DNA of 39,025 nt from an uncultured Caryophanales bacterium (lineage in GTDB: Bacteria > Bacillota_I > Bacilli_A > RF39 > UBA660), in the NCBI GenBank assembly GCA_946412015.1, contig CAMKGA010000001.1:65041-104065 (forward strand). Direction: 5' to 3'. Under the pieces are notes generated by a model. It was not told where the DNA came from, searched no databases, and worked only from the letters and a program-made list of their open reading frames with translations. The translations under genes and the position numbers were made by a program. Positions within the stretch are counted from its first letter, which is position 1, and each line of letters begins with the position of its first letter. This document shows, piece by piece, positions 1 through 39,025 of this stretch.

Positions 1-333
1 AGTTCCATCAAATACGTAATCAGTACTAATATATACTATTTTAGCACCTACCATCTTGGCTGCATCAGCCATGTTTTTAGCTCCTAAATAATTTACTTTC
101 TCACATGCTTCTTGCATATCTTCTGCACCATCTACATTAGTCCATGCAGCATTATGAAAAATAACATCTGGTTTTATTTCATTTACTTTAGCCATTACTT
201 GATCTCTATTAGTAATATCCATATCATTAATATCCATAGGATATATATCACTATCAGATACATTTCTATTTTTTAGTTCACGCACAACATCATATCCTAA
301 TTGCCCTTTATAACCTGTTACTAAATATTTCAT
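1..333 (-). CDS. rfbD: dTDP-4-dehydrorhamnose reductase, N-terminal part (gene runs off the window start)
   Basis: Reverse-strand translation from ATG at 333-331: MKYLVTGYKGQLGYDVVRELKNR...PDVIFHNAAWTNVDGAEDMQEACEKVNYLGAKNMADAAKMVGAKIVYISTDYVFDGT; GxxGQLG Rossmann motif and STDYVFDG; next to rfbC and rfbA. Confidence 0.88.
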   Translation of the reverse strand, partial: MKYLVTGYKGQLGYDVVRELKNRNVSDSDIYPMDINDMDITNRDQVMAKVNEIKPDVIFHNAAWTNVDGAEDMQEACEKVNYLGAKNMADAAKMVGAKIVYISTDYVFDGT

Positions 334-917
334 TAATTTCTCTCCTTATATGTAAAATATTTTGGACTCTTTGATAATACTAAATGTTTTTGATCTTTTT
401 CTGATAATAATGGTTTATCAATACCATATTCTTTAAACATATCATCCCATGGAATATTTAATTCAGGATCATTCCATAAAATTCCTGCCTCTTTATCTGG
501 AGCATAATCATTATCAATTAAATATTGAAAAATAGTATTATCCTCTAAACTTATAAATCCGTGAGCAAATCCACGTGGTACAAATAATTGACGATTATTA
601 TCTGGTGTTAATAATACACTTGTATATTTACCATATGTAGGAGAACCTACTCTTATATCTACAACAACATCAATTGCTTTACCGTTTATAACTTCAACAA
701 TTTTAGCTTGACATTTAGGATCTTTTTGGAAGTGTAATCCTCTAACAACTCCTTTTGAGCTTTTAGAACGATTAGCCTGTACTACTCGTTCAAATTTAAT
801 ATTATTTTCATCATAATCACTTTGAATAAAGTATGGTGAAAAATATCCTCTATCATCACCAAATCTATTTGGTTCAATAATATAACAATCTTTAAGCTCT
901 GTTTCAATAATTTTCAT
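333..917 (-). CDS. rfbC: dTDP-4-dehydrorhamnose 3,5-epimerase
   Basis: RGLHFQ, VVDIRVGSPTYGK and PRGFAHGF motifs; operon context. Confidence 0.96.
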   Translation of the reverse strand: MKIIETELKDCYIIEPNRFGDDRGYFSPYFIQSDYDENNIKFERVVQANRSKSSKGVVRGLHFQKDPKCQAKIVEVINGKAIDVVVDIRVGSPTYGKYTSVLLTPDNNRQLFVPRGFAHGFISLEDNTIFQYLIDNDYAPDKEAGILWNDPELNIPWDDMFKEYGIDKPLLSEKDQKHLVLSKSPKYFTYKERN

Positions 918-918
918 T

Positions 919-1806
919 TTATTTCCTCTTCTCTACTAATTTATGTAAAAACTGCCCATATTTATTCTTTTTCATAACTTTCGCACTTTCACTTAATTGC
1001 TCTTTTGATAACCACTTATTTTTATATGCAATAGCCTCAGGACAACAGATAATTTTATCTTTGTTCTTTTCAATAGAGCGAATCATGTTTGCTGCATCAA
1101 TTAAACTATCAAATGTCCCTGTATCAAACCACGTATATCCATCGCCAAGCAAACACGCTTTAAGTTTCCCTTGTGCTAGATATTGAGCATTTAAGCTTGT
1201 TATTTCTAACTCACCACGAGCAGATGGCCTTACTAGTGCAGCCTCATCACTTACGCCTTTAGGATAAAAATAAAGCCCTGTAATTGCATAATCAGATTTA
1301 GGTTGTTCTGGTTTTTCTTCAACACTTACAACATATGTACCTGATTCTGATTCATCAATTTCCATAATTCCAAATCTTTCTGGATCTTTTACTTGATATC
1401 CAAAAATAGTAGCCTTACCATTTTTGGCATTATCAATTGCTTCATTTAATAATTTTTCAAATTCATTTCCATAGAAAATATTATCTCCTAAAATCATTGC
1501 ACAATCATCATCTCCTATAAAATCACGACCAAGTAAAAATGCTTGAGCAAGTCCATCTGGAGAAGGTTGAATAACATAAGATAAATTGACTCCTAGTTTT
1601 TTACCATCTTCAAGCAATCTTTTAAAACTAGGTTGATCTTCCTTAGTAGTAATAATTAATATATCCCTAATTCCTGCTTGCATTAATACAGAAAGTGGAT
1701 AATAAATCATCGGCTTATCATATACTGGAACTAATTGTTTACTAATAGCCTTAGTAATGGGGTATAATCTTGTTCCTGAACCCCCTGCTAATATAATACC
1801 TTTCAT
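919..1806 (-). CDS. rfbA: glucose-1-phosphate thymidylyltransferase
   Basis: MKGIILAGGSGTRLYPITKAISKQLVPVYDKPMIYYPLSVLMQAGIRDILIITT is the canonical RfbA N-terminus. Confidence 0.97.
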   Translation of the reverse strand: MKGIILAGGSGTRLYPITKAISKQLVPVYDKPMIYYPLSVLMQAGIRDILIITTKEDQPSFKRLLEDGKKLGVNLSYVIQPSPDGLAQAFLLGRDFIGDDDCAMILGDNIFYGNEFEKLLNEAIDNAKNGKATIFGYQVKDPERFGIMEIDESESGTYVVSVEEKPEQPKSDYAITGLYFYPKGVSDEAALVRPSARGELEITSLNAQYLAQGKLKACLLGDGYTWFDTGTFDSLIDAANMIRSIEKNKDKIICCPEAIAYKNKWLSKEQLSESAKVMKKNKYGQFLHKLVEKRK

Positions 1807-1853
1807 AAATCCTCCTAAATAAATTTTAACATATCTTTCATTTATAGTAAAGT

Positions 1854-2942
1854 TTACTGTCTTTTATTTCTCACACTTCTTTCAAATATTACATCAGTTT
1901 TAAAAACTAATACAATAAATATAATCATTAATACACCATATATAATCATTCCAACTTTTTGATCTATTAAAGAATAAATTATAGAAGCAATTGAAAATAG
2001 AAATGTAACTATATATATTGTAATAACAGTTTGTCTCTGTGAAAAATTCCTTTTTAAAAGTTGATGATGTATATGACTTTTATCTGGAGTTGCAAAGCTC
2101 TCACCCTTTAATTTTCTTCTTATTATTGCGAATACTGTATCAAATATAGGAACTGCAAGTATAAAAAATGGAATTATTATCGCACTCATCATTGTACTTT
2201 TAAAACCTAATAATGTAATTACTGCAATCATTAAACCTAAAAACATTGATCCAGAATCTCCCATAAATATTTTTGCTGGATAAAAATTATGGAATAAAAA
2301 TCCTAATGTTGATCCAAACATTATAAATGTAAGGGCTGTTGCAAGTGCAAATTGTCCTTTTATTACTGCAATTATTCCAATTGTTAAAAAGAATATTGAT
2401 GAAATTCCTCCAGCAAGTCCGTCCATACCATCAATTAAATTCATACAGTTAATACATCCTAAAATAAATAAAATTGTAATTGGATAGGAAAATATTCCAA
2501 AATCTAAATAGAAACCAAAAAAGCTTACATCTTTTAATAATAATCCCCCATATAGTACAACAATCAAACTAGCTACTATTTGACCTAATAATTTATATCT
2601 TGCTTTAATAGAGTTTATATCATCAATCATTCCTACAATAAGAAGTACAAAGCTTCCAATAAGAATAGAATTCATTAAATAAGTATGATTTCCAAATAAC
2701 ATATACCCTATTAAAAATCCTGAAAATATTCCGAGTCCACCAAGACGTGGCATTGGTTTTTTATGAATTTTCCTTTCATTTGGAATATCTAAAGCATTAA
2801 TATGAAATGCTATTTTTTTTATAATTGGTATAAATAATCCTACAAAAATCATTGGAATAATAATCATTATTAAAATCGAATATAACTCACTATTCACAAA
2901 TACCACCAACAACATTATACCATAATTTAATTTCTTGTACAA
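1854..2942 (-). CDS. TagO/WecA-type undecaprenyl-phosphate GlcNAc-1-phosphate transferase (MraY family)
   Basis: Multi-TM protein with IHKKPMPRLGGLGIF, NLIDGMDGLAGG, FMGDSGSMFLG and DKSHIHHQLL motifs. Start codon uncertain. Confidence 0.88.
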   Translation of the reverse strand: MYKKLNYGIMLLVVFVNSELYSILIMIIIPMIFVGLFIPIIKKIAFHINALDIPNERKIHKKPMPRLGGLGIFSGFLIGYMLFGNHTYLMNSILIGSFVLLIVGMIDDINSIKARYKLLGQIVASLIVVLYGGLLLKDVSFFGFYLDFGIFSYPITILFILGCINCMNLIDGMDGLAGGISSIFFLTIGIIAVIKGQFALATALTFIMFGSTLGFLFHNFYPAKIFMGDSGSMFLGLMIAVITLLGFKSTMMSAIIIPFFILAVPIFDTVFAIIRRKLKGESFATPDKSHIHHQLLKRNFSQRQTVITIYIVTFLFSIASIIYSLIDQKVGMIIYGVLMIIFIVLVFKTDVIFERSVRNKRQ

Positions 2943-2958
2943 AATAAATGAGTTTTAT

Positions 2959-2987
2959 TTGTCATAATAATGTTTTTGTGGTAAAAT
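2959..2987 (+). promoter_or_regulatory. sigma70-type promoter for the 3012-5059 gene pair
   Basis: TTGTCA, 17-nt spacer, TAAAAT, upstream of a GGAGGGG RBS and ATG at 3012. Confidence 0.5.
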
Positions 2988-3011
2988 ACATCATATATTT
3001 TGGAGGGGATT

Positions 3012-4388
3012 ATGAATAAAAAAGAATTTTATAACGAATATAAAAAAATGTATGAATATAAATATGGTGATGTAGAAAATGATAACATGTTTTATAGTTT
3101 TATATATGAAATAGAAGACATTAATAAACCTAATATACTTGACATTATACATGATAAGATATATATAAATATATCTATTTTAAAAGATATATTAATAGAT
3201 GAGGTATTAAATGAAATTAATAATATATATAAAATAAAGTTTAAATATGAAGATATTTCTAATACATTAGATAAAAGTATTAATAATATTATAAAATCAC
3301 TAAAATTAGATAATTATAATTTAAATGTTAAAAATAATACTAATATAATAACTGACAATATAAAAGAAGAATTAAAACCTGTTATATACGATGTTCTAGC
3401 AACCAATACAACTTTAGATGATTATAATTTATTACCGGTTAGTAAAGCTATATTAAGTAATAAAGGATATGATACTCACTATATATTTAAAAATACAGCT
3501 TTATTTTTAATAACTTTAAAAAAAGCGTGCTATAACAAAAAATATATAATTGATGATATTTTAAATAATTTTAATTTATCAGATGAATATATTAAATCAA
3601 AACAATATAGATTAAAATGGTATCAAGAAAAGACAAAAAATAAATTAAAACTTACTAAAGATGTTATAGTTAATGATCCAAACGGAAGTATAATAATACT
3701 AAATAAGAAAAAAAATAACTTTTATATCGGACTTACAACAGATGTATATCTAAAAAACAATGAAATTATAGAGCCAAAAATTGCTTTAATTATGGATTTG
3801 AATGGAAATATATATACTATAGATGAATTTAATAAAATGGTTAGTGAAGATAAACAAATAGTCTTTGATAGTATTGAGGATTTAATTATTTATATTGGAA
3901 AAAATATAAGTACACTTAATGATAATAAAGATATTTGTATATATAATATTAAAGACTCTTTAAAAAAATCTTTAGTTAATGCAGGCTTATATACATTTTC
4001 TTTTTCTGTATCATACTTAATACTTAAGCTAATTACTGATAATCCCAAAATTGGTATAATAGCAGGAATAAATATAGGTTTCTTTATTGGAAGAGAAATA
4101 ACCGATCACATTACAGGCAAAAAATTTATAATACCTAATCTTATAAATTACATTAAATATAATAATACAATAAAAAATGAAACCAAAATAGCTACTGAAT
4201 TAGATAAATTAAGAATTGATAGTACAATAATATCTGATTATATAAATAAATTACTTGATGAAGATAAAATATCTTTAGAAAATTTAAAAAATTTAAAAAA
4301 TTATATAAATAATGATTTAATTTATGGTATACTTAATAAAGAAGATACATCTATCTTTGATAACAATAAAAAACTAGTATTAGAATAA
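3012..4388 (+). CDS. hypothetical protein with a hydrophobic/glycine-rich stretch in the C-terminal half
   Basis: Long ORF; the ATG at 3012 follows GGAGGGG better than the tracker start at 3000 (TTG). Confidence 0.75.
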   Translation: MNKKEFYNEYKKMYEYKYGDVENDNMFYSFIYEIEDINKPNILDIIHDKIYINISILKDILIDEVLNEINNIYKIKFKYEDISNTLDKSINNIIKSLKLDNYNLNVKNNTNIITDNIKEELKPVIYDVLATNTTLDDYNLLPVSKAILSNKGYDTHYIFKNTALFLITLKKACYNKKYIIDDILNNFNLSDEYIKSKQYRLKWYQEKTKNKLKLTKDVIVNDPNGSIIILNKKKNNFYIGLTTDVYLKNNEIIEPKIALIMDLNGNIYTIDEFNKMVSEDKQIVFDSIEDLIIYIGKNISTLNDNKDICIYNIKDSLKKSLVNAGLYTFSFSVSYLILKLITDNPKIGIIAGINIGFFIGREITDHITGKKFIIPNLINYIKYNNTIKNETKIATELDKLRIDSTIISDYINKLLDEDKISLENLKNLKNYINNDLIYGILNKEDTSIFDNNKKLVLE

Positions 4389-4405
4389 GTAGTAAAGAGG
4401 TGGCT

Positions 4406-5059
4406 ATGAAAAGTAAAGAAAGATATATTGACCTTTCTGATATAAAAGACGATGACTTAGATAAAACAGGATCATTTACAGATTTAATGTCAAGATCAGA
4501 ATTAAAAAGAAGAGAAAGAAAGAAAGAAGAAACTCAAGAATTAAAAGAATTATTAAATATTGATGATGAAGTAGATAAAAAGAAAAAGAAAAAAATACTA
4601 AAAGAAGAAAAAAAATTAGAAAAAAAGGCAAAAAAAGAGATAAAAGAAGAAATAGAAAATAATACTATAGAAGAAGATGAAGATTTAAAAAATTTAAGTA
4701 AAACACAAAAATTACTTGATTTAACTAATGAAATAAAATTGTCTATGCTGAATAATGTAGATGAGAATATTAAAGAAGAAAAAAAGAAATTTAGAATTGG
4801 TAATTTAATATTTATGGATCTTTTAATCATTATTTCTCTTGCTTATTATATATATTCTATTTTGTTTACTAATGTTCAACAAAATCAATTATATATTTTA
4901 ATTGGTGGTATTATAATTCTAGTTATGATTATGCTATTTTGTATCTCTGCAGTTACAAGTAAAAAAGTATCTACATTCTTTTCAATAATAAATTATTTAG
5001 TATTTATAGCATTTATACTATTTAACTTAACTTTAGTTCTTGGAATAATTAGTATTTAA
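4406..5059 (+). CDS. Lys/Glu-rich protein with C-terminal transmembrane helices
   Basis: ORF with AAAGAGGTGG RBS before ATG 4406; highly charged N-half, several hydrophobic segments at the C-terminus. Confidence 0.75.
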   Translation: MKSKERYIDLSDIKDDDLDKTGSFTDLMSRSELKRRERKKEETQELKELLNIDDEVDKKKKKKILKEEKKLEKKAKKEIKEEIENNTIEEDEDLKNLSKTQKLLDLTNEIKLSMLNNVDENIKEEKKKFRIGNLIFMDLLIIISLAYYIYSILFTNVQQNQLYILIGGIIILVMIMLFCISAVTSKKVSTFFSIINYLVFIAFILFNLTLVLGIISI

Positions 5060-5060
5060 A

Positions 5061-5098
5061 AAAAAGATTACAACCATTAATTTTGGTGTAATCTTTTT
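5061..5098. terminator. bidirectional rho-independent terminator between convergent genes
   Basis: Inverted repeat AAAAAGATTACA ... TGTAATCTTTTT, A-run on one side and T-run on the other, overlapping the stop of the minus-strand gene. Confidence 0.7.
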
Positions 5099-6396
5099 AT
5101 TTTAGTTATTAATACAAGCATAAATAACATAAGCATTAAAATAGCTGTTGAAAGTATTACTACTGTTATTATATATTTGTTATTCAATATAGATAGATTT
5201 TCTAAGTCTTTTGTTTCATATCTTTGTAATGTTTTATCCTTAGAATCATATCTATAAAACCCAATATCTCCATTATTAACATTCATTCCATATACTAAGT
5301 AAAAATCACTTTTTTTCTTTGTTTTATATGCATTAACCTTTGTTCCATTTATATCTATTTTTACCTTTTTAAAACCATTAGGAACATTTTTGGGCGTTGT
5401 ATAATATAATTTAATACTATTAAATGTAATCTCATTATAAATGGAATATGACTTAGTATTAGGATTATATACATATAGTCTTATATTTCCTTTAGAATCT
5501 TTTAATCCTACTAATATATATCCTGTTATGTCGTTATAAAGAGCTGGAACTTTTTTAGAATCAATATCTGCTTCTATTGGCGTAAAATTATCAGGTGCAG
5601 TTAATTGTTCTACTTTTTTAACAACCGTATATTCTTTTTTTCCAACTTTAACTTTAATTGGATCAATATCTTTTACATTAATAAGTAATGTATAAACTCT
5701 TTCATTGCCATTTTCAGCAATAACTGTTATTTTTATATTGTTAATTCCATCAGTAAGTTTAATATTACCTGCACCTATTACATTTGCTTTATCACTACTT
5801 GCAGTAGCATTTATATTAACACTCGTTGTATCTTCATCAACATCAAGACTATATTCTAATTTTTCTTTATCAAATTCAATATTATATCCTTCGACACTTA
5901 AACTAGATAAATAGTTATCAGAACTATTTTCCTTATTAATATCTACTACTTCATTTTTATAATCATATGATTGATTATTTTTTTTATTAGAATTACCATT
6001 ATTATTTGATTGATTATTATTTCTTGTAGGTTCAACTACTTTTATAGTAATTGATTTACTAGTTGTATAATCTTGTTCATTACCAGGATCCATCGTAGTT
6101 GCTGAAATTGGTGTTACTGTTATTACTGCAGTTCCTGCTTTTTTAGCTGTAAAACTAGCAGTAAAATATCCATTTTCAACCCAATCTGTTTGTAAGGCTC
6201 CATCAACTACAGATGTATCACTAGAGCTAACTTTAAATTTACCTTCAATACTATTTAAATTAACCGAAATAGTTATTCTATCTTGAACATTAACTGTAGT
6301 AGCACTTGCACTAACACTCATTGATGCTGCAAAAATATGCATTTTAAAACACATACAAGATAAGAATATAGTTATAAATAATAATATTTTTTTCAT
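5077..6396 (-). CDS. secreted, C-terminally membrane-anchored protein with an Ig-like domain and a cadherin-like beta-sandwich domain
   Basis: Signal peptide MKKILLFITIFLSCMCF; LSSLSVEGYNIEFDKEKLEYSLDVDEDTTSVNINATAS...GNERVYTLLINV is typical of the cadherin-like beta-sandwich family; C-terminal TM. Confidence 0.8.
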   Translation of the reverse strand: MKKILLFITIFLSCMCFKMHIFAASMSVSASATTVNVQDRITISVNLNSIEGKFKVSSSDTSVVDGALQTDWVENGYFTASFTAKKAGTAVITVTPISATTMDPGNEQDYTTSKSITIKVVEPTRNNNQSNNNGNSNKKNNQSYDYKNEVVDINKENSSDNYLSSLSVEGYNIEFDKEKLEYSLDVDEDTTSVNINATASSDKANVIGAGNIKLTDGINNIKITVIAENGNERVYTLLINVKDIDPIKVKVGKKEYTVVKKVEQLTAPDNFTPIEADIDSKKVPALYNDITGYILVGLKDSKGNIRLYVYNPNTKSYSIYNEITFNSIKLYYTTPKNVPNGFKKVKIDINGTKVNAYKTKKKSDFYLVYGMNVNNGDIGFYRYDSKDKTLQRYETKDLENLSILNNKYIITVVILSTAILMLMLFMLVLITKIKRLHQN

Positions 6397-6404
6397 TTAA
6401 TCAC

Positions 6405-8453
6405 CTATTGTTCTATTGTTGACCTTGAAAGTACAACATTTTTTAATTTACCATAATCTGCTGCTGTTACACTTTTACTATGATTTACATCAGATGCTTC
6501 AATTTGTTCATCGTTTAAACTAATACTACCTAATACATAATTCTTTACTTTAGCATAATCTACAGCAGTAATTTTTCCGTCTCCATTAACATCGCCATAT
6601 AAAATAGTTTTTAATGTTTTTTCTTCACTATTTGTTTTTATAGTAACACTATATCCTGTTTTAATTATGCCATCTGTAATAGTATTACCATTATTATCTT
6701 TTATAGTAACTAAAATACTACTATCTAACTTATTCCTGATTTGAGATACATTAGAATTAATGCTAAAGCCCATTAAATATAACGCATTATTTTTTATATT
6801 AGCATTATTAAGTGCATCCATAACACTTAGCTTATTATCGTCTTTTATATCTTCTTTAGGCTCTCTAATAACATTAATTGTATATACCCTCTCATCTCCA
6901 TTTTGAGCTGTTACTTTAATATTTACTTTAGTATTATCACTAGTTAAGCTAACATATCCTGTACCACTTACTTTTGCACTGTTATTAACCAAAGATGCTG
7001 AAATAGTTATACTATCAATATTGCTTTTTACATAGTAATTATAATTAGTTACTCCCCCATCAAACGAAGTAATATTATCTCCATTAATACTTAATGATTT
7101 TAAATAATTATTAGGATTTCCTGTATTAGGTAAGCTAGTTTCATCAGGCATATTTTTATATACAGGTATATAAAATACAAACTCTGAATTAAGTATATTA
7201 GAATCGTTATATGATTTATAAACGGAATTACCTTCTAGCATTGGTGCTTGAATATTAGTCTGATATTGATGAGAGAAATATCCATCATTACCTACAACAT
7301 CCCATTTTTTAAAATAAATTGTATTCTGCCCTATATTAATATAATTCTTTCCAATCCATTTAGCTCCACCACGAATTGCTTTATCCATACTATTCCATGG
7401 TCTATCATATGAACTTTGAGTATATCCACTACCCGTTGCCCAATAAAGGCCATTATAAACTGGGTTAGAACCACTAGTAGCACCTATATTATAAGGATTA
7501 TAAATACCAGAATAACTATTACCATTATATGTAAATGCTTTACCGCTCACAGCAGTTGTTGCATAGCTTCTTCCTCCAACTTCTTGTTTTGATAAAGAAG
7601 CAAGATATACAGGACTTACATTTGATTCTTCGGCTGCTGTTATAAACGAAGATGAGTAATTATTTAAATAATCTCCATTTAGTAACCTTTGAACAACTTC
7701 TAATTTTTGTAAATCTTTCTCATAAGATAATGCCTCAAATTGAAAGATATACATATCTATTAAAAAATTTCTTGGATCCATATAATAAGCAATGGTTTTA
7801 TCATTTGCTTGATACCAAGTACTACCATCAAATGCTTTAAATGTATCGTTATAATAATTATAAGATCCACTCCAAGTATTTAAATAACCAACATTATTAT
7901 ATCCATCAACAACTTCTATTAAACTATTACCAAGTACATTTTCACGACTTACTGCATAATTGAAATCTATATCAGTATTTATTGCTTTAAAAGTCCATTT
8001 AGGATGTGCTTGTTTTAAAATTGATAACTTTGAAAAATAACTTTCTGGAAATCCAGCATTTCTAAATTCTTCTTTATAAGATTCTTCTACATATCCATCT
8101 CTTTTAAGATTGCTATTACAGAAATATCCAGTATATACTTTAGATGGATTATTTTGAAATGAATAATTTACTTTTACATATTCAGTATCACAGCGTGATT
8201 TATCAGATGATGGATATTTTTCTCCTTCTATAACTGTTACAATATCTCCAGTATCAAGCCATACAACCCCTGGTACATATGAATTAAAATTAGTATTACT
8301 ATAAAAACATTTTCCTGTGGATGTAGATTTTAATTCACACTTAGTCCCATCAGTAATTAATACTGTTGCCTTATAGTCTGCTTTAACTATTTTATTAAAA
8401 CTAAATAATGTAATAAATATAAATAAAACATATATCATATTTCTTTTATTCAT
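6405..8453 (-). CDS. secreted N-acetylglucosaminidase-like protein with SH3-like N-terminus, cadherin-like domain and C-terminal dockerin
   Basis: Signal peptide from MNKRNMIYVLFIF (ATG at 8453); FITAAEESNVSPVYLASLSKQEVGG (glucosaminidase-like); two dockerin-type repeats DVNGDGKITAVDYAKVKNYVLG and DVNHSKSVTAADYGKLKNVVL. Confidence 0.83.
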   Translation of the reverse strand: MNKRNMIYVLFIFITLFSFNKIVKADYKATVLITDGTKCELKSTSTGKCFYSNTNFNSYVPGVVWLDTGDIVTVIEGEKYPSSDKSRCDTEYVKVNYSFQNNPSKVYTGYFCNSNLKRDGYVEESYKEEFRNAGFPESYFSKLSILKQAHPKWTFKAINTDIDFNYAVSRENVLGNSLIEVVDGYNNVGYLNTWSGSYNYYNDTFKAFDGSTWYQANDKTIAYYMDPRNFLIDMYIFQFEALSYEKDLQKLEVVQRLLNGDYLNNYSSSFITAAEESNVSPVYLASLSKQEVGGRSYATTAVSGKAFTYNGNSYSGIYNPYNIGATSGSNPVYNGLYWATGSGYTQSSYDRPWNSMDKAIRGGAKWIGKNYINIGQNTIYFKKWDVVGNDGYFSHQYQTNIQAPMLEGNSVYKSYNDSNILNSEFVFYIPVYKNMPDETSLPNTGNPNNYLKSLSINGDNITSFDGGVTNYNYYVKSNIDSITISASLVNNSAKVSGTGYVSLTSDNTKVNIKVTAQNGDERVYTINVIREPKEDIKDDNKLSVMDALNNANIKNNALYLMGFSINSNVSQIRNKLDSSILVTIKDNNGNTITDGIIKTGYSVTIKTNSEEKTLKTILYGDVNGDGKITAVDYAKVKNYVLGSISLNDEQIEASDVNHSKSVTAADYGKLKNVVLSRSTIEQ

Positions 8454-8513
8454 ACAACCACCTACTATCATGATAATTATATCAAAAATATCTAAATAAA
8501 TAAAGTCATAAAA

Positions 8514-8543
8514 ACATAAAAAAACTTTGCAAAAGCAAAGTTT
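8514..8543 (-). terminator. rho-independent terminator after the 8542-9225 gene
   Basis: Minus strand AAACTTTGC TTTT GCAAAGTTT followed by T-run. Confidence 0.65.
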
Positions 8544-9225
8544 AATCTCTATCACGTGCAATTAGTACTAGTCTTAATATTTGAAGTATAGCAGATAGTA
8601 CTGATGCAACATATGTCATAGCAGCAGCTGTTAACATTTTTCTTGCACCTCTTACCTCATCATTATCTACTATATTATACTCTTTTATTTTCTTTAACGC
8701 CCTGCTTGATGCATTAAACTCAACAGGTAGTGTTATTATTTGAAATAACAAAATTACACATTCTAATATTATTCCTATCCATAATAAATTGGTATAAGCA
8801 AATATTATTCCAATTAAAACAGCTAAATATCCTGCGTATGAAGAAAAATTAACTAAAGGAATAAGCATAGATCTTATACGTAAAAATGCATAATTATTCT
8901 TATCCTGCAAAGCATGCCCACATTCATGGGACGCAACAGCAATAGCTGCAATACTTACTCCATTATAAATTTCACTAGATAGTCTAACTGTCTTTCTTCT
9001 TGGGTCATAATGATCAGTTAAATGTCCACCTGTTTCAACAACATATACATGATCAAGACCATTTTTCGATAAAATCTCTCGAGCCACCTCAGCTCCAGTT
9101 ATTCCCTTTTTATTTTTTATTCTTTTATACTTACTATAATTAATACTAATAAGTCCTTGAGCTATTAATGAAATAGCAAGTGCAAGAAGTATTAATCCAT
9201 AATGTGAAAAATAGTAATAATACAT
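8542..9225 (-). CDS. neutral zinc metallopeptidase, membrane-bound (YugP-like)
   Basis: AVASHECGHALQD Zn-binding motif and several TM segments. Confidence 0.87.
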   Translation of the reverse strand: MYYYYFSHYGLILLALAISLIAQGLISINYSKYKRIKNKKGITGAEVAREILSKNGLDHVYVVETGGHLTDHYDPRRKTVRLSSEIYNGVSIAAIAVASHECGHALQDKNNYAFLRIRSMLIPLVNFSSYAGYLAVLIGIIFAYTNLLWIGIILECVILLFQIITLPVEFNASSRALKKIKEYNIVDNDEVRGARKMLTAAAMTYVASVLSAILQILRLVLIARDRD

Positions 9226-10136
9226 TATAATTCCTCTTTCTTATTCTTTTTATTTTTATTATTAGTTGTCTTTTTCTTATTTGTAGTATTCTTTTTATTA
9301 TTAGTTTTCTTTTCTTTTTTATCTTTAACTTCTTCTATTTCAGCTTCTATTATTTTCTCTTCTTTACTAATAGTTTTCTCTATTTTTTTACTATTTAATC
9401 CAGCCTCATCATCTTTTTTCTCTACTTCTTCATTATTTTCAATTATATTGCCTAATGCATCTAATTCAACAACCTTAGTAGATGCTATATAATCATGTAA
9501 ACCTCTATTATCTTTTGTCATAAATATCATAATTAAAATAATAAATTCTACTATTGACTGAGCATTACTAACAATATAACTTGCGTTATAAAAATCACCA
9601 GCATTAAATATATATACAAATGTAACTAATAATATATTAGCAATTATTCCATTTAATATTATGCATCTTAAAATAAAATTAAGAATATTTAATTTACCTT
9701 CTTTATTTTTTACTACTCTAATTTTCATTAGTTTTTTACCAAGCGTTTGTCCATTCATAAAATATTGTAAAATACCAAAATACAATATTACAACACACAT
9801 AGACATTATGGTTGCAAAAGTAGAAGTCTTAGATAATTTATAATTATATTTTTGTATATCCTTAGCGTATTCTTTTTTATAATTATCTAATTTCTCTTTA
9901 GCTTTTTTATATTCACTTTTTTTAATTTTGTCTTTATCATATTGTTTTTTTATTTTGTTAAATTTAGCTTCTTCTTTTTCATATTTTTTTACAATTTCAC
10001 TATACTCTTTTGATGCTTTATCATGTTTTGTTAATTGAAAATTAATTTGTTTAATATTAGTTAAAGCAAAAACGATTGCTGTTACTAAAAACATATCAAG
10101 CATATATGCAACTAATCTTTTAAAATTTTTACTCAT
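9225..10136 (-). CDS. RDD family membrane protein with a Lys-rich C-terminal tail
   Basis: KRLVAYMLDMFLV, GQTLGKKLMKIRVV and RGLHDYIASTKVV motifs; start taken at MSKNF (10136). Confidence 0.82.
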   Translation of the reverse strand: MSKNFKRLVAYMLDMFLVTAIVFALTNIKQINFQLTKHDKASKEYSEIVKKYEKEEAKFNKIKKQYDKDKIKKSEYKKAKEKLDNYKKEYAKDIQKYNYKLSKTSTFATIMSMCVVILYFGILQYFMNGQTLGKKLMKIRVVKNKEGKLNILNFILRCIILNGIIANILLVTFVYIFNAGDFYNASYIVSNAQSIVEFIILIMIFMTKDNRGLHDYIASTKVVELDALGNIIENNEEVEKKDDEAGLNSKKIEKTISKEEKIIEAEIEEVKDKKEKKTNNKKNTTNKKKTTNNKNKKNKKEEL

Positions 10137-10193
10137 AAAATCATCTCCTATAAAAACTATACCATATTTCAAAAATAAAATAAATAAAATTGA

Positions 10194-10217
10194 TAAAAAA
10201 ATCAAGTAATACTTGAC
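10194..10217 (-). terminator. rho-independent terminator after alaS
   Basis: Minus strand TCAAGT ATT ACTTGA followed by TTTTTT. Confidence 0.5.
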
Positions 10218-10221
10218 TTAA

Positions 10222-11976
10222 TTATTCTAAAATAGCTTTTATTCTTCTAACACCAGCACTGCTAGCTTCTTCTTTTTTTATTTTAAAATGACCTAATTCA
10301 TTTGTATTTTTAACGTGCGGTCCACCACAAATTTCCATAGAAACATCTCCAATTTTATATACATTAACAATATCTGGATATTTATCTATAAATTCATGTT
10401 CTGCTCCTATTTCAACTGCTTTTTGCTTTGGCATTTCTTCTTTGGTTACCTCAAGACCCTCACTAATCCATTCATTTACTAATGCTTCTACTTTTTCTTT
10501 TTCTTCTACAGTTAATTTATGATCACATGAAAAGTCAAAACGCATTCTTTCAGATGTAATATTAGAACCTTTTTGATGACAATCAGGTGATACCACAACT
10601 TTTAATGCAGCATTAAGTAAGTGTGTTGCAGTATGATATTTAGTTTCAATCTCTCCATTTGATGCAAGTCCACCTTTAAACTTTCCTGCTGATGCAGTTC
10701 TAGATAATTCTTGATGCTTTTTAAATTTTTCATTAAACCCATCAACATCAACAGTAAGATTATTATCATTTGCAAGTTCAACTGTAAGCTCAATTGGGAA
10801 ACCATATGTATCATATAATCTAAATGCAACATTTGCATCTATCTTATTTCCTTCAATATTTCTTATTGCCTTTTCAAATTCTCTAAGACCTTTTTCTAAT
10901 GTTCTATTAAATTTAATTTTTTCCTCTTTTAATACATTTAATACAACAGTCTTATTATCTTCTAATTCTTTGTAATATTTCTTATATTTATCAATAATAA
11001 CATTAGCAATAGCACATTCAAAATCACTATTAATATCTATTTCTAGTTTTTTAGCATGTCTTATTGCTCTTCTAATTAATCTTCTTAAAATATATCCTTG
11101 ATCAGTATTACTTGGTTTAATTGAAGCATAATCTGCAGATATAAATACAGCGGTTCTAATATGATCTGCTATAATACGCATGCTAGTCTCATTACCTTCA
11201 TACTTTTTATTTGATACTTCTTCAATTTTCTTAATTACATCAATCCAAATACTAGATAGATAATTATCATCTTTTCCCTCTAGTACTGCTTGCGTTCTTT
11301 CGACACCCATACCTGTATCTACATTCTTAAAAGGAAGACTATCAAATGTATTATCAGGATTATGCATATATTGCATAAATACATTATTCCATATTTCTAC
11401 CCAATTTTCATCTTCTGGATCAAATATATCAGGAATATCTCCATCGTGTCTATAGTAAAATATTTCTGTATCAGGTCCACATGGTCCTGTTAATTCCATA
11501 TTTGGCCACCAGTTATTATTCTCATCCATATAAGCTATATGGCCTTTTGTTATACCAAGCTTTTCCCATAAACTTGCAGAAAAACTATCTGCAGAAACTA
11601 AATCGTTTCCTCTAAATACAGTAACAGCAAGTTTTTCACTTGGTATTTTTAAGACTTCTGTTAAAAATTCAAAACTCCAAGTAATACTTTCCTCTTTAAA
11701 ATAATCACCTAAACTCCAGTTACCTAGCATTTCAAAAAATGTATGATGAGTTTTATCTCCAACCTCATCTAAATCATTAGTACGAATACATTTTTGATAA
11801 TCACATAGTCTAGTTCCTAAAGGATGTTTTTCACCTTTTAAATAAGGTATTAACGGTTGCATACCAGCTGTATTAAACAATACCGATGGATCATTTTCCG
11901 GTACAACAGGACTAGATGGTATCTGAACATGTCCTTTACTCACAAAAAAATCTATATATGCATCTTTTAAATTCAT
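10222..11976 (-). CDS. alaS: alanine--tRNA ligase, short form ending after the editing domain
   Basis: FVSKGHVQIPSSPVVPENDPSVLFNTAGMQPLIPYL class II core; editing-domain motifs HTATHLLNAAL and CGGPHV; 584 aa. Confidence 0.95.
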   Translation of the reverse strand: MNLKDAYIDFFVSKGHVQIPSSPVVPENDPSVLFNTAGMQPLIPYLKGEKHPLGTRLCDYQKCIRTNDLDEVGDKTHHTFFEMLGNWSLGDYFKEESITWSFEFLTEVLKIPSEKLAVTVFRGNDLVSADSFSASLWEKLGITKGHIAYMDENNNWWPNMELTGPCGPDTEIFYYRHDGDIPDIFDPEDENWVEIWNNVFMQYMHNPDNTFDSLPFKNVDTGMGVERTQAVLEGKDDNYLSSIWIDVIKKIEEVSNKKYEGNETSMRIIADHIRTAVFISADYASIKPSNTDQGYILRRLIRRAIRHAKKLEIDINSDFECAIANVIIDKYKKYYKELEDNKTVVLNVLKEEKIKFNRTLEKGLREFEKAIRNIEGNKIDANVAFRLYDTYGFPIELTVELANDNNLTVDVDGFNEKFKKHQELSRTASAGKFKGGLASNGEIETKYHTATHLLNAALKVVVSPDCHQKGSNITSERMRFDFSCDHKLTVEEKEKVEALVNEWISEGLEVTKEEMPKQKAVEIGAEHEFIDKYPDIVNVYKIGDVSMEICGGPHVKNTNELGHFKIKKEEASSAGVRRIKAILE

Positions 11977-12506
11977 TTTATCACCTTCATTAATTCATTA
12001 AATTTTTCTTTTAAATCATCTATAGTACCATCATTTATAATCTCATAATCAAAATTATGGTAATTATCTAAATTAGTTTCTGTAAAATCATTCTTTTCAC
12101 TTTCAGAAAGTCCATTATCAAAATTAGGTCTTGTTATTCTTATAGTTATTACATTTTCAAAACTATTTTTAATGGTTTCAACCTCATCTATGGCTCTAGC
12201 ATCCGAAATAGTTATAACATCAAAATAATTACTATATACTTTAATATCATTAACCATTCTTTTTACTAAAAATAATGGATCTATTTTTTCGCGTAATATC
12301 TTAACCCCGATTTCTTGAAGTAAATAACGAGGCTTATCAGTCTCATCACCATCCCAATTAGCTATTTTTTTAGCATATTCTTTTATGTATGATGAAAATT
12401 GTAAATTTATACTCTTTATATTTTTACTTTTATAATACGATCTAATCATCGAACAAAATGTATCTTTTCCTTGTCTTGCTTTACCACCAATTACAAATAT
12501 TTTCAT
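11973..12506 (-). CDS. deoxynucleotide monophosphate kinase-like P-loop protein
   Basis: GGKARQGKDTF Walker A-like motif; VITISDARAIDEVETIK; ATGA overlaps with neighbours. Confidence 0.7.
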   Translation of the reverse strand: MKIFVIGGKARQGKDTFCSMIRSYYKSKNIKSINLQFSSYIKEYAKKIANWDGDETDKPRYLLQEIGVKILREKIDPLFLVKRMVNDIKVYSNYFDVITISDARAIDEVETIKNSFENVITIRITRPNFDNGLSESEKNDFTETNLDNYHNFDYEIINDGTIDDLKEKFNELMKVIK

Positions 12507-13687
12507 TCTTCCTCCAATATTTTCTTTTCATTATTATTAAAAATATGAATTTTAGAATCAATAAACTCTATTATTACTTTACCTACACTAATTATAGGAG
12601 TAGATAAAAGCATACCTACTATACCAAAAAAGTGTCCAAATATTAAGAGCCCTACGATAATTGTTACTGGATGAAGTTTAGTAGTCTTACTCATTACAAT
12701 TGGTGACATTATATTACCTTCTAATGCTTGAATAATAACTATTGATAATGTTACACCAATACCAACTCCCATACCTTGTGAAAATGCAACAAGAATAGCA
12801 GGAAATCCACCTATATAAGGCCCAGCATAAGGTATTACGTTCATTAAAGCACAGAATAGTGCGAATAGTATTGGAGACTTTAAACCTATTAAAGCAAAGG
12901 CAATAGAACATGCAATAAATATAATTGTCGCATCAAAAAGTGCACCATTTACATACCCTCTTAATGCTTTTGCAATTTTACCAGTTATCTCTTTAGTAGA
13001 TTTCTGAAACTTGCTTGGCACAAATATCATTAAAGAATCTCCGACATTGTTAAATCCAAGTAATAAGAAGAAACCAATAATCAACCCTATTAAAAAAGTT
13101 CCCGCGCCTGATATAAACCCTCTTACAACACCTACTATATGATTAGGCAAGTTATTATAAATCCCGTTAGCATACCCCTCAGCTGCATCAATAATCTTAT
13201 CCTTTAACTCAGATACATTAATTGCATCTATGTTATTAAAATGATCAAGCACCTTATCAATAATAGACTCAATATTAGATATTATCTTAGGAACTAACTG
13301 CGATAAGTCAGATATTTGATTATAAGCAAGAGGAATAATACTATTTAGTATAAGAAATATAACTGCAAGCAATACTACATAAGAAAGTGATACACCAATT
13401 ATTCTTCTTACTTTCTTTTTTTCTAAATAATTAACAATTGGATTTAAAAGCCAAGCAATTACAATACCAATAAAAAGTGGAGTTAATATCTTTAATATAT
13501 TAACCAGTATATTAAATACACTAAGTTCTTTACATACTCTAACACAAATGTAAATAGATAAAACTATAATTAATATTAAAAATATTCCTAATATTTTTTT
13601 ACCTATTTTTAAAATATCATTTAAATCCTGATAATTAAGTTTTCTCTTCCTAGTAATATTTTCTTTTATTTCTTTTAATCTTTGCAT
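12503..13687 (-). CDS. AI-2E family transporter
   Basis: Multi-TM protein with NVIPYAGPYIGGFPAILVAF, LEGNIMSPIVMSKTTKLHPVTIIVGLLIFGHFFGIVGMLLSTPI; start at MQRLKEI after GGAAGGAG. Confidence 0.92.
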   Translation of the reverse strand: MQRLKEIKENITRKRKLNYQDLNDILKIGKKILGIFLILIIVLSIYICVRVCKELSVFNILVNILKILTPLFIGIVIAWLLNPIVNYLEKKKVRRIIGVSLSYVVLLAVIFLILNSIIPLAYNQISDLSQLVPKIISNIESIIDKVLDHFNNIDAINVSELKDKIIDAAEGYANGIYNNLPNHIVGVVRGFISGAGTFLIGLIIGFFLLLGFNNVGDSLMIFVPSKFQKSTKEITGKIAKALRGYVNGALFDATIIFIACSIAFALIGLKSPILFALFCALMNVIPYAGPYIGGFPAILVAFSQGMGVGIGVTLSIVIIQALEGNIMSPIVMSKTTKLHPVTIIVGLLIFGHFFGIVGMLLSTPIISVGKVIIEFIDSKIHIFNNNEKKILEEE

Positions 13688-13904
13688 AAGCGCTCCTTCC
13701 ACATAATAATAATTATGTTATTATTATAATATTGAATAATTTTTTATATCTATCTATAAGTTTCTCAACTAAAGTAATTATATATCATGGTAATTAAAAA
13801 AACAAGTTTTAATTTTGTATCGACAGTAAATAAACTTTTTATTTTTAAAAAATTATAAAAATAGTTAATTAAATATTTCAAACAAAATGTAAAATCTGAA
13901 AAAT

Positions 13905-13947
13905 AAAAATTACCAAGATAATACTATTAATTATACTGGTAATTTTT
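13905..13947 (-). terminator. putative rho-independent terminator downstream of the accessory ORF block
   Basis: AAAAATTACCA (13905-13915) / TGGTAATTTTT (13937-13947) perfect 11-bp inverted repeat directly after the stop of ORF 13947-14462. Confidence 0.5.
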
Positions 13948-14462
13948 TACTTGCAATTTTTATTATAATTTTCATACTTATTTTTTATAGTTAACATTTT
14001 CTGCAATTCTTCATCTAGTGATATAACATAACCATATAAACTACTATTTCCTTGTTTCCTTTTTAATAATTCAAATAATTCATGAGATATTTTTTTAAAT
14101 GATTCATACTGCATCAAATCAGCAACTACTAAATTATCTTCAGCTTTAGGAAACCTATTTGAATTATAATTAAGTAAAATTTCATTAAATTCATTAAGTT
14201 TATTTTTTAAAGATATATATAATTTTTTGTCTTTTTTAAATGACTGTAAAAAACTATTTTCTAACTCATTAATTAAATTATTTATATTCTTATTCTCACG
14301 AATAATATTAATTAATAATTCACCAAAAGTTCCTGGTAAATCTATATGAGCATTATAAATCTTATTTCTACTCATACATTCTAATAATTCTTTTTCTCTG
14401 TAAATAAAATCAATTCGCACAAGAGCATTTTCATATTCTTCCCTTGTTATATTCTTTTTCAT
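13947..14462 (-). CDS. hypothetical protein
   Basis: Intact ORF, co-directional with the orphan block. Confidence 0.65.
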   Translation of the reverse strand: MKKNITREEYENALVRIDFIYREKELLECMSRNKIYNAHIDLPGTFGELLINIIRENKNINNLINELENSFLQSFKKDKKLYISLKNKLNEFNEILLNYNSNRFPKAEDNLVVADLMQYESFKKISHELFELLKRKQGNSSLYGYVISLDEELQKMLTIKNKYENYNKNCK

Positions 14463-14568
14463 TTCATCATTTCAATAGGTATTTAACAATTTTTATTATA
14501 CCAATTGCCTACTCCTTTCATTATTTATAGTTCAAATAATTTGTTTAAAACCAACAAATAAATTATTT

Positions 14569-15255
14569 CTATCTATAAAACACTTTATCTACTACTCCCA
14601 CTACTTGTTCATAATCTTTTATTTGTCCTTTATAACGTTCTAGTTCTTTTTTATAATCTTCTAGTTCTTTTTTATAATACGCTATTTCTCTTTTACTCTT
14701 CATTAGTCCTATTTGATTCCTATGAGCCCTTTCTATTCTTCTTTCTTTAAACGCTTTTTGTTCCCTACTAACATTAAAGTAGGAATAAGCATAATTAATC
14801 ATTTCTGGCATTTCACTAGAAAGTATCATATTTATATTACTATCATTTATTATTCCTTCATGATACATCATTAATTTAAAGCTTTCTAAATTATATGCCG
14901 AATTTATTTTACAAGTTGCAAAATAATCTTTACCATCTACTTGAATTTTTTCTCCATTATTACACCATTTTTCACGTGAAGTTAAAATTGTAGAAAGATA
15001 TATAGCAACATTATTAGTATCTACTCCACAATATATATCTAGGTAATTGTAATTAGGAACAATTTCATTTCTATAATTCGTCTTTTTAAATAATCCAACT
15101 TTATCATCATCATATAAACATATATATATATTTTCAGTATCTATTACTTTATCACTCACTATTTTTATTTTATCATTTCCACTTGCATTATTATATTTAT
15201 CAACAAGTATATTAATTTTATTTAAAATACTCTCCTTATTATCCATACCGTACAT
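14569..15255 (-). CDS. hypothetical protein with C-terminal coiled coil
   Basis: KKELEDYKKELERYKGQIKDYEQ heptad-like tail; likely start MDNKES after AAGGAGG. Confidence 0.65.
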   Translation of the reverse strand: MYGMDNKESILNKINILVDKYNNASGNDKIKIVSDKVIDTENIYICLYDDDKVGLFKKTNYRNEIVPNYNYLDIYCGVDTNNVAIYLSTILTSREKWCNNGEKIQVDGKDYFATCKINSAYNLESFKLMMYHEGIINDSNINMILSSEMPEMINYAYSYFNVSREQKAFKERRIERAHRNQIGLMKSKREIAYYKKELEDYKKELERYKGQIKDYEQVVGVVDKVFYR

Positions 15256-15273
15256 CCTCCTTAATATATGTTA

Positions 15274-15780
15274 TTATCTTTTCTTATACCAAACTTTATC
15301 AAACTCTTTCATAATCTTTCTGTTTCTATCATCAATTTTAGCATAAATGTCATTTTCAAATACAACGCCTTTATCTCTAAATATATTGTAAAGCTCTCTT
15401 ATATGACCTTGATGATACTTCCAAGTTAACTCTCTAGAATATATAATTCTAGAATGATTATATGCACCACAATCGTAGCCATCACAATCACATACTGAAT
15501 AAAATACTCCAATTTCTCCTTCTTTATAATCTCTTATAACATCATGTCTTGAAGCAAAATTACGATAATATGCCAGCATAGAACTTTTACTTATTTCAAT
15601 ATTATTATCATTACAATAGTTTTCAAGTTCATCTTTAGTATCAAAACTCACGCCATGAACTCTATATAATACCATCTCAGGCATTTCTTTTAATAAATAT
15701 ATGTTTTTAGATTCATTATACATAGAATTTTTGATAAATTCTAATATACCTTTTAAGTAGTTTTTATTATTCATAAACAC
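15274..15780 (-). CDS. hypothetical protein
   Basis: Intact ORF; Cys-rich CDCDGYDCG segment. Confidence 0.65.
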   Translation of the reverse strand: MFMNNKNYLKGILEFIKNSMYNESKNIYLLKEMPEMVLYRVHGVSFDTKDELENYCNDNNIEISKSSMLAYYRNFASRHDVIRDYKEGEIGVFYSVCDCDGYDCGAYNHSRIIYSRELTWKYHQGHIRELYNIFRDKGVVFENDIYAKIDDRNRKIMKEFDKVWYKKR

Positions 15781-15821
15781 CTATATTCTCCACTATTTTA
15801 CAACACTCTCTACCTTTTGTA

Positions 15822-16310
15822 TTAATTTTTTATTTTATAATACTTTTTAACACTATTTTCTTCTTTTATAAACTTATTTTTTTCAATAAAATCTACTAAT
15901 TCATTAACATTTACTTCACTTTGTTTAGGATATAGAATTTTGTTAGATTCTACATTCCAATCCTTTCTCAAATTTTCTTTATACCAAAACCATACCATTC
16001 TAAAAATCGTTTGTTTTAAATCCCTTTCTGGTATTCTAGCATTATCTTCTACATATTCTTTATCTAAAACAATTGTAAATTGATTATTTTCTTCTGATAT
16101 TAACATTTCTTTTATATTATAGTTAATATATAAATCTTTTACATAAACTACTTTGCCACCTACAAAGTTTACAAAATCGATACAACTATTTATATCTTTT
16201 GGATTATATTTTTTTCCTGTTTTTTCCTCATAAAGTTTAATTTGGCCATCTGCAACATCTTCAATAAATACTCTTGTTTTAGCATCTAACCAAGTTTTCT
16301 TATCCTTCAT
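15822..16310 (-). CDS. hypothetical protein, possibly degenerate ImmA/IrrE-like
   Basis: FVNFVGGKVVYV...NNQFTIVLDKEYVEDNARIPERDLKQTIFRMVWFWYKENL resembles the ImmA/IrrE layout without HExxH; weak. Confidence 0.55.
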   Translation of the reverse strand: MKDKKTWLDAKTRVFIEDVADGQIKLYEEKTGKKYNPKDINSCIDFVNFVGGKVVYVKDLYINYNIKEMLISEENNQFTIVLDKEYVEDNARIPERDLKQTIFRMVWFWYKENLRKDWNVESNKILYPKQSEVNVNELVDFIEKNKFIKEENSVKKYYKIKN

Positions 16311-16349
16311 AGTAACCTTCTTTCTATTAATTCTACTCTTTATATATTG

Positions 16350-16895
16350 CTACTTATTATCTCTTATCTTAAGTACTTTTTCAACAGCTTTCTCTTGATT
16401 TTCAATTATGCAAGTTTCAAAAAATATATCCCTTACATAATCATACAAATCTTTACGTGATCCGAGAGTTTTCGACATTATTATATTATTATTTTTTTCA
16501 AATTCTTCACGTTCGTTAATTGGTACTTCTATACCAGCATATGAATGATGCTTTTCGATATCTACATATTTACTATAATGAGCGTTAGGATCATGATAAT
16601 TAGTAATATAACAATCATTACCAACTTCATAATAAGTTCCAAAATATACATAAATACCATTACTTGTTTTAATATTCATTCTCTCAATAACTTTATCCAT
16701 AAGAGCTTTATCATTTGCATTAATAATAGACTCATCTTCAAATTCTTCTATTTTCTCTAAAACAGATAAATATGTTTTAACAATATCATTATTATCTAAC
16801 TCTTTTTTTAATGACATTAAATTATTTAACTCATCTCTATTATCTATTAATTTTTTATATCCTTCTTTTAATTGTTCTAATTCATTACTATTCAT
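16350..16895 (-). CDS. hypothetical protein
   Basis: Intact ORF in the orphan block. Confidence 0.65.
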   Translation of the reverse strand: MNSNELEQLKEGYKKLIDNRDELNNLMSLKKELDNNDIVKTYLSVLEKIEEFEDESIINANDKALMDKVIERMNIKTSNGIYVYFGTYYEVGNDCYITNYHDPNAHYSKYVDIEKHHSYAGIEVPINEREEFEKNNNIIMSKTLGSRKDLYDYVRDIFFETCIIENQEKAVEKVLKIRDNK

Positions 16896-16911
16896 AATTT
16901 CACCCTACCAA

Positions 16912-17739
16912 TTATAATTGTTTCTTTTTTACTTTAGATGGATTTACAGATGCTACTAACTCATCACCTTCATAAAAATCAAACTTATTATTATAGCCAC
17001 CAAAAAGTGCACCAACACCCTTATAATTTCTTTCTATAGTTTTAAAATCTTCATTACCATCTTTAAAATATTTATTTAATTTATTCATTTGTTTTAATAC
17101 TAAATCTCTATTATATGGAATTGCATCTTTAAATGAATTGACATCCTTCAAATTAATTTCGTATACATTATCACGATCAAACCATGATTTATAAATTAAA
17201 TGTAAATCACGACATCTATTATCAGAAGTGATATATATAATATTATTTAATCCATTTTTCTCATACAATAAATTTAAATATTCAGCTATACTCATATTGT
17301 ATGATTTAATTCTTTCGTATGCTATAATTGCTGGTGGCCAGTATTCTGGCATATCTACTTTAGATGTTTCATATCTTACATAATCGTTTTCACAAAATGG
17401 TTTTTGCAATACATATTCTACTTTATTCGGATTATATTCGTCAACATTACAAACCCCATATGCAAATTTAATATTTAAATTATTGTTTAATTTATTTAAT
17501 AGAAGCTGATAAAATATAAAATGTTGAAGCCCTTTTGATGTTGTAACCATTATACCAACATCATCTAAATTTCTAATATTTCTATATTCTTCTAATTTAC
17601 TATACAAATTTTGAGTAAAGTCTTTTGTTCCTTTTAGAATTTCAAATTTTCTTTCATCTATATCAAAACATCTTATATTTCCAATTAAATTATCAGCATC
17701 TATAATAAATAAATCCATATTGTTTTTTTGTTTTTTCAT
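16912..17739 (-). CDS. hypothetical protein, possible NYN/PIN-like nuclease
   Basis: N-terminal MDLFIIDADNLIGNI, central VGIMVTTSKGLQHF, C-terminal NIIYITSDNRCRDLHLIY: acidic residues at strand ends as in NYN/PIN folds. Confidence 0.55.
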   Translation of the reverse strand: MKKQKNNMDLFIIDADNLIGNIRCFDIDERKFEILKGTKDFTQNLYSKLEEYRNIRNLDDVGIMVTTSKGLQHFIFYQLLLNKLNNNLNIKFAYGVCNVDEYNPNKVEYVLQKPFCENDYVRYETSKVDMPEYWPPAIIAYERIKSYNMSIAEYLNLLYEKNGLNNIIYITSDNRCRDLHLIYKSWFDRDNVYEINLKDVNSFKDAIPYNRDLVLKQMNKLNKYFKDGNEDFKTIERNYKGVGALFGGYNNKFDFYEGDELVASVNPSKVKKKQL

Positions 17740-17759
17740 TTATTATACTCCCCCTACTA

Positions 17760-18305
17760 TTAATGCCATTTACCCAGATCTTCACCACGAGTTAATACTT
17801 TCATATAACCAGTACCAAAATCTTTAGCCATCTCAATACAATCAAATTTACCATCATTAGTCGTATTTTCAACCATACTTTTATCATATAAATTTTCTGG
17901 CATTAAAAATCCTCTTGCAAACAAAAGTATTTTATCATAAGATATTCCATATTTTTTTAATGCTTGAATTAATCCATTATCCGATATATTAATCATAAAA
18001 TCATCTGTTAATTTATCACCATCAAAGAATGGAATACCAAGAGCAGTTAAAATAGTAATTGACTCATCTTCTTTCTTAATATCATTCCCAATACAAATAT
18101 CAAAACTTGTTCCATTATTAATAATTTTAAAATATGAATTACTGCTTTCATCTTTAAATAAATTCCCACCAAAATAATTTACTATATTCTTTAATGTTTC
18201 AAATTCTAATTTTCTTGCATTATCATCTATTACTTCACTATCAACACAACGCTTTCTTGATAAATTTGCTACCTTTGAAACATAATATTGTTCACTTTTT
18301 GTCAT
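17760..18305 (-). CDS. ImmA/IrrE-like protein with degenerate active site (putative)
   Basis: GGNLF...TSFDICIGND...ESITILTALGIPFFD...DKILLFARGFLMPENLYDKSM...FDCIEMAKDFGTGYMKVLTRGEDLGKW follows the ImmA/IrrE pattern, including the LMP segment. Confidence 0.55.
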   Translation of the reverse strand: MTKSEQYYVSKVANLSRKRCVDSEVIDDNARKLEFETLKNIVNYFGGNLFKDESSNSYFKIINNGTSFDICIGNDIKKEDESITILTALGIPFFDGDKLTDDFMINISDNGLIQALKKYGISYDKILLFARGFLMPENLYDKSMVENTTNDGKFDCIEMAKDFGTGYMKVLTRGEDLGKWH

Positions 18306-18320
18306 AATATCTTCCCTTTC

Positions 18321-18718
18321 CTATTTTAAATCTTTTCTTATACTAGACTTTGATTTTTTTAAAACTTTATAATATTCATCAGGCGAAGTATATCTAGTTT
18401 CATGAGTATCTATAAATCCATTAGTTTCTTCCATCATTATATGTGAAGAATTATTTTTCTTTTCTTCATGCCTATCTTTTAAACTAGTATCTTTTAATAA
18501 TTCATTTAATCTTTTTAAATAATTTGATTCATAACTAATACCATTAATTGAAAAATTATTTATTGTTGGTTCATCTAAAATAACATCATCATATTTAAAT
18601 GTTGTTGGCACATTATTAAGGTCTACTTGACGCAATGGAACAAACATATTATTTAAAACTTCATCAGATATTTTTTATAAAATTCCTGATATGATAATTT
18701 TCTAACTATTTTTATCAC
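18321..18718 (-). CDS. hypothetical protein; apparent N-terminal frameshift
   Basis: Tracked ORF 18321-18647 continues upstream in a shifted frame to a GTG at 18718 (MIKIVRKLSYQEFYKK / ISDEVLNNMFVPLRQ) through the 6-nt homopolymer 18671-18676. Confidence 0.45.
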
Positions 18719-18728
18719 CTATCTATAT

Positions 18729-19508
18729 TTATTTCTTATCATTATTAGGACTTAAAACTTTTTGTTTTGGTAAATCTTTATTCTCAGTTTCTATTATGCT
18801 TTCTTTTAAATCTTGCTCCATACGAAGTCTTTTTTCTTCTTCTTCAATAAATTTTATAATGTTACCTGTGTCTGCAAAATTCTTTTCAACTATATCTTTT
18901 GTATTTTTAAAAATATAATCACTTAAATCATTGTAAAAATTATAAAGAGTTAATGCCTCATCAAAAAGTGGCTTTTTAATATTATTATTGCATACTTTAT
19001 GAAATTCCATAGAATAAAATACTTCTAATTTAATTAAATCTTCAGCAATCTTTCCTAATATTAATGCATCAACAAAATCACTTATATTCTTTTCATTTTT
19101 TAAAAAATTACTAATTAATTTTTTAGATTCTGGATAATTACGATCAAAATCAAAAAATATTTTAATTCTTTGTTCTGTATCATGAATTTTATCTACATAT
19201 TTACCAATTTTTAATGATTTATAATCAATTCTTCCACCTACATATTTTTCTAATTGATAAGTAACTATTTCAGGATGATCAACCATTTTCCATATTTCTG
19301 ACATATCTGTTCCAACACGTTGTCTTGCATTCATTCTATGTTTAACTTTTACATACTCATTTAAAATTTTTACTTTTTCACAAAATTTATCATAATTATC
19401 AAATTTGTATCTTTGTGCTATTTCATGCTTTTTTAATTTTTCTCTTTCTAAATAATCTTTATCTTTATGTACATGCCCAAAATGAGCTTTAAAATATTCT
19501 TCAAACAT
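18729..19508 (-). CDS. hypothetical protein
   Basis: Intact 259-aa ORF in the orphan block. Confidence 0.65.
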   Translation of the reverse strand: MFEEYFKAHFGHVHKDKDYLEREKLKKHEIAQRYKFDNYDKFCEKVKILNEYVKVKHRMNARQRVGTDMSEIWKMVDHPEIVTYQLEKYVGGRIDYKSLKIGKYVDKIHDTEQRIKIFFDFDRNYPESKKLISNFLKNEKNISDFVDALILGKIAEDLIKLEVFYSMEFHKVCNNNIKKPLFDEALTLYNFYNDLSDYIFKNTKDIVEKNFADTGNIIKFIEEEEKRLRMEQDLKESIIETENKDLPKQKVLSPNNDKK

Positions 19509-19537
19509 AACTAAAATCGTCCTTTCTTATAATTTAG

Positions 19538-19783
19538 CTATTTTACAACACTTTCTATTTCTTGCAATTCAAATCTATATTTCTGTGTAACGTTAGGATA
19601 CTTATCATGATCTACTTCTGATAAAAACATATCAAGTGGTCTAATCCACAGGCTACCATCACCATATAACCTTCTATATACAACATATTTTTCTTTTGTT
19701 TCTGAATGTGTTGCAACATCCTCTACTAAATAATTATCACCTTTAAAATGTTTATATATTCTATTTATTTTAATCTCTCTCAT
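19538..19783 (-). CDS. DUF1653-like small protein
   Basis: [50 protein letters not shown] pattern of DUF1653. Confidence 0.85.
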
Positions 19784-19795
19784 ACTAACTCCTAA

Positions 19796-20080
19796 CTATT
19801 TTTTTATATCTAACAAAAATTTAACAAATTCAGATTCAGCTTTATCACATGCAATTTTATGTCATATCTTAACAGCATCTTGCAAAATTTCTCTATCTGT
19901 TAATTTTAAAAATTCATCTAATCTTTTTACCCAATCTTCCATTGTCATTGGAATATGCCTTTTTGCTCTATCTTCTGCTAAATCAAGATATGCCGTAACA
20001 ATTCTTCTTAATGAGTACAACTCATCTTCATTTAAATAATTTTTTGCAACTAATACATCACTTTTTATAATTTTTCCATT
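19796..20080 (-). pseudogene. 3' fragment of a rhuM-like (virulence RhuM family) gene fused in frame to the recombinase remnant
   Basis: NGKIIKSDVLVAKNYLNEDELYSLRRIVTAYLDLAEDRAKRHIPMTMEDWVKRLDEFLKLTDREILQDAVKI[TGA]HKIACDKAESEFVKFLLDIKK*; the RhuM C-terminal pattern continues past an in-frame TGA at 19862. Confidence 0.75.
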
Positions 20081-20677
20081 AGGAACTAATGACACGGATT
20101 TATCATCGTTAATATCATATACATAATCAGTTCCTATTTTTAGGATAAACCTAACAACATTAGAATTTATACTTTTATCTTCACATTTTTCTCCAACAAT
20201 AATCTTCTCAACTAAATTATTAAAGATATTTTCATCAAATTCTTTAATTTCATTTTTTAACATTCCAATCTTTTTATTTATTTCTTTTTCCTTTGATAAA
20301 TAAACATCAACATGTTTTTCTCTAAGTAATCTTATATATTTTAAGGTATCAAGTGTATTTCGAGCAAACCCAGATATAGACTTAGCGATAATAATATCAA
20401 TTTTGCCATTAATTGCATCATCAATCATTTTAGTAAACTCTACTCTATTTTTTACTTGTGTACCACTGATTCCTTCATCAGCATAAACACCTACAAAATC
20501 CCAGCTAGAATTAGATTTTATCATTTTAGAATAATGCTTAATTTGTGAATTATAACTTGTTTGTTGTTCTTCTGAGTCTGTACTTACTCTCGCATAAGCA
20601 CAAACTTTCTTCTTTAAATTATTAACGATTTCATCTTCAGTTTTGAGATTAGCTTTAATAATCTCAACTTGTGCCAT
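19862..20677 (-). pseudogene. internally deleted large serine recombinase fused to the RhuM C-terminus
   Basis: Resolvase domain VCAYARVSTDSEEQQTSYNSQIKHY...GVYADEGISGTQVKNRVEFTKMIDDAINGKIDIIIAKSISGFARNTLDTLKYIRLLREKHVDVYL is followed directly by the family C-terminal coiled coil KEINKKIGMLKNEIKEFDENIFNNLVEKIIVG; the recombinase and zinc-ribbon domains are missing. Confidence 0.8.
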
Positions 20678-20877
20678 TATACCTCTCTTTCTAAAATATT
20701 TGACAATCAATATCTGATATACCCCATAAATAATTATAACTTATTTTTTTATAATAAAATACACTTTTTACTAAAATTATTTAATTTTTTATAATTGAAT
20801 AAATAATATTGCTTGCCATATATATCAAATATTATACCTATTATACACTCTTGACATGGCATATACTAGTGCATGAG

Positions 20878-20919
20878 TTGGGTAAATCTTGGGTAAAAAC
20901 TGAGTAAAAGTTGGGTATT
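20878..20919. repeat. iteron-like 11-bp-periodic direct repeats (TTGGGTAAA-like, four copies)
   Basis: TTGGGTAAA at 20878, TTGGGTAAA at 20889, CTGAGTAAA at 20900, TTGGGTATT at 20911: exact 11-bp spacing. Confidence 0.7.
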
Positions 20920-20999
20920 TTTTGTATAAGCACCGATGTTTAATGATTTATTAAATAAATACCTTAGTATTAAATACAAAACTATTCTATATACTTATT

Positions 21000-23361
21000 T
21001 TATATATTCATTACTTGCTGACTTGGTTCATTAATTATTTCATAACCCATATTATTATAAATTTTTTTACGCTTTAAAAACATATTACGAGTTTTAGCAA
21101 AATTATCATCTACATAATCATATATTAATATTTCTTTTTTAGTGCTATTTTTTCGATGTAATCTTCCTGCATATTGAGTTAAACGTGTATTACCAGAAAT
21201 TGGCATAGTTAAAAATAATACATCTAACGATGAATCATCAAAACCTTCACCAATATATGCACCTGTTGCTATAATAATTTTGTTTTTCTTATTTTTATCA
21301 ATTTGGTCCATTAATTCGTCATACTTCTTTAAAATCTTTTTACCAATTCCACCATAATATTTAAAAGTATTGCTAGTAAATTCTGATAATTTATTATAAA
21401 TATAATCTAAATGTTCTAATCTTTCTGTTAAAACAAGTATGTTTTTACCTTTATCAAATTCTTTTTTTACATCAGAAATTATCTTTTCACTTCTTAGTAT
21501 ATCTTTTGCAATAAAATCATTAATCTCATTTAATTCATAATTATCTATTTTAGGATCAACAAAATTTAGATGACTTTGTTTCACTATTACCTTCATTGGA
21601 ACATTCAACTCTTTATTAAATTTTAAAGTATCTACTCTATATCTAATATCACCACATTGCATTTTGATAATAGGAGTATGTCCATTTTCTCTTTCTGATG
21701 TTGCAGAAATTCCGTAAACATATTTAGCGTTACCTGTATTTATGGCCTGTTCAAATGTATATGCTGCAGTATGATGACACTCATCAATAATAATCATTCC
21801 ATAATTTTTAGCAATATCTAATACATTACCATTATTCCAAATAGATTTGATACTAGCTACATCTATTTCATTAGTAATACTCTTCTTTTTACTACTTATT
21901 TCACCAACTTCATCAATATTTAAAAACTCTTTTATTCTATTTTTCCACTGAGTTAATAACTGTAGTTTATTAACTAATATTAAAGTATTAACTTTACGTT
22001 CTTCTATCAGTTTATATCCTATAACAGTTTTTCCAAAAGCTGTAGGCGCACATAATATACCATTATCATATTTCATTAGTTTAGAAAGAGCAATATCTTG
22101 ATTATCACGTAACTTTCCATTAAACTGAACATCAATCTTTTTACCTTTATTTCTTTTATCCTTTTTTCTTATTTTTATTCCGTTTTCTTTGCATAATATT
22201 TCTAAATATTCAAATGTTCCTCGTGGTAACTTTAAATATTTATCATCTTCCTTACTACAATTAATGACCATAGGAATATTATAAACTGACATTCTAAGTC
22301 TCTGTTTTTTATAAAATTCTGGATTAGCAAATGTTGCTAATCTTCTAAAACTATTAATAACAGATGCGCTTAAATTAGCTTTATCAATATAAACCATATC
22401 ATTAAGTATGACATCAATACTTTTAGGATAATCAATATTATTAATTTTTTTATCAGATATTTCTTGTTTTAAATCTTCTACTTCATGACCTATATCAATA
22501 GTTTTATTAGAAAGTTTTTTTATCAATTGAAAAATTTCCTCTTCAGTTAATTTATGTGTGTTTTTTAAATATGACATTGGGTGTCTTATTGTAATAAAAT
22601 TTCTATCAATAAAAACCGAATTTCCATATTTACTTGGTTCAGTTTGATATGGTAAAGCAATTAAATTGCCATAACCACCTTTAGGAAGATAATCTTGATT
22701 TGGAAACATTCTATCAAATGATGAAATAGAAATATTACTAACTTCCATTGTTTTCGATAATAATAAACTACCTAATTTACGAGCTGTAAGAGCTTTTATA
22801 TTCTTTTCAAAGAATATCCAAATATGAATCCCACTACCTGATCTACTTTTTTCTAAAACGATTGGAATATCATAATCATCACATACGCTAGAAAATGCCA
22901 AAACCTCACTTTTTATATCCTTATCATTATTTTTATCATCAAAATCAAAAGCAAAAAAAATAACAAGTATCATCTGCAAGTAAAGGATATATACCTATTG
23001 TTTTATTATTACATAGATGCTTATATATTATATCTTTTGTTAGAGGAATATTTTCTCTATATTTACAGTTTTTACACTTTTTACCCATAGTTTTATTACA
23101 AACACCCTGTCGCCATTCATTTTTACATGCTGGTTGATAATACTTATTATCTTTATTAATTGATAAATAAGGATATACATCATCGCAACCTTTAAAATAA
23201 TCCATAAATATAGAAACTTTTTCATCAAAACTAAGAGTTTTTAAATTTTCATTTTCTTTTTCTTCATCAAGATGCTTTTCTAATTCTTGTATTTCGTTCT
23301 CTAACTTTTTAATTAATGACTTTTTACTATCAATTTGCCTTTTTATCTCTTCAACATTCAT
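21000..23361 (-). pseudogene. TOTE-type archaeo-eukaryotic primase + SF2 helicase protein, split by a frameshift (ORFs 22945-23361 and 21000-22979)
   Basis: N-part ACKNEWRQGVCNKTMGKKCKNCKYRENIPLTKDIIYKHL...IGIYPLLADDTCYFF continues as AFDFDDKNN...LEKSRSGSGIHIWIFFEKNIKALTARKLGSLLLSKTME...FDRMFPNQDYLPKGGYGNLIALPYQ in the next frame; helicase motifs APTAFGKTV, IIIDECHH, QYAGRLHR. Confidence 0.85.
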
Positions 23362-23363
23362 GG

Positions 23364-24179
23364 TTATACCTCGATTAATTCTAATGATGATAAATAATCT
23401 ATAATACTATTTATAACATCATCTACCGGCATTTCAAGCCAGTTGTTTCTTGCCATATTAATCCTTCTTTTAAATCTGTTATTAGATAAAACATCCCCTA
23501 TACTTTCTTTAACTTCATTTATTGTTCTTTCTTCAACCATACTATCCTTAAAAACAATTTTATCTAGATATGATAAAAACCGAATTTTATCAAAACTATG
23601 AATATTTACTAAATAATATACATCAAAAATATCCTTATATCTTGTAGAAACTATTCCAAATCTAAGTAATGATTTTATCTTTTCAACACATATTTGTTCC
23701 ATCGAATTGGCAAGTAATAAAACTGTTTCTGAATCTGCATTCAAATCAAAACATAATTCATCTTGTTCAATATTAGTATCTTTATGTATACCTATATCTA
23801 GTTTAGTAGAAAACGTATTTCCGTGATTATCTGATATATCTATAATAACTCTTTTCCCATCATAATCCTGGTGATGTAATTTTTGTATTGAGTTAACAAT
23901 TTTTATTTTAACTTCATCATCATTAAGTTTTTTGATAAATTCTACAATTGCAGAATCTTCTAATGAATATCTGATAAAATCTAAATCAATGTCTTGAGTA
24001 GCACGACGTTTATCTTTAGATATAGCCATCATTGCTAACCCACCTTTAATTGTAATATTTTTATTTAAATCAGATTTACTAATCTGTCTTAATATAATAT
24101 CTTGACAAGTCTTAGCCATAGCATTTGCTCCTGAATATCCCGAAGATACATAATTAGTTAAAATAGTATTTAGATTCAT
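23364..24179 (-). CDS. AbiEii/AbiGii-family nucleotidyltransferase toxin
   Basis: ITIKGGLAMMAISKDKRRATQDIDLDFI nucleotidyltransferase core, EQICVEKIKSLLRFG, DIFDVYYLVN; adjacent to an AbiEi-like gene. Confidence 0.88.
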   Translation of the reverse strand: MNLNTILTNYVSSGYSGANAMAKTCQDIILRQISKSDLNKNITIKGGLAMMAISKDKRRATQDIDLDFIRYSLEDSAIVEFIKKLNDDEVKIKIVNSIQKLHHQDYDGKRVIIDISDNHGNTFSTKLDIGIHKDTNIEQDELCFDLNADSETVLLLANSMEQICVEKIKSLLRFGIVSTRYKDIFDVYYLVNIHSFDKIRFLSYLDKIVFKDSMVEERTINEVKESIGDVLSNNRFKRRINMARNNWLEMPVDDVINSIIDYLSSLELIEV

Positions 24180-24721
24180 TAAAAAACCTCTTTCATTATT
24201 ACATCATATAAATAATCTTCAATAGCATACTTGCTTATATATTCAGAAATTTTTTTTATATTTAATTCATCTTTAATTTCTCTATAATTATTTATTATTT
24301 CTTTATAATAATCAAATCCTATTGCCTTCTCATTTCTAATTAATTCAATCAACATTCTTTCCTTATCATATATATTTATTTCTGCTCCATTTACTTTTAT
24401 AGTAGTTTTTCCAATATCAAAAAACTTATCTTGATAATATATAACTTTAATTCGATCATCACTAATTTTAGTGCTATCTCTTTTTATAGCAAGATATTCT
24501 TTATCTGGAATAACATCTGTTAAATTATGATAATAAAAAGCACTATTCATCGTAAATACAGCATCAGGATATTTTTTCGTTATTACTTCTAAGTAATTAA
24601 CATTTAAGCAATCACTATAGATACCTTTTTCCACTTTAATTATCTTTCCTTCATTTATCATTTTTTTAATTTTATCATTCGATTTATATTTTTTTCTTAA
24701 TTCTTTATATAGATATATCAA
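24179..24721 (-). CDS. AbiEi-like antitoxin/transcriptional regulator
   Basis: KKMINEGKIIKVEKGIYSD (winged-helix-type N-terminus), VFTMNSAFYYHNLTDVIPD, YDKERMLIELIRN. The tracker uses GTG at 24730; TTG at 24721 has a better-placed AGGTG RBS. Confidence 0.82.
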   Translation of the reverse strand: MIYLYKELRKKYKSNDKIKKMINEGKIIKVEKGIYSDCLNVNYLEVITKKYPDAVFTMNSAFYYHNLTDVIPDKEYLAIKRDSTKISDDRIKVIYYQDKFFDIGKTTIKVNGAEINIYDKERMLIELIRNEKAIGFDYYKEIINNYREIKDELNIKKISEYISKYAIEDYLYDVIMKEVF

Positions 24722-24741
24722 ACAAATCACCTCACAAAAAA

Positions 24742-24770
24742 ATATTAACCTAATTTACCACAAAAGTCAA
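24742..24770 (-). promoter_or_regulatory. sigma70 promoter of the abiE operon
   Basis: Minus strand TTGACT (24770-24765), 17-nt spacer, TAATAT (24747-24742). Confidence 0.7.
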
Positions 24771-24794
24771 GCACATGTGGTAAATTAGGTTAAT
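24744..24794. repeat. 19-bp perfect inverted repeat, candidate AbiEi operator
   Basis: ATTAACCTAATTTACCACA (24744-24762) and TGTGGTAAATTAGGTTAAT (24776-24794), 13-nt centre. Confidence 0.85.
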
Positions 24795-24819
24795 TATTAT
24801 ATACTTTCTACATTATACA

Positions 24820-24963
24820 TCATATTACTGGTGACATAACAGATATTAAAACAATATAATCATTATCATAATCTTTGTTTTTTGTTTCTTCTAATTTAAT
24901 ATTTTTATTTCTAATTTTCCCTTTAAAATAAAGCAAATCTATAATTTTTAACTGTCGTGTCAT
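24820..24963 (-). other. short ORF (47 aa) or ORF remnant beginning at the cassette/rhuM junction
   Basis: MTRQLKIIDLLYFKGKIRNKNIKLEETKNKDYDNDYIVLISVMSPVI*; faint resemblance to a helix-turn-helix N-terminus; not in the ORF track. Confidence 0.25.
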
Positions 24964-24977
24964 AATGAACAAACTAG

Positions 24978-25358
24978 CCAATTTGTTAAACCCATATGTT
25001 CTTTATTTGCAGCAGCTTTATTATTATCTACTTTAAATCCGATAGCAATTATCATTTGAAGATTATAATGTACAACATTTCTTGAAATATTGCGATTATC
25101 CTTTTTTTAACTATTCGAAATTTTCGAATAGTTAAATCTTCATTCAATTCATTTTCATTATAAATTTTTTAATATGATAATTTATAGTATTTGTTTCAAC
25201 ATTATAAAGAGTTGCTAACATCTTTTAAGTTAGCCATATATCCTCATCTTCATATCTTACTTCAACAGATTCTTTATCATCCCCTGTTAAAGCAACAAAT
25301 GTTAAATACTCTGCTGTAATTGACCTAATAGTTATATTCTTCTTTTTAATTTAATCAT
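24978..25358 (-). pseudogene. 5' fragment of a rhuM-like gene with nonsense, frameshift and deletion lesions
   Basis: Piecewise minus-strand translation: KKNITIRSITAEYLTFVALTGDDKESVEVRYEDEDIWLT[TAA]KMLATLYNVETNTINYHIKK / NELNEDLTIRKFRIVKK / NRNISRNVVHYNLQMIIAIGFKVDNNKAA...ANKEHMGLTNW, the RhuM family order. Confidence 0.85.
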
Positions 25359-25416
25359 CTCCTAGTTGTTAGATTAAATTACATAAAATATATATTAGTC
25401 TTTAAAAAAAAACGAC

Positions 25417-25959
25417 TTACACACTCATTAAGTCTTTTTCTTTCTCTTTAAATTTTTCATCAACTATTTTATTATATTTATTAATTAATTCTTGAACATC
25501 TTCTTGACCGTTTTTTATATCATCTTCAGGTATTTCTAATTTTTTTATATCATTATTAGCATCCTGTCGAATATTTCTTAAAGCAATTCTGCAATCTTCT
25601 GCACAAGTTTTAGCTTGTTTTACATATTCACGACGAGTCTCTTCTGTAAGTGCAGGAATATTTAAAATTATTACCTCACCATTATTATTTGGAGTAAGCC
25701 CTATATTTGCCTCATATATTCCCTTTTCAATTGCAGATAGACTACTTCTATCAAATGGTTTAATATGCATGCTGCGTGCCTCAGGTACAGATATAGTTGC
25801 AAGTTGTTTTAAAGGTGTTGGAACACCATAATAATTAACCATTACGCTATCTAATATTGCAGGGTTAGCTCTACCTGCTCTAATATTATTAAATCTTTTT
25901 TCTAAAGCCTCTATTGATTTTTCCATTTCAAGTTCTGTATTCATTAATATATCATCCAT
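25417..25959 (-). CDS. frr: ribosome recycling factor
   Basis: RFNNIRAGRANPAILDSVMVNYYGVPTPLKQLATISVPEARSMHIKPFD. Confidence 0.97.
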   Translation of the reverse strand: MDDILMNTELEMEKSIEALEKRFNNIRAGRANPAILDSVMVNYYGVPTPLKQLATISVPEARSMHIKPFDRSSLSAIEKGIYEANIGLTPNNNGEVIILNIPALTEETRREYVKQAKTCAEDCRIALRNIRQDANNDIKKLEIPEDDIKNGQEDVQELINKYNKIVDEKFKEKEKDLMSV

Positions 25960-25961
25960 AA

Positions 25962-26618
25962 TTATTCTCCTATTCCATCTATACAGTTTTCTATAATAAA
26001 TTTCTTTAATTTAGAATTATCATTAGTCTCATAATACTCTATTAAATGAGTAAAATAAGTACCAATTAAATCTACTGGTACATTTATAATACCAAGGCCA
26101 TTTCTAATAAACTCTTTATTTGCAACAAGATTTGCAACTCTTTTGTTGCCATCTTGAAACATTTGGCTTTTCTGTATCCAGCAAAATAAGTTTATAGCCA
26201 TATCTTGCTTATCAGAGTTATTTAAAATATCATTTAATTCTTTATTATAATCACACTCACTAGGTAACTTAGGTTTCCAGGATGTTCCAGTAATTCCAAC
26301 ACCATGTTCTCTAAACTCACCTAATGGATTAACATTCTGACCCTTACATATTTCAAAATGAATCTTTTTTATATAATCTATAGTTAAATCTTCATCTACA
26401 GTATCAATAATATACTCCCAAGCATCCTTCAATCCTTTTAATTTGAGTATATTATCTATAGATATATGACCATTATTTACATTATTGTAAAAATCTACAG
26501 TATCAGCAAATGTAACAGCAATTCCTTCAAGATTAGCGCTTTTATAAATATTATCAATTATTTTTCTCTTTGCAAAAAATATATTGTCTTCTTTAGTCAT
26601 ATTATATAATCTATTCAT
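25962..26618 (-). CDS. Fic/DOC-fold protein with non-canonical core motif
   Basis: FREHGVGITGTSWKP and SQMFQDGNKRVANLVANKEFIRNG match Fic layout. Confidence 0.8.
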   Translation of the reverse strand: MNRLYNMTKEDNIFFAKRKIIDNIYKSANLEGIAVTFADTVDFYNNVNNGHISIDNILKLKGLKDAWEYIIDTVDEDLTIDYIKKIHFEICKGQNVNPLGEFREHGVGITGTSWKPKLPSECDYNKELNDILNNSDKQDMAINLFCWIQKSQMFQDGNKRVANLVANKEFIRNGLGIINVPVDLIGTYFTHLIEYYETNDNSKLKKFIIENCIDGIGE

Positions 26619-26625
26619 ACTTCAC

Positions 26626-28053
26626 CTAATACTGTATACCCCAAATCACATTGTGTTTTGCATTTTTTCCACAACATACACATTTACCTGTAATAAAGCT
26701 ATCATCTGTAATACATCTAGATTTACATCCTTTTATCTCTTTTATTTTTTCTTCACATTCTTTTTTACCACACCAATCAGCTTTAATAAATCCTGGTTGT
26801 TTATTTAAAATATCTTCCATTTCCTTTAAATTAGTTGCTTCAAATGTTAATTCATCTCTTCTTTTTAAAGCTCTATTATACATATCTTTTTGAATAGTAT
26901 CTAAAAGATTACTTACATATTTAACATAATCGATATTACTATCTACAACCATTTTTTCTCTTGTATCACGACGTGCGATTGTAACTTTATTATCTTTTAA
27001 ATCACGAGCACCTATTTCAATTCTAACAGGTATTCCATTAACCTCAGCCTCAGCAAATTTAAATCCAGGTGATTTATCAGTTAAATCTATATAACAAGTA
27101 ATATCGTTCTTGTTTAATTCATCTTTAATCTTATTTGATAAGTCATAAACCATATCATCACTACCAATAGGTACAATAACAACTTGTTTAGGAGCAATTC
27201 TAGGTGGTAAGACAAGGCCATAATCATCACTGTGAACCATAATTAATCCACCAATCATTCTATTACTTGTTCCCCAGGATGTTTGGTATGCATACTCTTC
27301 TTTATTATCTTTATTTGCAAATTTTATATTATAAGCTTCACTAAACTTTTGACCAAAATAATGACTTGTTCCCGCTTGTAGTGCAACACCATTATACATT
27401 AAAGCTTCATTAGTTAAAGTATACTCAGCTCCAGCAAATTTTTCTTTTTCAGTCTTCATTCCTGTGATAGATGGAATTGCAAGTATCTCATGATGAAACC
27501 ATTTATATACATCCATCATTCTTTTTGTTTCTTCTTCTGCTTCTTTTTTAGTAGCATGTATAGTATGACCTTCTTGCCAAAATATTTCTCTACTTCTTAA
27601 AAATGGGCGTGTTTCTTTTTCCCATCTTAAAACACTACACCACTGATTAAATAAGCAAGGTAGATCTTTATAACTTCTAACGTGAGTCGCATAGTAATCA
27701 CTAAACATAGTCTCACTAGTAGGTCTTATGCATAATCTTTCCTCTAACTTTTTAGAACCACCATGAGTAACCCATGCTACCTCTGGAGCAAATCCATTAA
27801 CTAGCTCTCCTTCTTTTTTTAACATATTTTCAGGAATTAAAAGAGGCATAGCCACATTAACATGTCCTAATTCCTTAAACTTTTTATCTAATATTTGTTG
27901 CATTTTTTCCCATATTGCATATCCATTAGGTTCCATAACAGTACAACCTTTAACAGATGAATAAGCACATAATCTAGCTGCATGAACTATATCAGTATAC
28001 CATGCTGCAAAATCTTCATCTCTTTTTGTTATTTTTTTATTTTGAGCGTTCAT
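26626..28053 (-). CDS. proS: proline--tRNA ligase (archaeal/eukaryotic-like short form)
   Basis: DEDFAAWYTDIVHAARLCAYSSVKGCTVMEPNGYAIWEKMQ, RPTSETMFSDYYATHVRSYKDLP, WQEGHTIHATKKEAEEE, C-terminal GKCVCCGKNAKHNVIWGIQY. Confidence 0.96.
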   Translation of the reverse strand: MNAQNKKITKRDEDFAAWYTDIVHAARLCAYSSVKGCTVMEPNGYAIWEKMQQILDKKFKELGHVNVAMPLLIPENMLKKEGELVNGFAPEVAWVTHGGSKKLEERLCIRPTSETMFSDYYATHVRSYKDLPCLFNQWCSVLRWEKETRPFLRSREIFWQEGHTIHATKKEAEEETKRMMDVYKWFHHEILAIPSITGMKTEKEKFAGAEYTLTNEALMYNGVALQAGTSHYFGQKFSEAYNIKFANKDNKEEYAYQTSWGTSNRMIGGLIMVHSDDYGLVLPPRIAPKQVVIVPIGSDDMVYDLSNKIKDELNKNDITCYIDLTDKSPGFKFAEAEVNGIPVRIEIGARDLKDNKVTIARRDTREKMVVDSNIDYVKYVSNLLDTIQKDMYNRALKRRDELTFEATNLKEMEDILNKQPGFIKADWCGKKECEEKIKEIKGCKSRCITDDSFITGKCVCCGKNAKHNVIWGIQY

Positions 28054-28118
28054 ATTCTCCTCCTCAAACTATATAAATTATATAATAAATATAATAAAAT
28101 GTAAATTGTTTTAAGAAA

Positions 28119-28137
28119 AAAGAAGCATCGCTTCTTT
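28119..28137 (-). terminator. rho-independent terminator after the 28164 gene
   Basis: AAAGAAGC (28119-28126) / GCTTCTTT (28130-28137), minus-strand T-run follows. Confidence 0.65.
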
Positions 28138-28163
28138 AAAATTTTTAACTAATTTATTTTTAT

Positions 28164-29490
28164 TTATATATTCTTTTTTCTAATAATTGTTTTTATACAT
28201 AGTATAATCAATATTATTCCACATACACTTCCAATAGTAATTAAAACGTACTTAATTATATTATCACTTGTATTAGGATTATTACTAATACTCTTTATTT
28301 CATTTTTACTTACAACATTAAACTTAGTTGTAGCCTCTCCATTACTAAACACTACTTTTAAAGTATGTTCTTTATCATCTAAACTATCTAAATAACTACT
28401 GTTTAACTCTATTATAGTACTACCCTCTTTAGATGAAAAATCACTATCACTTAATAATTTATCATCAACATATACTTTACCACCATCTTTAAAATAACTA
28501 TAATCTGCATCTATTTTAAATATTAATGGTTTATTACTCTTCTTAGTATAAGTTTTTTTATCACCACTTAAAAACTTATAAAGCTTATCTCCTACATACT
28601 TAACAAGAATAGTATATCCATCTTTCTGATTACCTGTAATATCATATGCATAATCATTATTATCTTTAACACTAACCTTATATACAGCCTCTTTAGGATT
28701 ACTATTATAATCCGGATCAAGGTTTAAATCATTTAAATATAAATCAGTAAATGAGTATTTCCAATTATTTTTATCATTAACCTTAACTGTTTTAATATTA
28801 GCTTCATTTTCTGTATATAATGTAAGTTCTAAATCATTTGGTTTTTTATAAATATTATCTTCAAATACAACATTTACATCTACATTATAATCTAACTTCT
28901 TAGCATTATATTTATAGTTTAAAGTATATATATTATCATTTTTATCAACTGTATAATCATATCCTTCTACCCTAGTATTTGAGCTAAGTGAGTACTCAGC
29001 AGGTTTACTAAAATCAGGTTTATCATTAACAATTAAATAAGGATAAAGATTCGCAGAAAACTTCCAATTAGATGTTTTATATTCAAATCCATCTGGAGTA
29101 GATAAATAGCTTTCTTCTCTTGCCGGCATAATCTGAATTGATCTATGAAATGAATCATCTTGATTGCTTAATGTATATTGCAATATCCAAGGACGAAGAC
29201 CATCTCTATTATCAGCATCATCAAATGCAACATTAAAATCATAAAATCTTTTAGCATTCGCAATTATTATAATAGTACCCTCATTATATAAAACATCATA
29301 GTGTTCTTCTTTATAATTATATCTTGAATAATCATCACGAGAATAATAATTTTCTGGAAGATTATTAACACCATAAAAACTATACTCAGTCTCCATTTTT
29401 ATATTACTAATCCTTAGTCCATCAAATCTAACTACACAATCCCAGATATCTGGATTAGATGTAGTATCACAATTATCTTTAGAATTATAA
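28164..29490 (-). pseudogene. surface protein fragment (C-terminal TM) truncated at its 5' end by an IS
   Basis: Reading frame stays open upstream of ATG 29396 (YNSKDNCDTTSNPDIWDCVVRFDGLRISNIK-METEYSF...) to the IS boundary without a start or signal peptide; C-terminal NTSDNIIKYVLITIGSVCGIILIILCIKTIIRKKNI membrane anchor. Confidence 0.7.
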
Positions 29491-29510
29491 CCGGACAGTT
29501 TTTCATTTAG

Positions 29511-29544
29511 AAAGGACTCGAGGATTTATATTCCCGAGTCCTTT
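29511..29544. terminator. hairpin just inside the left IS end (possible transcription insulator)
   Basis: AAAGGACTCG (29511-29520) / CGAGTCCTTT (29535-29544). Confidence 0.5.
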
Positions 29545-29613
29545 CTTTGCTTATACGGCATTTTTCTGCTAAAATATAGTTATAACAAAAAATAATAGAA
29601 AGCAGGTAGCCGT

Positions 29614-30771
29614 ATGAATAAAATATATAATACTCAAGAAAAAATTGCAACTAAATTAAAGAATTTTTTATTAGAATGTTTTGGTAATATTAGAAAAACT
29701 CAACTTAAAATCATTCCTTATATTGTTATTGGTATGATTTTAGCTGGTTCTACTGTTGCATCCGATATCGCAATGAAATTAAAGGATAGCTTTTCACTAA
29801 TACAACATGACTCTATTATCAAAAGAATAAAAAGATTCTTTATAAATAAATTATTTAATCCTTATGCCTTTTACGATAAGGTTATTAGATATGTTTTTTT
29901 AAACTATACTGTAAAGCATGAGGATAAACGTGTTCATATCATTTTTGACCATATGTTCTCTCACGATAATTATACTGTTTTTATGATTACTATGAGAATT
30001 GGAAAACAAGGTATACCTTTATGGTTTAGATGTTATAAGGGAAAAGATGATCCTAAAGCATTCGATGAGGAAATGTTAAAAAAAGGAATCTCCTATGCAT
30101 CATCGTTATTTCCAGCTGATTATGACCTAATTTTCCTTGCCGATAGATGGTTCAATTCTACTTCACTTCTTGATTACATTGATTCTTTAGGAAGAACCTA
30201 TGTTGTCAGACTAAAAGGAAATATAAGATGTTATGTTTATGATAAAAAAGAAGGTCATAAAATTTGGACAACCACCGGTAATTTATATGCTTATGAGAAT
30301 AAATCAGCATTTTACAATGATATTGAAATCACTAACAACCAATTTAAAACAAATATCACAGTAAACAAAAAGAAAGGCGTTAAAGAGCCATGAATTATTG
30401 CCACAAACGGAGATACTAAAAGAGCTATTAAGGATTATGGCTATCACTTTGGTAGTATTGAAACACTATTTAAAAATCAAAAATCTAATGGTTTATATTT
30501 AGAATCGACTGTAAAAGCTGATATTAAATATTTTGAATCAATGTATACTATGGCTTGCTTTTCTGTACTTTTTCTTACAATATATGGAGCAGATTATACT
30601 AAAAACTCTAACTGTTATAAAGGAGTTAAAGTAACTACTCATAAAAATATCAATGGCACTAAAACACGAGTTATGTCTTTATTTAGTATAGGATTAATGT
30701 TATTTAATAAAGCAATTAATTCCCTGAAATACATTCGGATACCTTTTACACTAAAATTATACGATACCTAA
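29614..30771 (+). pseudogene. DDE transposase with in-frame TGA at 30391-30393
   Basis: ORF 29614-30393 (VHIIFDHMFSHDNY..., LIFLADRWFNSTSLLDYI...) continues in the same frame after TGA: ...KKGVKEP[TGA]IIATNGDTKRAIKDYGYHFGSIETLFKNQKSNGLYLESTVKADIKYFESMYTMACFSVLFLTIYG... Confidence 0.88.
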
Positions 30772-30872
30772 ATACTCACTTATACAATTGATGAATGTTT
30801 TAAAATTTCAAAGTCTGAATTCTTTTTGTTGTGTGCATTTTTTAACACAGCATGCATTATTAATAAAATAAG

Positions 30873-30917
30873 CCGTGAATATCGTCAACTGCTGGACGAA
30901 TATATTCACGGTTTTTA
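30873..30917 (+). terminator. terminator after the transposase
   Basis: CCGTGAATAT (30873-30882) / ATATTCACGG (30902-30911) followed by TTTTTAT. Confidence 0.75.
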
Positions 30918-30995
30918 TATCATTTATTCCTTATATTTCAACTATTTTATAAAACTGTCCGGTTATAAGTCGCTAAGAGTATTTAGACTATCAGT

Positions 30996-31994
30996 CTAAT
31001 TTCCTGCACTAGATATTAGAGATTTAGAAATAGTTATAACTGGTCGCACAACCCCATATTCGTCGTAGACGTGGTAGCGGTAGGGCAAGTCATAGGTGTT
31101 AACGTACCAAACACTATTCGACACACTATTTCTTGGACTAGAAGTCCAATACCAAGAATTAATGTGTAACCAACTTGGTGCTTCTGCTGATTTAGAACAA
31201 TATCCTGATTGTATACAAGAATCACTATAACCTAGACTTTTCAAATCTTCTAAAGTAATTAATCTTGCATCACTTGCGGCTGGGGCTTTAGCAGTTTTCC
31301 ATGCATCTACTACATATTTTACTTCTGATGATGCATAATCTTTTTTACATCCATCATATACCCGAGTATTATTTACATATCCGCAAGTTTCACTTGAATA
31401 ATATGCCATGCCACCATAGCCATTTTTATCATATGCAGTTCCTACTGAACCAACTGTATATCTGTTTACATGTCCTGCGCCATACTCGTTTACTTCTGCA
31501 ACCTTTAATGGTTCTGCTTTTAGAAGTGTTACTGTAGATTCTTTTGCTCCTGAATCTTTAATTACATAATAATTAATATTATTATATGTTACTTGATTAC
31601 CTATAGTATAAGCAGTATAAGTAGGTGTTTTATCACTTCCATATTTATAATCTCCTGTACTTCTACCTGCTACTGTACATCCTGCAAGATATACTGATGA
31701 ATCAGGATTGATTTGTGTTGTTTCACATACTACTTGATTACCTGAGTATTCTATTGTTAATTGTGATACTTCTGTTGGAAATTTACCTGTATCTAGTAGG
31801 TAACCTGCGATTGCTAGTTCAACAGATCTACCATATACATCAACTGATCTTTTATCTGCAGATATTCTTACCTTTCTAATTATATTCATAACAAGTGGTG
31901 TCACTATAAGAGCAATGATTGCCATAATTACTAATACAGCAATAAGCTCTATTAATGTAAAACCTTTACCTCTTTTTAAAAATTTCTTTTCCAT
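30996..31994 (-). CDS. type IV prepilin-like surface protein with C-terminal lectin-like domain; candidate DGR target
   Basis: Prepilin N-terminus GKGFTLIELIAVLVIMAIIALIVTPLV; C-terminus SWLHINSWYWTSSPRNSVSNSVWYVNTYDLPYRYHVYDEYGVVRPVITISKSLI. Confidence 0.88.
   Translation of the reverse strand: MEKKFLKRGKGFTLIELIAVLVIMAIIALIVTPLVMNIIRKVRISADKRSVDVYGRSVELAIAGYLLDTGKFPTEVSQLTIEYSGNQVVCETTQINPDSSVYLAGCTVAGRSTGDYKYGSDKTPTYTAYTIGNQVTYNNINYYVIKDSGAKESTVTLLKAEPLKVAEVNEYGAGHVNRYTVGSVGTAYDKNGYGGMAYYSSETCGYVNNTRVYDGCKKDYASSEVKYVVDAWKTAKAPAASDARLITLEDLKSLGYSDSCIQSGYCSKSAEAPSWLHINSWYWTSSPRNSVSNSVWYVNTYDLPYRYHVYDEYGVVRPVITISKSLISSAGN
31062..31106 (-). other. candidate DGR variable region core (NNC codon block)
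   Basis: TAC GTT AAC ACC TAT GAC TTG CCC TAC CGC TAC CAC GTC TAC GAC: 12 of 15 codons end in C and 23/45 nt are G/C, inside an AT-rich gene. Confidence 0.6.
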
Positions 31995-32036
31995 AATAAC
32001 CTTATCCTCTCTAAGATAGTTCTCCTATCTATAGAA

Positions 32037-32065
32037 ATAATATCATGGTTTTATGCTCTTGTAAA
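32037..32065 (-). promoter_or_regulatory. sigma70-type promoter of the prepilin-like gene
   Basis: Minus strand TTTACA, 17-nt spacer, TATTAT, then a GATAAGG RBS before ATG 31994. Confidence 0.55.
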
Positions 32066-32097
32066 CCGAATTTTGTCGAATTTTCGATTTTATTTCA

Positions 32098-33858
32098 TTA
32101 TTTATAATTCTCTAAAAAATCATGTAAATTAATACTAACATTATGTGGAAGTATCTTATCTAGTTCGTCAATACTTGCTTCTTTCATTTTATTGATACTA
32201 CGATATTTCTTAAGTAATTCTGTCTTTCTTTTTTCACCAATACCTTCGATATTATCAAGTACACTAGATAGACTTCCTTTAGATCTAATTTGTCTATGAT
32301 AATTAATTGTAAAATTATGTACTTCGTCTTGCATTCTTTCAAGTAAATAAAATAGATTACTTCTTTTATCTATATCAATTTCTTCTATTGGATCAAATGC
32401 AAGTAGTTTACTTGTAGCATGGTGATCATCTTTTTTTAAACCTACTACTGGTATATCAAGATTAAGTGAGTTTATTACATCTCTTGCTACATTAATCTGC
32501 CCAACACCACCATCTACGATTATTAGATTAGGTTTAACTAAATTATCAGAAAGCACTCTAAAGTATCTACGATATATTACTTCTCTCATAGTATTATAAT
32601 CATCATTTTTATCTATACTTATCTTAAACTTACGATAATCATTTTTAGAAGGCATTCCTTCTTTAAATACAACCATACCTGATACATTATAATTACCAAA
32701 TAGATGAGCATTATCAAATATTTCTATTCTATCTAATATATCTAATTTTAAAATATTTCTTAATTCTTCATTTGCATCTATTGTTCTTTTTTCATCTTTT
32801 TTAATTAGTTCAAATTTTTCATTAAGGGCTATTTTAGCATTATTATTAGCCATATTAACAAGTTTTAGTTTTTCTCCTTTTTTAGGTGTTTTAACTGATA
32901 TTCCTAAATATTGTTCTAATAGATTATTATCTACTATATTTGGAACTAATATTTCTTTTGGTTTAATTATTCCTTTATCATAGAAATTAGCAATATATCT
33001 TGTTAATTCTTCTTCTGTTGTTTCTATTAAAGGAAAAATCTTAAAATGACGTTCTAATATTTTAGAATTTCTAATAAAAAATACTTGTATACTAATATAA
33101 CCTTTATCAGTATAATATCCAAATATATCTCTATTTGTATTATCTTTTAATTCTACTTTTTGACGAGTTAATGTAACTTTTATATAATCAAGTAAGTTTT
33201 TATATTCTAATGCTTTTTCATAGTGCATTAATCCTGCTTCTTTTTCCATCTCTATTTTTAGCTTATTACATAAATTAGTATCATCACCATTTAAAAACTT
33301 GATTATTTCACTTTTCATATTTTCTATTTTCTGTTTATCTACATCATATACACAGTATCCTAAACACTGCCCTATATGGTAATAAAGGCATGGCTTTTTC
33401 GGGTATGTTCTACATTTTCTTAAAGGGTATACTCTATTTAATAAATTAACAGTTCCTCTTGCTGCTGTTACATTAGGATATGGTCCATATAAATTTTTCT
33501 TACTTTTTTTTCTATTTATATTTCTAACTACTTTTAAAGTAGGAACTATATCATCTGTAAGTTCTATATAAGGATAACTCTTATCATCTCGAAGTAAAAT
33601 ATTGTATTTAGGATCATATTTTTTTATTAAATTATTTTCAAGTATTAATGATTCTACTTCGCTTTCTACAACTATATATTCAAAGTCTACTATTTCACTT
33701 ACTAATTTAGCAGTTTTACCATAATGTTTACCTCTAAAATAAGAATTTACTCTATTTTTTAAATTCTTGGCTTTACCAACATATATAATTACATTATCTT
33801 TATTTTTCATTAAATAACATCCTGGCATGCTAGGAAGTAATAATAACTTATCATGCAT
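32098..33858 (-). CDS. uvrC: excinuclease ABC subunit C
   Basis: LPSMPGCYLMKNKDNVIIYVGKAKNLKNRVNSYF GIY-YIG domain; IVDGGVGQINVA; DNIEGIGEKRKTELLKKY. Confidence 0.97.
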   Translation of the reverse strand: MHDKLLLLPSMPGCYLMKNKDNVIIYVGKAKNLKNRVNSYFRGKHYGKTAKLVSEIVDFEYIVVESEVESLILENNLIKKYDPKYNILLRDDKSYPYIELTDDIVPTLKVVRNINRKKSKKNLYGPYPNVTAARGTVNLLNRVYPLRKCRTYPKKPCLYYHIGQCLGYCVYDVDKQKIENMKSEIIKFLNGDDTNLCNKLKIEMEKEAGLMHYEKALEYKNLLDYIKVTLTRQKVELKDNTNRDIFGYYTDKGYISIQVFFIRNSKILERHFKIFPLIETTEEELTRYIANFYDKGIIKPKEILVPNIVDNNLLEQYLGISVKTPKKGEKLKLVNMANNNAKIALNEKFELIKKDEKRTIDANEELRNILKLDILDRIEIFDNAHLFGNYNVSGMVVFKEGMPSKNDYRKFKISIDKNDDYNTMREVIYRRYFRVLSDNLVKPNLIIVDGGVGQINVARDVINSLNLDIPVVGLKKDDHHATSKLLAFDPIEEIDIDKRSNLFYLLERMQDEVHNFTINYHRQIRSKGSLSSVLDNIEGIGEKRKTELLKKYRSINKMKEASIDELDKILPHNVSINLHDFLENYK

Positions 33859-33877
33859 AGTATCACCCTATTTTCTA

Positions 33878-34750
33878 TTATATTTTTTTTGATACATTTT
33901 TATATATTGCTTTTAAATCAGCAAGGCGTGTGTTAATTACCTTATTTACCCAAAACTTTACTTCATAAGGTACATCTATCTTGTTTATCATTTCTACTGT
34001 TTCAATTGCTTTATCAACATCTATAGCATCAAATGATTCTAATATTTGCATGCATACATCACTATATTTTTCTGCAAATACTTTAAATTCTTCTAAAAAG
34101 CTTAAATTTTCAGTTTTTTTAGATAGGTGCAATTGATTATTAACACCGTCTGTAAAAGAATAGATGTCATATCCTCTATATAGCATAGGAATCATGTTAT
34201 TAATATTTTTATTGAGTTGACACATAGAAGAATTATCGTAATCTGGTGACAACTTTAATCCTTCTGGTGTTTTTATAAAAGATATATTAGTAGAATTTTT
34301 ATCACTTTCAAGTATCAAACCATAAAACGCCCATCGTTTCATAAGCTCATTCGATAATATTTCTACATTAATATTTCCATCATATGTCCATGCAGCCTCA
34401 ATTATATTTAAAATACTACTATCTTTGACATCATAATTAATATTATTTTCGTTAAATAATATTTGAATATATTCTCTTAATTTATCACTTGTCATAATTA
34501 AATCTTCACTTTTTAAAAAGTTAGTGGTAATAACCCCTAACCTACCTGGCATAACTGCTGCTTCATAGTGGGCCATTTCAATACCTGCTTGAATGCCTAA
34601 CTGTTCAGCAATTAATTCAGCGTAAGATTCATAATTAACTACTCCATATTTAAATATATATTTTTTTCCATCTTTTTTAAGACCTATTTTAGGTTTACGG
34701 CCTCTATATTTTTCATCTAGTATTTCGTAACTATCATCTATATTAATCAT
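33878..34750 (-). CDS. HipA-like kinase domain protein without an adjacent HipB
   Basis: IFKYGVVNYESYAELIAEQLGIQAGIEMAHYEAAVMPGRLGVITTNFL and LKLSPDYDNSSM resemble HipA-like catalytic segments. Confidence 0.68.
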   Translation of the reverse strand: MINIDDSYEILDEKYRGRKPKIGLKKDGKKYIFKYGVVNYESYAELIAEQLGIQAGIEMAHYEAAVMPGRLGVITTNFLKSEDLIMTSDKLREYIQILFNENNINYDVKDSSILNIIEAAWTYDGNINVEILSNELMKRWAFYGLILESDKNSTNISFIKTPEGLKLSPDYDNSSMCQLNKNINNMIPMLYRGYDIYSFTDGVNNQLHLSKKTENLSFLEEFKVFAEKYSDVCMQILESFDAIDVDKAIETVEMINKIDVPYEVKFWVNKVINTRLADLKAIYKNVSKKI

Positions 34751-34769
34751 ATTAATCTCCTCAATTTGT

Positions 34770-34797
34770 ATTATACATTATACAAAAATTATGTCAA
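34770..34797 (-). promoter_or_regulatory. sigma70 promoter of the HipA-like gene
   Basis: Minus strand TTGACA, 16-nt spacer, TATAAT, GAGGAG RBS before ATG 34750. Confidence 0.65.
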
Positions 34798-34814
34798 ATT
34801 AAAAACGTGATTAT

Positions 34815-35643
34815 TCACGCATTAATTTTTTTTATTTTTATAACAATATATCTTGTGCCTTTATAAATAATTATATCTCCAATATAATAGTCATTGCTTT
34901 CAATAGTATTATTATATACATATCTTTTTTCTTTCGTTATAAGAGATACTTTATTTTTCTTTATTGTTACAACTGGGTTTGTCAAAGCCAATTCTGTCAC
35001 ATTCTTGTTTAATATTTTATCAAAATTAAGTATATATAACATATTACCATCATCAGAAGGACTCATTGTCTAAGAGTTGTAATAAATATTTTTCAACCAT
35101 TTTGGACTTAAAGAAGTTTTAAAATAGCCACCTATTGATGGGGTTGGAGTTTGATATTCAAAATATAAAGAATTAGTTATTTCATCAATATTAAGAATCC
35201 TTGCTCCATAACCATATTTATCAACTGATATATCTGAAGAGTCAATATTATCTGTAGCCCACCCATCTAATATTTCTTTTATAAATGAAAATTTATAATC
35301 TAAATTACAACCTGAATTTATAAATTCTCCACTATCCATATTACAGTTACTAGATTTATAATATGGTACCTGTCCTAAAGCGTCACTATTATATAAACTA
35401 TTCGTCGTTAATGTATTTTCATATAAAGTCGAAAAGGAATAAATCTCATCTCCACCATATTTCTTTATATCTTCCATTAATAGAGGTCTATCTTTAATCA
35501 AAGTATATGAATCGTCATTAACTGATACAACATTAAAAAAATATCTTTATATTTAACTTAATCACCCTGAATAATTTCGTCTGCATATATTTTATTTAAT
35601 GATATAAAAAACAAAACTAACATAAAAAATATTTTTTCATCAT
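34815..35643 (-). pseudogene. decayed secreted protein with a domain related to the C-terminal part of the prepilin-like protein
   Basis: Composite reading: MMKK / IFFMLVLFFISLNKIYADEIIQGD[TAA]VKYKDIFF / NVVSVNDDSYTLIKDRPLL...NIYYNS[TAG]TMSPSDDGNMLYILNFDKI...; ORFs 34815-35066 and 35070-35501 are one frame split by TAG at 35070. Confidence 0.8.
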
Positions 35644-35706
35644 ACAATCACCATTTATCCTATATTGATAATTATACAACAAAAAACATTTCAATCAATT
35701 GTTAGT

Positions 35707-37254
35707 TTATACAATCTTTTCAAATACTTTTATTCCATCTACTGCAGCAGACATAATTCCACCTGCATAACCAGCACCCTCACCTACTGGATATATCCCC
35801 ATTATATTAGATTCAAAAGAATCATTTCTAATAATTCTAACTGGTGATGATGTACGTGATTCTACTGCAGCTATTACTGCATCATCATGCGCAAAACCTG
35901 CAATTTTTTTATCAAAATAATCTATTCCTTCTTTTAGAGAATTACATATTTCTAAAGGGAGTATATCATTTATATTAGCAAATGTAGTACTACCTTTAAA
36001 TATTGGTTTAATACTTTTTAATTCATGAGAAACTTTATTATTTTTAAAATCTTTATATAACTGAATTGGTATATTACCTTTACCAACTTTGTAAGCTATG
36101 CTTTCTAATTTCTCCTGGTATTCCATACCAGAAAATATATTATCACCATAATCTTTATTATTAACTGTAACAATAACTGCACTATTAGCAATACCACTAT
36201 CTCTTTTATAATTACTCATACCATTAATTGCTAGCATATTATCTTTACTTGATGCATTTACTACATATCCACCTGGGCACATACAAAATGTATACACTCC
36301 TCTATTATAAGAAGATTTGTAAGTTAATTTATATGATGCAGTTAAATCATCTTTACCATACTGACTTTTATTAATCATACTTTGCTTATGCATAATACGT
36401 ATTCCTACTGCAAATGGTTTAGATTCCATTTTTATTCCTTTTTTATATAACATTTTAAATGTATCTCTAGCACTATGTCCTAAAGCAAGTACTAAAGTAT
36501 CACACTTAATTTCATCTTTATCATTAACTACTATACTATTTACTTTATTATTATTTAAAATAATATCAGTAAGTTTGGTATTATATTTAATAACTCCTCC
36601 CATTTTTATTATTTCTCTTCTAATATTTATAATAACATTTCTTAAGATATCAGTACCAATATGTGGTTTTGTATCATATAATATTTCTTCAGGAGCACCA
36701 AATTTGACAAAAGTTTCAAGTACTAATTTTATTCTTCCTTCTTTATCTTTTATCAGTGTGTTTAATTTTCCATCTGAAAAAGTTCCTGCTCCACCTTCAC
36801 CAAATTGAATATTAGAATCAGTATTTAAAATGCCAGTTGAAAAAAACTTTTCAACTGTTTTAACTCTATCTTCTACTTTTTCTCCTCTCTCTATAATAGT
36901 TACTTTATATCCATATTTTAATAACATATATGAGGCAAATAAACCAGCTGGACCCATGCCAACAACAATAATACTTTTATTACTATTTTTATTATTAGGT
37001 TCAAATTTATAATTTTCTATAGGCGTTTTTAAAATATCTTTATCTTTATTATTTTTTAATATTTTAGCTTCATCTTTTAACTTTACATCAATCTCATATA
37101 TATAATATAAATCTGGTTTATATCTTGCATCAATACTTCTTTTATTAATCTTATAATCTATCAATTCATCACTTTTTATTTTTAATCTAGATAATATTTT
37201 ATCTTTAATATTATTACTATCTATATTAACTTTTATCTGTCTTATTCTTATCAT
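35707..37254 (-). CDS. FAD-dependent dehydrogenase-like protein (COG2509-type)
   Basis: IIVVGMGPAGLFASYMLLKYGYKVTIIERGEKVEDRVKTV; NIQFGEGGAGTFSDGKLNT; GIYPVGEGAGYAGGIMSAAVDGIK. Confidence 0.92.
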   Translation of the reverse strand: MIRIRQIKVNIDSNNIKDKILSRLKIKSDELIDYKINKRSIDARYKPDLYYIYEIDVKLKDEAKILKNNKDKDILKTPIENYKFEPNNKNSNKSIIVVGMGPAGLFASYMLLKYGYKVTIIERGEKVEDRVKTVEKFFSTGILNTDSNIQFGEGGAGTFSDGKLNTLIKDKEGRIKLVLETFVKFGAPEEILYDTKPHIGTDILRNVIINIRREIIKMGGVIKYNTKLTDIILNNNKVNSIVVNDKDEIKCDTLVLALGHSARDTFKMLYKKGIKMESKPFAVGIRIMHKQSMINKSQYGKDDLTASYKLTYKSSYNRGVYTFCMCPGGYVVNASSKDNMLAINGMSNYKRDSGIANSAVIVTVNNKDYGDNIFSGMEYQEKLESIAYKVGKGNIPIQLYKDFKNNKVSHELKSIKPIFKGSTTFANINDILPLEICNSLKEGIDYFDKKIAGFAHDDAVIAAVESRTSSPVRIIRNDSFESNIMGIYPVGEGAGYAGGIMSAAVDGIKVFEKIV

Positions 37255-38452
37255 TTAAATCCTTTCCTGCAAGCATACCTGTAATCCATGCAAACCCTAA
37301 ATTATATCCACCGCACTTTCCATCTACATCTATTAATTCACCTGTAATATATAAGTTCTTTTTTATTAATGATTCCATAGTATTAGGATTAATCTCAGTA
37401 ATAGCTACTCCTCCACTACATACTTGAGCATTTTTAAATCCCTTAGTATCTATTATTTCAAATTCATAATCTGTAATTATTTTATTTAATTTAGACTTAG
37501 TTTTATCACTTAAATTATCCCATTTATCATTATATTTAATATTACATATATCAAGCAAACTATTAGATAATTTATAATTCATAATGCCATCAAATAATTC
37601 TGATATTGTTCTATTTTTTATTTTTTTATTTCTTTTATCCATATAACTTAAAAAATTATCAATCCAAGGTACAAAGTTAATATGAATTATTTCTTTTTTA
37701 TTTAAATATAATCCTCTTGCTGCTTTAGTACTTAATTGAAATACACATATTCCACTAATACCATAATCAGTTAATTGTACCTCACCACTACTACTATTTA
37801 TTAATTTTTTATCTTCATATAAGGTTAGATTAGCATCAATTCTAACACCACTCGCACTTTTTAAAGGATTAGTTGCTACTAATTGTACTAATCCAGGTAC
37901 AACAGGATTAATCGTATGATTAAAATTTTTAAGTATTTCATAACCTATACTTTTTTCTTTATAGTATGCATGGGATCCCATTGATAAAATAACAGAGTCT
38001 GATTTATAATTGCCATTATTAGTTTTTATAACATAGCCGTTATTATAACTAATATCATAAACATTAGTATCAGTTATTATATTAACTCCTCTAATACTAG
38101 CTTCTTTAGTTAGTGATTCTAAAACACTTATACTTTGATTAGACATAGGATAATAGTATCCATTTTTTATATTCGGAACAATACCAATTTTATCAAAAAA
38201 ATTAAGTATTTCATCTTGATTATTTTTATTAATGATACTTTTTAATATATCACTTTCTGTATTAAAATGCTTAATAGTAAAATCACTATTAAAATAATTA
38301 CATTTACCATTTCCTGATACTAATATTTTACGACCACATTTACTATTTTTTTCAAGAAGAATAACATCATTATTTAAACTTGCATAAATAGCTGCAACAA
38401 GACCCGATGCACCTCCACCTATAACAATTACTTTCATAAAAATCACCACCAA
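37226..38452 (-). CDS. NAD(P)/FAD-dependent oxidoreductase, HI0933/YhiN-like
   Basis: MKVIVIGGGASGLVAAIYASLNNDVILLEKNSKCGRKILVSGNGKCNYFN; AQVCSGGVAITEINPNTMESLIKKNLYITGELIDVDGKCGGYNLGFAWITG. Confidence 0.93.
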   Translation of the reverse strand: MVVIFMKVIVIGGGASGLVAAIYASLNNDVILLEKNSKCGRKILVSGNGKCNYFNSDFTIKHFNTESDILKSIINKNNQDEILNFFDKIGIVPNIKNGYYYPMSNQSISVLESLTKEASIRGVNIITDTNVYDISYNNGYVIKTNNGNYKSDSVILSMGSHAYYKEKSIGYEILKNFNHTINPVVPGLVQLVATNPLKSASGVRIDANLTLYEDKKLINSSSGEVQLTDYGISGICVFQLSTKAARGLYLNKKEIIHINFVPWIDNFLSYMDKRNKKIKNRTISELFDGIMNYKLSNSLLDICNIKYNDKWDNLSDKTKSKLNKIITDYEFEIIDTKGFKNAQVCSGGVAITEINPNTMESLIKKNLYITGELIDVDGKCGGYNLGFAWITGMLAGKDLNDKNKTDKS

Positions 38453-38543
38453 TTTAGTAAATTATATCATTTAAAAATAATTAATACAATTATCTTATAT
38501 TTTATTTAAAATAAAAACGCAACTATTGTTGCGCTACAAAATT

Positions 38544-39025
38544 TTAAAGATTTTCTATCTCTTTTTTAGATAATCCAGTAATTTTTATAATTGTTTCTAT
38601 AGGGAAATTTTCTTCTAACATTTTTTTTGCATCTTCTAACTTACCTTGTTCAATTCCTTGCTTTAGTCCTTGTTTTAGTCCTTGTTTCAGTCCTCTTGCT
38701 ATACCTTCTTCAAGACCTTCTTCGATATATCCATTTCTAAGTTTAATTCTATCTTCTTCGTCTGTAAATAATTGATGAAATTTATTATCTTTATTAAGAC
38801 TATCTATATCGTTAACTATTTTATCCATATAATCATCATCCTTAATATTCAATAAATCTTCTTTTTCCATTCCTACTATTAGTATATCTTTATACTTATT
38901 ATAGTATTCCTTTGATTTATTTTTATTATACCATTCGTATATAAAATAATCAACATTTATATCGATAGTCTCAGGATAAACGCATGAGAAATTATGCGTT
39001 TTTTGTGTTATTATATATATAAAGG
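38544..39025 (-). CDS. Rpn-family recombination-promoting nuclease-like protein, 5'-partial (extends past the window end)
   Basis: The frame is open from the window edge (...THNFSCVYPETIDINVDYFIYEWYNKNKSKEYYNKYKDILIVG-MEKEDLLN...), so ATG 38870 is internal; C-terminal GLKQGLKQGLKQGIEQGKLEDAKKMLEENFPIETIIKITGLSKKEIENL is typical of the family. Confidence 0.75.
   Translation of the reverse strand, partial: FIYIITQKTHNFSCVYPETIDINVDYFIYEWYNKNKSKEYYNKYKDILIVGMEKEDLLNIKDDDYMDKIVNDIDSLNKDNKFHQLFTDEEDRIKLRNGYIEEGLEEGIARGLKQGLKQGLKQGIEQGKLEDAKKMLEENFPIETIIKITGLSKKEIENL

Follow-up and report, generated by a model that had tools for sequence, protein, structure and literature searches.

We report that a block of NNC codons near the 3' end of a type IV prepilin-like gene is probably (about 0.78 by our estimate) a genuine diversity-generating retroelement (DGR) variable region (VR) that is now orphaned and most likely a frozen variant. 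The gene lies in a stretch of 39,025 nt, hereafter the window, which was analysed over its full length together with the draft genome that contains it (G000; 57 contigs, 1.69 Mb, approximately 93% complete) and the draft assemblies of six congeners, which include RUG12438 and RUG14702, MAGs from the rumen that are labelled as uncultured Erysipelotrichaceae.

The prepilin gene and its variable region

The DGR-type target gene (30996–31994, minus strand) encodes a protein of 332 aa with an N-terminal class III signal peptide (GFTLIEL motif), a hydrophobic helix, and a C-terminal DUF6273/Lcl_C-like domain. The prepilin N-terminus named in the original prediction was recovered by both Pfam N_methyl (PF07963; 28.5 bits, cut-off 21.2) and TIGR02532 (28.3 bits, cut-off 16.3). 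The NNC block (31062–31106, minus strand) reads in frame and codon for codon as first described, between WYWTSSP and GVVRPVITI, and its composition sets it apart from the rest of the gene as proposed: 12 of its 15 codons are NNC, compared with 14 of the remaining 317 (4.4%; binomial P ~2e-14). NNC codons account for 4.0% of the 11,579 codons in the 39 ORFs of the window, where the block is the top 15-codon stretch and all stretches with at least 8 NNC per 15 codons fall inside this one gene. The G + C content of the block is approximately 50%, that of the gene 33%. Alignment with the template of a sister gene on contig C13 places the VR at approximately 31045–31127 (minus strand), so that the predicted block stands but the VR reaches beyond it; codons 311–312 (GAA, TAT) depart from the NNC pattern. 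Elsewhere in the window, an ORF at 19862–20710 (minus strand) combines the N-terminal domain of a resolvase with a C-terminus of the RhuM family and is perhaps a deletion fusion.

Mutagenesis of adenines in AAC codons is expected to change codon positions 1 and 2 and to keep position 3, whereas ordinary drift should do the reverse. Between the window gene and its 83%-identical congener ortholog, the differences at positions 1, 2 and 3 numbered 8, 6 and 1 in the VR and 33, 28 and 54 elsewhere, which is a ratio of positions 1 + 2 to position 3 of 14:1 in the VR and 61:54 outside (Fisher p 0.004). A wider block of 18 codons gave 15:3 vs 46:45 (p 0.018), the additional third-position changes being due to drift at the 3' end of the VR. 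Eleven further paralog pairs (79–92% identity) showed the same direction, with odds ratios of 3.7–19 and p < 0.05 for each, although the pairs have members in common and cannot count as independent. The pairs window–C13 and C13–L107 (78–79% identity) showed no significant asymmetry, as expected if their VRs come from different templates.

Among 47 intact prepilins that were fetched, the fraction of NNC among the 18 codons that precede VRP spans 0.83 to 0.00 continuously, while outside this segment it stays at 0.02–0.07. Many paralogs have an AT-rich C-terminal segment with 0–20% NNC, and the NNC run is therefore not imposed by the protein; with AT-rich codons kept there in paralogs, codon bias and protein constraint were ruled out as its cause. 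Column entropy was 2.79 bits in the VR and 1.57 bits in the remainder of the domain. The codon-position pattern of the window VR is the footprint of AAC-codon mutagenesis. The claim of adenine-directed mutagenic retrohoming was thus upheld, both by this split and by the DGR-type reverse transcriptases (RTs), Avd genes and templates that lie beside prepilins of the same family.

DGR cassettes in the same genome

The original prediction had noted no RT or template in the window and had proposed a search of the genome for both. Within the 39,025 nt of the window, DGR-type RT and Avd were indeed not found; elsewhere in G000, the search returned five RT matches on four contigs, with DGR-type RT on C13 and C26, Avd on C13, C26 and C8, and templates on C13, C26 and C8. 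The search was successful for the RT but yielded no template that matches the window VR.

Contig C13 (locus L026) carries a full cassette consisting of a sister prepilin, a MutS-domain-I ORF, Avd, a DGR-type RT and a template. The sister prepilin (L026:5127–6134, minus strand; 335 aa) is 72% identical to the window protein. Avd (111 aa) was recognized by PF22296 (bAvd; 38.8 bits), NF033474 (4.6e-10) and phrog_3206 (1.3e-8). The RT (409 aa) has the motif IGSMSSQ, where group II RTs read QG...SP. Its closest sequence match in the PDB was 8ub7 (6e-26), which is listed as a reverse transcriptase and which we take for the RT complex of the BPP-1 DGR; group II RTs followed behind it, led by 7uim (5e-12). 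A MutS-like accessory gene is familiar from DGR surveys, and in the cassettes examined here a short ORF stands ahead of Avd (L026:4391–4804, minus strand, 137 aa; L027:1969–2340, plus strand; L124:5468–5887, minus strand), with MutS domain I confirmed by Pfam in the copies on C13 (33.8 bits) and C26. All 15 mismatches between the C13 template and its VR are located at template adenines (24 A), with none at the 58 non-adenines. The template measures 82 nt and the VR 85 nt, the VR having one extra AAC-type codon; runs of AAC are known to undergo slippage in codon-sized steps (PMC12875486).

The C26 cassette (L027) comprises a 504-aa prepilin, a template (1718–1830), MutS_I, Avd and RT, and serves a prepilin subfamily other than that of the window gene. 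The end of contig C8 (L029) holds a 97%-identical copy of it in which the RT is frameshifted; the templates of the two copies differ, and the pair represents either a duplication or a strain mixture in the assembly. On C14, a template remnant (L032:1083–1180, plus strand; C14:4082–4180 in G000) lies ahead of a prepilin whose VR is of the NNC type. It has kept its 5' end (TCGGCGTCTAATGTCTGGAATGTCAACAATGATGG) and the conserved post-template region but lost its middle, and the full form of this template type persists on contig C74 of G005; template loss with survival of the target gene therefore occurs in G000. A further RT (L028:5446–6435, plus strand; motifs YSDD and QGAPTS) appears retron-like by eye, and no Avd or template was seen near it.

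Template search and the 3' end of the window gene

A search for a template of the window VR, using a pattern that allowed A anywhere and up to three mismatches, returned only the VR itself in G000 and the six congener draft assemblies. A generic motif (TGGAAYGTNARCAAYRATGR) and a conserved pre-template motif (GGGNTAAKACTG) led back to the cassettes already described and to the remnant on C14, but to no template for the window VR. Aligned to ten templates or template remnants, the VR showed non-adenine mismatches or gaps in each, and derivation from the templates of C13, C26, C8, C14, G001, G004 and G005 was rejected on this basis. The adenine-only match between VR and template by which a DGR target is recognized was hence not found for the window gene in these draft assemblies, of which that of G000 is approximately 93% complete and could hide a template in a gap. 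The gene is therefore filed as DGR-derived by pattern and not as a current DGR target.

The IMH-like end of the gene (31044–31055, minus strand) has undergone three synonymous third-position changes, with GGGGTTGTGCGACCAG (GGG GTT GTG CGA) in the window and GGCGTTGTCCGCCCAG (GGC GTT GTC CGC) in the ortholog, and there is no cognate template with which it could share a G/C-rich IMH. A hairpin over the stop codon (30983–30999, minus strand; 7 bp, TTAGACT-GAT-AGTCTAA) is intact, AT-rich, and has a 3-nt loop; it is identical in the congener ortholog, and in the target of the C13 cassette it recurs with AAT as its loop. Downstream of the gene, only the first ~48 nt align before an insertion sequence (IS) begins (29482–30971). 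The IS has 21-nt terminal inverted repeats (95% complementary), which flank a DDE_Tnp_1 transposase ORF (29614–30393, plus strand; 259 aa), and is probably shortened. It starts 11 bp past the stop-codon hairpin, at the site that is occupied by a larger structured element in other family members; this element is absent after the window gene, and the sequence past the IS does not continue it.

These observations suggest the following course of events. An ancestral DGR RT with Avd would have copied an AAC-rich template RNA, misincorporating opposite adenines, and the cDNA would have replaced the 3' end of the window prepilin gene, turning AAC codons into NNC codons and giving new side chains to the loop just ahead of the conserved VRPVI terminus. 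The window copy would since have lost its matching template, its IMH-like site would have drifted, and an IS would have come to stand where the downstream structure was; complete cassettes persist around at least the sister on C13 and, for a second subfamily, on C26. Because of the missing template, the drifted site and the position of the IS, the window copy is most likely frozen and its VR presumably inactive.

A different origin of the window VR, in which a diversified sister prepilin donated it through gene conversion or duplication and drift followed, is unlikely. Such a source would be at hand in the ~37 related genes with similar flanks, and the orthologs in G000 and G001 have different neighbourhoods as judged from their ORFs (uvrC/IS vs prs/hrcA), so genes of this prepilin family do move. 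A second copy of the VR sequence, however, was not found in G000. The VR also differs from that of the ortholog at most adenine-type positions while its flanks are conserved, which is equally expected under retrohoming in situ, so that this comparison hardly separates the two readings. We infer that the window VR was made by retrohoming itself and not by recombination from a sister.

The original prediction left open whether the system acts in trans or has been lost, and the second of these is favoured, since no template found in G000 or the six congeners fits the VR at non-adenine positions. It appears distinctly improbable that a DGR with a template absent from the draft assembly continues to diversify the gene in trans as a remote target. 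Two kinds of complete DGR cassette are present in G000, the assembly is incomplete (~93%), the stop-codon hairpin is intact, and activity in trans on remote targets is known (PMC10907252; PMC7517822). However, no template with up to three mismatches was found in its own genome or the six congeners, every template that was found mismatches the VR at non-adenines, and the site of the downstream element is taken by an IS. Moreover, no template was found for the VR of the ortholog in G001, although its IMH-like end and its downstream element are intact. A compositional accident, in which foreign GC-rich DNA or codon bias shaped an ordinary variable loop independently of any DGR, can practically be dismissed. 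The ~50% G + C of the block in a gene of 33% would allow it, but the excess sits in the NNC codons, positions 1 and 2 change while position 3 does not, and the template of a sister gene in G000 mismatches its VR at adenines only.

A conserved structured element downstream of target genes

The ortholog and the targets on C13, on G001-C18 and in G005 are each followed by an element of approximately 130 nt. It contains three hairpins, of which two are mostly capped by GAA triloops. Five conserved and covarying copies (L026:4969–5099, minus strand; L104:4797–4924, plus; L105:2942–3072, minus; L139:1727–1854, minus; L140:1661–1795, plus) were aligned, among which those of C13 and G001-C18 are nearly identical. 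In this alignment, 99.1% of the cells pair and 9 of the 23 pairs change on both sides, values that were reached by no shuffle. The element has no match in Rfam. Its covariance model matched 18 places in 4 of the 7 genomes, of which 13 lie 31–107 nt past the 3' end of a prepilin gene on the same strand. GAA triloops form unusually stable DNA hairpins, and the element may therefore act as DNA. We regard it as a lead, a candidate for target recognition.

Prepilin family, pilus machinery and C-terminal domain

The window protein has 43 matches in G000 at E <= 1e-20, which correspond by count to ~37 distinct dispersed loci, and relatives in all six congeners. A remnant in the window (34815–35501, minus strand) is related to the C-terminal region of the prepilin (BLASTP 7e-11), has an in-frame TAG ahead of MSPSDDG, and is devoid of the NNC block. 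The genome also encodes members of the pilus assembly ATPase family (PF00437; 410.7 bits on C16, 207.2 bits on C9), and a platform protein (T2SSF) and a prepilin peptidase (Peptidase_A24) are adjacent on C21. The prepilin signal and this machinery point to display at the pilus tip, where the window protein would bind ligands.

The C-type lectin-like fold proposed for the VR-bearing domain is only hinted at. In the window protein, the C-terminal domain scored 17.7 bits with Lcl_C (cut-off 34.9) and 16.9 bits with DUF6273 (cut-off 23.5), and among 34 such domains DUF6273 matched 14 and Lcl_C 3 (at 0.01). An AlphaFold (AF2) model from eight sequences had a mean pLDDT of 51 and no fold match in the PDB, and a profile of the 34 domains did not retrieve any DGR protein from the same database. 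CBM_5_12 matched 17 of the 34 domains near their start (best 5e-6), which could be a glycan-binding motif or chance similarity. A domain of this type (VRPVINVYKNAIK) also forms the end of a non-prepilin protein (L035:4201–5253, plus strand) that adjoins a prepilin and, by eye, has dockerin-like repeats.

Comparison with known systems and significance

The DGR of Bordetella phage BPP-1 (mtd VR, template, Avd, bRT) shares with the system described here the homology of RT (8ub7) and Avd (phrog_3206, PF22296), the AAC-type codons at variable sites, the position of the VR at the 3' end of the gene, and a hairpin over the TAG stop codon (PMC3240598). The IMH of BPP-1 lies at the 3' end of the VR (PMC3240598), and the sister genes have a similar GC-rich, IMH-like end. 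The BPP-1 hairpin, however, has a GC-rich stem and a GRNA tetraloop, whereas that of the window gene is AT-rich with 7 bp and a 3-nt loop, and the BPP-1 target is a phage tail fibre, not a type IV prepilin. Other differences are the location of the template, which follows the RT on C13 and precedes the MutS_I ORF on C26, the extra MutS-domain-I ORF, and the lack of a template for the window VR.

Dispersed paralogs that share a C-terminal domain and carry VR-like ends far from the RT resemble the remote variable-protein paralogs of cyanobacterial DGRs (PMC7517822), but the dispersed genes here are prepilins of a rumen genus labelled Erysipelotrichaceae, and many of their ends fit no template that was found. 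The window gene is comparable to the left-over remote target SP32 of Treponema denticola (PMC4891356), whose template is absent from the genome, and to VRs of Thiohalocapsa PB-PSB1 (PMC10907252) that match no template; both were read as remnants of a lost or altered DGR. These cases concern other hosts and targets, and the window locus in addition has an IS at the end of the gene. DGR-diversified pilins of another pilus type have already been published, according to the review PMC12632263, which cites Macadangdang et al. 2024: there, as here, a DGR diversifies the binding end of a pilus protein, although the tip pilins of Bacteroides belong to type V pili (lipoproteins) and those described here are class III prepilins of a type IV system. 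The open-access literature that was searched mentions putative pilin structures among DUF1566-type targets and the DGR-diversified type V pilins; a description of such a class III prepilin family as DGR targets was not found in it.

With the genes described here, the known targets of DGRs come to include a family of class III prepilins, from a rumen lineage that carries the label Erysipelotrichaceae. With ~37 dispersed genes of apparently different orphaning ages in a single genome of 1.7 Mb, the family offers a direct view of DGR-made variants after the loss of their templates, and target recognition has a testable candidate in the conserved element past its target genes. We tentatively propose, as a possibility that is still rather doubtful as a whole, that the genus holds a genome-wide prepilin library, in which several DGRs would write the binding ends and template loss, IMH drift or IS insertion would then freeze them, leaving many fixed variants and few evolving ones, and that the targets of this family would be marked by a previously undescribed element, mostly with GAA triloops and about 30–45 nt past the stop codon, that would serve retrohoming.
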